NCBI RefSeq assembly: GCF_013425525.1
Contig: NZ_JACCKA010000091.1
Location: 88,899 to 152,898, forward strand
Direction: 5' to 3'
Source: Luteimonas salinisoli
Lineage (GTDB): Bacteria > Pseudomonadota > Gammaproteobacteria > Xanthomonadales > Xanthomonadaceae
Length of the DNA: 64,000 nt
In this document: piece by piece, positions 1 to 64,000 of the stretch
Position numbering within the stretch: position 1 is the stretch's first letter
Layout: every line of letters starts with the position of its first letter
The notes under the pieces: generated by a model
Told to the model about the DNA's origin: nothing
The model's input: only the letters and a program-made list of their open reading frames with translations
The model's database searches: none
Made by a program: the position numbers and the translations under genes

Positions 1-464
1 GGCCGGACTCAGGGCCGCTGCACATCCATGTGCAGCTCTCCGCAACCCCCCCGGCGCGACTCCCGCTTGAACGTTTGTGGGCTTCGGACGGATGGGCCGC
101 CATGCAGCCGGCAGTGAATCGCCGGTGCGGCGCCTGGGCCGGGAATATGCGGACAGCAGACCATGGATGGTCTGCGGCGGCGAGTCGGGCCATGGATGGC
201 CCGACCGAGCCGGGGAGCATATCCCGGCCCGGGCGCCGCCGGCTCCGAAGCCCACGAACCCGCCGTTCTTTCCAGGCAGCGAAGCAAGAGCGTCTTCGTT
301 AGCGCGCGCTGACGAAAGCCGCGCCAACCAGTCGCCGTCGCCCCAACGACGGTGATGCCACATCGTGACGGATGGGGCTGGGTGGCCCGCCGCGGGCATG
401 ACCCGCGCGGGCATGGGACAATGGCGGCCCGCCCGCCGCGCAGCCGCCAGACATTCCCCAATCC
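1..464. other. gene-free left edge with hairpins
   Basis: No convincing coding sequence is present before the transketolase start. The open frames here are GC-rich shadows without recognisable protein composition. The stretch holds three short perfect hairpins (see the repeat entry at 17-204) and then sequence in which I see no promoter with clear -35/-10 boxes for tkt. Confidence 0.6.
17..204. repeat. three hairpins sharing a CATGGATG core
   Basis: Three perfect palindromic hairpins have the same centre but different arms: 17-36 (9-bp arms around CC, so CATGGATG on the minus strand), 157-174 (8-bp arms around GG) and 185-204 (9-bp arms around GG). The last three arm bases before the loop are always CAT and the first three after it ATG. 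The outer arm bases differ between copies yet stay complementary. This suggests an interspersed palindromic repeat family or structured RNA rather than a terminator, as no T-tract follows. Confidence 0.7.
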
Positions 465-2465
465 ATGACCAAGCCGACCCGTCGCGACCTCGCCAACGCC
501 ATCCGTTTCCTCGCCGCCGACGCGGTCGAAGCCGCCAAATCCGGGCACCCCGGCATGCCGATGGGTATGGCCGACATCGCCGAAGTGCTGTGGAACGACT
601 ACCTCGGCCACAGCCCCGACAACCCGAAGTGGTTCAATCGCGATCGCTTCCTGCTCTCCAACGGCCACGGCTCGATGCTGCAGTACGCGCTGCTGCACCT
701 GGCGGGATACGACCTGACGCTGGAGGATCTGAAGAACTTCCGCCAGCTCGGCTTCCGCACCCCGGGACATCCCGAGAACTTCGTCACCCCCGGCGTCGAG
801 ACCACCACCGGCCCGCTCGGCCAGGGCTTCGCCAACGCGGTCGGCTTCGCACTCGCCGAGAAGCTGCTGGCGCAGCGCTACAACCGTCCCGAATACGCCG
901 TCGTCGACCACCGCACCTGGGTCTTCATGGGCGACGGCTGCATGATGGAGGGCATCTCGCACGAAGCCGCCTCGCTCGCCGGCACACTCGGGCTCGGCAA
1001 GCTGGTCGCCTTCTGGGACGACAACGGCATCTCCATCGACGGTGAGGTCGAGGGCTGGTTCACCGACGACACTCCGGCCCGCTTCGAAGCCTACGGCTGG
1101 CTGGTGATCCGCGACGTCGACGGTCACGACGCCGACGCCATCCGCAAGGCGATCGACCAGGCCATGGCCCAGGACGAGCGTCCGGTGCTGCTCTGCTGCC
1201 GCACCACCATCGGTTTCGGTTCGCCGGCGAAGGCCGGCAAGGAGTCCTCGCACGGTGCGCCGCTGGGCGCCGACGAGATCGCCGCCACCCGCAAGGCGCT
1301 CGGCTGGGAGTACGGCGCCTTCGAGATTCCCGACGCGATCTACGACGGCTGGCGCGCCAACGGTTCCGGCAAGGTGCGCGAGGAGCAGTGGAACCGCCTG
1401 TTCGACGCCTATGCCCAGCGCCATCCGCAGCTGGCCGCCGAACTGACCCGCCGCTCCCACGGCGAGCTGCCGGAGGACTTCGCCGCCGCCGCCGCCGCCT
1501 ACATCGCCAAGCTTCAGGCCGATGGTCCCACGGTCGCCTCGCGCAAGGCCTCGCAGATGGCGATCGAGGCGTTCGCACCGCACCTGCCCGAGCTGCTCGG
1601 CGGTTCCGCCGACCTGGCCGCCTCCAACCTCACCCTGTGGAGCGGCAGCAAGACCGCGGCCGGCGACGATCCCGACGCCAACTACGTGTACTACGGCGTG
1701 CGCGAGTTCGCGATGACCGCGATCAGCAACGGCCTGGCGCTGCACGGCGGCTTCATCCCCTACGACGCCACTTTCCTGGTGTTCAGCGACTACGCGCGCA
1801 ATGCGGTGCGCATGGGTGCGCTGATGGAGGCGCACGCGATCCATGTCTACACCCACGATTCGATCGGCCTGGGCGAGGACGGCCCCACCCACCAGCCGGT
1901 CGAGCACCTCGCCAGCCTGCGCCTGATCCCCCACAACGACGTCTGGCGCCCGTGCGACGCCGTCGAGTCGGCGGTGGCGTGGAAGGCCGCGATCGAGCGC
2001 AAGGACGGGCCCAGCTGCCTGGTGTTCTCGCGCCAGAACCTGCCGCACCAGGCGCGCACCGATGGGCAGCTCGGGCAGATCGTCCGTGGTGGCTACGTGC
2101 TGGCCGATGCCGAGGGCGGCGCACCGGACCTGATCCTGATCGCCACCGGCTCCGAGGTCGGCCTGGCCATGCAGGCGAGGGCGGCGCTGGATGCCGACGG
2201 CGTGCGCACGCGCGTGGTGTCGATGCCTTCGAGCGATGTGTTCGACCGCCAGGATCCCGCGTACCGCGAGTCGGTGCTCCCTGGCGGCTGCCGCAGGCGC
2301 TTGGCGATCGAGGCCGGCGTCACCGATTTCTGGCGCAAGTACGTGGGCCTGGACGGTGCGGTGATCGGCCTGGATCGCTTCGGCGCTTCGGCGCCGGCGG
2401 GCGCGCTGTTCGAGCATTTCGGGTTCACCGTGGAAAAGGTGCTCGAGGCGGCGCGGTCGCTGTAG
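465..2465 (+). CDS. tkt: transketolase
   Basis: This is a thiamine-diphosphate enzyme that moves two-carbon ketol units between sugar phosphates in the non-oxidative pentose phosphate pathway. At 666 residues it is the usual family length. The N-terminal ThDP-binding domain carries [13 protein letters not shown] (about residue 27) and the [12 protein letters not shown] motif that binds ThDP/Mg. The central pyrimidine-binding domain has [12 protein letters not shown] and the [22 protein letters not shown] motif region, and the C-terminal domain is complete to the end. The ATG at 465 starts the normal N-terminus ([16 protein letters not shown]). No strong Shine-Dalgarno sequence is visible. It stands alone on the plus strand; gap lies 8 kb downstream, so the two are not co-transcribed. 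Confidence 0.97.
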
Positions 2466-2480
2466 CGCGGGCAGATCGGT

Positions 2481-2541
2481 GAAGGCCGGCGGCTGCCGGC
2501 CTTCGCGCGCCCCGGGTCCCGAGCAGCCCGCGAGGCGGGCT
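2481..2541. terminator. hairpins after tkt, possible terminator
   Basis: A 10-bp perfect stem (2481-2490 with 2495-2504, loop GGCT) lies 15 bases after the transketolase stop and is followed by GCGCGCC rather than a T-tract. A second hairpin, AGCCCGC/GCGGGCT (2525-2541), follows. Because the convergent M23 gene ends at 2622, they may act as a bidirectional transcription barrier. The lack of U-tracts keeps confidence low. Confidence 0.4.
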
Positions 2542-2621
2542 CCATGCTGTCGTCGGCCATGGCCGGCGCGACGTCCGACTGCTTGGGCAGGGCTCGTCGC
2601 CCGACGCGCCGGAGGCACGCC

Positions 2622-3359
2622 CTAGCGCGGCGCCGTGCCGTCGCGCAGAAACGGGAAGGGATTCACCGGCTCGCCCTGCCACCAGTTGCGCTCCGGGCCG
2701 AGGCGGAAGATCGCGAAGTGCAGGTGCGGCGCCTCCACGTCGGCGTTGCCGGAGCTGCCGACCGTTCCGATCACCTGCCCGCGGCGGAGTGCCTGGCCTT
2801 CCTCCAGCCCCGGCGCATAGGCCTGCAGGTGCCCGTAGTAGTACGCGTAGCGGCCGCCGGGCTCGAACTGATAGATCGTCAGGCCGCCACGCTCGCTGTC
2901 GAACAGCTTCTCGACGTGGCCGTCGGCCACGGCCAGCACCGGTGTGCCGGCGGGCGCCATGATGTCGATCGCATCATGGCGGCGTCCCCGGCCGCGGGCA
3001 TCGCTGTAGGTGTCGAGCAGCGCGCTTCGGGCAACGCCCTGGACAGGGACCAGAAGTCCTCCTGACCCGGCTGCCGTGGCGGGCATTGCGGGAACGGTCG
3101 GCCGGGGAGCCGGCTGCCGGCGCGCGCCGGGGGCGAGGCCGGGTTCGCCGTGCTTTTCCGACGCCGCAGGCGCAGGCACGGGTGCGGCTTCGCGGCCGCT
3201 CCGTGGTCGTATCGGCGCGGGTGCGGCCGCCGGCTGGTCCGGCCGACCCGCTGCTGGCGCGGGCGGTACGGGGCTCGGGGACACGTGCACCGGCCGGGTC
3301 CACCAGAGCCACAGCGCCAGTGCGGTCGCAGCGACGACGGCGGCGACGACCGCGCGCAC
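2622..3359 (-). CDS. M23 family metallopeptidase (membrane-anchored)
   Basis: The 245-residue protein has an N-terminal membrane segment (residues 2-20, [18 protein letters not shown]), a long Pro/Ala/Arg-rich linker, and a C-terminal LytM/peptidase_M23 domain from about residue 105. Zinc-ligand motifs of the family are visible: HDAID (HxxxD) and HLHF (HxH), so it is probably an active peptidoglycan endopeptidase acting in the periplasm. The start is a GTG at 3359, only 4 bases after the stop of the upstream L,D-transpeptidase gene, so the two probably form one operon of cell-wall enzymes. The catalytic domain is recognised with confidence; the exact peptidoglycan bond cut is unknown. Confidence 0.9.
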
Positions 3360-3363
3360 AGCG

Positions 3364-4299
3364 CTATTCCTGCATCACCACGGCCGTGCCCACCTCGAGC
3401 GCCGCGGCCACGGTCAGCGCGTCCCAGTTGGTCAGGCGCACACAGCCATGCGATGCGGTCTTGCCGACGCTGGCGGGCTCCGGCGTGCCATGAATCCCGT
3501 AGTGGGGCTTGGACAGGTCGATCCACACCGTGCCGACGGGATTGTTGGGGCCGGGCGCGATGTTGGCCTTGGCATCCGAGTCGTCGGCGTCCCAGAACAG
3601 TTCGGGGTTGTAGTGGAAGGTGGGGTCGTGGGCGATCGCCTCGACGGTCCATTCGCCGATCGGCAGCGGATCGTTCTCGCTGCCGGAGGTGACGGGAAAC
3701 TGTGCCATGGTCCGGTCGTTGCCGTCGAGCAGCACCAGCGTGCCGCCGGACTCGTCGACGACGACCCTGGCCGCCTTCTCCAGCGCCGGCAGGTCGCGGA
3801 CGTTGGGCACGCGCAGGGTCGCGCCGGCCGTCGGTTCGACATCGGGATTGAGGGAGCGCAGCAATTCGGGACTGGCCTGGAAACGCTCGCCGAGCGCCTC
3901 CCAGGCCGAGGCGTAGCCGAGCCGGTCCAGCTCGGCCTTCTCGAGCATGTCTTCCGGGATCTCCGCGTAGGGGGCGGCGAGATCCTCTCCGGTCAGCGCG
4001 TGCTCGACGAGCGCGGGAGCGCCGTCGTCGAGCGCCTCCCAGGTCGCATCGTCCAGTTTCCCGCTTGCCGGCAGGTCGCGCGCAGCCTGGAACCCGCGCA
4101 GCGCCCGCGCCTGGTTGGAGCCGGCGATGCCGTCGATCTCGCCTGGCGAGAAGCGCGCGCGTGCCAGCAGCACCTGAGCGTGCAGGTCGCCGCCGGCCTG
4201 CGCCGGATCCGCGTCGTCCGTAGCCGGATCGGCGGCGCGTGCGGCCGGAAATGCGCAGGCCATCGCCAGGAAGATCGCAACGACGAAGCGGATGGACAT
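3364..4299 (-). CDS. L,D-transpeptidase with peptidoglycan-binding domain
   Basis: The 311-residue exported protein has a signal peptide (cleavage after PAARA, about residue 22), a PG_binding_1-like region ([19 protein letters not shown], residues 50-70) and a C-terminal YkuD domain. The catalytic signature is intact: [10 protein letters not shown] followed by SHGCVRLTN, with the nucleophile cysteine in SHGCVR. Enzymes of this family form 3-3 peptidoglycan crosslinks or attach proteins to the wall. GGAG lies about 9 bases before the ATG at 4299. It is first in a probable two-gene operon with the M23 peptidase. Members of this subfamily (LysM/PG-binding plus YkuD) are common in Proteobacteria. 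Confidence 0.93.
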
Positions 4300-4506
4300 G
4301 GGCGTCTACTCCGTGCTTGGGAGGCCGCACCATGGCGGGACCGATGCATTTCGCGCGTGAAGCGCCGACGCAGAGCCGACGGAGCGTTCAGGCAAACGGG
4401 CGGTGACGATGGCCCGGGCGGCGCAGCGCCCGCCACGCGGCAGGGCGGCGCGCGGCTGCAGGGCCCGCTTCCGGGAGGCGACGAAGGCGCCCGCGGTCTC
4501 CCAGGT

Positions 4507-6468
4507 TCAGGGGCCATGCGCGGCTGTCGCCAACGCCAGCGCCAGCAGCCGACGCTCGATCCACGCGCGTGCCGAGCGCGGTCGTTGCAGATCCATGCGC
4601 GCGAGCGCCGCGTCGTCGCCGGCTGCGGTCGCGCGCAGCAGCGCCCGTGCCAGGGTGCGGGCCTTGCCGACCGGCGTGGCGGTCTCGTCGCGCAGCCATC
4701 CGAGCGCACGAACGAGGCGTTGTTCCACTTCGGTGAAGTCGCTGCCGAGCGGATAGTCGGGGAGAGTGCCGTCGCCGCGCAGCGGCGCCAGCGCCGCGCG
4801 CAGCCGCGCCGGGGCGTTCCGGCGCCAGCGCGCAGGGGCGACGAAGTCCTTACGCAGCTTGCCCGCCCGCTGCGCGCGCTCGAGCAGCCCGCCCTGGAAG
4901 CGCGCGTCGGCGATGCCCGCCATCGCGATCACGCAGTCCTCGTCGGCCAGGCCGCGCACGTCGGCGATGCCGTACTCGGTCACGTAGAGGTCGCGCAGGT
5001 GGCGCGGGATGGTGACGTGGCCGTAGTTCCAGCGGACGTTCGACTCGGTCGCCCCGCCGGCCCCGCGGGTAGCGCGCAGCAGCAGCGCCGAGCGACCGTC
5101 CGCAAGCGCATGCGCCATCGCCACGAAGTTGTACTGGCCGCCGACTCCGGACACCACCCGTCCGTCTTCCAGCCCGTCGGAAACGGCGGCACCGAGCGCG
5201 GTGGCCATCATGCAGGAGTTGAAGAAGCGCGCGTCGCGCCGCTGCAGGCGCTCCAGCGCTTCGTCGAGCCCGTAGAGCTCGTTGACCTCGGACACGCGCT
5301 TCATGCCGATGCCGCGCCGGGTATCGTCGTCCAGCCCGCGCAGCCAATCGTAGAACTCCGGTGAACCGAGGTAGAACGCGCCATGCAGAAACTCGCCGTC
5401 GCGCTCGACCAGTTCCCGGTCCAGCGCGCTGGCGCTGCCGTCGTTCATCCGCTGCATCAGCGCTGCCTTGTCGACCACCTTGCGGCGGATCACCCCCGCC
5501 TCCACCAGGCGCTTGAAGCCCTCGTTGATCATCTCGCTGCAGCCGTACAGGCCCTGCTCGAACGGGCCGAGACCGCCGCAGGCGCGCACCGCCGGATGCG
5601 ATTCCAGGTCCGGGTCCAGCGCACCGAGCACGCGCCGGTAGGCGGCGTTGTCGGTGTGCCGCAACGCCAGCGCATGACAGAGCGCGTCGGCCAGCGCACC
5701 GATGCCGATCTGCAGTGTGCCGCCGTCGCGCACCAGCGCGCTGGCATAGAAACCGATCGCGTAGTCGGCGTCGCCCAACGGCTGCCTGGGCAGGCCGAAC
5801 AGCTGCGGATGCGGCGGCGGCGGCGCCACCACCGCATCGAAGAACGCCGCATCCACTTCCGCGGCGCCGCCCAGCCAGGGCAGGTGCGGATCGATCTCCG
5901 CGACCAGCAGCGGGCGCGGCAGGCCGCGTGCCACCACCGCATCCACCGCGTCGAAGGTGAGGTCGGTGTTGGAGGAGAGCGACAGTCGGCTGCCGTCTTC
6001 ACTGGCGGCGACCTTCTGGACCACGCAGTTGAGTCCCCGGTCGGCCAGCGCGCGGGCGACGTGGGTGTAGTTGAGGCTGGCGTAGCGGCGCTGTGCCTGC
6101 ACCGAGCCGAGCAGCGCGCCGGATTGCAGGTAGAACTCCTCCACCTCGATGTGCGCAGGCAGGGCGTCGCGGCGCATCGCGGCGACGTAGGCCAGGCGCG
6201 GAAAGTCGTCGCCGAACTGCCGGGCGACGAAGGGTGCGAGGAAGCGCCCTTCCAACCCGGCGCCTCCCGTCGGCGGGTCCAGCGAGAGCGCGGTGTACAG
6301 CGCCAGGGGCCGCGACGGGTCCGCTTCGATGCGCGCGTAGAGGGCATTGAGCAGCCGATGCGGCTTGCCGAGGCCGAGCGGGGCGCCGATGCGCAGCGGT
6401 CCGTCGATGCGCCCGAGCATGAAACCGACGGCGTCGTCGAGCGCCTGGAACCGCTGTGGCGTAGTCAT
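4507..6468 (-). CDS. acetyl-CoA hydrolase/transferase family protein
   Basis: The 653-residue protein belongs to the acetyl-CoA hydrolase/CoA-transferase superfamily (class I CoA transferases such as succinyl-CoA:acetate CoA-transferase and butyryl-CoA transferase). Family features seen are a GAPLGLGKPHRLLNAL region near the N-terminus, the GxGG-type segment VVSGVGGQYNFV in the C-terminal domain, and an overall two-domain length, here about 150 residues longer than the usual 430-500. The CoA acceptor is not evident from sequence. The gene is divergent from the blaI-like gene, with only 85 bp between starts, so the BlaI operators at 6512-6552 lie close enough to influence both. The ATG at 6468 gives a sensible N-terminus. 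Confidence 0.82.
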   Translation of the reverse strand: MTTPQRFQALDDAVGFMLGRIDGPLRIGAPLGLGKPHRLLNALYARIEADPSRPLALYTALSLDPPTGGAGLEGRFLAPFVARQFGDDFPRLAYVAAMRRDALPAHIEVEEFYLQSGALLGSVQAQRRYASLNYTHVARALADRGLNCVVQKVAASEDGSRLSLSSNTDLTFDAVDAVVARGLPRPLLVAEIDPHLPWLGGAAEVDAAFFDAVVAPPPPHPQLFGLPRQPLGDADYAIGFYASALVRDGGTLQIGIGALADALCHALALRHTDNAAYRRVLGALDPDLESHPAVRACGGLGPFEQGLYGCSEMINEGFKRLVEAGVIRRKVVDKAALMQRMNDGSASALDRELVERDGEFLHGAFYLGSPEFYDWLRGLDDDTRRGIGMKRVSEVNELYGLDEALERLQRRDARFFNSCMMATALGAAVSDGLEDGRVVSGVGGQYNFVAMAHALADGRSALLLRATRGAGGATESNVRWNYGHVTIPRHLRDLYVTEYGIADVRGLADEDCVIAMAGIADARFQGGLLERAQRAGKLRKDFVAPARWRRNAPARLRAALAPLRGDGTLPDYPLGSDFTEVEQRLVRALGWLRDETATPVGKARTLARALLRATAAGDDAALARMDLQRPRSARAWIERRLLALALATAAHGP

Positions 6469-6500
6469 GTCCCGAGTATCTCACCCGGTCCGCGAGCGCC

Positions 6501-6552
6501 TTGACAAGATCGATTACAGGCGTAATCTATCGTAAAGATTACGGATGTAAAC
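6501..6552 (+). promoter_or_regulatory. promoter and two tandem BlaI-type operators
   Basis: A perfect -35 hexamer TTGACA (6501-6506) is followed by a weak -10 around 6523-6529. Two 16-bp near-palindromes sit on and after the -10: GATTACA-GG-CGTAATC (6512-6527) and GATTACG-GA-TGTAAAC (6537-6552). They begin 25 bp apart and both approximate GATTACAnnTGTAATC, which contains the TACAnnTGTA core known for BlaI/MecI operators. The second ends one base before the ATG of the regulator, so it also occupies the ribosome-binding region. The arrangement suggests autorepression by the BlaI-like protein encoded immediately downstream. Confidence 0.78.
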
Positions 6553-6553
6553 G

Positions 6554-6922
6554 ATGCAGATCAGCGAGGCGGAATCGGCGGTGATGGACGTGCTCTGGAG
6601 CCGCAGCCCGCGGACGGCCGAGGAGGTGGCCGAGGCCCTGCGCGAATCGCGCGACTGGCAGGAGCCCACGGTCAAGACCCTGCTCAACCGCCTGCTGAAG
6701 AAGGGCGCGATCGCGGCGGAGCGCGACGGACGGCGCTACCTCTACGCGCCGGTGCTGGCGCGCGAAGCCTGGGTGGCGCAGCAGAGCCAGGGTTTGGTGC
6801 AACGCATCTTCGGCGGCCGGGTCGCGCCGCTGGTGGCGCACTTCAGCGAACAGGGCCGGCTCACTCCGGAGGACATCGCCGAACTGCGGCGGCTGATCGA
6901 CGGACTCGACGATGGACACTGA
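6554..6922 (+). CDS. BlaI/MecI/CopY family repressor
   Basis: The 122-residue winged-helix regulator has the typical BlaI opening (ISEAESAVMDVLWSRSPRTAEEVAEAL) and recognition-helix/wing region (TVKTLLNRLLKKGAI, then RRYLYAPV), followed by a C-terminal dimerisation helix. In the best-known systems the partner M56 membrane protease senses a signal and triggers cleavage of the repressor. That partner is encoded next, with an 11-bp overlap. No Shine-Dalgarno sequence is separable from the operator upstream. The inducing signal is unknown, and there is no beta-lactamase gene adjacent. The nearest serine beta-lactamase-fold protein, at 44962-46173, is 38 kb away. Confidence 0.93.
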   Translation: MQISEAESAVMDVLWSRSPRTAEEVAEALRESRDWQEPTVKTLLNRLLKKGAIAAERDGRRYLYAPVLAREAWVAQQSQGLVQRIFGGRVAPLVAHFSEQGRLTPEDIAELRRLIDGLDDGH

Positions 6923-8282
6923 ATTCCTGCTGCGCTGGCTGGCGGAAAGCACGGCGGCGACCGCCGTCGCCGCCTGCCTGGTGCTGATGCTGCGCCGGCC
7001 GCTGCGGCGCGCGTTCGGCGCCGGCGCGGCCTACCTGGCGTGGGCGCTGGTGCCCGCCGCGCTGCTTGCGGCTTCGCTGCCGCGCCCCGCCGTGGATTCG
7101 CCGCTGCTGCAGGCCCTGCCGCTCCACCCGGGCGTGCTCGTGGGCGGCGCCATGCCGCTGGACGGGCAGGGCGCCGGCGTCTCCGATGCGGCATCGGCGG
7201 CGGCGCTGCTGTCCGCCTGGGCCGTCGGGGCGGTGCTGCTCGGACTGCGGCTGGTAGCCCGCCAGCGGCGGTTCAACGCCGCCCTGGGCGCGCTGCGGCG
7301 CCGGCCCGACGGCGCCTGGGAATCGAGCGGCGGCCAGGGTCCGGCGGTGGTCGGCGTCTGGCGTCCGCGGATCGTGGTGCCGCCGGATTTCGATGCGCGC
7401 TATCCGAAACGACAGGCGGCGCTGATCCTCGAGCACGAGCGCGTCCATGCCCGGCGCGGCGACGTGCCGGCCAGCCTCGCGGCCACCGTGCTGCGCTGCC
7501 TGTACTGGTTCAACCCCCTGCTGCACGCGGCAGCCGCGCGCTTCCGCCTCGACCAGGAACTGGCCTGCGATGCGGCGGTGCTGGCGCGACACCCCGGCGC
7601 CGGGCGCAGCTACGGATACGCGATGTTGAACACGCAGCTGGCCGTCCCCGGACTGCCGGCCGGCTGTCATTGGCAGTCCAGCCAATCCTTGAAGGAGCGC
7701 ATCACCATGCTCGGAAATCCCCAACCAGGCGTCATCCGGCGTCATCTCGGAAGCTCGATGCTTTGCGTCCTGCTGGCCGGCAGTGCCTACGCCGTGTGGG
7801 CGGTGCGGCCGGCACTGGCCACTGCGTCGCCGGCAGCGCCGGCATCGTCCCTCCAGGCTGGACCAGCGGCGGCGGGCGCGGAGAGGGCGCCCGCTGCAGC
7901 CCGGCCGGCCGGAGCAGGCATTGCCGACGCAGGCGCCGGCGATGGCGGACCGGATTCCGTCACCCCGCCACCCCGGTATCCCGCCGCGGCGGTCGCCGCG
8001 AAGCAGAGCGGGCGGGTCGTGCTCAGACTGCTGGTGGGGGTCGACGGCAGCGTGAAGGACGTGGTGGTCGAGGCCTCCGAGCCGGCAGGGGTCTTCGATG
8101 CGGCGACCATCGATGCGGCGCGGCAGTGGAAGATCGCGCCGCGGATGCAGGAGGGCGAGGCCATCGAAGGCTGGGTCAGGGTGCCCGTCACGTTCGAGAT
8201 ACCGCCCGAGGAACCGGCCGGGAACGCCGTCGACGGGGTGGCGCCGGCGCGGGCTGCAGACCGGCACGGAGCGGCCGGCTGA
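6912..8282 (+). CDS. M56 (BlaR1-like) membrane metalloprotease with TonB C-terminal domain
   Basis: The 456-residue protein starts with several membrane segments (residues 1-90) and an M56 protease domain with the zinc motif HERVH (about residue 176) and the downstream ELACDAAVLA segment. A further membrane segment (about 280-297, MLCVLLAGSAYAVWAV) is followed by an Ala/Pro-rich linker and a TonB_C domain (about 350-430, PPRYPAAAVAAKQSGRV then VRVPVTFEI). There is no penicillin-binding sensor domain, so the signal is probably not a beta-lactam bound as in BlaR1. It is translationally coupled to the repressor gene. The TonB-like tail may sense or transmit an envelope state; that role is inference. 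Confidence 0.9.
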   Translation: MDTEFLLRWLAESTAATAVAACLVLMLRRPLRRAFGAGAAYLAWALVPAALLAASLPRPAVDSPLLQALPLHPGVLVGGAMPLDGQGAGVSDAASAAALLSAWAVGAVLLGLRLVARQRRFNAALGALRRRPDGAWESSGGQGPAVVGVWRPRIVVPPDFDARYPKRQAALILEHERVHARRGDVPASLAATVLRCLYWFNPLLHAAAARFRLDQELACDAAVLARHPGAGRSYGYAMLNTQLAVPGLPAGCHWQSSQSLKERITMLGNPQPGVIRRHLGSSMLCVLLAGSAYAVWAVRPALATASPAAPASSLQAGPAAAGAERAPAAARPAGAGIADAGAGDGGPDSVTPPPRYPAAAVAAKQSGRVVLRLLVGVDGSVKDVVVEASEPAGVFDAATIDAARQWKIAPRMQEGEAIEGWVRVPVTFEIPPEEPAGNAVDGVAPARAADRHGAAG

Positions 8283-8295
8283 GCCGGTGCTCCGT
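8266..8295. terminator. hairpin between convergent genes
   Basis: ACGGAGC (8266-8272) pairs with GCTCCGT (8289-8295), and an inner CCGGC/GCCGG stem surrounds the M56 stop codon in the loop, with one wobble and one bulge. It sits exactly where the M56 gene and the convergent TauE gene meet, so a bidirectional terminator is plausible. No T-tract is visible on either strand. Confidence 0.35.
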
Positions 8296-8302
8296 CCCCG
8301 CC

Positions 8303-9052
8303 TCACGCCAGTAGCAGCTTGCCGGCGGCCACCAGCAGCACCAGGCCCAGCACCCGCCGCAGTCCCGTCAGCGGCAGCCATGACAGCCCGAACTGGGTGC
8401 CGAGCAGCGCCCCGACCGCCACCACGCACAGCCACAGCGGCAGCGCGTCGGGCAGGGTGCCCTCGGCGCGCAGCAGCCCCGCCAGCGCGGCGAGGGAGTT
8501 GATCCACACGAACGCCACGGAGGTGCCGCTGGCCTCGCGCGTGGGCATCCAGTGCATGAACAGCAGCAGCGGGGTGAGGAAGATCGCCCCGCCGGTGCCG
8601 GTCAGTCCCGACAGGGCACCGATCGCCGCGCCCGCGATCAGGCCCGGCAACCACGGGACGCGCCGGCCGGCGGCGCGCGCGTCGCTGGCGGCGGCGGCGC
8701 CGGCGCTGCGGAAGACCCCGGCGGCTGCGACCAGAAGGACCACGCCGAGCAGGACCGAAAACTCGCGCTCCGGCAGGGAGACCCCGGCGGCGAGGAACGC
8801 GGCCGGGGCGGAGGCGAGCGCGAAGGGCAGCACGTTGCGCCAGCGCACGTGGCCGGCGCGGTGGAACCGCACAAGGCCGATCCCGCCCACCAGCAGGTTG
8901 AGCGCCAGCGCGGTCGGGCGGATCTGTTCCGGCGCCAGCCCGGCCAGCGCCATGGCGGCGATGTAGCCGCTGGCCCCGGCGTGTCCTACGGACGAGTAGA
9001 GCGTGGCGACGAGGAAGAACAGCAGGGCCAGCAGCAGGACGGTCTCGCTCAT
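8303..9052 (-). CDS. TauE/SafE family permease
   Basis: The 249-residue protein has about eight hydrophobic membrane segments and the internal two-fold repeat typical of TauE/SafE (DUF81). The first half carries SSVGHAGASGYIAAMAL and the second half GALSGLTGTGGAIFLTPLLL. Family members export sulfite, sulfoacetate or related organosulfonates, but many are uncharacterised and the substrate cannot be told from sequence. The ATG at 9052 is directly in front of a membrane segment. No sulfur-metabolism genes are adjacent, so the function stays general: an inner-membrane anion permease. Confidence 0.88.
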   Translation of the reverse strand: MSETVLLLALLFFLVATLYSSVGHAGASGYIAAMALAGLAPEQIRPTALALNLLVGGIGLVRFHRAGHVRWRNVLPFALASAPAAFLAAGVSLPEREFSVLLGVVLLVAAAGVFRSAGAAAASDARAAGRRVPWLPGLIAGAAIGALSGLTGTGGAIFLTPLLLFMHWMPTREASGTSVAFVWINSLAALAGLLRAEGTLPDALPLWLCVVAVGALLGTQFGLSWLPLTGLRRVLGLVLLVAAGKLLLA

Positions 9053-9104
9053 CGCGAAATGGTAGCGGCTGACTTGCTGTGGCAGCGTCGCGCCGCCGCG
9101 CCGT

Positions 9105-11770
<2,666 letters not shown>

Positions 11771-11793
11771 TCCCGCCGCTGCCGCGTCAGCAT

Positions 11794-11828
11794 GCGAAGG
11801 CCCCGCCCAGGCGGGGCCTTCGCTTTTT
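11794..11828 (+). terminator. Rho-independent terminator of gap
   Basis: A perfect 13-bp GC-rich stem (11794-11806 with 11811-11823, loop CCAG) is followed directly by five T residues (11824-11828). It lies 24 bases after the gap stop codon. The structure is symmetrical enough to form in antisense transcripts, but the T-tract is only on the plus strand. Confidence 0.93.
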
Positions 11829-11905
11829 CCGCTGCGCTCGGCGGTGACGCCGGCTGCACGGCAGGCCTGATAGAACGCAGGCGTCATCCGGCCGGTACGG
11901 CAGAC

Positions 11906-13903
11906 ATGCGCGATCCGCAACGCGCCCGCGAACGCATGGTCGAAACGCACATCGCCGCCCGCGGCGTGCGCGACCGTGCCGTACTCGACGCGATGGCCAC
12001 GGTGCCGCGCGAGCGCTTCGTCGAGCCGGGGATGGAAGAGTTCGCCTACGAGGACAGCCCGCTGCCGATCGGCGCGGGCCAGACCATCTCGCAGCCCTAC
12101 ATCGTCGCGCTGATGATCGAGGCGGCCGGCATCGCCACCGGCGACCGCGTGCTGGAGGTCGGCGCCGGTTCGGGCTACGCGGCCGCCGTGATGAGCCGGA
12201 TCGCCGACCGGGTGCATGCGGTAGAACGCCACGCTTCGCTCGCGGAAGCGGCACAGCGGCGCTTCGACGCCCTCGGCTACCGCAACATCGAGCTGCGCAC
12301 CGGCGACGGCAGCCGGGGCTGGCCGGAGGTGGCGCCGTTCGATGCGATCCTCGTCGCCGCCGGCGCACCGGAGCCGCCGCGCGCGCTGCGCGAACAGCTC
12401 GCCCTCGGCGGCCGGCTGGTGGTGCCGGTCGGCGACGACGTCGCCGGGCAGCGGCTGCGCCGGATCACCCGCGTCGCTGACGACGACTACGACGAGGAGG
12501 ACCTGGGCGGCGTGCGCTTCGTCCCGCTGATCGGCGAGCAGGGGTGGGCCGAGGACGGCAGCCGCGCGGCCAGCAACCACAGTGCCGGGCATGCGCGCGG
12601 GCGCTCGCTGCCGCAATTGATCGCCGAGGCCGCGGAGCCGTTGCCGGCGCCCGATGCGCCGGACTTCGCCGCCGCCTTCGACCGTTTCGCAGCCTGTCGC
12701 GTCGTGCTGCTGGGCGAATGCAGCCACGGCACGTCCGAGTTCTACCGCGCCCGGGACGCCATCACCCGGCGTCTGATCGAGCGGCACGGCTTCCGCTTCG
12801 TCGCCGTGGAAGCCGACTGGCCCGACGCCGCGGCGGTCAACCGCCACGTGCGCCACCTGCCGCAACGCGCCGGGGCCGAACCGATATTTCAGCGCTTCCC
12901 CACCTGGATGTGGCGCAACGCCGAGGTCGCGGCGCTGGTCGACTGGCTGCGCGCGCACAACCGCGAGCGGGACGCCGCGCGACAGGCCGGTTTCTATGGC
13001 CTGGACATCTACAACATGAGCGACTCGATCGCCGCCGTGCTGGCCTATCTGGACGAGATCGATCCCGAGGCCGCGGCGGTCGCGCGTGAGCGCTACGGCT
13101 GCCTGACGCCGTGGCAGAGCGACCCCGCAACCTACGGCCGCGCCGTGTTGCGCGAGGGATACCGCAAATGCGAGCAGGCGGTGGTGCGCCAGTGCCGCGA
13201 CCTGCTGGAGAGACGGTTGCGCTACGCCGAGGCCGACGGCGAGCGCTTCCTCGATGCCGCCCAGAGCGCGCGCCTGGTCGCATCCGCGGAGCGCTACTAC
13301 CGGGTGATGTACTACGGCGGCGCGGAGAGCTGGAACCTGCGCGACACCCACATGTTCGAGACCCTGAACCATCTGCTCCAGGCGCACGGCGACGACGCGA
13401 AGGCGGTGGTCTGGGCGCACAACTCGCACATCGGCGACGCCCGCCACACCGAGATGGGCGCCGCGCGGGAGGAGCTGAACATCGGCCAGCTGTGTCGCGA
13501 ACGCTTCGGCGACGCGGCGGCGCTGATCGGTTTCGGCACCCATGCCGGTACCGTCGCCGCAGCCAGCGACTGGGGCGGCGACATGCGGATCGCGCGCGTG
13601 CGGCCTTCGCATCGCGACAGCGTCGAACGCCTGTGCCACGACGCGGACGTGCCGCGCTGCCTGCTCGACCTGCGCGCCGGGCGCCACGAGGCGTTGCGGC
13701 GCGGCCTGCTGGCGCCGCGGCTGGAGCGCTTCATCGGCGTCATCTACCGCCCCGACACCGAGCTGCAAAGCCACTACGCCGAGGTTTCGCTGCCGCAGCA
13801 GTTCGATGCCTACGTCTGGTTCGACCAGACCCGGGCGGTGACGCCGCTGGGCCCGCAGCACCCCGAGGCAGGACCGCCGGAGACCTTCCCGTTCGGCCTG
13901 TAG
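11906..13903 (+). CDS. protein-L-isoaspartate methyltransferase fused to erythromycin esterase-like domain
   Basis: The 665-residue protein has two full domains. Residues 1-205 are a PCMT-type methyltransferase (ERMVETHIAARGV, PIGAGQTISQPYIVALM, SAM motif VLEVGAGSGYAAAV), which repairs isoaspartyl residues. From about 225 onward is an erythromycin-esterase-like domain (Ere/COG2312) with GECSHGTSEFYRARDAI (His274), FVAVEADWPDAAAVNRHV and VWAHNSHIGDA. The reading frame is continuous across the junction. Ere enzymes hydrolyse macrolide lactones using a conserved His; most homologues have unknown substrates. The ATG at 11906 gives the canonical PCMT start; earlier in-frame codons overlap the gap terminator. 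Whether it confers macrolide resistance is unknown. Confidence 0.9.
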   Translation: MRDPQRARERMVETHIAARGVRDRAVLDAMATVPRERFVEPGMEEFAYEDSPLPIGAGQTISQPYIVALMIEAAGIATGDRVLEVGAGSGYAAAVMSRIADRVHAVERHASLAEAAQRRFDALGYRNIELRTGDGSRGWPEVAPFDAILVAAGAPEPPRALREQLALGGRLVVPVGDDVAGQRLRRITRVADDDYDEEDLGGVRFVPLIGEQGWAEDGSRAASNHSAGHARGRSLPQLIAEAAEPLPAPDAPDFAAAFDRFAACRVVLLGECSHGTSEFYRARDAITRRLIERHGFRFVAVEADWPDAAAVNRHVRHLPQRAGAEPIFQRFPTWMWRNAEVAALVDWLRAHNRERDAARQAGFYGLDIYNMSDSIAAVLAYLDEIDPEAAAVARERYGCLTPWQSDPATYGRAVLREGYRKCEQAVVRQCRDLLERRLRYAEADGERFLDAAQSARLVASAERYYRVMYYGGAESWNLRDTHMFETLNHLLQAHGDDAKAVVWAHNSHIGDARHTEMGAAREELNIGQLCRERFGDAAALIGFGTHAGTVAAASDWGGDMRIARVRPSHRDSVERLCHDADVPRCLLDLRAGRHEALRRGLLAPRLERFIGVIYRPDTELQSHYAEVSLPQQFDAYVWFDQTRAVTPLGPQHPEAGPPETFPFGL

Positions 13904-13921
13904 GACAGCGCGGACGTGCAC

Positions 13922-13939
13922 CGCGGGCGGCCGCCCGCG
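13922..13939. repeat. 18-bp perfect GC palindrome
   Basis: CGCGGGCGG and its exact complement meet without a loop, 19 bases after the stop of the fusion gene. It may be a remnant repeat or part of a termination structure; no T-tract follows. The rest of 13904-14167 shows nothing I can assign. Confidence 0.5.
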
Positions 13940-14167
13940 ATCGCTGGAAGGGCGACTCCAGGACGTGCCGAATCGCTCGGCCGCCTGTGCCGCGACATTC
14001 GGCCACGAGCGGTGGGCCCCCGGCGCCTCGAAAGACGAACCGCCCACGGCGACTCCGATTCGTGCTGAACGGTTCAGTCCGGCATAGACGGACCGTTGCT
14101 CGCTTCACGCCGTATCGCGCGCGCCCTGCATAGCCTGTCCCGCCAGATCGAGAACGACGGAGGACAG

Positions 14168-14356
14168 ATGGCAAGCCAGCAACAGGGAACGCCGCTCCCG
14201 GGCGGTTCCGGCCCGGCAGACGCCCCGGACCTCAACAACCCCGGCCGCAACCCGGACGACCCGTCGCGACAGCCGCCGGACCATCCCGGGCGCGACGACC
14301 GCCGCGGGGGCGAGCGTGGCCAGGAGCCGCCGGGGCAGGGCCATCCGCGCGACTGA
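14168..14356 (+). CDS. small disordered hypothetical protein
   Basis: A 62-residue frame begins at an ATG with an excellent Shine-Dalgarno sequence (GGAGGACAG just upstream), which supports real translation. The product is hydrophilic, rich in Pro, Gly, Asp, Arg and Gln (PDLNNPGRNPDDPSRQ), has no Cys or membrane segment, and is likely intrinsically disordered. It resembles the small proline/aspartate-rich proteins often annotated as hypothetical in Xanthomonadaceae. I do not recognise a function. It lies 107 bases before the isochorismatase-like gene on the same strand. Confidence 0.65.
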   Translation: MASQQQGTPLPGGSGPADAPDLNNPGRNPDDPSRQPPDHPGRDDRRGGERGQEPPGQGHPRD

Positions 14357-14463
14357 GGCGCGGACATCGTCTGCCGGCGCCGCCATCGGGTGCCTGCACC
14401 TTCCCTGGACGCGGGCGCCGCGACGATCGCGCGCCGCCGTTACCCGGAACGCCGCCAGCCCCC

Positions 14464-15003
14464 ATGCCGAACCGTGCCGTCTCGCTGCTGATCCTCGACA
14501 TGATCAACCCGTTCGATTTCCCCGCCGCGGGAAAACTGCGCGCGCGTGCGCTGCGGATGGCGCCGCGCCTGGTGCGGCTCAAGCGCCGGGTCAAGGCGGC
14601 GGGTGGCAGCTGCGTCTACGTCAACGACAACTTCGGCCTGTGGCAATCCAACTTCCGCGAGCTGCTGGCGAGGGTCCAGGAGACGCCCGGCGCGGAACTG
14701 GCCAATCGCCTCGCCCCGGACGAGGACGACCGCTTCGTGCTCAAGCCCCGCAATTCCGGCTTCTTCCAGACCCCGCTGGAGCTGCTGCTGCAGCACCTGG
14801 GCGCGAAACGGGTGATCGTCAGCGGCATCGCCGCCGAGTCCTGCGTGCTGGCGACCGCGCTCGACGCGCACATGCGCGAGCTCGACTGCCGGGTCCCCTC
14901 CGACTGCACCGAGTCGGTTTCGGACGCGCGCAAACAGGCGGCGCTGCAGGTGCTCCGGGCGGCACGGATCGAGACCGGCGCCTCTGCGGGGCCGACTGCA
15001 TGA
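14464..15003 (+). CDS. isochorismatase-family cysteine hydrolase
   Basis: The 179-residue protein has the catalytic triad of the isochorismatase/nicotinamidase superfamily: Asp in LLILDMINPF, Lys in VLKPRNSGFF and Cys in GIAAESCVLATA. Members hydrolyse nicotinamide, isochorismate, N-carbamoyl compounds and others; the substrate here is not decidable. The DMINPFDF opening and short length fit the small cytosolic hydrolases of this superfamily. The stop codon abuts the ATG of the next gene (TGA then ATG), so the two are very likely co-translated. Confidence 0.87.
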   Translation: MPNRAVSLLILDMINPFDFPAAGKLRARALRMAPRLVRLKRRVKAAGGSCVYVNDNFGLWQSNFRELLARVQETPGAELANRLAPDEDDRFVLKPRNSGFFQTPLELLLQHLGAKRVIVSGIAAESCVLATALDAHMRELDCRVPSDCTESVSDARKQAALQVLRAARIETGASAGPTA

Positions 15004-15273
15004 ATGGAGCGCTTCGCAGTGTCGCCTGACATCGTCGGCTGGGCTGCCTCTGCGATCCTCCTGGCCACCCTGTCCCGGCAGATCCATACCCAGTCGAAGG
15101 ACCCGGACGCCCGCGGCGTCTCGAAGTGGCTCTTCGCCGGCCAGATCGCCGCCTCCACCGGTTTCATCGTCTACAGCTGGCTGCTCGACAACTGGGTGTT
15201 CATCGTCACCAACGCCGCGATCCTGGTCACCGCGATGGTCGGGCAGGTGGCGGTGGCCAGGAAGAAGCGCTGA
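15004..15273 (+). CDS. SemiSWEET/PQ-loop-like small membrane protein
   Basis: The 89-residue protein has three hydrophobic helices (about residues 10-25, 44-60 and 63-83), the topology of a bacterial SemiSWEET half-transporter, which dimerises to carry sugars. The first helix region PDIVGWAASAILLATLSRQIHTQ corresponds to the PQ-loop segment, with RQ in place of PQ. It starts immediately after the stop of the isochorismatase-like gene. Family assignment is by pattern only; a transported substrate is not implied by its neighbour. Confidence 0.72.
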   Translation: MERFAVSPDIVGWAASAILLATLSRQIHTQSKDPDARGVSKWLFAGQIAASTGFIVYSWLLDNWVFIVTNAAILVTAMVGQVAVARKKR

Positions 15274-15416
15274 GCCCGTCCCCGGGGTCCCGCACCCAGG
15301 AAATTGCTCCGATCCGGTGAAGGCAGGGAGGCGTTTTTTTCACCGCGGTTTTGCCCCGCCGGCCGTAACTTGCGCCGGCACCATCCCCCGAAACGACCAA
15401 GCAGGAGATTCCCCCG

Positions 15417-15917
15417 ATGTCCGTGAAAACCATAGAAGACCTTTTCATCCACGAGCTCTCCGACATACACAGTGCCGAGCGGCAGCTGACCAAGGCGCTG
15501 CCGCGGCTGGCCAAGGCGGCCGACGCGCCGGAGCTGGCGTCGGCGTTCGAGGCGCACCTGGAAGAGACCAACGGCCAGATCGAGCGCATCGACCAGGTAG
15601 TCGAGCTGCTGGGCATCAAGCTCAAGCGGATCAAGTGCGCGGCGATGGAAGGATTGATCGAGGAGGGCAAGGAAGTGATCGACGAAGTCGAGGCCGGCCC
15701 GCTGCGCGACGCCGCGCTGATCGGCGGCGCGCAGAAGGTCGAGCACTACGAGATCGCCTCCTACGGCACGCTGTGCGCGCTCGCCAAGCAGCTCGGCTAC
15801 AAGGATGCGATCCCGCTGTTGCAGGAGACGCTGGACGAGGAAAAGGCCACCGATGAGAAGCTGACCATGCTGGCCGAGAGCGGCGGCAACGCGCGCGCGG
15901 CCAGGCAGGCCGCCTGA
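15417..15917 (+). CDS. YciE/YciF-like ferritin-like DUF892 protein
   Basis: The 166-residue all-helical protein matches the DUF892 ferritin-like family (TIEDLFIHELSDIHSAERQLTKALPRLAKAA, KCAAMEGLIEEG, KVEHYEIASYGTLCALAKQLG, DEEKATDEKLT). Glu and His residues at the expected helix positions could bind a di-metal centre. Homologues YciE/YciF are induced by osmotic, bile or stationary-phase stress. AGGAGATT lies upstream of the ATG at 15417, and a terminator follows the stop, so the gene is a monocistronic unit. The physiological role is not known in detail for the family. Confidence 0.92.
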   Translation: MSVKTIEDLFIHELSDIHSAERQLTKALPRLAKAADAPELASAFEAHLEETNGQIERIDQVVELLGIKLKRIKCAAMEGLIEEGKEVIDEVEAGPLRDAALIGGAQKVEHYEIASYGTLCALAKQLGYKDAIPLLQETLDEEKATDEKLTMLAESGGNARAARQAA

Positions 15918-15936
15918 CCGCAAACCGGGTGGCCAG

Positions 15937-15961
15937 GGCGCGCCGCAAGGCGCGCCTTTTT
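15937..15961 (+). terminator. Rho-independent terminator
   Basis: GGCGCGCC (15937-15944) pairs with GGCGCGCC (15949-15956) around a GCAA tetraloop and is followed by five T residues. It terminates the DUF892 gene and separates it from the helicase gene. Confidence 0.92.
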
Positions 15962-16061
15962 CGTGTCGCAGCCGCGGGAACCCTGGCTCAGCGGCATTGC
16001 AGACTCATCGAGTGAGACGCGACCGGCCTACAACGGCATTCCCTGCCGCCACGGGCCGACC

Positions 16062-18476
16062 TTGAACGCGATCCTCCGCTCCGCCGACCATCCCATCGTC
16101 CGTCCCCGCGCCGCCGGCGACGGCACCGCGCTCGCCGAGCGCCTGGCCCGCCGCTACGGGGAACGCATCACCGGCAGCTTCCTGGTGCCCGGCCGGGAAG
16201 GCCGCTTCGCGCCGTTCCCCGCCGATCTCCCGCCCCGACTGTGCGCCGCCCTGCGCGCGCGCGGGCTGGAGCGCCTGTACAGCCACCAGGCCCAGGCCTG
16301 GGAAGCCTGCCGGGCGGGACGGAGCATCGTGGTGGCAACCCCCACGGCCTCGGGCAAGTCGCTGTGCTACACCCTGCCGGTGGTGGCGGCGGCGCTCGAG
16401 GCGGGCAGCAAGGCGCTGTACCTGTTCCCGACCAAGGCGCTGGCGCAGGATCAGGTGGCCGAGCTGCTCGAACTCAACCGCGCCGGCGCGCTGGGCCTGC
16501 GCGCGGCCACCTTCGACGGCGACACCCCGGGCGATGCGCGCCAGGCGATCCGCCTCAACGGCGACATCGTGGTCAGCAACCCCGACATGCTGCACCAGGC
16601 GATCCTGCCGCACCACACCAAGTGGGCGCAGTTCTTCGAGAACCTGCGCTACGTGGTGATCGACGAGGTGCACACCTACCGCGGCGTGTTCGGCTCGCAC
16701 GTGGCCAACGTGGTCCGGCGGCTGAAGCGGGTGTGCGCGTTCTACGGGGTGGCGCCGCAGTTCATCCTCTGCTCGGCGACCATCGGCAACGCCGCCGCGC
16801 ACGCCCGGGCGCTGGTGGAGGCGCCGGTGGAAGCGGTGACCGAGAGCGGCGCTCCCCACGGCGACCGGCACATCCTGCTATGGAACCCGCCCATGGTGAA
16901 CCCGGGCCTGGGCATCCGCGCCTCGGCGCGCTCGCAGTCCAACCGCATCGCCCGGATCGCGATCAAGGCGGGGCTGAAGACGCTGGTGTTCTGCCAGTCC
17001 CGGCTGATGGTGGAGGTGCTGACCAAGTACCTGAAGGAGGTGTTCGACCACGATCCGCGCAAGCCGCGGCGGATCCGTGCCTACCGGGGCGGCTACCTGC
17101 CCACCGAGCGCCGCGCGGTGGAGCGGGCGATGCGCGCCGGCGACATCGACGGCATCGTCAGTACCTCGGCGCTGGAGCTCGGCGTCGACATCGGCAGCCT
17201 CGACGTGGTGGTGCTCAACGGCTATCCCGGCAGCGTCTCGGCGACCTGGCAGCGCTTCGGCCGCGCCGGCCGCCGCCGCAAGCCCTCGCTCGGGGTGCTG
17301 GTGGCGAGCTCGCAGCCGATGGACCAGTACATCGTGCGCCATCCGGAATTCTTCGCCGCCGCTAATCCGGAGCACGCGCGGATCGAGCCCGACCAGCCGC
17401 TGATCCTGATGGACCACATCCGCTGCGCCGCGTTCGAGCTGCCGTTCGCCGACGGCGACGCGTTCGGACCGGTCGAGCCCGGCCCGTGGCTGGAAGTGCT
17501 GGCCGAGAGCGGCGTGCTGCACCGCGAGGACGGGCGCTGGGAATGGATCGCCGACAGCTACCCGGCGCAGGCGGTCAACCTGCGTTCGGTGGCCGACGGC
17601 AACTTCGTGGTGGTCGATCGCACCGACGGCCGCCAGACCATCCTCGCCGAGGTCGACTACTCCGCCGCCGCGCTCACCCTGTACGAAGGCGCGATCCACA
17701 TGATCCAGTCCGAGCCGTTCCAGGTCGAACGCCTGGACTGGGAAGGCCGCAAGGCCTACGTGCGCCGCACCCACGTCGACTACTACACCGACGCGATCGA
17801 CTACACCCGGCTCAAGGTGCTCGACCAGGCTGAGGCCGCGCCAGCGGGCGAAGGCGACGCCAGCCACGGCGAGGTGCACGTGGTGCGGCGGGTGTCCGGC
17901 TACAAGAAGATCCGCTTCCATACCCACGAGAACATCGGCTACGGCCCGGTCGCCCTGCCCGACCAGGAGCTGCATACCACTGCCGCATGGTGGCAGTTGC
18001 CGCAGCGCGTGCTGGATGCCGCGTTCGGCAGCCGCCAGCACGCCCTCGACGGATTCCTGGGCGCCGCGCATGCGCTGCATCTGATGGCGCAGCTGCTGGT
18101 GATGGCCGAGGGCCGCGACCTGCAGAAGGCGGTCGGCAGCGGCGACGGCGCGTGGTTCGCCAGCAGCGACGCGGCCGGGCGCGGCAGCTGGCGCAATGCC
18201 GGCGGCGAGGCGGGTGCGCCGGACGACCTCCGCGGCTTCACGCCGACGCTGTATCTCTACGACAACTACCCCGGAGGCGTAGGACTGTCGCTGCCGCTCT
18301 ACGAGCGCCGCGCGGAACTGCACGCACGCGCGGTGGAGCTGGTGCGCGGCTGCGCCTGCACCGGCGGCTGTCCTGCCTGCGTGGGCCCGGTGCTGGCCGC
18401 GCAGGAAGAGAACGGCGCGGACGCGCCGAAGCGCCATGCGCTGCGCGTGCTGGAACTGCTGCGCGAGGCGGCATGA
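16062..18476 (+). CDS. DEAD/DEAH-box helicase, MrfA/YprA-like, with DUF1998 zinc domain
   Basis: The superfamily 2 helicase of about 804 residues has Q-motif-like YSHQAQAWEA, Walker A ATPTASGKSLCYTLP, DEVH box (VIDEVHTYRG), motif III CSATIGN and motif VI QRFGRAGRRRK. At the C-terminus is a four-cysteine cluster CACTGGCPACVGP (DUF1998/MZB domain). This architecture is that of B. subtilis MrfA (YprA), which acts in mitomycin C-adduct repair. The start is uncertain: TTG at 16062 gives an N-terminus (NAILRSADHPIV) after the preceding terminator, whereas the more upstream ATG at 15963 lies against that terminator. The stop overlaps the next ATG (ATGA), coupling it to the exonuclease. Confidence 0.93.
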   Translation: MNAILRSADHPIVRPRAAGDGTALAERLARRYGERITGSFLVPGREGRFAPFPADLPPRLCAALRARGLERLYSHQAQAWEACRAGRSIVVATPTASGKSLCYTLPVVAAALEAGSKALYLFPTKALAQDQVAELLELNRAGALGLRAATFDGDTPGDARQAIRLNGDIVVSNPDMLHQAILPHHTKWAQFFENLRYVVIDEVHTYRGVFGSHVANVVRRLKRVCAFYGVAPQFILCSATIGNAAAHARALVEAPVEAVTESGAPHGDRHILLWNPPMVNPGLGIRASARSQSNRIARIAIKAGLKTLVFCQSRLMVEVLTKYLKEVFDHDPRKPRRIRAYRGGYLPTERRAVERAMRAGDIDGIVSTSALELGVDIGSLDVVVLNGYPGSVSATWQRFGRAGRRRKPSLGVLVASSQPMDQYIVRHPEFFAAANPEHARIEPDQPLILMDHIRCAAFELPFADGDAFGPVEPGPWLEVLAESGVLHREDGRWEWIADSYPAQAVNLRSVADGNFVVVDRTDGRQTILAEVDYSAAALTLYEGAIHMIQSEPFQVERLDWEGRKAYVRRTHVDYYTDAIDYTRLKVLDQAEAAPAGEGDASHGEVHVVRRVSGYKKIRFHTHENIGYGPVALPDQELHTTAAWWQLPQRVLDAAFGSRQHALDGFLGAAHALHLMAQLLVMAEGRDLQKAVGSGDGAWFASSDAAGRGSWRNAGGEAGAPDDLRGFTPTLYLYDNYPGGVGLSLPLYERRAELHARAVELVRGCACTGGCPACVGPVLAAQEENGADAPKRHALRVLELLREAA

Positions 18477-19474
18477 GCCGGTTGGCGAGGCGTCTGGCCG
18501 GGCTGCGGCAGCAGGCGGGCGCCGCGGGGGCATCCGCCGTTCGTGGGAGCCCCGTCGCCGCTGGGGCGATGGACGCCGTGGTCAAGACGCCGCCGACCGA
18601 GTTGGTGCGCATCGTGCCCGCGGCCGCTGCTTCCCTGGCGGCCTGTGCGGCAAACGCCGATGCGCCGGATCCGCAATCGGTGCGGGAGAACGACACAGGA
18701 ACAGGAGGCGCGCCCGCGCGCGAGGCAGCGCTCGCCAGGCTGCGGCGCCTGCTCGACCTGCGGCCTCGGCCGCCGCTGCAGCCGGCGCCCGCGGCCGATC
18801 GCGTGCTGGACGGCGTGGAAATCGCGCCAGGCCTACGCTACGTCGAGACCTGGACGCCCTGGGAAGCGCGCGGGCCGCTGTCGCTGTACGGCATCGGCCA
18901 GGGCGAGGTGGCGCGCGAACGCCTGCTCGCGTTCGATACCGAGACCACCGGCCTGGCCGGCGGCACCGGCACCCGCGCCTTCATGATCGGTGCCGCCGAC
19001 TGGCGCGATGGCGGCCTGCGCCTGCGCCAGCTGTGCATCGCCACATTGGCCGCCGAGAGCGAGATGCTGCGCGTCTTCGCCGGCTGGCTCGGGGACGACA
19101 CGGTGCTGCTCAGCTACAACGGCAAGAGCTACGACCGGCCGTTGCTCAGTACCCGCTACCGGCTCGCGCGTCAGGCCGACCCGCTGCCGGCCTGCGGCCA
19201 TATCGATCTCCTGCATCCGGTGCGCCGCCGCTATCGCGGGGTATGGCCGAACTGCCGCCTGGCCACCGTCGAGCGCGAACTGCTGGGGGTGCTGCGCGAG
19301 GACGACCTGCCCGGCGCCGAGGCCCCCGCGGCATGGCTCGGGTACCTGCGCGGCGGCAGCGCAGCCAGGCTGCGCCGCGTCGGCGCCCACAATGCCCAGG
19401 ACCTGCGCAGCCTCTGCGGGCTGCTGGAGCGGCTGGCGGACGAGACCGGGACATCGCCGCGCGAGCGCGGCTAG
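18473..19474 (+). CDS. YprB/MrfB-like DEDD exonuclease
   Basis: The 333-residue protein starts at the ATG overlapping the helicase stop. After a poorly conserved, probably flexible N-terminus (about 1-110) comes an RNase H-like exonuclease domain with DTETTGLAGGTGT (Asp155/Glu157), SYNGKSYDRPLL and HNAQDLRSL, the motifs of DEDD nucleases as in B. subtilis YprB (MrfB). Pairing with the MrfA-like helicase strongly supports a joint DNA-repair role: the helicase unwinds around adducts and the nuclease degrades. The partnership is known for B. subtilis; its extension to this organism is inference. No terminator is evident after it, and the lanthipeptide locus begins 197 bp downstream. Confidence 0.88.
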   Translation: MSRLARRLAGLRQQAGAAGASAVRGSPVAAGAMDAVVKTPPTELVRIVPAAAASLAACAANADAPDPQSVRENDTGTGGAPAREAALARLRRLLDLRPRPPLQPAPAADRVLDGVEIAPGLRYVETWTPWEARGPLSLYGIGQGEVARERLLAFDTETTGLAGGTGTRAFMIGAADWRDGGLRLRQLCIATLAAESEMLRVFAGWLGDDTVLLSYNGKSYDRPLLSTRYRLARQADPLPACGHIDLLHPVRRRYRGVWPNCRLATVERELLGVLREDDLPGAEAPAAWLGYLRGGSAARLRRVGAHNAQDLRSLCGLLERLADETGTSPRERG

Positions 19475-19518
19475 CCGCGGCCGCGCCGACGCGATTCTCG
19501 CTCCGGTTCTGCAACCCG

Positions 19519-19575
19519 TGTCACAGTCGCAAGGGTCGCCCGTGTGTAGGTTGCAGCTGTGCCGGGGCTGTCACA
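19519..19575 (+). promoter_or_regulatory. TGTCACA direct repeats upstream of lan locus
   Basis: Two exact TGTCACA copies (19519-19525 and 19569-19575) are spaced 50 bp apart, about five helical turns, in the 197-bp gap upstream of the lanthipeptide precursor. They could be half-sites for a regulator acting on the lan promoter. I cannot define -35/-10 boxes with confidence, so this is a tentative regulatory region. AAGGAGAGAG just upstream of the precursor ATG is a strong ribosome-binding site. Confidence 0.35.
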
Positions 19576-19671
19576 AGGCGTGACGGTTGAAGGGTATGAA
19601 GCAGTATCGGTTGCGCCTGCGCGCGCTTCCGGCACGCGTTTTCCCCTCAATTTTTTCAAGGAGAGAGAAAG

Positions 19672-19860
19672 ATGAAGAACGCTTCCCAGAGTGCCGAGCT
19701 CGTCGCGCAGTGGCGCAGCAATGCCCAGGCCGGAAATCCGGCGGGTCCGCTGTTCGTGTCGGGCGAGTTCGCCGAGGCGGACATCGTGTGCGAGACCGGC
19801 ACCGGCAGCGGCCAGTGCGGAACCGCCTGTTCGGGCTCGCTGACGCGCATGTGCTGCTGA
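19672..19860 (+). CDS. class II lanthipeptide precursor peptide
   Basis: The 62-residue peptide is encoded 6 nt before a LanM gene, behind AAGGAGAGAG. The leader (about 1-39) has Trp14-Arg15, Asn22-Pro-Ala-Gly25 and a Glu-rich EFAEAD segment, the W...NPAG...ELxE pattern of lichenicidin/plantaricin C-type leaders. There is no Gly-Gly or Gly-Ala cleavage site. The Cys/Thr/Ser-rich tail begins at Cys40 and contains Cys40, 49, 53, 61 and 62, with Thr42, 44, 51, 58 and Ser46, 54, 56 available for dehydration; it ends in Met-Cys-Cys. Up to five thioether rings are possible in principle. The exact core boundary is unknown. Confidence 0.88.
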   Translation: MKNASQSAELVAQWRSNAQAGNPAGPLFVSGEFAEADIVCETGTGSGQCGTACSGSLTRMCC

Positions 19861-19866
19861 GGCGTC

Positions 19867-22761
19867 ATGGTGTCTGTGGCGCCTGTCGCGGACGCTGAAA
19901 ACTTCGATGCATCGCTGGGTTGCCTGATCTCGCCCGCAATGGGCGGGCTGGCAACCCGGCTCGCTTCCATCGAAGGGCTGCGGGCGGGCGAGCGTGCCGT
20001 CGTCGTCGAGGCAACGCGCGAGGCGTTGCGCGACGTGCTCCATGCCAAGCTCGGCCGCCTGCTCGTACTCGAACTCAACGCTGCCCGCGTGACCGGGCGC
20101 CTGCGCGCCGCCACGGCCGGGGACAGATGGCGCGAGTTCCTGGAAATCTCTTCGCGGCGGGCCTTCTGGGACGACCTGTCCGAACACTACCCCCCGCTGC
20201 ACGCGCGCGTCGAAACGATCCTGGACAACCGCTGCGCGGCATCGGTCGCGCTGGCCCGCCACTGGGTCCGCGACCGCGAGCACCTGTCCGCGCTGCTGGG
20301 GGGGCCGCCGGGCGCAATGCTGGAGCTCCGCTTCGGCGCCGGCGACAGCCATCGCGGCGGCAGGACCGTGGCGATGATCCGCGCCGAAGGCGGGCGGACC
20401 GTCTACAAGCCGCGCTCGCTCGCGGTGGACGCAGCGCTGGCGGACTTCATCGCCTTCGTGGCGGAGCGGCACGCAGGTGCAGTGACCATGCGCGTGCCGC
20501 GCAGCTGGAGCGGCGCCGACCACGGCTGGGTGGAATTCATCGAGCACCGCCACGCGCGCGACGACGGCGAACTGCGGGGCTTCTATCGCGGCATCGGCCA
20601 CTGGCTGGCGCTGATGCGCCTGCTCGCGGGCAGCGACCTGCACGCGGAGAACCTGATCGCTCACGGCGGCGAGCCGGTCGTGGTGGACTGCGAGACGCTG
20701 TTCACCCCCGTGTTCGCGCCGAGGGTCTCCGACTACGGCCAGGCGCAGGACCGCGCCGCCGGCCTGGTCGCGAGGACCGTGCTCAACGTCGGGCTGCTGC
20801 CGGGCCGCGGCGTCGGCCTCGGCTGGCGCGGGATCGACAGTTCCGCGCTCGGCATGCTTCCGGGGCAGCAGCCGATGGTCGCGCAGCCGGGCATCCTTTC
20901 CGCCGGCTCGGACCAGGCCCGCATCGGCACGACGCTGGTCGCTGCGCCGGTCGCCAGGAACCACCCCAGCGAGCATCCGGCGCTGGCGCAGTATTGGCCG
21001 GAGGTGCTGGCCGGATTCGATGCGATGACCGCGACCCTCCAGCGCCTGGATCGCGACGGCGTGCTGCGGGCGCGGCTGGAGCCGTTCGCCGCCTGCCACA
21101 CGCGGGTGGTGCCGCGGGCGACCGAAGTCTATGCCGAGGTCGGCCGCATGCTGTGGCACCCGGTCTCCCTGCACGACCCGGAACCCGCGCGGCAGCGCGC
21201 GTTCGAACTGCTCCGGAAGATGGCCGGCAACGTCGCCACCGCCCCGGACGATCCGGCGGTCGTTCACGCCGAGATCATGGACCTGGAGGAAGGCGACATC
21301 CCCTTCTTCGCAGGATGCGTCGGCGAAGGGGTGTACTCCGGGCCCGGAGGCACGCGCTGGGGTCCGGGCGGCAACCTCGTCGACCAGTCCCTGGCGCATT
21401 GGCGGACGGCCGACTTCGGGCTCGAGCGGGGCGTGATCCAGGCATCGCTGGTCAGCGCCTACATCAACGACGGCTGGATGCCGGACGAGGCCTCGATGCT
21501 GCCCGAGCGCGGCCGCGGCGGGGATCTCGACGCCCGGCGCAGGCGCCAGGCCGCCTCGATCGTCCAGGCGATGGCGGACCGTTCGATCAGGGCCGGGGAC
21601 GGCAGCATCGCCTGGATCGCGCCGGTGCTCGACCCCACCGGCTGGTCGGTGCAGCCGCTGCAGCAGGATCTCTACAGCGGGATGTCGGGGCTGGCGGTGC
21701 TGGCCGGGGCGTATCTGCAGGAAGTCGCGGGCGGGCGCGCCGATCCCGTCGCAGGGCTCGACGCGGTCCTCGACGACACCCTGCGCACGCTGGGGCTCTT
21801 CGAGGCCAAGCGCGAGCGGCTCCAGCGCCAGGGGCTCAAGGTCAGGCCGCTCCCGCCGGGCGGCTACATCGGGCTGGGATCGCAGATCTGGACCCACCTG
21901 CTGCTGGCGCAGTGGGGACTGGACGGCGGGCGCGGCATCGAGCGCGCCGAAGCGCTGGCGGCGCAACTGCCCGTGTCGATCGCCGCGGACGAGGTGCACG
22001 ACCTGCTGTCGGGTGCCGCGGGCGCGATCGTCCCGCTGATCGCGCTCGCGGAAATCTCCGGCGATTCCCGCCACCTCGGGCTCGCGCGCGAAGCCGGCGA
22101 CCGGCTGTGTGCGCATGCGGTGCGCCGCGACGGCAGGGCCTGGTGGGTGCACGGCCAGTGGCCGGAGGGCGTCGGCGGTTTCGCCCACGGCGTCACCGGG
22201 ATCGGCTGGGCCCTGCAGCGGCTCGCACGGGCCACCGGCGAGGAACGCTACGCGGAGGTCGCCGCCGGCGCGTTCGCCTTCGAGGACGCGCTGTTCGATG
22301 CGACCGAGCGCAACTGGCGGGACCTGCGCAACCTCGAGGGCGGGACCGGGACGGCGGCGGCGTGGTGCCATGGCTCGGTCGGCATCGGGCTGGCCCACCT
22401 CGACCTCGATCCGGCGCTTGCGGACGGGCGCACCCGCGCGCTGGTGCGCGACGCGGCCCTGGCGACGCATCGCCTCGGCTTGGGCTGGAACCACTGCGCC
22501 TGCCATGGCGATGCCAGTGCGTGGGAGCTGCTCGACCGGGCCATCGCCGCCGGAGAGGGCCCCGACGGCATGCACCGCGACCGGCTGCTCGATCTCCTGC
22601 TGACCAGCCTGGAGGAGCATGGCCCGTCCTGCGGCCTGGCCCGCGACGCCTTCGTGCCCGGCCTGCTGCCGGGGGTCGGGGGCGTGGCCTACCAGTTGCT
22701 CAGGGCCCATCCGGACAGCCGCCTGCCCACCATCCTCACGCCCGGGGGCGGCCTCGTCTGA
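19867..22761 (+). CDS. lanM: class II lanthipeptide synthetase LanM
   Basis: The 964-residue bifunctional enzyme dehydrates Ser/Thr of the precursor and cyclises them with Cys. The N-terminal DUF4135 dehydratase domain (about 70-560) shows TVYKPRSLAVD, GSDLHAENLIAHGGEPVVVDCETLF and related motifs of the kinase-like active site. The C-terminal LanC cyclase domain (about 600-960) has GFAHGVTGIGWAL and all three zinc ligands: Cys834 in WCHGS and Cys879-His880 in CACHGD. Length is normal and nothing appears truncated, so it should be active. The ATG at 19867 is 6 nt after the precursor stop; no separate promoter is needed. Confidence 0.95.
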   Translation: MVSVAPVADAENFDASLGCLISPAMGGLATRLASIEGLRAGERAVVVEATREALRDVLHAKLGRLLVLELNAARVTGRLRAATAGDRWREFLEISSRRAFWDDLSEHYPPLHARVETILDNRCAASVALARHWVRDREHLSALLGGPPGAMLELRFGAGDSHRGGRTVAMIRAEGGRTVYKPRSLAVDAALADFIAFVAERHAGAVTMRVPRSWSGADHGWVEFIEHRHARDDGELRGFYRGIGHWLALMRLLAGSDLHAENLIAHGGEPVVVDCETLFTPVFAPRVSDYGQAQDRAAGLVARTVLNVGLLPGRGVGLGWRGIDSSALGMLPGQQPMVAQPGILSAGSDQARIGTTLVAAPVARNHPSEHPALAQYWPEVLAGFDAMTATLQRLDRDGVLRARLEPFAACHTRVVPRATEVYAEVGRMLWHPVSLHDPEPARQRAFELLRKMAGNVATAPDDPAVVHAEIMDLEEGDIPFFAGCVGEGVYSGPGGTRWGPGGNLVDQSLAHWRTADFGLERGVIQASLVSAYINDGWMPDEASMLPERGRGGDLDARRRRQAASIVQAMADRSIRAGDGSIAWIAPVLDPTGWSVQPLQQDLYSGMSGLAVLAGAYLQEVAGGRADPVAGLDAVLDDTLRTLGLFEAKRERLQRQGLKVRPLPPGGYIGLGSQIWTHLLLAQWGLDGGRGIERAEALAAQLPVSIAADEVHDLLSGAAGAIVPLIALAEISGDSRHLGLAREAGDRLCAHAVRRDGRAWWVHGQWPEGVGGFAHGVTGIGWALQRLARATGEERYAEVAAGAFAFEDALFDATERNWRDLRNLEGGTGTAAAWCHGSVGIGLAHLDLDPALADGRTRALVRDAALATHRLGLGWNHCACHGDASAWELLDRAIAAGEGPDGMHRDRLLDLLLTSLEEHGPSCGLARDAFVPGLLPGVGGVAYQLLRAHPDSRLPTILTPGGGLV

Positions 22762-22865
22762 GCGTCGACCCGGCCACGGCGGAGGAGCTGCAGGTCCCCT
22801 ATTGGCGGCTGGAGGAGGAGGCGCAGGCGCGCCCCGGGCTCTGGGCGCTCACTCGCAGGCTCGGG

Positions 22866-24656
22866 ATGGCGGTGCGCCCGGTGATGCGGATCCTGCGCAG
22901 GGCGGCCCCGACGTCTTCCCTGGTGATCCTGGCCGCGCAGCTGGGCTCGGGCGTGGCGACCGCCGGCCTGCTGCTGCTCACCACCGACATCCTGTCGAGC
23001 CTGCTGGCGACGGTGCCCAACGCGGACCGGCTGCGGGCGGCGTTGCCGGCGCTGGCGATGCTGGCGGCCGTGTACGTCGTGAAGATGATCCTCGATGCCG
23101 CCGTGCTGCATGCCCGGGCGCACCTGGTGCCGAAGGTGCGCAGGCTTGCGGAGGAGGAGTTGTTCCATGCGAGCCTGGGCGTGGAGCTGGCCGCGTTCGA
23201 CGATCCCGGCTTCTACGACCAGCTGCACCGGGCCCGCGATCGCGGCGTCATGCACCTGGAGGGCGCCACTGCCTGCCTGGTCGATGCGCTGAGCGCGGCG
23301 TTCGCGGTCGCGGGCGCCGCCGCGGCGCTGTTGCTGTTGCACCCGCTGCTGCTGGTGCTGCTGGTGCTGGCGTTGCTGCCCGAGGGCTGGGCCGCCCTGC
23401 ACGCGGCCAGGCTGCAATACGGGGGCATGCCCCTCACCATCGCGTATACGCGCCGCGCCCAGATGATGGGCGAGCTGGCGACCCAGCGCGAGGCCGCGCC
23501 GGAGATCCGCGCGAACCAGGCGCAGGAGTACGTGCTGTCCGAATTCCGCCGCTGCGCCGGCGAGCTCCAGGACCACCTGGTGCGGCTCGGCATCGCGGAG
23601 GCGCGGGCCACCACGTCGGGGCGCCTGCTGTCCGGCGCCGGACTGGTCGGGACGTTCGTCGCGCTGGGCTGGATGCTGCACCAGCAGTGGCTGGACCTCG
23701 CGGTGGCGGGCACGGCGGTGATCGCGATCCGCGCGACGTCGGGATCCTTGCGCATGTTCATGCAGATGGTGCACGAACTCTTCGAGAAGGGGCTGTACAT
23801 CAGCGACTACCGGGAGTTCACCGAGAACTCGGCGGCACTCTCGCGGCCGCGCCGCGGCACGGCCGCGCCGGCCAGTCCCGGCCGGATCGCGCTCGAGAAC
23901 GTGGGCTTCCGCTATCCCGGCGAACACGGCCGCACGGCGCTGCGCGATCTCACGCTGACGATCGAGGCCGGGCAGACGGTCGCCCTGGTCGGGGAGAACG
24001 GGTCCGGCAAGACCACGCTCGCCAAGCTGCTCGCGGGGCTCTACCGGCCGGGTAGCGGGCGGATCTGCTGGGATGGCGTGGACATCCGCGAGATGGATCC
24101 GGAAAGCCTGGCCGACCGGGTGGTGATGGTGCAGCAGCATCCGATCCGCTGGCCGCGCAGCGCCGAGGACAACATCCGCCTGGGGCGGTACGCGCGCACC
24201 GATCCGGAAGAGGCCGCGCTCATGGAGGCCGCACGGCAGGCGCGGGCCACCGAGGTCGTCGAAACCCTTCCCGACGGCTGGCGCACGCTGCTGTCGCGCG
24301 AATTCCGCGGCGGACAGGACCTGTCGGCAGGGCAGTGGCAGCGCCTGGCGGTGGCGCGCGGCCTGTACCGCGATGCGCCGCTGGTGATCTGGGACGAGCC
24401 GACCGCGCCGCTCGACGCCCGTGCCGAACACGCCGTGTACGAGTCGCTTCGCGGCTTGTCCCGCGACCGGACCGTGGTGATGATCACTCATCGCCTGGCC
24501 AGCGTGCGCAACGCGGACCGGATCTTCTTCCTCGAGCGCGGGGCGCTGGTGGAGCAGGGCACCCATCGCGAACTTCTGGCCATGGACGGACGCTACGCAG
24601 AGCTGTACCGGCTGCAGATGCGGATGCACGGCCCCGAGCCCGTGGGCGAACCGTGA
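22866..24656 (+). CDS. ABC exporter (membrane plus ATPase), no peptidase domain
   Basis: This is a fused half-transporter with six predicted membrane segments in the first two-thirds, then an ATPase: Walker A VGENGSGKTTLAK, Q-loop MVQQHP, signature LSAGQWQRLAVARG, Walker B LVIWDEPTAPLD and H-loop ITHRLASVRNADRI. There is no N-terminal C39 peptidase, unlike classical LanT, so it probably exports the peptide without cleaving the leader. The reading frame is open from immediately after the lanM stop, with protein-like sequence (VPYWRLEEEAQARPGLWALTRRLG) but no ATG/GTG/TTG before the ATG at 22866. The true N-terminus may be about 35 residues longer through a rare start such as CTG. Confidence 0.9.
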   Translation: MAVRPVMRILRRAAPTSSLVILAAQLGSGVATAGLLLLTTDILSSLLATVPNADRLRAALPALAMLAAVYVVKMILDAAVLHARAHLVPKVRRLAEEELFHASLGVELAAFDDPGFYDQLHRARDRGVMHLEGATACLVDALSAAFAVAGAAAALLLLHPLLLVLLVLALLPEGWAALHAARLQYGGMPLTIAYTRRAQMMGELATQREAAPEIRANQAQEYVLSEFRRCAGELQDHLVRLGIAEARATTSGRLLSGAGLVGTFVALGWMLHQQWLDLAVAGTAVIAIRATSGSLRMFMQMVHELFEKGLYISDYREFTENSAALSRPRRGTAAPASPGRIALENVGFRYPGEHGRTALRDLTLTIEAGQTVALVGENGSGKTTLAKLLAGLYRPGSGRICWDGVDIREMDPESLADRVVMVQQHPIRWPRSAEDNIRLGRYARTDPEEAALMEAARQARATEVVETLPDGWRTLLSREFRGGQDLSAGQWQRLAVARGLYRDAPLVIWDEPTAPLDARAEHAVYESLRGLSRDRTVVMITHRLASVRNADRIFFLERGALVEQGTHRELLAMDGRYAELYRLQMRMHGPEPVGEP

Positions 24657-26083
24657 GCGACGCGGCCGACCCGGCCCGCGGGCTGCCATGGGAGCGACTC
24701 GCCGCACGGATGCGGGGCGAGGTGATCGCGGCCGGCGACGACAGGATGCTGCTCGCCAGCAAGCACTTCGCCGCGGGCAGGCCGCTGGCGTTCCCGGAAA
24801 GGCTGCTGCGCTGCGCCAGGCCGGACGACGTGCGGACGTGCCTGGAATTCCTGCGCGAGCACGGTCTCGATTTCGCCCTGCGCAGCGGAGGGCATTGTTT
24901 CGCCGACCTGTCCTCGAGCGATTCGGTGATCCTCGATGCCGGTCCGATGGACGCGGTGGTGCCGGAGGGCGACCTGGTGAAGCTCGGGCCGGGTGCGCTG
25001 GCCGGCGACGTCAGCCGGTCTCTCGCCGCCGCCGGACGCGCGATCCCCACCGGCGGCTGCCCGCTGGTCGCCGTCGGCGGGCTCGGGCTCGCCGGCGGCT
25101 TCGGTTTCCTCGGCCGCCGCCACGGCCTGACCACCGACCAGATCGAGTCGATGCAGGTCGTGACCGCCGACGGGCAGCTGCTGTCGACATCGGCCGAGAG
25201 CCATCCGGACCTGTTCTGGGCGCTGCGTGGCGCGGGATGCGCCGGCTTCGCCATCGTGACGTCGCTGACGTTGCGGACCCGCCCGCTCCAACCGGCCACG
25301 GTCTGCCGAGCGGTCTGGCCGATGGAACACGCGGCGGACGTGATCGCCCTGTGGCTGTCGTGGGGTCCGGACGCGTCGGACGAGGTGAACCTGGAAATCG
25401 GCCTGTACTGTCCGGACGATCCGGAGCGGCCCTGCCACGTCGAACTGTTCGGTGTGGTACTGGGCGAGGGGGTGGGCGCGCGCGCGCAGGTCGCCACGGT
25501 GCGGGCCGCGCTCGGGCCGCACGGCGCCGCGCTGCGGACCTGGGAGCTGGCCGGCCCTGCCGCGTCCGCGTACATGGTCGGACAGTTGAATCACCAGACC
25601 GGCGACGCCTGGCTGCCGAGCCGGCCGTACCGCGACGTCGGGTTCCAGTTCACCCGTTCGGATTTCTTCGACGCGGCACCGGACGCGGACGCGATCGGCC
25701 ACCTCGTCGATCGTTTCCAGTCCGACCGCCGTTTTCCCCAGTGCCGCGAGCTGGAACTGGTCCCCTGGGGCGGCGCCTACGCGCGGCCGAACGCGCACGC
25801 CTGCTTCCACCACCGTCGGCCACGCCTGCTGGTGCGGCATACGGCGATGGTCGGCGCCCGCGCGCCCGTCGACCTGCGCGAGCACGCGCGCCGCTGGGTG
25901 GACGCCTCGCAGGCGGCCCTGGCCGCGCACGCGAACGGGCACGCGTATCAGGGCTACGCGGATCTGCAGCGGTCCGGCTGGGCCGATGCCTACTATGGCG
26001 ACGCCTGGCCGAGGCTGCGGCAGGTGAAGCGACGCTACGATCCGGACCAGGTGTTCCGGCACGCGCAATCGGTCGCCCCCTGA
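24653..26083 (+). CDS. FAD-linked oxidase, berberine-bridge-enzyme type
   Basis: The 476-residue protein starts at a GTG that overlaps the ABC stop (GTGA). It has a FAD_binding_4 (PCMH) domain with RSGGHCF (His81, the residue that binds FAD through the 8-alpha position) and PTGGCPLVAVGGLGLAGGFG (Cys136, at the place of the second covalent FAD link in BBE-like enzymes), then HGLTTDQI. The C-terminal BBE motif AYYGDAWPRLRQVKRRYDPDQVF is intact. Such enzymes oxidise alcohols, amines or C-C bonds with O2. Tight coupling to the lan genes implies it tailors the peptide, but no lanthipeptide reaction of this family is known to me. It is unrelated to LanD decarboxylases. Confidence 0.9.
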   Translation: MSDAADPARGLPWERLAARMRGEVIAAGDDRMLLASKHFAAGRPLAFPERLLRCARPDDVRTCLEFLREHGLDFALRSGGHCFADLSSSDSVILDAGPMDAVVPEGDLVKLGPGALAGDVSRSLAAAGRAIPTGGCPLVAVGGLGLAGGFGFLGRRHGLTTDQIESMQVVTADGQLLSTSAESHPDLFWALRGAGCAGFAIVTSLTLRTRPLQPATVCRAVWPMEHAADVIALWLSWGPDASDEVNLEIGLYCPDDPERPCHVELFGVVLGEGVGARAQVATVRAALGPHGAALRTWELAGPAASAYMVGQLNHQTGDAWLPSRPYRDVGFQFTRSDFFDAAPDADAIGHLVDRFQSDRRFPQCRELELVPWGGAYARPNAHACFHHRRPRLLVRHTAMVGARAPVDLREHARRWVDASQAALAAHANGHAYQGYADLQRSGWADAYYGDAWPRLRQVKRRYDPDQVFRHAQSVAP

Positions 26084-26259
26084 CGGCGTCGCACCCGGAG
26101 CCGATTCGCGCGTAGACAGGTAGGGGCGGGCATCGCGCGGCGCTGCCCGAACAGAGCCCCGTCCGGCGGCCAGATGGGTGCCGCGAGGGTCGTTTCACGG
26201 TCGCGATGGCGGCTGCTGCGGCGCATTCGAAAACCGTTCAGTGCGACGCCGCGCCGGAC

Positions 26260-26745
26260 TCACAGCATCCGGGTCATGAACACGCTGTACGGATCCTCCA
26301 CGTAGCCGTCGAACGGGCCGCAAGGCGCGAAACCGAAACCGGCGTAGAGGGCGCGGGCGGGGGCGAACGCCGCCATCGAGCCGGTCTCCAGGCTGAGCCT
26401 GCGGTATCCGCGCCGGCGCGCTTCGCCGAGCACGTGGCGCAGCAGCGCAGCCGCCACGCCCTTGCGCAGGTGGGCCGCCGCGGTGCGCATGGACTTGAGT
26501 TCGCCGTGCTCAGGGTCGAGCTGCTTGAGTGCGATGCAGCCGGCCAGCGTTCCGTCCAGCCAGCCGCTCCAGAAGGTGATGCCGGGGCCGCGCAGCCCGT
26601 CCGGGTCGAGCGCATGGATGCTCTCCGGGGGCGAATGGCGCGCCACGTCGCGCAGGTGCTCGCGCAGCAGCCCGGAGATCTCGGGACCGGTCAGGGGGTC
26701 GAGCTCGATCTGCAGCGCGGTATGCACGGTGCGGGGCGCTGGCAT
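26260..26745 (-). CDS. GNAT family N-acetyltransferase
   Basis: The 161-residue protein has the GNAT fold pattern. The acetyl-CoA-binding loop region is HLRKGVAAALLRHVLGEARRRGYRRLSLETG, close to the R/Q-x-x-G-x-G/A signature, and the C-terminal strand-helix ends ALYAGFGFAPCGPFDGYVEDPYSVFM. This layout matches small acetyltransferases annotated for many substrates (amino acids, antibiotics, proteins). The ATG at 26745 gives a normal start; the frame is open upstream to 27093 but that part looks non-coding. The gene is convergent with the lan operon and divergent from the diguanylate cyclase. Its substrate is not predictable. Confidence 0.87.
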   Translation of the reverse strand: MPAPRTVHTALQIELDPLTGPEISGLLREHLRDVARHSPPESIHALDPDGLRGPGITFWSGWLDGTLAGCIALKQLDPEHGELKSMRTAAAHLRKGVAAALLRHVLGEARRRGYRRLSLETGSMAAFAPARALYAGFGFAPCGPFDGYVEDPYSVFMTRML

Positions 26746-27091
26746 GCCGAGGTCCCGGGGGAGGAGCGCAAAAGCGTGCAGCGACGGCCGAGTCGCGGTC
26801 AAGACCTGCGGCGCGAGAACCGGACCAGCGCCTCGCCGCGGCCGGTGTCGCTCCACGACGGACCGCTGACGGCCTTCACCGGTTGGCCGGGGAGACAGGG
26901 TCGATCCCGGATGGCTCCCGGCGGCCTGGCTGCGGCGGGTCAGGAATCCGGCCTGGCGGCCGATACACCGGACGAGACCATTGCCCGGAGGAACCGCCCG
27001 GACCAGCGCAGTGCGCGGCGACGCGCGCGTGCCGCCCCCAGGGCGGCCACGGCCTGGACCGGTCATCGACGCCATGCCGCCAGGATCGCGC

Positions 27092-30000
27092 ATGTTCGGA
27101 TCACGCCGCGCGCCAACGCGCCTGGCGACGTGCGCCCTGCTGCTGGGCGCCGCGACCGCGGCCTGCGCCGAGCCGCAGCAGTTCCGCCACTATTCGGCGG
27201 TGGACGGCCTGCCGCAGGCCCAGGTCACGGCGCTCCACCAGGACCGGCACGGCTTCCTGTGGGCGGGCACGTTCGGCGGGCTCGGCCGCTTCGACGGTCG
27301 CGCGTTCGCGCAGTTCACCACCGCCGACGGGCTCAGCAGCAATACCGTGCAGGCGATCGCCAGCGAGGCCGACGGCACCGTCTGGGCCGGCCAGTCCCGC
27401 GGGCTGTGCCTGCTGCGGGCACCGCGGGCGCGCTTCGAGTGTCCCGATCTCGCGGGGATCGCCCAGGCGAACGTGCAGGCGCTGCTGGTCGTCGGCGACG
27501 CGCTATGGGTCGGCGCCCGCGAGGGTCTCTATCTGCTGCGCAGGGACGCGGAGGGGAACGCCGACGCGGAGACCGTCGTCGACGACGACGTGGCCGCGCT
27601 GGCCCCGGACGGCGAGGGCGGTGTCTGGGTGGGCGGCCGGCAGGGGCTGCGCCGCATCGGGCCGGCGGGCCCCGGGCCGATGCTGGCGCTGCGCGACGGC
27701 GCCGGGGTGCGCGCGCTGCTGCGCGATGGCGAGCGGCTGTGGATCGGCACCGACAGCGGACTGCTGCTGTACCGGCACGGGCAGGTGACGGACGCCCCCG
27801 GACTCGACCCGGCCCTGCCGGCGCTCGAGGTGCGGGGCCTGGCCCTGGGCCCGGACGGCCGGCTCCGCGCCGCTACCCGCCTGGGCCTGCTCCACGCACA
27901 GGAGGAGGGCTTCGTCCTGCTCGGGCAGGAGAGCGGGCTGGCCAACGACAACCTCTATGCGGTGCTCCGCGACCGCGAGGACATCCTGTGGATCGCCAGC
28001 GATGCCGGCCTCAGCAGCCTGGTCGACGGCGCCTTCGTCGGCTACGGCGAGCGCGACGGCCTGTGGCAGGGCTTCGTGCGCGCCCTCGCCGAAGACGAGC
28101 GCGGGCGGCTGTGGCTGGGAACGCGCCGGGGCGTGCAGGTCGTGGCGGTGGATGCGGCGGGGCGGCTGCACGAACAGTTCCGGATCACCCACGAGGACGG
28201 GCTGGTCGACGACCGCATCTACGACATCGAGTTTCCCGCGCCCGGCGAGGCGCTGCTGGCGACCGGCAACGGCCTGGCGCACTGGCGCGAGGGCGAAGGG
28301 CTGCTGCGGCTCTATACCGAGGACGATGGCCTGCCCGGCAACGGCGTGCGCGCGCTGCAGCCGCTGCCCGGCGGCGACGTCTTCGTCGCCACCCGGGGCG
28401 GGATGGCCACCCTGCGCGACGGCGCCGTCGTTCCCATCGGCTGGCCGGCGCTGGCCCAGGCGCAGGTGATCAGCATCAACCGCGGCGACGATGGCCGCGT
28501 CTGGTTCGGTGCGCTGCAGGGCGGGCTGCTGCGGCTCGACCGCGACGGCGTGGTGCGCCGGTTCGACGCTGCCGCCGGGCTCAGCGACGAGACCATCTGG
28601 GACGTCGCCCCCGATCGCCATGGCGGTGCGTGGGCCGGGAGCAACGGCGACGGCCTGTTCCACGTCGCCGCCGACGGCGCGATCTCCCGCCATACCCGCC
28701 GCGACGGCCTGGTCGACGACTTCGTCTGGCAGGTGCTGGTGGACCGCGGGGGCAGCGTCTGGGCGTACACCAATCGTGGCCTGTCGCGCTTCGACGGCGG
28801 CGATTTCTCCAACTACGGGCTCGACGACGGCCTGCTGGACCAGGAGGGCGCCGCCACCGCCGCGCTGGAAACCGCCGCCGGCGACCGCTGGTTCGCCTCC
28901 AACGACGGCCTGATGCGCTACGTCGACAGCGAGCGCGATACCGCTGGCCCTGCGCCGGTGGCGGTGATCCATCAGGCGCTCGCGGCTGGCGAACCGATCG
29001 TCCAGGATGGCGCTCTGCAGGCGGGCTCGCGCAGCCTCGAGTTCCATTTCTCCGCGCCGCTGTTCCGGCGCAACCCGGATCTGCTGTATCGCTACCGCCT
29101 GCGGGGTGCCGACGAGGCCTGGGTGGAGATGCGCGCCAACCGCCCGATCGCCTATGCGAACCTCGGCCCGGGCCGCTACGTGTTCGAGGCGCAGGCGCGC
29201 AAGGCCGGCCAGCCCTGGCCGCAGTCGACGGCGGCGTTCGGGTTCGAGGTGCGGCCGCCGCCGTGGCAGACGCCGCTCGCTCGCGGGATGCTGGCGCTGT
29301 TCGCGGTGCTGACGGTCTGGGGGCTGGTGCGACTGCGGATCCGTCACGTCGAGGCCAGGCGCAGGGCGCTGCAGCAGCTGGTGAGCGAGCGCACGCGGGC
29401 CCTGGAGCAGGCCAACGACCGGCTCGAGCATGCATCGTTCACCGACCCCCTCACCGACCTGCGCAATCGCCGCTTCCTGGCGCACCAGGTCGTCGCGGAC
29501 GTCGCCGAAGTCCGGCGCCGCCACGCCGGCGGCGCAGCCCATCCGAACCGCGACATGATCTTCGCGATGGTCGACGTCGACCACTTCAAGCGGATCAACG
29601 ACACCTTCGGCCACGCCGCCGGCGACCGCGTGCTGCGCACCTACGCTGAAGTGATCCGCGCGGTGATCCGCGAGTCCGACTACGCGGTGCGCTGGGGAGG
29701 GGAGGAGTTCCTGCTGGTCGCCCGGCACACCGAGGCGGCGCAATGCGGCGCGCTGGCGACCCGGCTGGTCGAGCGCGTGCGCGCCACCCGTTTCGTCGTC
29801 GACGACGCCGGGACCGCCATCGACTCGACCTGTTCCGTGGGCCTGGCGCGCTTCCCCTTCGCCGGCAGCGACGTCGCCGGGCTCGGCTGGGAGCAGGTGG
29901 TCGACGTCTGCGACGCCGCGGTCTACCTCGCCAAGGCCGGCGGCCGCGACGGCTGGGTGGCGATCCAGGGCGCCCCCGGGGTCGACCTCGGCGAGCCGGC

Positions 30001-30139
30001 CCGATTCATGCGCCGGCTCAAGCGCGATCCGCTGGCGCTCGCCGCCGAGGGCTCGATCGTCCTGTCCGGGACCCGCTGCCCGGCGGACCCGGACCGCCCG
30101 GCGCCGGGAAGAGCGCCCGGTGCCGTGGGCGCGACCTGA
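27092..30139 (+). CDS. two-component-propeller sensor diguanylate cyclase
   Basis: The 1015-residue protein has a signal peptide ([15 protein letters not shown]), a large periplasmic region of Reg_prop beta-propeller blades (repeated [22 protein letters not shown]-like units), a Y_Y_Y domain (about 640-710), one membrane helix (727-748) and a cytosolic coiled coil with a C-terminal GGDEF domain. The active site is GGEEF (residue 869), and an inhibitory I-site RESD lies five residues upstream. It should synthesise c-di-GMP in response to an external ligand, probably a carbohydrate or polymer fragment as in related sensors (inference). It precedes a response-regulator GGDEF gene by 137 bp. Confidence 0.93.
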
Positions 30140-30276
30140 GCCTCCGCCACGGGCGGCGGTGCCCGTCCCCGAGCCCCGGGAACGGCCGGGCCTCGCGCAG
30201 CGCCTCGGGCGGAAACCTACAGATTCCCGGGCAGAGGTCGATATCCGGCTGGCATCCTGGCTCCCGAGGGGTCCCC

Positions 30277-31590
30277 TTGCATCCCGTCATCCGCAGCGTC
30301 GCAACGAGAGATTCCCGGTCCGGACCGCGCGCCAACGCGATCCTGCTCGTGGACAACTCGCGTTCGTTCGCGCTGATGGTGGCCACCGCGGTCGGCGAGC
30401 GGCTGGACCTGCCGGTGACCGTGGTGGCGTCGCTGGCGGAGGCGCGGGAGGCCCTGGCCGAGACGGATCGCTATTTCCTGGTGCTGACCGGCCTGGTGCT
30501 GGCCGATGCCGAGCCGGGGGCGATCCTCGACTTCTTCGCCGCTGCCGGCGTGCCCACCGTGGTGGTCTCGGGAAACTACGACCAGGCCACCCGCGAGGAG
30601 ATCCTGGCGCGCCCGGTGGTCGACTGCGTGCTCAAGAACACGCCGGGCAACATCGACTACCTGGTGTGGCTGGCGCAGCGCCTGGACCGCAACCGCCGCA
30701 TCGGCGCGCTGGTGGTCGACGATTCGCCCTCTGCGCGGAAGCTGGCCGCCTCGCTGCTGCGCATGTACGGATTCCGCGTGGTCGAGGCGGGCACCGGCGA
30801 GGAGGCGCTGCGGGCGATCGCGGCGGACACCTCGGTGCGCCTGCTGATCAGCGACTACGAGCTGCCGGGCATCGACGGGCTGGAACTGATCCGGCGCCTG
30901 CGCGCGACCCATGCCCGCGACCGTCTGTCGATCATCGGCATCTCCGGGTCCGGATCGCCTTCGCTGCTGGCGCAGTTCCTCAAGCACGGCGCCAACGACT
31001 TCCTGCACAAGCCCTATTCGCGAGAGGAGTTCTTCTGCCGGGTCTCGCAGAACGTCGACAATCTCGATCTGATCGGCACCCTGCAGGACCTGGCCACGCG
31101 CGACTTCCTCACCGGCCTGCCCAACCGCCGCCACTTCTTCGACCGCGGCATGCAGATGTTCGAGGCCGAACGATGCGGGCTGGCCGCCGGGATGATCGAC
31201 ATCGACCATTTCAAGCACATCAACGACAGCTACGGCCACGACGCCGGCGACGTCGCCATCAAGGCGGTGGCCGATCGTGTGGCCCGGCACGCGCGCGTGC
31301 AGGACCTGCCTTCCCGCTTCGGCGGCGAGGAGTTCGCAGTGCTCGTCCCGGGGCTGAGCGGCGATGCCGCCCGCGCCCACTTCGAACGCCTGCGCGCCGA
31401 CGTCGAGGCGATGGCGATTCCGCTGGGCGACGGCCGCAGCATCCGCCTGACCATCAGCATCGGCGTCTGCACCACCGGCGGCGACCTCTCGGCGATGCTC
31501 GCCGAGGCCGACCGACGCCTGTACCTGGCCAAGGCCGGCGGCCGCAACCGCGTCGAGCCGCGAGCCGGGGTGCTGACCGCGGTCGCCTGA
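30277..31590 (+). CDS. dual-receiver diguanylate cyclase response regulator
   Basis: The 437-residue protein starts at TTG 30277 behind GAGGGG. Receiver 1 (about 20-115) is degenerate: the phosphoacceptor position in LVLTGLVLADAEPG is Thr71 instead of Asp. Receiver 2 (about 145-260) is canonical, with Asp193 in ISDYELPG and the Lys in LHKPY. The GGDEF domain (about 280-430) has GGEEF at 349 and an I-site RVQD five residues upstream, so it is likely active and feedback-inhibited. The architecture recalls PleD, but the order of intact and broken receivers is reversed. The adjacent propeller GGDEF protein suggests a c-di-GMP signalling locus. Confidence 0.92.
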   Translation: MHPVIRSVATRDSRSGPRANAILLVDNSRSFALMVATAVGERLDLPVTVVASLAEAREALAETDRYFLVLTGLVLADAEPGAILDFFAAAGVPTVVVSGNYDQATREEILARPVVDCVLKNTPGNIDYLVWLAQRLDRNRRIGALVVDDSPSARKLAASLLRMYGFRVVEAGTGEEALRAIAADTSVRLLISDYELPGIDGLELIRRLRATHARDRLSIIGISGSGSPSLLAQFLKHGANDFLHKPYSREEFFCRVSQNVDNLDLIGTLQDLATRDFLTGLPNRRHFFDRGMQMFEAERCGLAAGMIDIDHFKHINDSYGHDAGDVAIKAVADRVARHARVQDLPSRFGGEEFAVLVPGLSGDAARAHFERLRADVEAMAIPLGDGRSIRLTISIGVCTTGGDLSAMLAEADRRLYLAKAGGRNRVEPRAGVLTAVA

Positions 31591-31755
31591 GCACGGCGGT
31601 CCGGGGCGCCGTCCGCGGCAACGACCGGCTCCCGCGCGGCATCGCCCGGCGGGCGTGGCCATCCGCCGCCCTCGGCGTTGCCCGTCCCCCGGCCGCCTCA
31701 GCGCGCGGGCGCGAGTACGTTTAGGCTGTGCGGTCCTGTGCCGAGGACGCATGCG

Positions 31756-33747
31756 ATGCGCCCAGACCAGATCCAGATCCTCGCCATCCTGGCGGCCACC
31801 GTCGGCCTGTTCCTGTGGGGGCGCTGGCGCCACGACATGGTGGCGGCGGCCGCACTGCTGGCCTGCGTGCTCGCAGGCCTGGTCCCGGCGGGGCAGGCGT
31901 TCGCCGGGTTCGGACACCCGGCGGTCGTCACCGTGGCCTGCGTGCTGGTGCTCAGTCGCGGCCTGCAGACGTCGGGCGCGGTCGACGCGCTGGCGCGCGC
32001 GGTGTTGCCGGCCGCGGCCGGCCCGATGCTGGCGATCGCCGCGCTTACCGGGCTCGGTGCGCTGCTCTCGGCATTCATGAACAACGTCGGTGCGCTGGCG
32101 CTGCTGATGCCGGTGGCGGTGCAGATCGCGCGCAAGCAGGAGCTCGCCCCCGGGCAGGTGCTGATGCCGCTGGCGTTCGGGTCGATCCTCGGCGGCATGA
32201 CCACCCTGATCGGCACGCCGCCCAACCTGATCGTCTCGGGATTCCGCGACAGCGCCGGCGCCGGCGGCTTTTCGATGTTCGACTATGCGCCGGTCGGCGT
32301 CGTCGTGGCCGTCGCCGGCGTCCTGCTGATCGCGCTCGGCGGCTGGAAGCTGGTGCCGGTGCGCCGCAACGCCGCCGCCGAAGGGTTCGACACCGGGGCC
32401 TACCTCACCGAGGCGCGCGTGCCCGACGGCGCGAAGGCGGTCGGCAGGACCGTGCGCGAGATCGAGGCCGTGCTCGAGGAACACGACGCCCAGGTGGTCG
32501 GCATGGTGCAGGGCGAGTTCCGCGTCCATGCCCCCAATCCGATGCGCAGGGTGAGCGCCGGCGACATCCTCGTGATCGAGGCCGAGGCGGACTCGCTGGC
32601 CAACGCGCTGTCCAGCCTGGGGCTGCGGCTGGAGGAAGAACTGCGCGACGATGACCGGGAGGACGAATCGGCGCGGGACGGGGAGGTGGCGTCCGCGGAC
32701 GACGCTTCCCGCGGGGCGGCTCCCGACGGAACCGGAACGCGCTCGGCCCGGACCGCGCACGAGCCCGGGTCGCGAGGCGACGGGGCGAACCAGGACGGTG
32801 CAGGCGAGGCCGGCAGCGAAGGCAACGGCGACGACGCGGCAGCGGAAAAGGACGCGAAGAAGGACGGCGACCGCACGCCCGCCAGTTCGGTGGTGTTGCA
32901 GGAGATCGCGGTGCTTCCGGGTTCGGCGCTGGCCGGGCGCTCGGCCAGCGACCTGGCGCTGCGCACCCACTACAGCATCAACCTGCTCGCGATCTCGCGT
33001 GAAGGCCAACGCTCGATGACCCGCCTGCGCTCGCAGCTCTTCCGCGAGGGCGACCTGCTGCTGCTCCAGGGCACGCCGGAATCGATCGGCGAGCTGGCCT
33101 CGACCTACGGCGGCGTGCCGCTGGCCGAACGCGCGCTGCGCATCCCAGACCGGCGCAAGGCGATCACCGCATCCGCGATCCTGGCGCTGTCGATCGGCGC
33201 CGCGGCCCTGGGGCTGGTGCCCGCCCCCGTCGCCTTCGCACTAGGCGTGCTCGCGTCGATGGTGCTGCGCACGGTTCCGCCGCGCGAGGTGTACAGCGCG
33301 ATCGACTGGCCGGTGGTGGTGCTGCTGGCAGCGCTGATCCCGGTGGCGGGCGCGATGGAATCCACCGGCACCGCCGGCCTGATCGCCCGGTTCCTGTTCG
33401 ACACCGTGGCCCAGGGACATGCGGTGGTCGGCCTGGCGCTGATCCTGGTGGTGACGATGACGCTCTCGGACCTGATGAACAACGCCGCCACCGCCGCGGT
33501 GATGTGCCCGATCGCGCTGGGCGCGGCCGGCGCGCTCGGGGTCAGCGCGGATCCGTTCCTGATGGCGGTGGCGGTGGGCGCGTCGTGCGCGTTCCTGACT
33601 CCGATCGGACACCAGAACAACACCCTCATCCTCGGCCCCGGCGGCTTCCGCTTCGGCGACTACTGGCGGCTCGGGCTGCCGGTGCAGCTGCTGGTGATCG
33701 CCGTGAGCATCCCGATGCTGCTGCTGGTGTGGCCGCTGCGGGGCTGA
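31756..33747 (+). CDS. SLC13 family permease with RCK_C (TrkA-C) domains
   Basis: The 663-residue protein begins at ATG 31756 and has the SLC13/CitT-type membrane fold, with the two family segments NNVGALALLMPVAVQIAR / TTLIGTPPNLIVSGF and, in the second half, NNAATAAVMCPIALG / CAFLTPIGHQNNTL. Between them are two TrkA_C ligand-binding domains. They are separated by an unusual linker (about residues 295-375) that is strongly acidic and rich in Asp, Glu, Ala, Gly and Ser, with no predicted structure. Family members carry sulfate, dicarboxylates or related anions; the substrate is unknown here. A second SLC13/RCK_C gene lies at 52836-54680. Confidence 0.92.
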   Translation: MRPDQIQILAILAATVGLFLWGRWRHDMVAAAALLACVLAGLVPAGQAFAGFGHPAVVTVACVLVLSRGLQTSGAVDALARAVLPAAAGPMLAIAALTGLGALLSAFMNNVGALALLMPVAVQIARKQELAPGQVLMPLAFGSILGGMTTLIGTPPNLIVSGFRDSAGAGGFSMFDYAPVGVVVAVAGVLLIALGGWKLVPVRRNAAAEGFDTGAYLTEARVPDGAKAVGRTVREIEAVLEEHDAQVVGMVQGEFRVHAPNPMRRVSAGDILVIEAEADSLANALSSLGLRLEEELRDDDREDESARDGEVASADDASRGAAPDGTGTRSARTAHEPGSRGDGANQDGAGEAGSEGNGDDAAAEKDAKKDGDRTPASSVVLQEIAVLPGSALAGRSASDLALRTHYSINLLAISREGQRSMTRLRSQLFREGDLLLLQGTPESIGELASTYGGVPLAERALRIPDRRKAITASAILALSIGAAALGLVPAPVAFALGVLASMVLRTVPPREVYSAIDWPVVVLLAALIPVAGAMESTGTAGLIARFLFDTVAQGHAVVGLALILVVTMTLSDLMNNAATAAVMCPIALGAAGALGVSADPFLMAVAVGASCAFLTPIGHQNNTLILGPGGFRFGDYWRLGLPVQLLVIAVSIPMLLLVWPLRG

Positions 33748-33836
33748 GCGCACACCCGCCAGGCACGCCCAGCGTTCCACGCCGACGGTCTGCCGCTGCC
33801 AGGCAACGTCCGGGTTCGTCCGGTGCGGCGGCCGGA

Positions 33837-33864
33837 CTTGAATTCGCCGCCCGCGCACCCATCT
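33837..33864 (+). promoter_or_regulatory. sigma-32-type heat-shock promoter of htpG
   Basis: CTTGAA (33837-33842) and ACCCATCT (33857-33864, matching CCCCATnT at 7 of 8 positions) are separated by 14 bases, in agreement with RpoH promoters. Transcription would start near 33870, leaving a leader of about 30 nt before the htpG ATG. This explains heat-shock control of htpG; no other promoter is obvious in the 152-bp gap. Confidence 0.8.
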
Positions 33865-33899
33865 TCCGGGCCTGACGCCAGCCCCGGACACGCCACGCC

Positions 33900-35786
33900 A
33901 TGAGCCAAGTCGCCGCCGAGACCCGCAGCTTCGAAGCCGAGGTCGCCCAGGTCCTGCACCTGGTCACCCACTCGCTCTACTCGCACAAGGAGATCTTCCT
34001 GCGCGAGCTGATCTCCAACGCCTCCGACGCCTGCGACAAGCTGCGCTTCGAGGCCATCGCCGCCCCGGAGCTGCTGTCCGGCGATGGCGAGCTGCGCATC
34101 GAGGTGAGCTGGGACGCGGACGCGCGCACCGTGACCGTGCGCGACAACGGCATCGGCATGGGCCGCGACGAGGTGGTGGCGAACATCGGCACGATCGCCA
34201 GTTCGGGCACGCGCCGTTTCCTGGAGGCGATGAGCGGAGAACAGAAGGCCGACGCGCGCCTGATCGGGCAGTTCGGCGTGGGCTTCTATTCGGGCTTCGT
34301 GGTGGCCGACCGCGTCACCGTCCTCAGCCGCCGCGCCGGCGCCGCGGCGGAGGAGGGGGTGAAGTGGGAAAGCGACGGCCAGGGGCAGTACACCCTGGAG
34401 CCGGTCGAACTGCCCGCGCGCGGCACCACCGTGATCCTGCACCTCAAGCCCGACGAGGACGAGTTCCTCGCCGGCTGGAAGCTGCGTTCGCTGGTGCACC
34501 GCTATTCCGACCACGTCGCCTTCCCGATCCGCATGCCGAAGGATGCGGCGGACGAGGGCGGGGAGGCCGACGCGGAGCAGTGGGAGACCGTCAATTCCGC
34601 CTCGGCGCTGTGGACCAAGCCGCGCACCGAGATCTCCGACGAGGACTACCAGGGCTTCTACAAGGCGCTGGGCCACGACTTCAACGACGCCCTGGCCTGG
34701 ACCCACAACCGCGTCGAGGGCAGCCAGAGCTTCACCACGCTGCTGTACCTGCCGGCGCAGCCGCCGTTCGACCTGATGATGGGCGGGCGCGACGAGCGCA
34801 AGGGCCTGAAGCTCTACATCAAGCGGGTGTTCGTGATGGACGCCGCCGAGGAACTGCTGCCCAGCTACCTGCGCTTCGTGCGCGGCGTGGTCGATGCCGA
34901 CGACCTGCCGCTCAACGTCAGCCGCGAGCTGCTGCAGCAGAACCGCCAGCTCGACCGCATCCGCGGCGCCTGCGTCAAGCGCGTGCTCGATCTGGTCGAG
35001 AAGCTGGCCCGCGACGAGCCGGAGAAGTTCGCCGCGTTCCACAAGGCGTTCGGCAACACCCTCAAGGAGGGCATCGTCGAGGACGCAGGCAATCGGGAGC
35101 GCGTCGCGAAGCTGCTGCGCTTCGCCTCGACCAAGGGCGAGGGGGGCGCGCAGACGGTTTCTCTGGACGACTACATCGGCCGCATGGCGGTGGGCCAGGA
35201 CACCATCTGGTACGTCACCGCCGACAGCCACGCCGCCGCTGCGGGCAGTCCGCAGCTGGAGGCGTTCCGGTCCAGGGACATCGAGGTGCTGCTGATGTCC
35301 GACCGCATCGACGAGTGGATGCTCGGCTCGCTGCGCGAGTACGCCGGCAAGAAGCTGCAGCACGTCGCCAAGGGCGAGCTGCCGCTCGACGCCGCCGACA
35401 GGGAGAAGCAGGACGAGGCCGCCAAGGCCGCCGAGCCCCTGCTGCAGAAGCTCAAGGGACTGCTCGGCGACCGGGTCGCCGACGTCAGGGTCTCCGCGCG
35501 CCTCACCGATTCGCCCTCGTGCCTGGCGCTGGCCGACCACGACATGGCGCCGCATTTCGTGCGCCTGCTGCGCGAGGCCGGACAGGAGGTCCCGGAGAGC
35601 AGGCCGACCCTCGAGATCAATCCGCAGCACGCCCTGGTCAAGCGCGTCGAGACCGAGACCGACGAAGCTAAATCCCAGGACCTGGCCAGCCTGCTGCTGG
35701 AGCAGGCCGAGATCGCCGCCGGCGCGCCGCTGGCCGACCCGGCGGCGTTCGTGCAGCGGATGAACCGGGTACTGCTGGGAAGCTAG
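33900..35786 (+). CDS. htpG: molecular chaperone HtpG (Hsp90)
   Basis: The 628-residue cytosolic Hsp90 homologue is of standard length. The N-terminal ATPase domain shows YSHKEIFLRELISNASDACDKLR (with the catalytic Glu in the first helix), DNGIGMGRDE and GQFGVGFYSGF. The middle domain has LYIKRVFVMDAAEELLPSYLRFVRGVVDADDLPLNVSREL, the most conserved Hsp90 segment, and the C-terminal dimerisation domain is complete. It uses ATP to remodel client proteins under stress. A sigma-32-like promoter precedes it. No neighbouring chaperone gene is present. Confidence 0.98.
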   Translation: MSQVAAETRSFEAEVAQVLHLVTHSLYSHKEIFLRELISNASDACDKLRFEAIAAPELLSGDGELRIEVSWDADARTVTVRDNGIGMGRDEVVANIGTIASSGTRRFLEAMSGEQKADARLIGQFGVGFYSGFVVADRVTVLSRRAGAAAEEGVKWESDGQGQYTLEPVELPARGTTVILHLKPDEDEFLAGWKLRSLVHRYSDHVAFPIRMPKDAADEGGEADAEQWETVNSASALWTKPRTEISDEDYQGFYKALGHDFNDALAWTHNRVEGSQSFTTLLYLPAQPPFDLMMGGRDERKGLKLYIKRVFVMDAAEELLPSYLRFVRGVVDADDLPLNVSRELLQQNRQLDRIRGACVKRVLDLVEKLARDEPEKFAAFHKAFGNTLKEGIVEDAGNRERVAKLLRFASTKGEGGAQTVSLDDYIGRMAVGQDTIWYVTADSHAAAAGSPQLEAFRSRDIEVLLMSDRIDEWMLGSLREYAGKKLQHVAKGELPLDAADREKQDEAAKAAEPLLQKLKGLLGDRVADVRVSARLTDSPSCLALADHDMAPHFVRLLREAGQEVPESRPTLEINPQHALVKRVETETDEAKSQDLASLLLEQAEIAAGAPLADPAAFVQRMNRVLLGS

Positions 35787-35950
35787 CCGGGGGCGAAGAC
35801 CGACGAGGGGCGGCGCTCCGGCGGCACGGTCTCCCGACCCCGGGCCGAAGGTGCTCGGGCACTAGCCGGCTCAGGCGGCCGCTCCCGCCTGCGGCTGCCC
35901 GCCCGACGCCCGGGCGCGCGCCGGAGCGGCCGCAGTCGCAGCGGCTACGT

Positions 35951-36721
35951 CTACGGCTCTGGGGCAACCATCCCCGACCCCTTGAGCAGCATCCACACCG
36001 CCATCGCCACCATCATCAGGTTCTCGGTGAGCGAGACGAAGCCCAGCGGGACCCGGCTGCCGCCGCCCACGCAGGCGCAGCGGATCTCGCGCCGGTCGAC
36101 GTAGACCGCCTTGATCACCGACACCGTGCCCACGCTGCCGATGAACAGCGCCACCGGCGCCGCCAGCCAGAGCCCCGCACCGGCGAGCATCAGTACGCCT
36201 GCCAGGCCCTCGCCGTAAGGGTAGAGCCAGGCGTAGGGCACCCAGCGCCTGGCCAGCAGGTCGTAGTTGAGGAACATGCTGGAGAAGCTCTCGACATCCT
36301 GCAGCTTCAGCAGCGCCAGCGTGCACATGCTCAGAGCGACGAACCACTCCGCCGTGCGCACGGTCAGCGCTGCATCGAAGACGGCGTGGCCGAGCGCCAG
36401 CGCCATCAGCGCGGTCATCGCGAACAGGGCGGCTACCGGCCGGTAGCTGGTCGCATCCGGATCCTGCACGTGCAGCCCGAAATGCCGGCGCAGGTCCTCG
36501 TAGCCGCCGACCCGCCTGCCTTCGATGAACGCCTGCGGGGTGGTGTCGACGCCGTGTTCGGCCTGGAAACGGTCGGTCTCGGCGCGCGTGGTCAACCAGT
36601 GGTCGTCGACCTCGTAACCCTTGCGCTCGAGCAGGTACTTGGCCTTGAGCCCGTAGGGGCACAGGTGTCCGGGCATCACCATGCGATAAAGGCGGGCGCG
36701 CGGGCGCGCTTCGCGGCTCAT
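35951..36721 (-). CDS. glutaredoxin-like domain fused to MauE/DoxX-like membrane domain
   Basis: The 256-residue protein starts at ATG 36721 behind a perfect GGAGGA. Residues 10-90 form a glutaredoxin/GST-N-like thioredoxin fold with CPYGLKAKYLL (one Cys, Grx-like CPYx) and TTPQAFIEGRRVGGYEDL. Residues 95-250 hold four membrane segments of the MauE/DoxX type, including YPYGEGLAGVLMLAG, a membrane-proximal CAC motif (RREIRCACVGGG), and a last helix. Homologues are called glutaredoxin family membrane proteins. A redox shuttle across the inner membrane is plausible from the fused domains, but this is inference. The long upstream open frame to 36934 is not protein-like. Confidence 0.8.
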   Translation of the reverse strand: MSREARPRARLYRMVMPGHLCPYGLKAKYLLERKGYEVDDHWLTTRAETDRFQAEHGVDTTPQAFIEGRRVGGYEDLRRHFGLHVQDPDATSYRPVAALFAMTALMALALGHAVFDAALTVRTAEWFVALSMCTLALLKLQDVESFSSMFLNYDLLARRWVPYAWLYPYGEGLAGVLMLAGAGLWLAAPVALFIGSVGTVSVIKAVYVDRREIRCACVGGGSRVPLGFVSLTENLMMVAMAVWMLLKGSGMVAPEP

Positions 36722-36822
36722 GCGTCCTCCGGGGATTCGCTCGCGGAGGCCCCGTATACCGCGGCGGCGCGCGAGGGACCGTGACGGCCGCGCGCGCCGT
36801 ACCGCCGCATGGGACACCGCCG

Positions 36823-36881
36823 GTAGGAGCGGGCCATGCCCGCGAAAGCCCACGCCGGTGCCGACGCCGGGAATCACCGCC
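36823..36881 (+). repeat. 59-bp GTAGGAGCG interspersed repeat, copy 1
   Basis: This copy begins GTAGGAGCGGGCCATGCC and ends CGGGAATCACCGCC, in the intergenic region upstream of the glutaredoxin-like gene. A second copy of the same length lies on the minus strand at 58994-59052 and agrees at 47 of 59 positions by hand count without gaps. Such GTAGGAGCGGGC elements are a known class of short interspersed repeats in Xanthomonadaceae-like genomes (recollection, not a search). Confidence 0.75.
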
Positions 36882-36953
36882 GATCCCTCGGAGACCTCCG
36901 CCGCCCACCGCGCACTCCTGCGGCCGCGCCGCATGACCGCACCCCGCGTCGGG

Positions 36954-37748
36954 TCACGCCAGCACGGTCACCGCATCCGTCGTGTGGATGGTGCCCGTAG
37001 CGCGTGGAATCAGCAGTTGGCCGAAGGAGGCGCCCTTGTCGCCGCGCCGGTAGTCCAGCAGCGTGCGCAGCGGCTCGCCGTCGGCGTCGCGCTCGCCGCG
37101 ATCCGGGTCGACCGTGGTGAAGACGCAGCGGATGCAGGGCTTGGCGATATCGAACTCGACGTCGCCGACGCGGATGCGGTGCCAGCCGTCCTCGGCGTGC
37201 GCCGGGACGCCGTCCACCACCAGGTTCGGACGGAAGCGCAGCATCGACACCGGTCGCGACAGCCGGGCGTTGAGCCCGTCCAGCGCGGCGCGCGAGACCA
37301 GCAGGACCGGCATCGAATCGGCGAAGCTCACCTCGTCGCCCGGCAAAGCGCCGCGATGAACGATGGGGCGTTCCGCGGCGGAATCCATGTGCACCAGGCG
37401 CGCAGGTTGCCCCAGGAAGCCGCTGAGCCATGCGTCCGCGACCGCGCCGGCGGCCCGCGCCGCCACTTCGTCCTTCCACACACCGACCCGCAGGGTCTCC
37501 CCCGACACCGGCCTCGGCACGCGCAGAGGCGACATGCCGGGCCCATCGAGGACGATGCCGTCCGGATCCGGCCGTGCCCGCAGCAGCGTCAGCCGCGGCA
37601 GCTTGCGGCCGGTGAGAAAGCGCCCTGCGCCGTCCACCGCCATCCAGCGGCGGTCGTGGCGCAGCCCGCGCGGCTCGACCTCGGCCGTTCCGGCATCGAA
37701 AGCGGCGCCGGACTTGACCGGATACAGATGGATGCTCGACAGGTACAC
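36954..37748 (-). CDS. MOSC domain protein (YcbX-like)
   Basis: The 264-residue protein starts at GTG 37748 with the MOSC_N beta-barrel domain (LYPVKSGAAFDAGTAEVEPRGLRHDRRWM) followed by the MOSC domain. The conserved cysteine is in KPCIRCVFTTVDPDRG. MOSC proteins carry or transfer sulfur, and YcbX and mARC proteins bind molybdenum cofactor to reduce N-hydroxylated bases with an electron-donor partner. No ferredoxin domain is attached here, unlike full-length E. coli YcbX, so a separate redox partner would be needed. There is no molybdopterin gene nearby. Confidence 0.9.
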   Translation of the reverse strand: MYLSSIHLYPVKSGAAFDAGTAEVEPRGLRHDRRWMAVDGAGRFLTGRKLPRLTLLRARPDPDGIVLDGPGMSPLRVPRPVSGETLRVGVWKDEVAARAAGAVADAWLSGFLGQPARLVHMDSAAERPIVHRGALPGDEVSFADSMPVLLVSRAALDGLNARLSRPVSMLRFRPNLVVDGVPAHAEDGWHRIRVGDVEFDIAKPCIRCVFTTVDPDRGERDADGEPLRTLLDYRRGDKGASFGQLLIPRATGTIHTTDAVTVLA

Positions 37749-37937
37749 GCGGACCCCGGACTGGAGGAAGTCGGGAGCAGGGTAACCCGCCCGCCGCGGG
37801 AGCTACGCCTCGGCGCGCCGATGGAGGGCGACCGTGCGGCCGGTCTCGGCAGCGATCCATCGCGATGCGGCTTTCGTCCCTACACGGCGACAGGGCCGCA
37901 GCTGGACGTCCAGCGTGTCGGCCGGAGGGAGGCGTGC

Positions 37938-38432
37938 TCAAGCCCGCCTGGGTTCGGGGTCCTGCTGCAGGGTCCGCAGCCGCGCCAACAGCTCGGCCCG
38001 ATGGCGGTGCGCACGCACCAGCAGCGCCAGCGCCGCGACCAGCATGGCAGCGCCGAGCCCGGCGGAGAGCAGCAGCGCGGCGTTGCCGGTGGACAGCCCC
38101 AGGCCGAACGCTCCCGCGGTGAACAGCGTGGTGAACGCCACGCTCATCCGCCCGGCGACGATGCGATGGTTCGCCAGCAGCGGACGGCGGCTCGAGAGCA
38201 CCCACAGCGCGTAGCACACCCATGCCAGGCCGACGGCGAGCAGCACCGCGAACGAAACGCCCGTGCGCGCGGGCAGGGCCCGTTCCGTGGCCAGCAACGA
38301 AGCCAACAGCACGCTCATCGCGAGCGCTCCGAGCAACAGCGCCACGTGGCCAACGCGCGAGCGCATCGACAGCGCCCGCGAGGTGATACGGTCGAGTTGC
38401 TCGATCCGGTCGCGGCATTCTGGATGTTTCAT
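37938..38432 (-). CDS. membrane protein, probable anti-sigma partner
   Basis: The 164-residue protein overlaps the sigma-factor stop codon by 4 bases (ATGA), so the two are translationally coupled. It has a short soluble N-terminus (KHPECRDRIEQLDRITSRALSM) and four hydrophobic helices (about residues 27-50, 60-77, 97-116, 119-138), ending in an Arg/His-rich tail. It has no zinc-binding anti-sigma motif (HxxxCxxC) but its position next to an ECF sigma gene suggests that it regulates the sigma factor. I recognise no family. Its role is inference from context. Confidence 0.75.
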   Translation of the reverse strand: MKHPECRDRIEQLDRITSRALSMRSRVGHVALLLGALAMSVLLASLLATERALPARTGVSFAVLLAVGLAWVCYALWVLSSRRPLLANHRIVAGRMSVAFTTLFTAGAFGLGLSTGNAALLLSAGLGAAMLVAALALLVRAHRHRAELLARLRTLQQDPEPRRA

Positions 38433-38983
38433 GGCGTCTCTCCTTGGAAAGTGCCGCGCAGCAGCGCGCGCGCACGGAACAGGCGGGATTTCACCGTCCC
38501 CACGGGCACCTGCAGCACCGCGGATACTTCGGACAGGGACAGTTCCTGGAGGTAGAACAACGTCAGCACGTCGCGCTCGACCACAGGCAGCCGCGCGAGG
38601 CCGAGTTCCACCTGTCGCGCGGTCTCGGAGCGTTCGACGCTGTCGTCCTCGAACGCCAGCTCCGCGACGTCGATATGCGGTTCCGGCGGCGCGGCATACT
38701 TCAGGCGCAACCGGTCCATCGCTGTGCGGTGTGCGATGCCGAACAGCCACGCGCGAAAGCGCGAGCAGTCGCGCAGGCGCCCGATGCCCTGGATCGCCTT
38801 CAGCCAGATGTCCTGGACCAGTTCGTCGCCGGCGTCGCGGGAACCGGCGATGCTCGCGGCGTAGCGATGCAGGGGGCCGGACCAGCGACGGATCAATACG
38901 TCGAAGGCGGCGTGCTCGCCCAGCTGGCAGCGGATCGCCAGGGCTTCGTCGATGCGTTCCTGCGGATGGGGCCGCTCGGCCAC
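38429..38983 (-). CDS. ECF-type RNA polymerase sigma factor
   Basis: The 184-residue sigma-70 family protein begins at GTG 38983. Region 2 contains DELVQDIWLKAIQ and FRAWLFGIAHRTAMDRLRLK, and region 4 contains LARLPVVERDVLTLFYLQELSLSEVSAVLQVPVGTVKSRLFRARALLR, the ECF pattern. No region 1.1 or 3 is present. It would redirect RNA polymerase to an unknown regulon, perhaps an envelope stress response, given the membrane protein coupled downstream. I did not find an autoregulatory AAC/CGTC promoter pair in the 66 bp upstream. Confidence 0.95.
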   Translation of the reverse strand: MAERPHPQERIDEALAIRCQLGEHAAFDVLIRRWSGPLHRYAASIAGSRDAGDELVQDIWLKAIQGIGRLRDCSRFRAWLFGIAHRTAMDRLRLKYAAPPEPHIDVAELAFEDDSVERSETARQVELGLARLPVVERDVLTLFYLQELSLSEVSAVLQVPVGTVKSRLFRARALLRGTFQGETP

Positions 38984-39049
38984 TGATCGGTTCCTGCTGT
39001 GGTGTTCCCCGGAGTAGTCGGTGCAGAGGCGAAAAGGTTCACGTCCTCG

Positions 39050-40156
39050 CTACAGCACCCGGCCGATCCCCTCGCGCTCGATCTGCGCGCCGACCTCCAG
39101 CAGCAGTTCCGGCGCGCACGTCGCCGCGAACCCGATCCGGAAATGCACCTCGCCCTCCGGGGTGCGCGCGGAATGGATCGACGACAGGCTGATGCCGAGC
39201 CGCTCGAATACGTGCAGCAGCCGCCGCAGCGCTCCCGGTTCGTCCAGGGGCAGGTGCACGCTGAGCGCCCGGACCTCCGCCAGGTCCGCCAGCAGCCAGC
39301 CGAGCCGCTGGAAGCCGTGGTTTCCTTCGCGCAGGGCCGCGGCGCCGAACGCCTCGCGATTGTCGAGCAGGAAGTGCTGCCGGAATCCGCTGCGCGCCTC
39401 GTCGCCGCCGCGATGCACCGCATCGCGCAGCCGCGCCAGCTCGCCGGCCAACGCGTCCAGCACGCCGGGGACGTGCGGGTTCTCGAACTGGATGTCCTCG
39501 TAGATCGCCGGGTTCAGCGAGAGGATGCGCGCCACCACCGCGGAATCCAGCTCGAACGAGGCGGAGCGGAACGGCATCAGCCCTTCCAGCCCGCCGAGCT
39601 GCGCAGCGTGCGTGCGCAGTACCCCGGCCTGGGCCAGATGGCTCGCGTGCACCATCGCCTGCACCAGCGCCATGACCCGGTCGTGGCGGTCGGGGTCGCT
39701 GCGCACGGACTGCGCTTCCAGCGCCGCCAGCAGCCTCTGCAGCCAGCCGCGCCAACGTTCCAGACGTACCTCGCAGACCACCAGTACCCGTCCCTTGAGG
39801 GTGGGCGCGGCCGGCGGCGCGGTCATCGGGTGCAGGCCGACGACTTCGGCACGCGAGCGCACCATCGCCGCCACCGGCGCCGCCTTGATGGACGTGACGT
39901 CGATCCACAGCTGGCGATGCTCGCGTCCGCCTGCGATGCGGACGTATTCGTCGATCGTCGCGGCGGTGCGGCGGATCGGCACCGAGAACACCAGCACGTC
40001 GCTGCGCTCCACCAGCGCTTCCGGGGCCAGGCCGGCCGGATCGGCCGGATCCGAGCCGAGGACTTCGGACCCCATCCGCTTGGCGAAGAATGCCTGCAGC
40101 CAGCGCCCGTAGGCGCCCGCGCTGCCGACGATGCCGATCACGGGCGGGGAGGACAT
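39050..40156 (-). CDS. tyrA: prephenate dehydrogenase
   Basis: The 368-residue protein opens with a dinucleotide-binding motif (VIGIVGSAGAYGRWLQAFF). It contains the prephenate-dehydrogenase elements VDVTSIKAAPVAAM-like (WIDVTSIKAAP), GLHPMTAPPA, and LVQAMVHASHLAQAGVL, and ends with a C-terminal ACT-like domain (RALSVHLPLDEPGALRRLLHVFERLGISLSSIHSARTPEGEVHFRIGF) that probably binds tyrosine for feedback inhibition. It converts prephenate to 4-hydroxyphenylpyruvate in tyrosine synthesis. It has no chorismate-mutase domain. The G-loop GSAGAYG differs slightly from the usual GxGxxG. The start ATG at 40156 is convincing. Confidence 0.9.
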   Translation of the reverse strand: MSSPPVIGIVGSAGAYGRWLQAFFAKRMGSEVLGSDPADPAGLAPEALVERSDVLVFSVPIRRTAATIDEYVRIAGGREHRQLWIDVTSIKAAPVAAMVRSRAEVVGLHPMTAPPAAPTLKGRVLVVCEVRLERWRGWLQRLLAALEAQSVRSDPDRHDRVMALVQAMVHASHLAQAGVLRTHAAQLGGLEGLMPFRSASFELDSAVVARILSLNPAIYEDIQFENPHVPGVLDALAGELARLRDAVHRGGDEARSGFRQHFLLDNREAFGAAALREGNHGFQRLGWLLADLAEVRALSVHLPLDEPGALRRLLHVFERLGISLSSIHSARTPEGEVHFRIGFAATCAPELLLEVGAQIEREGIGRVL

Positions 40157-40459
40157 GGCGGTGCTCGTGGGCGGTGGAGCTGCATTGTAGGCAGGGGCCC
40201 CGTCCGCTTGCCCCCTGCCGGGCTGCCGTTCACTCCGTACGCGCCCCGTATCGGTAGAGTTGCGGCATGCCTCGCCAAGTCATCCAAGGGCCTCGCATGC
40301 ACCGGCCTGACGCGGCCCTGCCTGGCGCGACGGCGACGCCGGTTGCAGGCGTCGGCGCCCGGGCCGCCGTCCGGGCGTCGGCGGACGCCGGAAACGGCGC
40401 AGCCGCCTGCGACGACGGTTCCCGCCACGGGCGGCGGCACCGGTGGGTGCTGCGCGGCC
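40157..40459. other. 303-bp divergent spacer, tyrA/glycosylase
   Basis: No convincing gene is present between the divergent tyrA and glycosylase starts. The only structure seen is an 8-bp inverted repeat GGCAGGGG/CCCCTGCC (40190-40197 and 40212-40219) separated by 14 bases. The most upstream ATG (40267) is out of frame with the glycosylase and reads a GC-rich shadow. I see no clear promoter boxes. Confidence 0.5.
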
Positions 40460-41020
40460 TTGGGTCCTGAGTTCGGGCGCGGACTGCCCCGCGCCTTCTT
40501 CGACCGCGACGTGCTGGAAGTCGCCCCCGAGTTGGTCCACCGGGTCTTCGCCGTGGCCGACGGACGCGCAGGCCGCATCGTCGAAGTCGAGGCCTACCGC
40601 GGTGCCGACGACCCGGCCGCCCATTCCTTCCGTGGCAGGACCGCGCGCAATGCCACCATGTTCGGCCCGCCCGGCCACCTCTACGTCTACCTCAGCTACG
40701 GGCTGCACTGGTGCTGCAACGCCACCTGCGGCAACGGCGCCGGCGTGCTGATCCGCGCGGTGCGGCCGCTCGCCGGCATCGAAGCGATGCGCGCGGCGCG
40801 CGGCCGGCCGCGGCGCGAGATCGACCTGGCCAACGGCCCCGGCAAGGTGGGCCAGGCGTTCGGCATCGATAGAGGACACGACGGCGAGGACCTCGTCGCC
40901 GGCAGCCGGGTGGCCATCCTCGACGACGGCCACCGCGACACGCGGCCGCTGCTGGTGACGCCGCGGATCGGCATCAGCAAGGCGGCCGACTTCCCCTGGC
41001 GGTGGGTCGCGCCGGACTGA
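40460..41020 (+). CDS. DNA-3-methyladenine glycosylase (AAG/MPG family)
   Basis: The protein of about 186 residues has the AAG/MPG signature GRIVEVEAYRGADDPAAHSFRGRTARNATMFGPPGHLYVYLSYGLHWCCNATCG (catalytic Glu and Tyr, flipping pocket) and LANGPGKVGQAFGI. These monofunctional glycosylases remove alkylated and deaminated purines such as 3-methyladenine and hypoxanthine. The start is uncertain: TTG at 40460 leaves the usual short N-terminus (GPEFGRGLPRAFFDRDVLEVAP), and no in-frame ATG or GTG is seen upstream in the long open frame. It is divergent from tyrA. Confidence 0.88.
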   Translation: MGPEFGRGLPRAFFDRDVLEVAPELVHRVFAVADGRAGRIVEVEAYRGADDPAAHSFRGRTARNATMFGPPGHLYVYLSYGLHWCCNATCGNGAGVLIRAVRPLAGIEAMRAARGRPRREIDLANGPGKVGQAFGIDRGHDGEDLVAGSRVAILDDGHRDTRPLLVTPRIGISKAADFPWRWVAPD

Positions 41021-41086
41021 CGCCCGATCCGCACCGGGGCGCTCGGGGCGGTCGCCGACGGCCCGTCGGGCGACGACAGGCGGCGT

Positions 41087-41536
41087 TCATGCCGCCGCCA
41101 CCGCTTCGATCTCCAGCAGCCAGGCGGCGTCGTAGATGCCTGCGATCACGATGGTCAGCGCCGGCGAGCAGTCGCCAAGCACCTGCTGGCGCAGTCCGGC
41201 GCTTTGCGCGATCAGGTCCCGGCTGGACAGGAAGATCGTGACCTTGACCAGGTTGTCGAAGCCCATGCCCGCAGCCGCGAGTTGCGCCTCGACGTTGGCC
41301 CAGGCAAGGCGGTACTGCTCGGGATAGCCGGCGGGTACCTTGCCCGAGGCGTCGGCCGGCACCTGGCCGCTGACGAATAGCAGCCGCGAGAATCCCGTTA
41401 CTTCGCAGGCCTGGGCGTACGCGTTACCGGTCGGTTGCTGCGGTCTGATGCGCATGTCGGATCCTCGTGTGGCGGACGGCTGCAGGGAGGTGGCGGCCGC
41501 GGCCGCGATGAGCTGGCAGAATTGGCGGCGCTGCAT
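41087..41536 (-). CDS. RidA/YjgF-like protein, possibly exported
   Basis: The 149-residue protein has a RidA-fold domain (FSRLLFVSGQVPADASGKVPAGYPEQ, NVEAQLAAAGMGFDNLVKVTIFL, EIEAVA). The Arg that defines deaminase-active RidA (normally in the PARS/PART motif) is replaced in SPALTIVIAG by Leu, so enamine hydrolysis is doubtful. The frame includes an N-terminal segment MQRRQFCQLIAAAAATSL with twin Arg plus Ala-rich stretch, resembling a Tat signal; if so it acts in the periplasm. An internal ATG (41455, MRIRPQQ) would give a cytosolic protein. It is divergent from an Lrp-family regulator gene, which may control it. Confidence 0.85.
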   Translation of the reverse strand: MQRRQFCQLIAAAAATSLQPSATRGSDMRIRPQQPTGNAYAQACEVTGFSRLLFVSGQVPADASGKVPAGYPEQYRLAWANVEAQLAAAGMGFDNLVKVTIFLSSRDLIAQSAGLRQQVLGDCSPALTIVIAGIYDAAWLLEIEAVAAA

Positions 41537-41637
41537 GGCTGATGCCTACCCCTGGCCAGGCTCCATGCTGACACCCCGCCTCCGCTGCGGGTCCCGTCAT
41601 TTTTCCGGAACGCCCCGACAAATGGACGGACGCCGAC

Positions 41638-42069
41638 TTGGATGACATCGATCGCCGCCTGCTCGCGCTGCTGCGCGAGGATGACAGCCGACCGCTGAAG
41701 ACCCTCGCCGCCGCGGTCTCGCTGTCTCGCAGCAGTGTGCGCGACCGCATCGCGCGCATGCAGGCCGATGGCACCATCCGCCGTTACACGGTCGAACTCG
41801 CGCCGCCGGCGGGCGCGCTGCACGCCATCCTGCTGGTGCGGCTGCAGCAAACCCCCGACGCCCAGGTGGTGGCGGCGGTCACCGCCGCCGCCGAAGTCGA
41901 GCGTTGCTATTCGCTGGCGGGCGAGGTCGACCTGCTGGTGGAACTGGCCGGCCAGGACACCGCCACCGTCAACCGCGCCCGCGATCGCATCGCGGCGCTG
42001 CCGGGCGTCGCCAGCGTGGTGACCGCGCTGGTGCTTAGCCGCGACAAGGCGCCGGAAGCGGCGCGCTGA
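41638..42069 (+). CDS. Lrp/AsnC family transcriptional regulator
   Basis: The 143-residue protein has an N-terminal winged helix (DDIDRRLLALLREDDSRPLKTLAAAVSLSRSSVRDRIARMQADGTIRRY) and a C-terminal RAM/AsnC ligand-binding domain (AILLVRLQQTP, SLAGEVDLLVELAG, VTALVLSRDK). The start codon is TTG at 41638; ATG at 41622 is out of frame. It lies 101 bp from the divergent RidA-like gene, a pairing common when Lrp proteins regulate amino-acid metabolism. The effector is unknown, and a second Lrp-family gene is present at 46491-46931. Confidence 0.93.
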   Translation: MDDIDRRLLALLREDDSRPLKTLAAAVSLSRSSVRDRIARMQADGTIRRYTVELAPPAGALHAILLVRLQQTPDAQVVAAVTAAAEVERCYSLAGEVDLLVELAGQDTATVNRARDRIAALPGVASVVTALVLSRDKAPEAAR

Positions 42070-42083
42070 GCCACTGCGGCCGC

Positions 42084-42110
42084 GGCTGAACCGTTGCGTA
42101 GGATTCAGCC
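42084..42110 (+). terminator. hairpin after Lrp gene
   Basis: GGCTGAA (42084-42090) pairs with TTCAGCC (42104-42110) across a 13-base loop, 14 bases after the Lrp stop. No T-tract follows, so this is at best a weak or Rho-dependent-type structure, or an operator for the next gene. Confidence 0.3.
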
Positions 42111-42185
42111 CCGCGTCCCGGCCCGTTCACTGCGTCGGCCGTAGGCTCGGCCCACTCGATTCATCCGAATCCGAAGGAGGCCCCG

Positions 42186-42563
42186 ATGAACAATCGAATC
42201 CTGACCGCATCGCTCGTCGCTCTCGCGCTTGCGTCTTCGCCGGTGCTGGCCGGCAAGAACAAGGGACACGAACGGGAAGGTCACGGCGGTCCGCCGGCTC
42301 ATGCCCAGGCCCATCGCGACAACCCGCCGAAGGCGCACGGCCGCCACGACAACGGCCGACACCTCGGCTGGCAGAAGCAGGCCTGGAAGCGCGGCGACCG
42401 GATCCCGCTGGAGCACCTGGAGCCGGCGTACTACATCGACGACTACCGTGCCTACCGGCTGGACAGCCCGCCGCCGGGTCATCGCTGGGTGCGTCCGGAC
42501 GCGGATCGCTACCTGTTGGTGGAAGCGGCGACCGGGTTGATCGTGGAGGCGCTCGGTTACTGA
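42186..42563 (+). CDS. RcnB-family periplasmic protein
   Basis: The 125-residue protein has a signal peptide (MNNRILTASLVALALASSPVLAG), a His/Gly/Lys-rich linker (about 24-60) and the RcnB-like C-terminal fold (LGWQKQAWKRGDRIPLEHLEPAYYIDDYRAYRLDSPPPGHRWVRPDADRYLLVEAATGLIVEAL). RcnB is needed in E. coli to keep nickel and cobalt homeostasis after RcnA efflux, but most homologues (RcnB/DUF6515) are uncharacterised. No rcnA is near. AAGGAGG at 42174-42180 sits 5 bases before the ATG, and a strong terminator follows the stop, so this is a monocistronic unit. Confidence 0.88.
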   Translation: MNNRILTASLVALALASSPVLAGKNKGHEREGHGGPPAHAQAHRDNPPKAHGRHDNGRHLGWQKQAWKRGDRIPLEHLEPAYYIDDYRAYRLDSPPPGHRWVRPDADRYLLVEAATGLIVEALGY

Positions 42564-42592
42564 GCAGCGTCGGCAGCGATCGATCCCAGCGC

Positions 42593-42628
42593 GCACGAGG
42601 CCCCGTCCATCGGGGCCTCGTGCATTTT
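42593..42628 (+). terminator. Rho-independent terminator
   Basis: A perfect 13-bp stem (42593-42605 with 42611-42623, loop TCCAT) is followed by ATTTT. It terminates the RcnB-like gene. Confidence 0.9.
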
Positions 42629-42806
42629 CGGAGCAAGGCAGCCGCGTGCCGGGGTAGCCGATCCGACCGGGATCGGCGACGATCCGTCTCCGGCCGCCTT
42701 TGGAGTCGCCTCGCTTGGAACGCCTCGTCTCCCGGGCCGTGTCCGCACCCGCCTGTCGCCACCGTCTGGTGCGTCGCGGTGAGCACAACCGTCGCCGGAG
42801 CGCTCC

Positions 42807-43364
42807 GTGAAGCCAACGCGTAGCGCCGACCCGGCAGCGAGGCCCGCACGCCGCCGCGAGGCGATTGCGATATCCGGGCCCGGTCTCGGCAAGGACGCGC
42901 TCGGCCGCTTCGCCTACCCGTTCTTCATGTTCCACATGCTGCTGTTCGGACTGTCGGGCTTCTATATGGCCTATGCCGACAGCGGGCCGGGCATCGGGTT
43001 CGTCTATGCCCACGGCGGCATCGCCATCGTGGTCTACATGGTGTTCTATCTCGCGCTGTTCGGGCTGGACCAGGTCAAGTGGATGCTGATCAACGCCGGT
43101 CTCGGCATCCTCGGCATCTACGCCCAGGTCGGCTGGATCCTGGCGCGCTTCGGCAGGCAGATCGGCGACTACGCCTGGTACGTGCATGTCGTGCCGTTCC
43201 TCTACTACATCCTCTACATGTTCCTGCTTCGGCAGTTCCTCCTGGACGTCACCGGGTCGCGGCACGATGCCCGGCGGCGGGCATGGGTGGAGTCCGGCTA
43301 CGTGGTCGTGTCGCTGCTGTTGTACGCCACGCTGCTCTGGCGGACCACCGGCGCAGCACGGTGA
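42807..43364 (+). CDS. hypothetical four-helix membrane protein
   Basis: The 185-residue protein starts at GTG 42807 with GGAG upstream. After a basic N-terminus come hydrophobic helices (about residues 35-55, 66-85, 90-110, 123-145 and a final one at 163-180). Aromatic-rich segments recur (FAYPFFMFHMLLFGLSGFYM, YVHVVPFLYYILYMFLL). No motif, cofactor residues or known domain could be recognised, and it does not match a transporter family I know. It is not obviously in an operon: a terminator lies upstream, and a convergent gene starts 30 bp after the stop. Function unknown. Confidence 0.75.
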   Translation: MKPTRSADPAARPARRREAIAISGPGLGKDALGRFAYPFFMFHMLLFGLSGFYMAYADSGPGIGFVYAHGGIAIVVYMVFYLALFGLDQVKWMLINAGLGILGIYAQVGWILARFGRQIGDYAWYVHVVPFLYYILYMFLLRQFLLDVTGSRHDARRRAWVESGYVVVSLLLYATLLWRTTGAAR

Positions 43365-43394
43365 TCGGGCGGGGCCGCATCGGTGCAGCCGTGC

Positions 43395-44381
43395 TCAAGG
43401 GTCCACGGGATAGAGCCCGTCGGCGTAGGCGCCGGCGTGATATCCCTTGGCGCCGATGTCCTGCGCCAGCGGGCTGCGCGGATCCTGGCCGGCTTCCAGG
43501 CACGCCAGCACGTGGGCGAAGTCGTAGCGCGGCCGCCAGCCGAGGCGGTCCCGGGCCAACGCATTGACGTAGACCCGATCGATGCCGGGGAACATGCTCC
43601 AGCCGTGCCGCGCATACACGGCGTGGTAGCCGGGAAAGTAGCTGGCCACGACGGCGGGCGCGTCGCGACGCAGCTCCGCCAGGTCGTCGCGGACGAAGGG
43701 CGTGGTCGCGCTGAGGATGTAGCGGCCGAAGCCGATGTCCGGTGCACGCTCGACCGCCAGCAGGTGCGCATCCACCAGGTCCTGCACGTCGGCGCGCCGG
43801 TACAGGAACTCATTGGCCTTGAGGTTGCCGTCGGCGTAGGCGCCGCGCTTGCCGGCATCGTCGTCCGCTTCCGGGAAGAAACGCGAGGTGCGCAGTACCA
43901 GGCAGGGCAGGCCATGGTTGCGGTGGAACAGCCGGCACAGGTCCTCGGCGGCGGTCTTGGTCGCCCCATAGATGTTCTTGGCTACCGGCACCACGTCCTC
44001 CGTGATCCAGGCCGCGGGCTCGCCGTCGCCAGGCACCAGCGCATCGCCGAATGCGCTGGTGGTGCTGGTGAAGACGAAGGCCTGGACCCCCTGCGCGACT
44101 GCCGCTTCCAGCAGATTGAGCGTGCCGGCAACGTTGGTGTCGACGAAATCCTGGCGGGAATGCGTGGCGACGTGCGGCTTGTGCAGGGTGGCCGCATGCA
44201 GCACCGCTCGCACGCCCGCCATGGCCCGGTCCACGAACGCGCGATCCGCGATCGAGCCCACCAGGCCGGTATGCGGGGAGGCGACGCGGTCCAGGCCGAC
44301 GGCATCTCGGCCCTGCGCGCGCAGCGTGCGCATCAGGGCTTCACCCAGGTGTCCGGCGCTGCCGGTGACGAGAACGGTCAT
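43395..44381 (-). CDS. NAD-dependent epimerase/dehydratase (extended SDR)
   Basis: The 328-residue protein has the extended SDR nucleotide-binding motif TVLVTGSAGHLGEALM at the N-terminus and the catalytic Ser/Tyr/Lys set: FVFTSTTSAFGDA and YGATKTAAEDLCR (YxxxK). The C-terminal region (SRFFPEADDD, ERAPDIGFGRYILSATTPF, GWRPRYDFAHVLACLEAG) resembles uncharacterised NAD(P)-dependent oxidoreductases of the sugar-epimerase type. The ATG at 44381 is 3 residues before the first strand. The substrate cannot be assigned; it sits directly downstream of a small NTF2-like protein gene (74 bp away), so it may share its transcript. Confidence 0.9.
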   Translation of the reverse strand: MTVLVTGSAGHLGEALMRTLRAQGRDAVGLDRVASPHTGLVGSIADRAFVDRAMAGVRAVLHAATLHKPHVATHSRQDFVDTNVAGTLNLLEAAVAQGVQAFVFTSTTSAFGDALVPGDGEPAAWITEDVVPVAKNIYGATKTAAEDLCRLFHRNHGLPCLVLRTSRFFPEADDDAGKRGAYADGNLKANEFLYRRADVQDLVDAHLLAVERAPDIGFGRYILSATTPFVRDDLAELRRDAPAVVASYFPGYHAVYARHGWSMFPGIDRVYVNALARDRLGWRPRYDFAHVLACLEAGQDPRSPLAQDIGAKGYHAGAYADGLYPVDP

Positions 44382-44455
44382 GTGCGACTGGGAGTGCGAA
44401 GTGGGGGGTGCCGTCACGCAAGGCCAATGGCAGGCCGGAGTGCAGGTGGTCGTGC

Positions 44456-44965
44456 CTACGGAGTCCGGTGATCGTAGCTGAGGGCGCGCACGATCTTCCA
44501 GCCGGACTCTCCGTGCTCCCATACGTGCACGAACCTGGCGATCTCGACCAGCCGTTCCTCGTCGCCCTCCTCGGTGAGGTAGAAGCGATGCGAACCCTCC
44601 TGGATCGCGCCATGGCCGGGCACCGGGTACACCTTCAGGCTGCCTTCCACCACTTCGCGGCGAAGCGTCACCCGGCTGTTGGCGCAGCGTTCGCGGGCCA
44701 TCCGCTCCATGCCGCTGCGGCCTTTCGTCAGGCCTCCCTTGTCGTGGTAGAACTCGACGTCCTCGTCCACCATCGCCATGTGCCCGTCCACGTCGCAGGC
44801 GTTGAACGCCGCGAAGAATTCCGCATCCAGCGCGTTGATGCGCTGGGCGAGGGCCTCGTCTCGGATCGCGGCGCCCTCGTCCGCCCGTACGAGCGCCGGG
44901 GGTGCCAGCACCGCAGCAATGGCCAGCCCCAGGCGAAGCATCGTTGGATATCCGGTGGCCTTCAT
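44456..44965 (-). CDS. secreted NTF2-like (DUF4440/SnoaL-type) protein
   Basis: The 169-residue protein has a signal peptide (MLRLGLAIAAVLAPPALVRA), then an NTF2-like alpha+beta fold (INALDAEFFAAFNACDVDGHMAMVDEDVEFYHDKGG) and ends in VHVWEHGESGWKIVRALSYDH. Such proteins (DUF4440/SnoaL-like) are periplasmic or extracytoplasmic with unknown small-molecule ligands. AGGGAGAC lies upstream, and its ATG overlaps the TGA of the serine hydrolase, so the pair is a translationally coupled unit. The function is not predictable beyond the fold. Confidence 0.83.
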   Translation of the reverse strand: MKATGYPTMLRLGLAIAAVLAPPALVRADEGAAIRDEALAQRINALDAEFFAAFNACDVDGHMAMVDEDVEFYHDKGGLTKGRSGMERMARERCANSRVTLRREVVEGSLKVYPVPGHGAIQEGSHRFYLTEEGDEERLVEIARFVHVWEHGESGWKIVRALSYDHRTP

Positions 44966-46173
44966 CGTGTCTCCCTGGTTGGATTGATCGCATGTCCGGG
45001 ACCCGGTGCGATGGGCGCCGGGGAAGCAGGATCCGGCGCACCCAGCGCGGCCGTCGCCAGCCGGCGCGCGATCAGGTCGACGCTGCCATCGCCGCGCCCG
45101 GTGGCGTTGCGCACCACGGCGACGGTGATCTCGCCCTCGGGCAGGTACAGCAGCATCGAGACGAAGCCGAGGATGCCGCCGCTGTGCTCGTACATCGGCA
45201 GCCCCTCCAGGGTCGATGCACGGATGCCGAAACCATAGCGATGCCCGGCATCGGCGGCCGGCCCTTCGGGGGCGACCATCCGCCGGTAGCTCTCCGCGGA
45301 CAGCACCCGGCCGCCGTGCAATGCGCGATTCCAGCGCCAGAGGTCGTCCACGGTCGACAGCAGCGCGCCGGCCGCATGGGGTTGAGTCATGTCCAGGGGG
45401 CGTGCCGGCGACACCGTTCCGTCGTCCTCGATGCGATAACCGGCCGCGTGCCCCGGCACCACGCTGCGGGTGGCGCCGCCCCGGGTGCGTTCCAGGCCGA
45501 AACGCTCGAACAGTTCGCTCTTCAACCAGTCGTCCCAGGCCTGGCCGGTCACCTTCTCGATCACCGCACCGACCAGCACGTAGCCGGAATCGTTGTAGGC
45601 GTAGCCCTGGCCCGGGCCGAAATCGACGGGATGGTCGCCGAACACGGCGACCAGGGACGCGGTATCGATCTCCCGGTGGATCGATTCGTCCATGTGGCTG
45701 GGAATGCGGGTATAGCTGCGGACTCCGGACGTATGGTTGAGCAGCTGGGCGAGCGTGATCCGGTGCCCGCCGGGAAACTCCGGCAGGTATGCCGAGAGCG
45801 GATCGTCCAGCTTCACCTTGCCCTGGTCGACCAGCCTGAGCAGGCCCGCCGCGCTGAACTGCTTGGTGATCGATGCGATCCGGACCACGTGCCCGGCCTG
45901 CAGCGGGACGCCCAACTCCACGCTGGCCATGCCCCGCGCATCTCGGAACAGCACCTGGTCTCCGCGCGCAACGAGGACCGCGATGCCGGGGCCGGAGACG
46001 TCTTCGACGTGCTGCTCCAGCAGCCGGGCCGCTTCCGCGGCTACCTGGGCGGAGGCCTCCGAGGCGCCCGCATGCAACGGCGGCACGGGGCCGGCCACGG
46101 TGAACGCGAGCAGGGCACCGAGAACCCCGCGGATCGCGCGGGAAGGAGCGGTGGACAGGCACGGACGGCGCAT
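44962..46173 (-). CDS. beta-lactamase-fold serine hydrolase
   Basis: The 403-residue exported protein starts at ATG 46173 with a signal peptide (RGVLGALLAFTVAGPVPPLHA). The serine beta-lactamase/D-Ala-D-Ala carboxypeptidase fold shows SITK (SxxK; IASITKQF), YND (YNDSGYVLVG; YxN) and HSGG (replacing KTG) in MYEHSGGILGF, the pattern of class C-like esterases and EstB/FlpA-type peptidases. It may be an esterase or peptidase rather than a true beta-lactamase. It is coupled to the NTF2-like gene. No ampR-type or BlaI-type regulator is adjacent. The earlier in-frame start to 46437 is not signal-like. Confidence 0.9.
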   Translation of the reverse strand: MRRPCLSTAPSRAIRGVLGALLAFTVAGPVPPLHAGASEASAQVAAEAARLLEQHVEDVSGPGIAVLVARGDQVLFRDARGMASVELGVPLQAGHVVRIASITKQFSAAGLLRLVDQGKVKLDDPLSAYLPEFPGGHRITLAQLLNHTSGVRSYTRIPSHMDESIHREIDTASLVAVFGDHPVDFGPGQGYAYNDSGYVLVGAVIEKVTGQAWDDWLKSELFERFGLERTRGGATRSVVPGHAAGYRIEDDGTVSPARPLDMTQPHAAGALLSTVDDLWRWNRALHGGRVLSAESYRRMVAPEGPAADAGHRYGFGIRASTLEGLPMYEHSGGILGFVSMLLYLPEGEITVAVVRNATGRGDGSVDLIARRLATAALGAPDPASPAPIAPGPGHAINPTRETR

Positions 46174-46490
46174 GGTGTTTCCCGACGGTGAGCCGTGGCC
46201 GAGGATCCGGCCGGCGACGCGGTCATGGTACTTGCGTCGCGGCGTCGTTTTGCGGCCGAGCGCCGGCCATCGGCGCCGCGATGCGGCGATCCGCGCCTCG
46301 ACGTGGTGGCGTCCTGCACCGGCAGCAGGTATGCCATTTGGCCCGTGGACGATCCGTTCCCACGTGCCAGCATTGCGGCAGTTCACTCGATGGCCGCTCC
46401 ATGCATGCAGGGAACGCCCGCACCGTCCTGCAACCATCCACGCCTCGCCGTGGCGCGGCGCTCGCCGGCGTACGTGGACATCCGAGGCAC
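46174..46490. other. 317-bp divergent spacer
   Basis: This gap lies between the serine hydrolase and the second Lrp-family gene. Open frames in it have shadow-like composition. I see no clear -35/-10 boxes. The Lrp protein may bind here, as divergent Lrp genes often control their neighbour, but no palindrome stands out. Confidence 0.45.
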
Positions 46491-46931
46491 GTGCTGGATG
46501 CCTTCGATCGCAGGATCCTGGACATCTACCGGGCCGACACCCGCCTGGCGGCCGAGGCGATCGGCGAGGCCGTCGGCCTGTCGGCGACGGCGGTGCAGCG
46601 CCGGCTCAAGCGCATGCGCGAATGCGGCGTCATCCAAGCGGAGGTTGCGCTGGTATCGCCAGCCGCGCTCGGGCTGGGGACGACCTGCATCGTCGGCGTG
46701 GACCTGGAACGCGAGGGGCCCGAGGCGCTCGACCGCTTTCGGGCGAGGATGGCGCGGTGCAGCCAGGTCGTGCAGTGCTACTACGTCACCGGCGCGAGCG
46801 ACTTCGTGCTGATCGTGCAGGTCGAGGACATGGACGCCTTCGTCGATTTCACCCGCGAGTGGCTGACGCCGGACGACAACGTGCTCGCCTTCACCACGCA
46901 GGTGGTCATGGACCGGGCGGCAGCCGGATAG
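46491..46931 (+). CDS. Lrp/AsnC family transcriptional regulator
   Basis: The 146-residue protein starts at GTG 46491 with GAGG upstream and opens MLDAFDRRILDIYRADTRLAAEAIGEAVGLSATAVQRRLKRM, a winged-helix domain. The C-terminal AsnC domain (CIVGVDLEREGPEALDRFRARM, YYVTGASDFVLIVQVEDMDAF, FTTQVVM) is complete. The open frame upstream to 46188 lacks protein-like features. It is convergent with the MATE gene, whose stop is 57 bp away, and is divergent from the serine hydrolase operon, the likely regulatory target (inference). Confidence 0.93.
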   Translation: MLDAFDRRILDIYRADTRLAAEAIGEAVGLSATAVQRRLKRMRECGVIQAEVALVSPAALGLGTTCIVGVDLEREGPEALDRFRARMARCSQVVQCYYVTGASDFVLIVQVEDMDAFVDFTREWLTPDDNVLAFTTQVVMDRAAAG

Positions 46932-46988
46932 CGGCGGCGGCACAACCGCGATCGTGCGTGCGCCCGGTCGGCGCTGCGGCTGGCGAGC

Positions 46989-48428
46989 CTACACCTGCAT
47001 GGTCTTCCACTTCCCGCGCGAGAACAGCCACAGGGTGAACAGGCCCACGGTGGTCTCGGAGACGAACACCGCCCAGAACACGCCGGTGTGCTGCCAGTCC
47101 AGGGTGATCGCCAGCCAGTACGACAGCGGGATCTGGATCAGCCAGAAGAACACCAGGTTGATCTTGGTGGGGGTGACCGTGTCGCCGGCGCCGTTGAAGG
47201 CCTGCACCGCCACCATCCACCAGCCGTAGACGAAATAGGAATACGACAGGATCAGCAGCCAGCTGCCGCCGATCTCGATCACGGTGGGGTCGTCGGTGAA
47301 CACGGCGATCAGCCGGTCGTGGAACAGGAAGAACACCACCGACACCGCCACGGTGAAGACCATGTTGTACCAGCCGATCCGCCACACCGAGGCCTCGGCG
47401 CGCTCAGGCTGGCCGGCGCCGAGGTTCTGCCCCACCAGCGTGGCCGCGGCGTTGGACATGCCCCAGGCCGGCATCAGCGTGAACATCATGATCCGGATCG
47501 CGATCGTCGCGCCGGCGACCGCCTCGCTGCCGATGCTGGCCAGGATCCGCATCAGGAAGATCCACGAGGTCATCGCCACGATCATCTGGCCCACCCCGCC
47601 CAGCGAGGTGCGCACGATGTTGAACAGCACCGCACCGCGCCACACCAGGTGCGCGCCGGTCACCCGGATGTGCTTGCCGCCGCGGAACAGGATCCACAGC
47701 TGCATCAGCACGCCGGCGCCGCGGCCGATGTTGGTGGCGATGGCGGCGCCCTCGATGCCCATCGCCGGGATCGGGCCGAATCCGAAGATCAGGATCGGGT
47801 CCAGCACGATGTTCAGGCCGTTGGCCACCCACAGCACGCGCATGGCGATGGCGGCGTCGCCGGCACCGCGGTAGATCGCGTTGATCACGAACAGCAGCAT
47901 GATCACCGCGTTGCCGCCGAGCATCCACTGCATATAGCGGTAGCCGTGCTGCAGGGTCCAGTCGTCGGCGCCCATCACCCGCAGCAGATCCTGGGCGTAG
48001 AGGATGCCGACCAGGGCGAACGGCACCGACACCAGCATCGCGAGCAGGATGGCCTGCACGGCGGTGATCGCGGCTTCCTCGGGTTTGTGCTCGCCGATGC
48101 GCCGGGCGATCACGGCGGTCACGGCCATCGCCAGGCCCATCGCGATCGAGTACAGCAGGAACAGGTAGCTTTCGGTCAGGCCCACGGTGGCCACCGCGGA
48201 CGAGCCCAGCTTGCCGACGAAGTAGATGTCCACCACCGCGAAGGTGGACTCGAGCACCAGTTCCAGCACCATCGGGACGGCGAGCAGGAACACCGCCTTG
48301 CGCATCGGGATCTTGGTGTAGTCGGCGCCGGTGCCGCGGATCGCGTCGCGCAGGGCCGCCCAGACCGAGCCCTTCGGCGGAGGCGGGGCGGCGACGGCTT
48401 CGGCGGTCTGGGTCGGTTCGGTGCTCAT
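46989..48428 (-). CDS. MATE family efflux transporter
   Basis: The 479-residue protein starts at ATG 48428. It has about 12 membrane helices in two homologous halves, with MATE hallmark sequences in the first half (VPMVLELVLESTFAVVDIYFVGKLGSSAVATVGLTESYLFLLYS, TAVIARRIGEHKPEEA) and second half (AWGMSNAAATLVGQNLGAGQPERAEASVWRIG). It should export cationic drugs or metabolites by Na+ or H+ antiport; the substrate is unknown. A hydrophilic, Pro-rich N-terminus of about 40 residues precedes the first helix. Two short palindromes lie 86-122 bp upstream of the start. Confidence 0.94.
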   Translation of the reverse strand: MSTEPTQTAEAVAAPPPPKGSVWAALRDAIRGTGADYTKIPMRKAVFLLAVPMVLELVLESTFAVVDIYFVGKLGSSAVATVGLTESYLFLLYSIAMGLAMAVTAVIARRIGEHKPEEAAITAVQAILLAMLVSVPFALVGILYAQDLLRVMGADDWTLQHGYRYMQWMLGGNAVIMLLFVINAIYRGAGDAAIAMRVLWVANGLNIVLDPILIFGFGPIPAMGIEGAAIATNIGRGAGVLMQLWILFRGGKHIRVTGAHLVWRGAVLFNIVRTSLGGVGQMIVAMTSWIFLMRILASIGSEAVAGATIAIRIMMFTLMPAWGMSNAAATLVGQNLGAGQPERAEASVWRIGWYNMVFTVAVSVVFFLFHDRLIAVFTDDPTVIEIGGSWLLILSYSYFVYGWWMVAVQAFNGAGDTVTPTKINLVFFWLIQIPLSYWLAITLDWQHTGVFWAVFVSETTVGLFTLWLFSRGKWKTMQV

Positions 48429-48757
48429 GGAGGCGACTCGCTGGAGATAGGGAAGACCCGGGCGGACCTGCCGCCATGGCGGCATCGAGGCGACGGACGG
48501 GGACCCCGGGAATCGACACGGCGTGTCGCGATCGGCGCCACGGGCCCGTGCGGACACGAAGCCGGCGAAACTACCAGCCCCGTTGCCGCGGTTCCAGGCC
48601 GGAAGTCACCTGCAAATGTGCGCAGGTCGGCAACTCGGCCATTTGGCGCTCCAGCCGGCACGTCGATCGATGTCGAATCGCGCCCCTCCGGGCCGTCGCC
48701 ACCACAGGATACGGGCGAGGGCCCGATCGATACCAACCACAGCAAGGGAGCAGACCA
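48429..48757. promoter_or_regulatory. 329-bp divergent control region with two palindromes
   Basis: Between the MATE and DHFR-like genes are a 15-bp palindrome CGACACG-G-CGTGTCG (48514-48528) and a 12-bp palindrome CACGGGCCCGTG (48539-48550). They have the spacing and symmetry of repressor operators, for example TetR-family ones, but no regulator gene is adjacent. AAGGGAG (48744-48750) is the ribosome-binding site of the downstream DHFR-like gene. No gene is present. Confidence 0.4.
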
Positions 48758-49381
48758 ATGCGCAAACTCATCGTTGCCGCTTTCACCAGCCTCGACGGCG
48801 TCATGCAGGCGCCGGGCGGGCCCGAAGAGGACACCGACGGCGGTTTCGCCCACGGCGGCTGGCTGGTTCCCCATGTCGACGAGGCGTTCGGCACGGCCAT
48901 GGACGAGCTGTTCTCGCGCCCGTTCGAGCTGCTGCTCGGGCGGCGGACCTACGACATCTTCGCGGCGCACTGGCCGCGCGTGCCGGCCGACGCGGAAGAC
49001 GCAGGTATGGCTGCGTTGTTCAACGGCGTGACCAAGCACGTCGCCACACACCGCCCCGCCACCCTGGCGTGGCAGAACAGCCGGGGGCTGGGCGAGGACG
49101 TCGTCGCGGCGGTGCGCGAGTTGAAGCGGCAGGACGGCGCGGACCTGCTGACCCAGGGCAGCAGCGAGCTGGTCCAGCGACTGCTCGCCACCGACATGGT
49201 CGACGAGCTGCGCCTGCTGGTGTTTCCGGTGCTGCTCGGCAAGGGCAAGCGGTTGTTCCCGGACGCGGGCCAGGCAGCCGCCTTTCGCCTGGACGAGTCC
49301 GTCGCATCGCCGAACGGCATCCTCATCTCGCGCTACCTGCGCCAAGGCGAGGTGCGGACCGGGTCGTTTGCGCTGGAGTGA
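48758..49381 (+). CDS. dihydrofolate reductase family protein (RibD C-terminal-like)
   Basis: The 207-residue protein opens RKLIVAAFTSLDGVMQAPGGPEED, the RibD_C/DHFR-like NADPH-binding motif. It continues with PFELLLGRRTYDIFAAHWP and GADLLTQGSSELVQRLLATDMVDELRLLVFPVLLGKGKRLFP, the signature of the small YwjB/YyaP-type reductases. The activity is probably NADPH-dependent reduction of an unknown substrate; it is not a classic folate DHFR. The ATG at 48758 has a good ribosome-binding site. It is alone on its strand here. Confidence 0.92.
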   Translation: MRKLIVAAFTSLDGVMQAPGGPEEDTDGGFAHGGWLVPHVDEAFGTAMDELFSRPFELLLGRRTYDIFAAHWPRVPADAEDAGMAALFNGVTKHVATHRPATLAWQNSRGLGEDVVAAVRELKRQDGADLLTQGSSELVQRLLATDMVDELRLLVFPVLLGKGKRLFPDAGQAAAFRLDESVASPNGILISRYLRQGEVRTGSFALE

Positions 49382-49447
49382 TTTCGGCCCGACCGGCGCC
49401 GGTCGTGGTGCCGGTGAGGCCGAAGCGCCGATGAGCCCCGGTCTTCG

Positions 49448-49759
49448 TCAGGGGAGTTTGAACCTGCGCGTCGCGCGCAGCGGCCACAGCGAGGTGAACT
49501 CCGCGCCTCCGACCAGGCGGTAGGCGGCGGAAACGCCGTGCGTCACCCCGAGCCGCTCCAGAACGGCCTTTGCGCGACGGAACGAATGGCGGGGGTCGGC
49601 CGTGAGCATGAAGAGGTTGATCTCCTTCGGGCCGACGTCGTGCCCCTCCTGCTCGGCGGTATCGCCGAGCGCCTGGTTCAGTTCCTGCTCGATCGTGGCG
49701 AGAAACGCTTCGTCCGGCAGCGAGGGACGCCAGAACTTGATGACCAGCTGATAGTCCAT
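49448..49759 (-). CDS. hypothetical protein, about 100 residues
   Basis: The frame from ATG 49759 codes for 103 residues, MDYQLVIKFWRPSLPDEAFLATIEQELNQALGD and so on; an in-frame GTG at 49780 would add seven residues. The protein is mixed alpha/beta and soluble, with no Cys, membrane segment or recognisable catalytic motif. I do not recognise the family. Codon use and composition look like real coding, and it lies between the DHFR-like gene (convergent) and the AAA ATPase gene (same strand, 50 bp). Confidence 0.65.
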   Translation of the reverse strand: MDYQLVIKFWRPSLPDEAFLATIEQELNQALGDTAEQEGHDVGPKEINLFMLTADPRHSFRRAKAVLERLGVTHGVSAAYRLVGGAEFTSLWPLRATRRFKLP

Positions 49760-49808
49760 GACCCGATTGTAGGCCGCCACCGCAACGTGCGCGCCAGGTA
49801 GACAGCAT

Positions 49809-50969
49809 CTACCGCTCCGGCCAGTGCCAGGCCGGAGCGTCCAGCATGCCCTGGTCCTCGATCGAGGTCCGGCTGTCCCGTTTGACCAGCCGGACCGAAT
49901 TGCAGTCGGGTGTCTGCTCCAGCGCGGCGATCAACCGGCTGGCGTGCGACACCACCCATACCTGGGTGCGCTGCGATGCCTGGGCGATCAGGCGGGCGAG
50001 CGCCGCCAGCAGGTCGGGGTGCAGGCTGGTTTCCGGTTCGTTGAGCACCATCAGCGGCGGCGGCCGCGGGGTGAGCAGGGCGGCGATCCACAGCAGGTAG
50101 CGCAGGGTGCCGTCGGAGAGTTCTGCGGCCGACAGCGGCCGCAGCAGCCCGTGCTGGCCGAACTGGAGCGAGAAGCGACCGCCCTCGACGAGGACTTCGA
50201 CGTGGGCGCCAGGAAAGGCATCGGCCACGGCGGCGTCCAAGGCCGTCGGATCGCCGATCTCGCGGATCGTTGCCCAGGCCGCGGCGAGGTCGTGGCCGTC
50301 GTGGCTGAGTACCGGCGTGCGCGTGCCCGGTTGCGGCAGCCGCGCCGGCGCGTCGGCATCGGCGCGGAAGTGGTCGTAGAAGCGCCAGCCGCGGATCGTC
50401 TCGCGCAGCTGCAGCACCTCCGGGGCGTTGCGCGGATCGGAAAGCTGGGCGAACAGGCTCTCGAACGCGCCGAGGTGCTCGCCGGCGACCCGCCAGCCCC
50501 GGCCGTCCCTAACCCGCGCCAGCGGCCCGCGACGGTCGACCAGCAGATTACCCTGGCGCAGGAACGGGCCGCTCCAGATCGCCTCGCGTTTGACCTCCGG
50601 GTCGCGCGAGAACAGCGACTGCGAGGGCGTCGGCAGCCCCAGGTCGATGGCATAGCCGAAGTCGTCGCCGGCGAAGCCCAGTTTGAGCGAGACCGGCTTC
50701 TGGCGCTGGCTTCCCTCGACCGGCGCCTCGCCCCGCCGCATGCGGCCGCTGAGCGTTTCGGGGCCGGCCCACAGCGTGGACGCCAGGCCTCCCTCGCGCG
50801 CCAGTGCCGGGACCACGCCGCCCTGGGCGGTCTCGGCAAGCAGGCGCAGCGCGCGGTACAGGCTCGACTTGCCGCTACCGTTGGCGCCGGTGACCAGATT
50901 CAGCCGCCCCATCGGGACGACGAGCTCGTGCAGAGAACGGTAGTGGGCGACGGCAAGGGTGGCGAGCAT
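49809..50969 (-). CDS. AAA family ATPase (RecF/SMC-like, AAA_21)
   Basis: The 386-residue protein has an SMC/RecF-type ATPase: Walker A GANGSGKSSLYRAL (about 28), a signature LSDGTLRYLLWIAALL and Walker B LMVLNEPETSLHPDLL, then the D-loop/H-switch region VWVVSHASRLIAAL. There is no long coiled coil. Proteins of this type are common single genes in proteobacteria, often in defence or DNA-repair contexts, but this one is isolated and lacks a TOPRIM or nuclease partner. Its cellular role is unknown. The ATG at 50969 starts the usual ATLAVAHYRSLHELVVP opening. Confidence 0.9.
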   Translation of the reverse strand: MLATLAVAHYRSLHELVVPMGRLNLVTGANGSGKSSLYRALRLLAETAQGGVVPALAREGGLASTLWAGPETLSGRMRRGEAPVEGSQRQKPVSLKLGFAGDDFGYAIDLGLPTPSQSLFSRDPEVKREAIWSGPFLRQGNLLVDRRGPLARVRDGRGWRVAGEHLGAFESLFAQLSDPRNAPEVLQLRETIRGWRFYDHFRADADAPARLPQPGTRTPVLSHDGHDLAAAWATIREIGDPTALDAAVADAFPGAHVEVLVEGGRFSLQFGQHGLLRPLSAAELSDGTLRYLLWIAALLTPRPPPLMVLNEPETSLHPDLLAALARLIAQASQRTQVWVVSHASRLIAALEQTPDCNSVRLVKRDSRTSIEDQGMLDAPAWHWPER

Positions 50970-51002
50970 GGGTTCCTGACATCTTCCGGCAAGTTGGTGC
51001 CG

Positions 51003-52670
<1,668 letters not shown>

Positions 52671-52782
52671 CGGGGCCTCCGGTGCGGGAGTCTGGAGATG
52701 CGGGGCGCTGTCGTCGACGGGCGCGGATGCGGGATTATCGCATCGGCCTTCCGGCATCGGCGGCTGCGACCGCGACCGGCGG

Positions 52783-52801
52783 GCGATTGGCGATTGGCGA
52801 T
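52783..52801 (-). repeat. short GCGATTGG tandem repeat
   Basis: GCGATTGGCGATTGGCGAT, two and a half copies of a 7-bp CGATTGG unit, lies in the 165-bp gap upstream of hutU. The same GATTGG-core element appears as a larger inverted pair at 54694-54910. They probably belong to one repeat family. Confidence 0.5.
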
Positions 52802-52835
52802 CCATGCCCCTGCGGGGGCGAGGGCCGCGCGGCGC

Positions 52836-54680
52836 TCAGAACAGCAGGTTGACCATCGCCACCACGACCAGGGTGTAGACCAGCGAAAGCGGCAGGCCGA
52901 CGCGCCAGAGGTCGCGGGGCTGGTAGCCCGCGGGGCCGGTGATCATCGACAGTACCGGGTTGGACTGGGTCATGAAATTGTTGGAGGCCGCCAGCGCCAC
53001 GATCAGGGCGAAGGCAGTGGGGTCGCCGCCGGCGGCCAGGGCCAGGTTGATGGCCAGCGGCACCACCACGATGGTGGCGCCGACGTGGCTGATCACCAGC
53101 GAAAAGGCGGTGGTCAGGAACGCCACGGCGATCTCGATCGCCCAGATCGGCAGGCCGGCCGGTAGCTGTTCGATGGTATGCCCGGCCACCCAGGCGGCGG
53201 CGCCGCTGGAGTCCATGGCCCAGCCCAGCGGGATCAGGCAGGCCATCAGGAACACGGTCTTCCAGTTGATGGCGCTGTAGGCCTCGTCCATCTTCAGCAC
53301 GCCGAACACCAGCATGCCGACCACGCCGGTCATCAGCGCGATCGAGGTGGGAATGCGCGAGGACAGGGCGATCAGGATCGTCACCGCGAAGATCGCCATG
53401 GCGATCTTGAACTTGTGCGGGCGCTGCTCGCCTTTCGGGTAGTCGGTCACCATCACCAGGTCGCGCCTGGCGGTTCCCGTCAGCGCCTGCCAGAAGCTGT
53501 GCAGCACCAGCATGTCGCCGGCGCGCAGCGCAACGTCGCGCACGTTGTCGCGGATGACCTCCTCGTCCTTGCCGCGGTTGATCGCCAGCAGGCGGATGCC
53601 GTGCTGGCGCCGCAGCTGCAGTTCGTTGGCGGTCTTGCCGATGAACTGCGAGGTCGGCGGCACCACCGCCTCGGAGATGCCGGCGCGGGCGGGGTTGAAC
53701 AGGTCGCCGAAGGTGCGCAGCCGGGTGCTCAAGCGCAGGAACTGGTTCTGCGCGAAATCCGCCACCTGCTGGCGCGTACCCATGGCGCCGATCACGCTGC
53801 CCACCCAGATGCGCGAGTCGGCGGCCGGCGCCAGCTTGGCCTCGCTGTCGGCTTTCAGCGCCAGCAGCACCGGTGCGTTGTGCAGGGTCTCGGCCTCGCC
53901 GAAGGTCATGCCCACGAGCGGGCTGTCGGCGGTAACGGTGAGCTCGAACACGTCGCCGTCGATGCCGTAGGCGCGGGCGAAGTAGCTCTGGGTGCGGGCG
54001 GGGGTGACGCCGCCGTCGTCGTCGCCGTCCCGCAGCTGGCGGTTGCCGAAGAAGTGGAAGTAGGCCAGCACCATCGCCAACAGCGCCAGGCCGATGGGCA
54101 GCGGCGCGAACATGTTCAGCGGCTCCAGCGTGGCCACGCCCGAGGGCAGGTTGGCGTTGGCCGCCACCAGCAGGTCGTTGAGCAGGATCAGCGGCGAGCT
54201 GCCGACCATGGTCAGGGTGCCGCCCACCACGATCGCCGCGCCGATCGGCAGCAGCAGCCGCGACAGGGTGATGCCGGTGCGCGAGGCCAGCCGCGAGGCC
54301 ACCGGCAGGTACAGCGCCATCACCGACGGGTTCTGCATGAAGGACGAGTTGAGACCGGCCACCGCCGAGGTGAGCAGGAACAGCCGCTGCTCCACGCCGT
54401 GCGCGCGCCGCAGCAGCCAGCCGGCCAGGCGGTTGAGCGCGCCGGTGCGGTCCAGGCCCATGCCGAGGATCATCGTGGCGATCACGCTGATCACGGCGTT
54501 GGAGGAGAAGCCGTTGAACACGTCTTCCGACGCCACCTGCCCGGACAGCCCCAGCAGCACCAGCACCACCAGCGCCACCAGATCGGCGCGCACGCGCTGG
54601 AACACGAACAGCAGCATCGTCAGGCTCACCAGGGCCAGGACGATCTTCATGTCCGTGGTAAGCGCGAGTGCGGTGTCCAT
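52836..54680 (-). CDS. SLC13 family permease with TrkA-C domains
   Basis: The 614-residue protein starts at ATG 54680. It has the SLC13 membrane fold (GFSSNAVISVIATMILGMGL, NSSFMQNPSVMALYLPVA, LLLPIGAAIVVGGTLTMVGSSPLILLNDLL, then in the second half AASNNFMTQSNPVLSMITGPAGYQ) and two central TrkA_C domains. It is related to but clearly distinct from the permease at 31756-33747, without that gene's acidic linker. The substrate is probably an anion or dicarboxylate (family knowledge). Its gene is followed by a 165-bp gap and then hutU on the same strand, so a shared transcript is possible but not shown. Confidence 0.92.
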   Translation of the reverse strand: MDTALALTTDMKIVLALVSLTMLLFVFQRVRADLVALVVLVLLGLSGQVASEDVFNGFSSNAVISVIATMILGMGLDRTGALNRLAGWLLRRAHGVEQRLFLLTSAVAGLNSSFMQNPSVMALYLPVASRLASRTGITLSRLLLPIGAAIVVGGTLTMVGSSPLILLNDLLVAANANLPSGVATLEPLNMFAPLPIGLALLAMVLAYFHFFGNRQLRDGDDDGGVTPARTQSYFARAYGIDGDVFELTVTADSPLVGMTFGEAETLHNAPVLLALKADSEAKLAPAADSRIWVGSVIGAMGTRQQVADFAQNQFLRLSTRLRTFGDLFNPARAGISEAVVPPTSQFIGKTANELQLRRQHGIRLLAINRGKDEEVIRDNVRDVALRAGDMLVLHSFWQALTGTARRDLVMVTDYPKGEQRPHKFKIAMAIFAVTILIALSSRIPTSIALMTGVVGMLVFGVLKMDEAYSAINWKTVFLMACLIPLGWAMDSSGAAAWVAGHTIEQLPAGLPIWAIEIAVAFLTTAFSLVISHVGATIVVVPLAINLALAAGGDPTAFALIVALAASNNFMTQSNPVLSMITGPAGYQPRDLWRVGLPLSLVYTLVVVAMVNLLF

Positions 54681-54693
54681 GGGGCCGGGGTTC

Positions 54694-54910
54694 GTGATTG
54701 GTGATTCGTGGTTGGGAAAGGCGGGCTGCAGGCGTCGGACCGTCAGCCGGTGGCCCCCGGATCGTCATCCGGAAGGCCAGGATCCGTTTCGCGATGCCGG
54801 GAAATCCAGGTGGATGGCCAGCCTTCGCCTGTCGTGCGGCGCTTCCGGCCCTACGGGTGCTTCAAGAAACTGCCGCTTTTTCGGCTCAGCAATCACGAAT
54901 CACCAATCAC
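54694..54910. repeat. inverted GATTGGTGATTCG repeat flanking the trmB 3-prime end
   Basis: GTGATTGGTGATTCGTG (54694-54710) has an exact 17-bp reverse complement at 54894-54910. The second copy lies inside the end of trmB and codes its last residues and the stop codon (Val-Ile-Gly-Asp-Ser-stop). The first lies in the intergenic space upstream of the SLC13 gene. The tandem GATTGG unit at 52783-52801 is related. This looks like an interspersed repeat that has been captured into a coding region. Confidence 0.7.
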
Positions 54911-55633
54911 CCGGTCGTACAACAGATCCCAGACCCCATGGCCCAGGCGCTGGCCGCGCGTCTCGAAGTGGGTCTGCGGGCGCCAGGGAGGCCGCGGCAC
55001 GTGGCCGCGCGGGCCGGCGCTGTTGCGGAGACCGGCGGTGGCGTCTAGCACGTCCCACATCTGCTCGGCATAGTCCTGCCAATCGGTGGCGAGGTGCAAG
55101 CGCCCGCCTGCGGCCAGCTTGCGCACCAGCAGGTCGGCGAACGCCGGCTGCACCAGGCGGCGCTTGTTGTGGCGCTTCTTGTGCCAGGGATCGGGGAAGT
55201 AGATGCGGATCTCGTCGAGCGAGGCGTCGGCGATCTCGTGCTCGAGCACTTCGACGGCGTCGTGATGGTAGACGCGCACGTGGTCGCTGCCGTCCTCCGC
55301 CAGGGCGTTCAGCAGCCGGCCCACGCCGGGGGCGTGGACCTCGATGCCGATGTAGTCGCGGTCCGGGTCGTGGCTGGCGGCATGGCGCAGGGCCTCGCCG
55401 TTGCCGAAGCCGATCTCGAGCACGCGCGGCGCGCGACGGCCGAATGCGGCGTCGAGATCGCGCGGGACGGGCTGCACGGCGGGCGAGCGGTGGTCGAGGC
55501 CGAAGCGCGGCCAGAGCTGCTCGAACGCGCGCTGCTGCGCCTCGCTGAAGCGGCCCTGGCGCAGCACGAAGCTGCGCACCCGGCGCCGGCCGGGCTCGAC
55601 GGTGAAGGGCTTGTCGCGGCCCGCCTCGCTCAT
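54893..55633 (-). CDS. trmB: tRNA (guanine(46)-N(7))-methyltransferase
   Basis: The 246-residue SAM-dependent enzyme makes m7G at position 46 of tRNA variable loops. SAM-binding [15 protein letters not shown] is followed by family motifs [34 protein letters not shown] and [14 protein letters not shown], and a C-terminal [19 protein letters not shown]. It starts at ATG 55633. The very end of the protein (VIGDS and stop) is encoded by a repeat element, so the natural C-terminus may have been altered. The thiG and thiS genes lie upstream on the same strand (thiS-thiG-trmB order). Confidence 0.96.
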
Positions 55634-55644
55634 GCCCCCGCCCG

Positions 55645-55721
55645 CCCCCGTAGAGCGGAGCTTGCTCCGCTACGGGGGCTCCGGAGCCGCCAGCAGCGGA
55701 GCAAGCTCCGCTCTACGGGAG
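55645..55721. repeat. inverted pair of GTAGAGCGGAGC hairpins
   Basis: GTAGAGCGGAGCTTGCTCCGCT (positions 55650-55671, 22 bp) is repeated as an exact reverse complement at 55695-55716. Each copy contains its own 18-nt hairpin: AGCGGAGC-TT-GCTCCGCT and AGCGGAGC-AA-GCTCCGCT. The pair sits between thiG and trmB. It may act as a transcriptional or mRNA-stability element in the thiSG-trmB transcript; it is of the REP-like kind seen in this family. Confidence 0.8.
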
Positions 55722-55760
55722 GGGGGCGACGGCGACGGGGATTGATGCGGCGCATCGCCA

Positions 55761-56558
55761 TCAGCCGATCAGACCATCCACCGGGCTGGAGGCGCTGGCG
55801 TAGCGCTTGCGGGGGATGCGGCCGGCGAGGAACGCGTCGCGGCCGGCCTCGACCGCCAGCTTCATCGCCCGCGCCATCCGCACCGGGTCCTTGGCGCCGG
55901 CGATGGCGGTGTTCATCAGCACGCCATCGCAGCCGAGTTCCATCGCGATCGCGGCGTCGGAGGCGGTACCGACGCCGGCGTCGACCAGCACCGGCACCTT
56001 GGCGTTCTCGATGATCTCGAGCAGGTTGTACTTGTTCTGGATGCCGAGGCCGGAACCGATCGGCGCCGCCAGCGGCATCACCGCCACGCAGCCGATCTCC
56101 TCCAGGCGCCGCGCCAGGATCGGGTCGTCGCTGGTGTAGACCATCACCTCGAACCCGTCGGCGACCAGCTGCTCGGCCGCCTTCAGGGTCTGGACCACGT
56201 CCGGGAACAGCGTCTTCGGGTCGCCCAGCACCTCGAGCTTGGTCAGGTTGTGGCCGTCGAGCAGTTCGCGCGCCAGCCGGCAGGTGCGCACCGCGTCCTC
56301 GGCGGTGTAGCAGCCGGCGGTATTGGGCAGGATGGTGTAGCGGTCCGGCGGCAGCACGTCCAGCAGATTGGGCTCGTCCGGGTTCTGGCCGATGTTGGTG
56401 CGGCGGATCGCCACGGTGACGATCTGGGCGCCGGCGGCCGTGGTGGCGCGGGCGGTCTCGTCGAGATCCCTGAATTTGCCGGTGCCGGTGAGCAGGCGCG
56501 ACTGGTAGCGCTTGCCGGCGATGACCAGCGGGTCATCGGAAGGTGTGAAAGCGGTCAT
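55761..56558 (-). CDS. thiG: thiazole synthase
   Basis: The 265-residue TIM-barrel enzyme forms the thiazole ring of thiamine from deoxyxylulose phosphate, dehydroglycine and ThiS-thiocarboxylate. Conserved segments are [58 protein letters not shown] (Lys that forms the Schiff base), and [35 protein letters not shown]. The start is ATG at 56558. ThiS lies 103 bp upstream on the same strand. No TPP riboswitch was found in front of thiS. Confidence 0.97.
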
Positions 56559-56661
56559 CGCGCAATTATTGCGCAGATGGACCGGCTTGCGGCGGCGCCG
56601 TTCGCGCGGGGTTCATTGCCGGTGGACCGCCGCCGAAATGCGCGCGCGTCGGCCGGCGCAG

Positions 56662-56862
56662 TCAGCCGCCGCCGAGCGCGTGCACGATCTCCACGCGATC
56701 GCCGTCCTGCAGCGCGTGCGCATCGTGCCGGCCGCGCGGGACGATCGCGCCGTTGACCTCGACCGCCACCCGCCGGCCGGCCAGGCCCCGGGCCTGCAGC
56801 AGGTCGGCGATGGTGGACGGGTCGGAGAGGGCGAGCGGGTCGCCGTTGAGGATGATGTCCAT
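56662..56862 (-). CDS. thiS: sulfur-carrier protein ThiS
   Basis: The 66-residue ubiquitin-like protein begins MDIILNGDPLALSD and ends HALGGG, with the C-terminal Gly-Gly that is adenylated and thiocarboxylated to donate sulfur to ThiG. The ATG at 56862 fits the family; an in-frame ATG at 56871 would add three residues. The pattern DRVEIVHALGGG is typical of ThiS. It is the first gene of a thiS-thiG(-trmB) group. Confidence 0.95.
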   Translation of the reverse strand: MDIILNGDPLALSDPSTIADLLQARGLAGRRVAVEVNGAIVPRGRHDAHALQDGDRVEIVHALGGG

Positions 56863-57019
56863 GGCGGCCATTGTCGCCGTTGCGGGGCGGCGATGCATGC
56901 GGCGGCGTCGCGATGACGCGGTGCGTCTTGAGCGGCCGTCGCGATCGTGGAACGATGCGCCACCATCCGCCGCCGTATGTCCCCTGCTGGCGCCCGTCTG
57001 CACGATTCTGGAGGAATCA

Positions 57020-58849
57020 ATGCCCCTGTCCCGCCTCGCTCCCGCCGCCCTCGCTGTCGCGCTGGCCGTCGCCGCCGCGCCGGCCTCCGCCGACGACGAC
57101 CGCTTCTCGCGCACCATCTTCTTCGGCGACAGCCTCACCGACGGCGGCTTCTTCCGTCCGCTGCTGCCGCCAGAGGCGCAGGCGGTGGCCGGCCAGTTCA
57201 CCACCAACCCGGGCTGGGTGTGGGCACAGTTCGTCGCCGACCATTACGGCACCGACGCCTCGGCCAACGGCAACGGCCAGAACGGCGACAACTACGCCGT
57301 GGGCGGCGCCTGGGTGGTCGGCGACCGCACGGGGGCGCTGGGCCCCACGCCCTCGGTGACCAGCCAGGTCGGCAGCTACCTGGCCTCGACCGGCGGCAGC
57401 GCCGATCCCGATGCGCTGTACTCGATCTGGGCCGGCGCCAACGACATCTTCGCGATCGCCGCGGGCGCGCCGGTGGAGGAGACCCTGGGCACCGCGGTGG
57501 CCGGGCAGGTCGGCCTGGTCGGCGCGCTGCAGCAGGCCGGCGCCCGCTACATCCTGGTTCCGACCCTTCCTGACATGGGCATCACCCCGGCCGCGCGCGC
57601 GCAGGGCCCGGTGGCGCAGGCGCAGCTGACCGCGCTGGCCACCGCCTACAACGACGCGCTGTTCGGCGGCATCGCCGGCGCCGGGCTGCGGGTGATCCCG
57701 CTCGATACCTTCAGCTTCCTGCAGGAAGTGGTGGCCGACCCGGGCCTGTACGGGTTCGCCAACGTCACCGGTACCGCCTGCGAGCCGCAGATCGTCTCGC
57801 AGTCGCTGACCTGCAACCCGTCCACCTACACCAACCCGGACGCGCCGAAGACCTACCTGTTCGCCGACGGCGTACATCCCACCGATGCCGGGCACGCGGT
57901 GATGGCGGACCTGGCGCTGTCGGTGCTCGAGGCGCCGGTGCAGATCGCCGCGCTGCCGCAGTCGGCGGCGGTGGTCGGGCGCGCCCGCGCCGACCGCGTG
58001 GCCTGGCACCTCGACGGCCGCCCGCAGGGCGACGGCGCCAACTGGTGGTTGGACCTGCGCGGCGACTACCAGCGCTACCGGGACGCCGACGCCTACGACG
58101 GCCTGGCACCGGCGCTGACCGGCGGCGTCGACTGGACCCGCGGCAACCTGGTGTTCGGCGCATTCGGCGGCTACGGCGTCACCCGCCAGGACTGGGGCAT
58201 GCGCCGCGGCGAGTTCGAACATTCGGACATCACCCTGGGCGGCTTCGTCGGCTGGTACGGCGACGGCGGCGGCTGGGTCAACGGCCAGCTGAGCTGGACG
58301 CAGCTGGACATCGACAGCGACCGCGACGTGTGGCTCGGGCCGGCGCGGCGCACCCACCGCGGCTCGGCCGACGGCGAGAACCTCACCGTCGCGATCAACG
58401 GCGGCTGGGAGTTCCGCCACGGCAATCTGCGCCACGGCCCGGTGCTGGGGCTGGTGTCGCAGCAGATCGACGTCGACGGCTTCGCCGAGAGCGACCCGGG
58501 CCTGTCGACCTCGCTGGCCTATCCCGACCAGACCTTCGACTCGCTGATCGGCAGCGTGGGCTGGCAGCTGGCGGTGGCCGAGGGCCACCTGCGCCCGTAT
58601 GCACGCCTGACCTGGGACCGCGAGTTCGAGGACGCGCCCGAGGAAGCCTTCGCCCGGTCGCAGTCGATCGCCGGCAGCGGCTGGTACGCGGTGCCCGGGA
58701 TGGCCTACGACGACAGCTATGCCACGGTGACCTTGGGCGCGCGCACCACGCTGCTGGGACTGGACGCCAACTTCGGCCTGAGCACCACTCTCTCGCACGC
58801 CGACAGCGGCAACTCCACCGTGCACGTCACCTTCGGCAAAGGCTTCTGA
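57020..58849 (+). CDS. GDSL esterase autotransporter (EstA-like)
   Basis: The 609-residue protein starts at ATG 57020 behind GGAGGAATC with a signal peptide (AALAVALAVAAAPASA). A GDSL hydrolase passenger (residues 25-310) has FFGDSLTDGG (nucleophile Ser), GGAW, GAND and DGVHPTDAGH (catalytic Asp/His). The C-terminal autotransporter barrel (about 340-609) ends in HVTFGKGF, with a terminal Phe as in outer-membrane barrels. Related proteins (Pseudomonas EstA, Xanthomonas esterases) stay on the cell surface and cleave esters, affecting rhamnolipid production or motility. A long hairpin (58857-58894) follows the stop. Confidence 0.95.
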   Translation: MPLSRLAPAALAVALAVAAAPASADDDRFSRTIFFGDSLTDGGFFRPLLPPEAQAVAGQFTTNPGWVWAQFVADHYGTDASANGNGQNGDNYAVGGAWVVGDRTGALGPTPSVTSQVGSYLASTGGSADPDALYSIWAGANDIFAIAAGAPVEETLGTAVAGQVGLVGALQQAGARYILVPTLPDMGITPAARAQGPVAQAQLTALATAYNDALFGGIAGAGLRVIPLDTFSFLQEVVADPGLYGFANVTGTACEPQIVSQSLTCNPSTYTNPDAPKTYLFADGVHPTDAGHAVMADLALSVLEAPVQIAALPQSAAVVGRARADRVAWHLDGRPQGDGANWWLDLRGDYQRYRDADAYDGLAPALTGGVDWTRGNLVFGAFGGYGVTRQDWGMRRGEFEHSDITLGGFVGWYGDGGGWVNGQLSWTQLDIDSDRDVWLGPARRTHRGSADGENLTVAINGGWEFRHGNLRHGPVLGLVSQQIDVDGFAESDPGLSTSLAYPDQTFDSLIGSVGWQLAVAEGHLRPYARLTWDREFEDAPEEAFARSQSIAGSGWYAVPGMAYDDSYATVTLGARTTLLGLDANFGLSTTLSHADSGNSTVHVTFGKGF

Positions 58850-58856
58850 GCCGACC

Positions 58857-58896
58857 GCCCGCGGCCGATCACCCGCGCCGGCGCGGCCGCGGGCTT
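58857..58896 (+). terminator. hairpin after the esterase gene
   Basis: GCCCGCGGCCG (58857-58867) pairs perfectly with CGGCCGCGGGC (58884-58894) around a 16-base loop, followed by TT only. It is probably the transcription end of the esterase gene, though without a proper T-tract. Confidence 0.45.
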
Positions 58897-58949
58897 CACG
58901 TGCGCGGCTCGCTCCAGCAAAGGGCCGCCGGGTGCGGAGCAGGGCTTCC

Positions 58950-59052
58950 GTAGGCGGCCATGGCCGCGAAAGCGGGGCGTCTCCGGCCGGGTGGGCGGTG
59001 ATTCCCGGCACGGCCGCCCACGCCGGCTTTCGCATGCATGGCACGCTCCTAC
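58950..59052. repeat. composite GTAGG repeat, copy 2 plus inverted half copy
   Basis: A 59-bp copy of the GTAGGAGCG element is on the minus strand (58994-59052; 47 of 59 positions agree with copy 1). A 24-bp partial copy faces it on the plus strand (58950-58973, GTAGGCGGCCATGGCCGCG). The two face each other as an inverted pair in the 315-bp gap between the esterase and tRNA genes. Apart from these, the terminator hairpin and the tRNA promoter, I see nothing else in this gap. Confidence 0.7.
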
Positions 59053-59123
59053 GCGGCTCCGGGCCGGCTCCTACGGCTCAGGGCAGGGTCGCTCCGTGGA
59101 GGGGCTTCGACCGGGGCGGCGGA

Positions 59124-59153
59124 TTGCCAAGCCCGGCCTGCCCGTCCTAGACT
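59124..59153 (+). promoter_or_regulatory. promoter of tRNA-Gly
   Basis: TTGCCA (59124-59129) and TAGACT (59148-59153) are separated by 18 bases, matching a sigma-70 promoter moderately well. Transcription would start near 59160, a few bases before the mature tRNA 5-prime end at 59165. Confidence 0.55.
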
Positions 59154-59164
59154 TCCCTTCCCGC

Positions 59165-59238
59165 GCGGGTGTAGCTCAATGGTAGAGCTGTAGCTTCCCA
59201 AGCTACTGACGAGGGTTCGATTCCCTTCACCCGCTCCA
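59165..59238 (+). tRNA. tRNA-Gly (anticodon CCC)
   Basis: A full cloverleaf can be drawn: acceptor GCGGGTG/CACCCGC, D-stem GCTC/GAGC, anticodon stem GTAGC/GCTAC with loop TTCCCAA (anticodon CCC, reads GGG), a four-base variable loop TGAC, T-arm GAGGG/CCCTT with loop TTCGATT, discriminator T and an encoded CCA end. It is the only tRNA in the window. Confidence 0.97.
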
Positions 59239-59260
59239 ATGCGATCCAGGTCGGCCGCCG

Positions 59261-59692
59261 CTACAGGCTCAGCAGGTAGGCCACCAGAGCGTCGATGTCT
59301 TCGGCGGGCAGCGCCTGGTACGCCTGCTTGGCGCGCAGGGCGCTGGGAGAGAGGTCGTCCGCGACCGCCTTCGTGCCCAGGATCCAGTCGCGCATTTCGG
59401 CCTCGTCCAGGCGGTCGGCGACATCGTCCAGCGGACTGCGGCGGCTGCCTTCGCCGGCGATCGAGTGGCAGCGCATGCAGTCCTGCGCCTCGAACACCGC
59501 ACGGCCACGCGCGATCTGCGCCGCGGGAGCGTCGTGTGCACCCGCTGTGGCCGCTCCTGCAGCCTCCGCCGCCACGGCGTCGCTGGGAGCGTCGTCCGAG
59601 GCCGGATTCATCACCATCGCGAATGCGGCCGAAATCACCAGCACCATGATGCCGGTGGCGATCGCGAGGGTTCTTGCCAGTTGTTTGCGCAT
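59261..59692 (-). CDS. membrane-anchored c-type cytochrome
   Basis: The 143-residue protein starts at ATG 59692 behind AGGAG. An N-terminal membrane segment (ARTLAIATGIMVLVISAAFAMVM) is followed by an Ala-rich linker and one haem site CMRCH (in FEAQDCMRCHSIAGEG). The distal Met ligand is not evident as in mitochondrial-type cytochromes, although the fold pattern (VADRLDEAEMRDWIL, LPAEDIDALVAYLLSL) is of small class I cytochromes. Its gene is 10 bases after the ferric-reductase-like gene, probably one transcript. Haem attachment implies periplasmic exposure. It would pass electrons between membrane and periplasmic partners. Confidence 0.92.
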   Translation of the reverse strand: MRKQLARTLAIATGIMVLVISAAFAMVMNPASDDAPSDAVAAEAAGAATAGAHDAPAAQIARGRAVFEAQDCMRCHSIAGEGSRRSPLDDVADRLDEAEMRDWILGTKAVADDLSPSALRAKQAYQALPAEDIDALVAYLLSL

Positions 59693-59702
59693 GACGGGCT
59701 CC

Positions 59703-61046
59703 TCAGGCCAGGTCGAAGATTTCCGAGTGGACGCGCGAGGCCGGGACATCCAGTGCGCGCAGGCTGCGCTCTGCGAGCTGGATCATCGGCTGCGGGCCGC
59801 AGACGAAGTGGTGCAGTTCCTCCCCCCGCGCCGGCAGGTGGCGTTCCAGCACGGCGCGGTCGATGTAGCCGCGTTCGCCTTCCCAGCCGTCCGGCGGGTC
59901 GCCCAGTACGTGGACGATACGCAGGTCGAGCCGCCCCGCCAGTGCGTCGAGCTCCTCGCGGAACACCACGCGGTCCCAGCGGCGGTTGCCGTAGAACAGC
60001 CATAGCGGGCGGGTCTCGCCGCGATCGGCGCAGGCGCGCAGCATGCTGATGATCGGGGCGATGCCGACGCCGCCGGCGATGAACACGTAGCCGCGCGCCT
60101 CGGGGTGGTGGTCGGTGCCGAAGGTCCCGTAGGGCCCGTCCACCCAGGCGGTCTCGCCGGGCCGGATGCCGCCGATGGTGGCGGTGAAATCGCCCAGCGC
60201 CTTGATGGTGAACTCCAGGCGCCCCGGCCGGGTAGGGCTGGAGGAGATCGAGAACGGGTGCTCGCGCATCGCGAACGGCGAGGCGCGCAGGGTGACCCAG
60301 GCGAACTGCCCGGGCTGGTAGTCGAAGCGGTGCCCGTGCGCCGGCTCCACCGCCACCGTCCAGCTGCGGCCGCGTTCCTCGCGGACTTCGGCGACGCGCC
60401 AGGGATGGCGACGCAGCCACAGCGGCCGGAACAGACGGACGTGGATCGCCAGCAGCACCCACGACAGCGCCAGCGCGATCCAGAACGCACGCTTGGCGGG
60501 AGTGACGAGGTAGCTGCCGGAGCCGAGCACGTGCAGCAGTGCGAACAGGACGCCCAGGACCGCCAGAACAGTGTGGACGCGGCGCCAGGCGTCGTAGCCC
60601 AGGCCCAGGGTCTTGCGCAGCAGCGAGCTGAGCACGATCGCGACGAACGCCAGCAGTGCGAGCCAGCCCAGGCTCATGTAGCCGGGCGCGACGCGCGGAT
60701 CCACGCTGCCGACCGCCTCGGGCCGCGTCACCAGCAGGACTACCACATGCAGCACCAGCAGCGCGAAGGCGACCACCGCCAGATAGCGGTGGAAGTAGTA
60801 GATGACGTCGATCCCGAACGGTGCCGTGGCGCGCTTGAAGCGTGCAGTCAGGGCGAACTGCACGCCCATCATCGCCAGCGCCGCGTATCCGACGATCAGG
60901 GCGAAATCCCAGGCGAAGCCGCCGCCGCCGGGGCGGTCGCCCAGCAGCAGGACGAGCAGGGGCAGGGCGATGAGGGCGAGATAGAGCGCGATCCAGAACG
61001 CTGGCCTCGCCCACCTGCCGGCAGCGGTGGGGCTGGTCGGGTCGAT
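59703..61046 (-). CDS. ferric-reductase-like transmembrane flavoprotein
   Basis: The protein has a ferric_reduct-type membrane domain (haem-binding His in FHRYLAVVAFALLVLHVVVLL and RRVHTVLAVLGVLFALLHVLG) and a cytosolic FNR module (FAD: MREHPFSISSSP; NADPH: IAGGVGIAPIISML, FVCGPQPM). It probably transfers electrons from NAD(P)H through haems. The first ATG (60872) would cut off a first membrane helix (FWIALYLALIALPLLVLLL). The frame is open and homologue-like 60 residues further up. A perfect GGAGG sits 6 bases before an ATC at 61046, so ATC may be the real start; no ATG/GTG/TTG exists in that region. Confidence 0.88.
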   Translation of the reverse strand: MDPTSPTAAGRWARPAFWIALYLALIALPLLVLLLGDRPGGGGFAWDFALIVGYAALAMMGVQFALTARFKRATAPFGIDVIYYFHRYLAVVAFALLVLHVVVLLVTRPEAVGSVDPRVAPGYMSLGWLALLAFVAIVLSSLLRKTLGLGYDAWRRVHTVLAVLGVLFALLHVLGSGSYLVTPAKRAFWIALALSWVLLAIHVRLFRPLWLRRHPWRVAEVREERGRSWTVAVEPAHGHRFDYQPGQFAWVTLRASPFAMREHPFSISSSPTRPGRLEFTIKALGDFTATIGGIRPGETAWVDGPYGTFGTDHHPEARGYVFIAGGVGIAPIISMLRACADRGETRPLWLFYGNRRWDRVVFREELDALAGRLDLRIVHVLGDPPDGWEGERGYIDRAVLERHLPARGEELHHFVCGPQPMIQLAERSLRALDVPASRVHSEIFDLA

Positions 61047-61181
61047 GGCGTGCCTCCGAGCCGCGATGCGGACGCGGATCGCCGCCCAGCATAGCCGGCT
61101 CGCGTTGCCGGCACGTCAACGCCCCCAGGGAACATGTGCTGCATACTTTCATGCTGTGCTGCTCCGGGGTGGGGAGGCGCG

Positions 61182-62132
61182 ATGGGCAAGTGCTGGACAG
61201 GTGTGCTGGCCATCGTCCTGGTGGCGTGTGTGGCGTTGGCCGCGTTCTGGGCGCCCGACGGCCTGGGGCGGGAGGAAGCGCCGCCTGCGTTGCCGGCAGC
61301 GGCCCAGGACTGCATGGTCTGCCACGACGATCCGGGTGTGAACGCGATCCTGCGAACCGCGCATGCGGTGACCGACGATCCGCACAGCGGGTTCGCCGAG
61401 CATGGTTGCGCGACCTGCCACGGACCCAGCCACGCCCACCAGCAGCGCCCGGAGCGCGGCAGCCGCAGGGCGCCCCCCGACGTCGTGTTCGGGATCGCCT
61501 CGCAGTTGGATGCCGACGCGCAGAACGCCAGTTGCCTGGGCTGCCACCGCGCGGATGCCGGCCTGCACTGGCAGGGCAGCGTGCACGATCACGAGGGTCT
61601 GTCGTGCGCGTCCTGCCATCGCGCGCACTCGGTGCGCGATCCGATGCGCGATCCGGTGGCGCAGGCGCAGACCTGCTACGGCTGCCACGCAGGAGTGCGC
61701 GGCGAGACGCTGCGCCCATCCCATCATCCGCTCAACGACGAGCGCATGGCCTGCAGCGACTGCCACGCGGTGCATGGCTCCACCGGGCCCGCGCTGATGA
61801 CCCGCGGTACCGTGAACGAGACCTGCCACGACTGCCACGCGGATCTGCGCGGGCCGTTCCTGTGGGAGCACCCGCCGGTGCGCGAGGACTGCCTGATCTG
61901 CCACCAGCCGCACGGCTCGGTGCAGGCCTCGCTGCTGCGCCAGCGCGGGCCCTGGCTGTGCCAGCAGTGCCACCTCGCCCAGTTCCACCCCAGCACCGCG
62001 CTCAGCGGCAGCGGCCTGCCGGGCGAGACGCTGCCGTCGGGCTCCGGTTCGATGCTGGGCAGCAACTGCGTCAACTGTCACAGCCAGGTGCATGGTTCCA
62101 ACCACCCTTCGGGGGCGGGCTTCACGCGCTGA
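61182..62132 (+). CDS. decaheme c-type cytochrome (DmsE/MtrA family)
   Basis: The 316-residue protein starts at ATG 61182 (GGGAGG upstream) with an N-terminal membrane/signal segment (VLAIVLVACVALAAFW). It has exactly ten CxxCH haem motifs: CMVCH, CATCH, CLGCH, CASCH, CYGCH, CSDCH, CHDCH, CLICH, CQQCH, CVNCH. That count and the spacing pattern, plus the MtrB-like barrel gene directly after it, match the periplasmic decaheme partner of porin-cytochrome conduits (MtrA/PioA/DmsE). It should carry electrons across the periplasm into the barrel. Whether electrons go outward (metal or DMSO reduction) or inward (metal oxidation) cannot be told. Confidence 0.95.
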   Translation: MGKCWTGVLAIVLVACVALAAFWAPDGLGREEAPPALPAAAQDCMVCHDDPGVNAILRTAHAVTDDPHSGFAEHGCATCHGPSHAHQQRPERGSRRAPPDVVFGIASQLDADAQNASCLGCHRADAGLHWQGSVHDHEGLSCASCHRAHSVRDPMRDPVAQAQTCYGCHAGVRGETLRPSHHPLNDERMACSDCHAVHGSTGPALMTRGTVNETCHDCHADLRGPFLWEHPPVREDCLICHQPHGSVQASLLRQRGPWLCQQCHLAQFHPSTALSGSGLPGETLPSGSGSMLGSNCVNCHSQVHGSNHPSGAGFTR

Positions 62133-62158
62133 GGCGCCGCCCACGGCAGAGGAGCAAC

Positions 62159-64000
62159 ATGCGGCACGGTCCGGATTCATCGCGGCGGCGCTCCCCAGGC
62201 AGGTTGTTGCCGTGGGCGGTGTGCGCGCTGCTGCTGGGCGGAGCGGCCGGTGCCGCGGACCCTGTGGCGGACCCCGACCGCTGCCGCGAAATCGCGCTGC
62301 TGTTCGGCTATCTCGACAACGATGGTGTCCGCCATGGCCGCTATGCAGGCAGCGACAGCGGCGGCTTCGCGGGCATCGAGATCGATGCCTGCCGCGGTCC
62401 GCGTCCAGGCGAGGGCGGTGCGCGTCGCTGGTACGTCCGCGGCAGCGGCGGGGGCCTGGCCACCCGCTGGCTGCAGCTGGGCGGCGGCGAGCAGGGCAGG
62501 TACGCGATCCACGCCGACATGCGCCGGCTGGCGACGCCCGGGGCCGCCGTATGGACACCGCTGCGCGGCGAGGGCGACACGTTCCTGCTTCCGCCGGACT
62601 GGGTGCCGGCACCGGGCACCGCCGGGATGTCGCGGCTGCCGGAGCTCGGCGAGGCCCGGTTGGGCCTGGAGCGGCGCCAGCGCGGGCTCGGGTTGGCCTT
62701 CCTGCTGCCGGGCAACTGGCGTATCGAGACCCGCTACCGGCGCGAGGCGCGGCAGGGCTGGCAGCGCTTCGGCGGCGTGATCGGCAGCACCGGCGGCAAT
62801 GCCCGCGCGATCGTTGTGCCGGCGCCGGTCGACCATCTCACCCGGCAGGCCGATACCACCCTCGGCTACGCGGGCGAGCACCTGCAGCTGCGCATCGGCC
62901 ATCACCTGTCGCAGTTCGACAACGCCGCCACGCGGCTGCGCTGGCAGAACCCGTTCGTGGATGTCGCCGGCTGGGCGCCTTCGGCGAGCCATCCCGGCGG
63001 CTTCGGCCAGGCCCAGCCGGCGCCGGACAACCGCTTCCAGCAGTTCAGCCTGTCGGGCGCCTACGGCCGCAGCGCCGCACTGCGGATCAATGCCGATCTC
63101 GCCCTGGGCAGCATGCGCCAGAACCAGGCCTATCTTCCGTACACCGTGGATCCGGTACTGGCCGAGAGCGCCACGCAAGGGCTGCCGCGCGCCTCGCTCG
63201 ACGGAAGGATCGACACCACGCTGCTGCAGTTGCGCCTCTCGGGCCGTCCGCACCGGCACTGGCGCTGGAGTGCCACCTATCGCTTCGACGACCGCGACAA
63301 CCGCACGCCCCGCGACGCATACGTCGGGATCGGCGGCGATGCCCAGGCGCAGAATGCGGATCCGGCCAGCGGCCAGCGCCGCTACAACCTGCCGTACGGG
63401 TTCCGCGAGCGCACCGTCAGCGCCGACGCAGGGTTCAGGCCCTCGCGCCGTTTCGATGCCAGCCTCGGCCTGCGTCGGCAGGAGACCGCGCGCACCTGGT
63501 CGTCGCGCGCGGACAGCGACGAGACCCGCATCGAGCTGGCCCTGCGCGGCCATGCCGGCGACAGGATTTCGGGCGGTGTGCGGCTGCGCGAGGGGCGCCG
63601 CTCCGGCTCGACCTACGTGGGCAACCGTGCCTTCCTCGACAGCCACTCGCCGGACTACGTCGACACCGTGGCGGGCGGGTTCGAGAACCTGCCCGCGCTG
63701 CGCCAGTACCATCTGGCCGATCGCGACCGCAGCCATGCCCAGCTGTTCGCGACCTTCACACCCACGCCTGCCCTGGGCATCGGCATCGAGCATGGCCGCA
63801 CCCGCGACGCTTATCGGCGCTCCGAGCTGGGCCTGCAGCGCAGCCGCATCGACTCCACGGGGATCGACGTGTCCTACGCGCCAGGAGGCGATTGGGCCGC
63901 CCACGCCCACGCCGGGCGCGAGCGCTTCACCTTCGACCAGGCCGGGCACAGCTTCCGCGGCGGCGCCAACAGGCTCGAGGAGGCGTTCGACCCGGAGCGC
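62159..64000 (+). CDS. MtrB/PioB family decaheme-associated outer-membrane protein (partial)
   Basis: An open frame begins at ATG 62159, 26 bases after the decaheme cytochrome stop, with GGAG upstream, and runs to the window end without a stop (at least 614 residues). It has a signal peptide (PWAVCALLLGGAAGAA) and then repeated amphipathic beta-strand segments. It matches MtrB/PioB barrels, for example in GNWRIETRYRREARQGWQRFGG, VVPAPVDHLTRQADTTLGY and LRWQNPF. In known systems this barrel sheathes the decaheme cytochrome through the outer membrane. The 3-prime end is outside the window; a surface multihaem partner (MtrC-like) might follow. Confidence 0.9.
   Translation, partial: MRHGPDSSRRRSPGRLLPWAVCALLLGGAAGAADPVADPDRCREIALLFGYLDNDGVRHGRYAGSDSGGFAGIEIDACRGPRPGEGGARRWYVRGSGGGLATRWLQLGGGEQGRYAIHADMRRLATPGAAVWTPLRGEGDTFLLPPDWVPAPGTAGMSRLPELGEARLGLERRQRGLGLAFLLPGNWRIETRYRREARQGWQRFGGVIGSTGGNARAIVVPAPVDHLTRQADTTLGYAGEHLQLRIGHHLSQFDNAATRLRWQNPFVDVAGWAPSASHPGGFGQAQPAPDNRFQQFSLSGAYGRSAALRINADLALGSMRQNQAYLPYTVDPVLAESATQGLPRASLDGRIDTTLLQLRLSGRPHRHWRWSATYRFDDRDNRTPRDAYVGIGGDAQAQNADPASGQRRYNLPYGFRERTVSADAGFRPSRRFDASLGLRRQETARTWSSRADSDETRIELALRGHAGDRISGGVRLREGRRSGSTYVGNRAFLDSHSPDYVDTVAGGFENLPALRQYHLADRDRSHAQLFATFTPTPALGIGIEHGRTRDAYRRSELGLQRSRIDSTGIDVSYAPGGDWAAHAHAGRERFTFDQAGHSFRGGANRLEEAFDPER

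Follow-up and report, generated by a model that had tools for sequence, protein, structure and literature searches.

The locus raises the question of whether a flavin oxidase encoded at the end of a compact lanthipeptide gene cluster in Luteimonas salinisoli serves the peptide, and if so at which part of it. The window, a stretch of 64,000 nucleotides, contains at 19672-26083 four genes, all on the plus strand, for a precursor, a LanM synthetase, an ABC exporter and an FAD oxidase. These probably form a self-contained, mobile class II lanthipeptide unit with a dedicated bicovalent-FAD oxidase acting on the peptide.

Known lanthipeptide oxidations are carried out by LanD, luciferase-like, P450 and Fe/2OG enzymes, and the luciferase-like type is also found in the published literature. 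The window oxidase resembles these in being encoded next to the synthetase as a putative dedicated tailoring enzyme for oxidation, but differs in protein fold and cofactor chemistry, and no Pfam match to a LanD-type HFCD flavoprotein or a luciferase-like domain was found in the four genes. The initial annotation knew of no bicovalent-FAD-type oxidase as a LanM partner, which agrees with the open-access literature searched, where no berberine-bridge-type oxidase was found described for any lanthipeptide. A 2024 review of BBE-like oxidases makes no mention of RiPPs, of anything ribosomal or of lanthipeptides.

Gene layout and the peptide genes

The precursor gene (19672..19860, 62 amino acids) is separated by 6 nt from lanM (19867..22761, 964 amino acids). 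The frame of the exporter gene (22758..24656) that is kept in relatives opens with CTG at 22758, overlapping the lanM stop as CTGA, and the earliest in-frame ATG, GTG or TTG in the window is found only at 22866; judged by sequence, the CTG is the probable start, which the initial annotation had left unnamed. Among the 15 loci whose lanM, exporter and oxidase genes share a contig, 12 have an in-frame CTGA at this junction, two have GTGA and one (L068) has neither. The oxidase gene (24653..26083, 476 amino acids) has a GTG start that overlaps the exporter stop as GTGA. The packing of the four genes, the 6-nt gap and the GTGA overlap had all been described in the initial annotation and are borne out by the profile matches and coordinates. 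From the overlaps it is plausible that the genes are one regulated unit, and their order is more than chance because it is found again in distant genomes.

An inverted repeat, GTCAC-N5-GTGAC, lies 87 nt ahead of the precursor start (19570..19584) and may be an operator. It is the single match in the window, where 0.07 were expected and at least one match occurred in 7 of 100 shuffles. The repeat is also present within 200 nt upstream of the precursor gene of Luteimonas ANT-B3E (L063) and is absent from the other 17 loci inspected. A sigma-70-type promoter was looked for and none was found, and the three terminator-like sites all lie within genes.

The precursor matches the Pfam family DUF6229 above the curated cut-off (E 1.8e-18; 66.6 bits, cut-off 25) and shares 55-82% identity with its counterparts at 11 other loci whose oxidase is intact. 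Residues 40-62 hold seven Ser/Thr and five Cys, and the gene is adjacent to lanM. DUF6229 is a recognised family of class II lanthipeptide precursors, including the rhodanocins and peptides of Lysobacter, in the available text of PMC9576775 and PMC11451712. The window peptide thus adds a member to an established kind, and it is the oxidase that is the new element of the locus. As in the rhodanocin and other DUF6229 systems of Dyella and Lysobacter covered there, the precursor is found with a LanM; the window unit differs in adding a conserved exporter and oxidase, and its core is unlike those of the other DUF6229 precursors compared. The main text of PMC9576775 does not mention oxidase, FAD or flavin, and the available text of PMC11451712 does not mention FAD. 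Lanthipeptides from Xanthomonadaceae-like bacteria had been called rarely described, which is true in that few are characterised but not in terms of occurrence: 72 class II clusters are reported from Lysobacter, with 21 of 27 unique precursors belonging to DUF6229 (PMC11451712, available text), and a Dyella relative has been produced and tested (PMC9576775, available text), AspN being the protease used for its digestion.

The LanM is complete, with a DUF4135 dehydratase and a LANC_like cyclase domain in Pfam, and scores 534.5 bits against TIGR03897 (cut-off 304). All 18 aligned LanMs of the operon family have the WCHG and CHGD motifs, which we take to hold zinc. The exporter is MsbA-like and gave no match to a C39 peptidase domain (Pfam, E ≤ 0.001), so it does not have the mark of a bifunctional LanT.

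The oxidase and its relatives

The oxidase contains the Pfam domains FAD_binding_4 (E 6.2e-21) and BBE (E 3.6e-13), and its AlphaFold model (mean pLDDT 90.8) has the VAO fold. The top sequence matches among solved structures are the bacterial BBE-like flavoenzymes Tcz9 and Clz9, and both FAD-linking residues align: H81 and C136 correspond to the FAD-holding His and Cys of Tcz9. V139 occupies the oxygen-gate position, and a Val there favours the use of O2. H81, C136 and V139 are present in all 14 intact operon oxidases, the broken or cut ones (L082, L092 and L164) being left out of residue counts and trees. The invariance of C82 among the oxidases is partly built in, as the search pattern required it. 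Covalent flavin and the use of O2 can be inferred from these residues. However, they mark a flavin oxidase and not a peptide oxidase, because H81, V139 and a Cys within one alignment column are also found in all 32 non-operon relatives compared, which were the author's pick of 33 from 69 loci without the unit (L138 was dropped as short). The Cys lies one column before 136 in 15 of the 32, so C136 cannot separate operon from non-operon oxidases.

Two other features set the operon oxidases apart. The Asn of the Y/FxN motif, kept in 30 of the 32 non-operon relatives, is Gly (YxG) in all 14 intact operon oxidases and in none of the relatives, so the chemistry may differ from that of standard BBE-like oxidases. 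There is also an insertion near residues 319-326, specific to the operon oxidases, which aligns with a loop that in Tcz9 is proposed to lie at the substrate entrance (PMC12632287, available text). Compared with Tcz9 and Clz9, which have been studied on a small molecule according to the same text, the window oxidase thus has Gly for the Asn, Val for the oxygen-gate Ile and an extra loop. The nearest solved fold is EncM (TM 0.84, 27% identity), in which a Glu aligns with E368; in EncM just one of the two covalent links to the flavin remains, whereas the window oxidase has both linking residues. The substrate of EncM is a polyketide. The initial designation as a BBE-type oxidase is right as to domains and FAD-linking residues but not as to the Y/FxN motif, and the enzyme is therefore termed BBE-related rather than a plain BBE-like member. 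We propose that the operon oxidases are a substrate-dedicated subfamily of BBE-related enzymes.

Spread of the unit and the oxidase-less loci

The initial annotation had suggested a search for LanM loci with a co-located FAD_binding_4 plus BBE gene. Fifteen genomes, from Myxococcota, Gammaproteobacteria and Alphaproteobacteria, proved to have such a locus, with the genes in the order LanM, exporter, oxidase. The complete unit is held by the window, Luteimonas ANT-B3E, Vulcaniibacterium, nine Myxococcaceae and two Sphingopyxis; in Myxococcus vastator the four genes are split over two contigs. The oxidase is broken in one of the nine Myxococcaceae and one of the two Sphingopyxis units (L082 and L164) while the other genes of the unit are kept, so the peptide may be useful unoxidised there, or the breaks may be sequencing errors. 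The genes flanking the unit differ between genomes. Among 14 loci compared, no fifth gene, such as a protease or immunity gene, was shared by more than three; the ORF calling behind this comparison was crude and overlooked the exporter of the window as well as several of the short precursors. From this distribution we infer that the unit is horizontally mobile and has spread between phyla. A gene set conserved across phyla indicates that the oxidase is a real partner and not a chance neighbour.

Within the Myxococcaceae, exporter and precursor occur in the same 10 of 96 genomes, and all ten have the oxidase (eight intact, one broken and one cut by a contig end). An exporter search of a sample of 398 Pseudomonadota genomes gave the window's own as the sole match. 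LanM and oxidase distances are strongly correlated (r = 0.98, permutation p 0.0001, n = 12), which among related genomes partly reflects common descent; LanM rows shorter than 700 amino acids (L024 and L036) were left out of the trees, and L092 out of the LanM trees.

LanM can do without the oxidase, since most DUF6229/LanM loci seen lack one. No oxidase homologue at E ≤ 1e-10 was found genome-wide in any of the eight oxidase-less DUF6229 genomes searched (of 22), and in the window's genome this oxidase is the single homologue at that threshold. The oxidase-less loci retain the leader but differ in the core. The N-terminal core module (19789..19818, plus strand; residues 40-49, [CH][EQ]x4[ST]G[QRK]C) is present in 15 of 15 operon precursors against 0 of 29 oxidase-less ones; the pattern was drawn up after inspecting the operon set, and the 29 include identical and nearly identical sequences. 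Oxidase and module change jointly in three of three independent pairs (p = 0.25). In three loci (L060-L062) the exporter is kept and both oxidase and module are absent, so the exporter fits the module less well than the oxidase does.

Target of the oxidase and its significance

The initial annotation had pointed to the C-terminal Cys-Cys as a possible target. On such a reading, AviCys-like decarboxylation or disulfide or thioether oxidation might take place at this pair or elsewhere in the C-terminal module. The pair is invariant in the 12 operon precursors aligned, but the module to which it belongs (19816..19857, plus strand; residues 49-62, CGTxC[ST]xSxTxxCC) is also kept in five oxidase-less precursors; its conservation is therefore not tied to the oxidase, and a C-terminal target is now improbable. 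Since the N-terminal module tracks the oxidase and the Cys-Cys module does not, the N-terminal core is indicated instead, and residues 40-49 are tentatively put forward as the best candidate for the target.

That the peptide is the substrate at all seems quite likely. The solved sequence relatives of the oxidase (Tcz9/Clz9, EncM and 6-hydroxy-D-nicotine oxidase) act on small molecules, as would be expected if it used a diffusible metabolite or made hydrogen peroxide and had co-regulation as its sole tie to the peptide, for instance for a joint antimicrobial action. This is unlikely in view of the lack of a recurrent further gene beside the oxidase, its attachment to one set of precursor, LanM and exporter across phyla, and a core module that changes with its presence. 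It is more improbable still that the oxidase is a passenger of a mobile cluster without a fixed role. Its absence from most DUF6229 loci seen and its breakage in two loci would suit a passenger, but the genes overlap or nearly so, the oxidase has an identical position in each complete locus, it is co-inherited and its cofactor residues are conserved.

If the peptide is the substrate, LanM would dehydrate and cyclise the DUF6229 precursor, and the bicovalent-FAD oxidase, after or between the LanM steps, would transfer two electrons from the peptide to O2. Candidate points of oxidation in residues 40-49 include the alcohol of an unmodified Thr and an alpha-carbon. The product would be secreted by the ABC exporter, and the leader would be cleaved by a protease encoded outside the unit. 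Taken in full, with a bicovalent-flavin BBE-related oxidase tailoring the N-terminal core of DUF6229 peptides in a four-gene unit moved between phyla, and thus a RiPP tailoring class not found described, this proposal has about an even chance of being right.

Relatives that have the oxidase and relatives that lack it share their leader, and their LanMs are closely related; they constitute a natural experiment in which site and chemistry are directly testable, and the compact four-gene unit is easy to refactor. One DUF6229 peptide is reported to be active against Klebsiella pneumoniae (available text of PMC9576775 and PMC11451712), which makes an added modification of practical interest. Should the peptide prove to be modified by the oxidase, the RiPP toolbox would gain bicovalent-flavin oxidases.

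The four-gene unit and its spread

The precursor gene (19672-19860), lanM (19867-22761), the ABC exporter gene (22758-24656) and the oxidase gene (24653-26083) form a head-to-tail array on the plus strand at 19672-26083, and the initial annotation was right in describing a precursor, a LanM, an exporter and a berberine-bridge-type oxidase there. The LanM is complete, and the oxidase has FAD_binding_4 and BBE domains. The window is part of contig 84 of a 4.5 Mb genome in 95 contigs, in which LANC_like occurs once and the oxidase is the only one of its kind at E <= 1e-10. The precursor, MKNASQSAELVAQWRSNAQAGNPAGPLFVSGEFAEADIVCETGTGSGQCGTACSGSLTRMCC, is a DUF6229 member (E 1.8e-18), and the exporter resembles MsbA and gave no C39 peptidase match. 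Because the unit is flanked by an RNase_H_2 protein gene upstream and a GNAT acetyltransferase gene on the opposite strand downstream, it appears to end with the oxidase as its last gene.

An oxidase scan of 84,980 genomes with two degenerate patterns (pair A1) kept 80 of 82 loci. LanM or precursor matches were found in the flanks of nine (L063-L068, L071, L082 and L092), and two Burkholderiales loci (L069, L070) have exporter and oxidase on short contigs ending before lanM could appear; the remaining 69, some of them on short contigs, gave no LanM or precursor match. The exporter adjoins the oxidase in all of the ten best loci by E-value (L063-L071, L082). The next, L072, has 38% identity and is without LanM, and L092 ranks lower because the contig end cuts its oxidase gene. 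The closest named relative of the window oxidase is that of Luteimonas sp. ANT-B3E, whose four genes are 82, 66, 72 and 59% identical to those of the window.

An exporter-based genome search brought in more Myxococcaceae (10 of 96 genomes) and recovered Vulcaniibacterium again (G111). In total LanM, exporter and oxidase occur together in 15 genomes; the oxidase frame is intact in 12, broken in L082 and L164 and cut in L092. In L082 (about 9001-10390) and L164 (about 7047-8442) the oxidase matches lie in differing frames and the precursor, LanM and exporter frames are open; these oxidases are either broken genes or sequencing errors. Gene neighbours vary from locus to locus, and beyond the four genes none is common to more than three of the 14 loci compared. 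Of 395 genomes in the family of the window, five have an exporter of more than 50% identity, and two of the five (those of the window and of Vulcaniibacterium) also have the oxidase. Among 298 genomes of the family of Sphingopyxis HIX the exporter was found in HIX alone, and among 398 genomes sampled from Pseudomonadota in that of the window alone. The genome of L067, filed as Comamonas sp. KCTC 72670, has the family list of Pyxidicoccus and its genes group with Myxococcus; the organism name looks wrong.

Among the 12 loci in which none of the four genes is broken or cut, the distances for LanM, exporter, oxidase and precursor are correlated (r = 0.92-0.985, permutation p 0.0001 each). This speaks for a joint history but is no proof of one, because related genomes are non-independent. 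The gene trees agree broadly, with the Myxococcaceae together in each; the oxidase tree pairs the window with ANT-B3E and the exporter tree leaves this pairing open.

Exporter start and upstream repeat

The first in-frame ATG, GTG or TTG of the window exporter is at 22866, beyond a conserved PYWRL stretch. At 22758-22761 an in-frame CTG overlaps the lanM stop (CTGA), as it does in 12 of 15 loci from two phyla (the window, L063-L067, L092, L159-L162 and L164). The two Sphingopyxis loci have a GTGA junction and Vulcaniibacterium (L068) has neither form; in some other loci a GTG or TTG follows within a few codons. Judging from this comparison, CTG is likely to be a conserved exporter start, translationally coupled to lanM. 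An inverted repeat, GTCAC-N5-GTGAC, precedes the operon in the window (19570-19584) and in Luteimonas ANT-B3E and has one match in the 64 kb; it might be a regulator site or a chance occurrence.

Core modules and the likely oxidation site

DUF6229 members have been described as lanthipeptide precursors, including the rhodanocins of Dyella (PMC9576775), and in Lysobacter, with 72 class II clusters, they constitute 21 of 27 unique precursors (PMC11451712). The window peptide is a new member of this known family. DUF6229 matches were found in 13 of 101 relatives' genomes (the window's counted), all within its genus, where the precursors (L022-L038) bear many different cores. L023 and L024 have two precursors apiece, and L037 and L038, on separate contigs of a single genome, have the same precursor. 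The LanM match is split in two in the oxidase-less L024 and L036, possibly pseudogenes or sequencing errors.

Precursors accompanying the 12 intact and two broken oxidases all have an N-terminal core module, [CH][EQ]x4[ST]G[QRK]C (residues 40-49), and a C-terminal module ending in Cys-Cys (residues 49-62); the precursor of Myxococcus vastator, in which the N-terminal module was looked for, has it as well. The C-terminal Cys-Cys suggested as target in the initial annotation was dropped as best candidate, since the C-terminal module persists in 5 of 21 oxidase-less precursors and the N-terminal module in none. Because the operon set itself supplied the pattern, this first count is partly circular. 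A profile of the operon precursors later matched 16 of 395 genomes; eight of these belong to a different genus within the family and were new to the analysis. None of the eight loci, with LanM 57.5-59.5% identical, has an exporter or oxidase match within the 16-19 kb examined, and all eight lack the N-terminal module, a modest out-of-sample check of its link to the oxidase. The LanM tree of 39 rows gives four changes of oxidase state, at least three on well-supported branches. Some placements are uncertain on account of long branches (L068, Sphingopyxis). The module follows the oxidase state in all three independent pairs (sign test p = 0.25, the best attainable with three pairs). The module cannot be put down to the exporter alone, because L060-L062 keep the exporter without oxidase or module. 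C40 is not required within the module, since one Myxococcus group has His in its place, and L065 has Ala in place of T42.

A distinct oxidase subfamily

When 14 intact operon oxidases were compared with 32 non-operon relatives, H81 was present in all 46 and C136 in all 14 and in 17 of the 32; the other 15 have Cys one column earlier, probably through an alignment shift. Position 434 is Gly in all operon oxidases but Asn (30) or Ala (2) in the relatives, position 436 is Ala in all 14 versus Pro in 28 of 32, and around 319-325 the relatives have gaps (24-27 of 32 at the columns listed). By these residues the operon oxidases form a distinct subfamily. The oxygen-gate residue V139 is not operon-specific because Val stands there in all 14 operon oxidases and in all 32 relatives. 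In Tcz9/Clz9, where FAD is held covalently by His and Cys, the gate residue is instead Ile (PMC12632287). A low-confidence stretch of the AlphaFold model (mean pLDDT 90.8) at 322-327 overlaps the insertion near 319-325. Among solved folds EncM comes closest to the model (27% identity; TM 0.84 by query length). In the alignment with Tcz9 the insertion falls on the loop QGEAAAAEQVR, in a region that the authors of the Tcz9 study think has a role in substrate entrance (PMC12632287), and it may help to admit the peptide.

In the most likely scheme, LanM would dehydrate and cyclise the precursor, the oxidase would take two electrons from the N-terminal segment and the exporter would secrete the product, with leader removal coming from outside the unit. 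No signal peptide was evident by eye on the oxidase. Phenol chemistry is unlikely because the N-terminal module has no conserved aromatic residue; an oxidation adjacent to O, N or S (a Thr alcohol, an alpha-carbon or a thioether) is more plausible.

A berberine-bridge-type oxidase acting on a lanthipeptide was not found in the open-access literature, and subscription papers may already describe one. The match for "lanthipeptide" with "berberine bridge" was a paper on a Streptomyces fibrostatin cluster. In the accessible text of a review on BBE-like enzymes (PMC11375781) "ripp", "ribosomal" and "lanthi" are absent, and FAD-dependent oxidoreductases are reported near class IV clusters with no berberine-type enzyme named in the text available (PMC7268733). 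The comparative sequence evidence gives good support to the proposed modification of the peptide by the oxidase. The peptide family is already known, and the dedicated BBE-related oxidase is what sets the unit apart as new.
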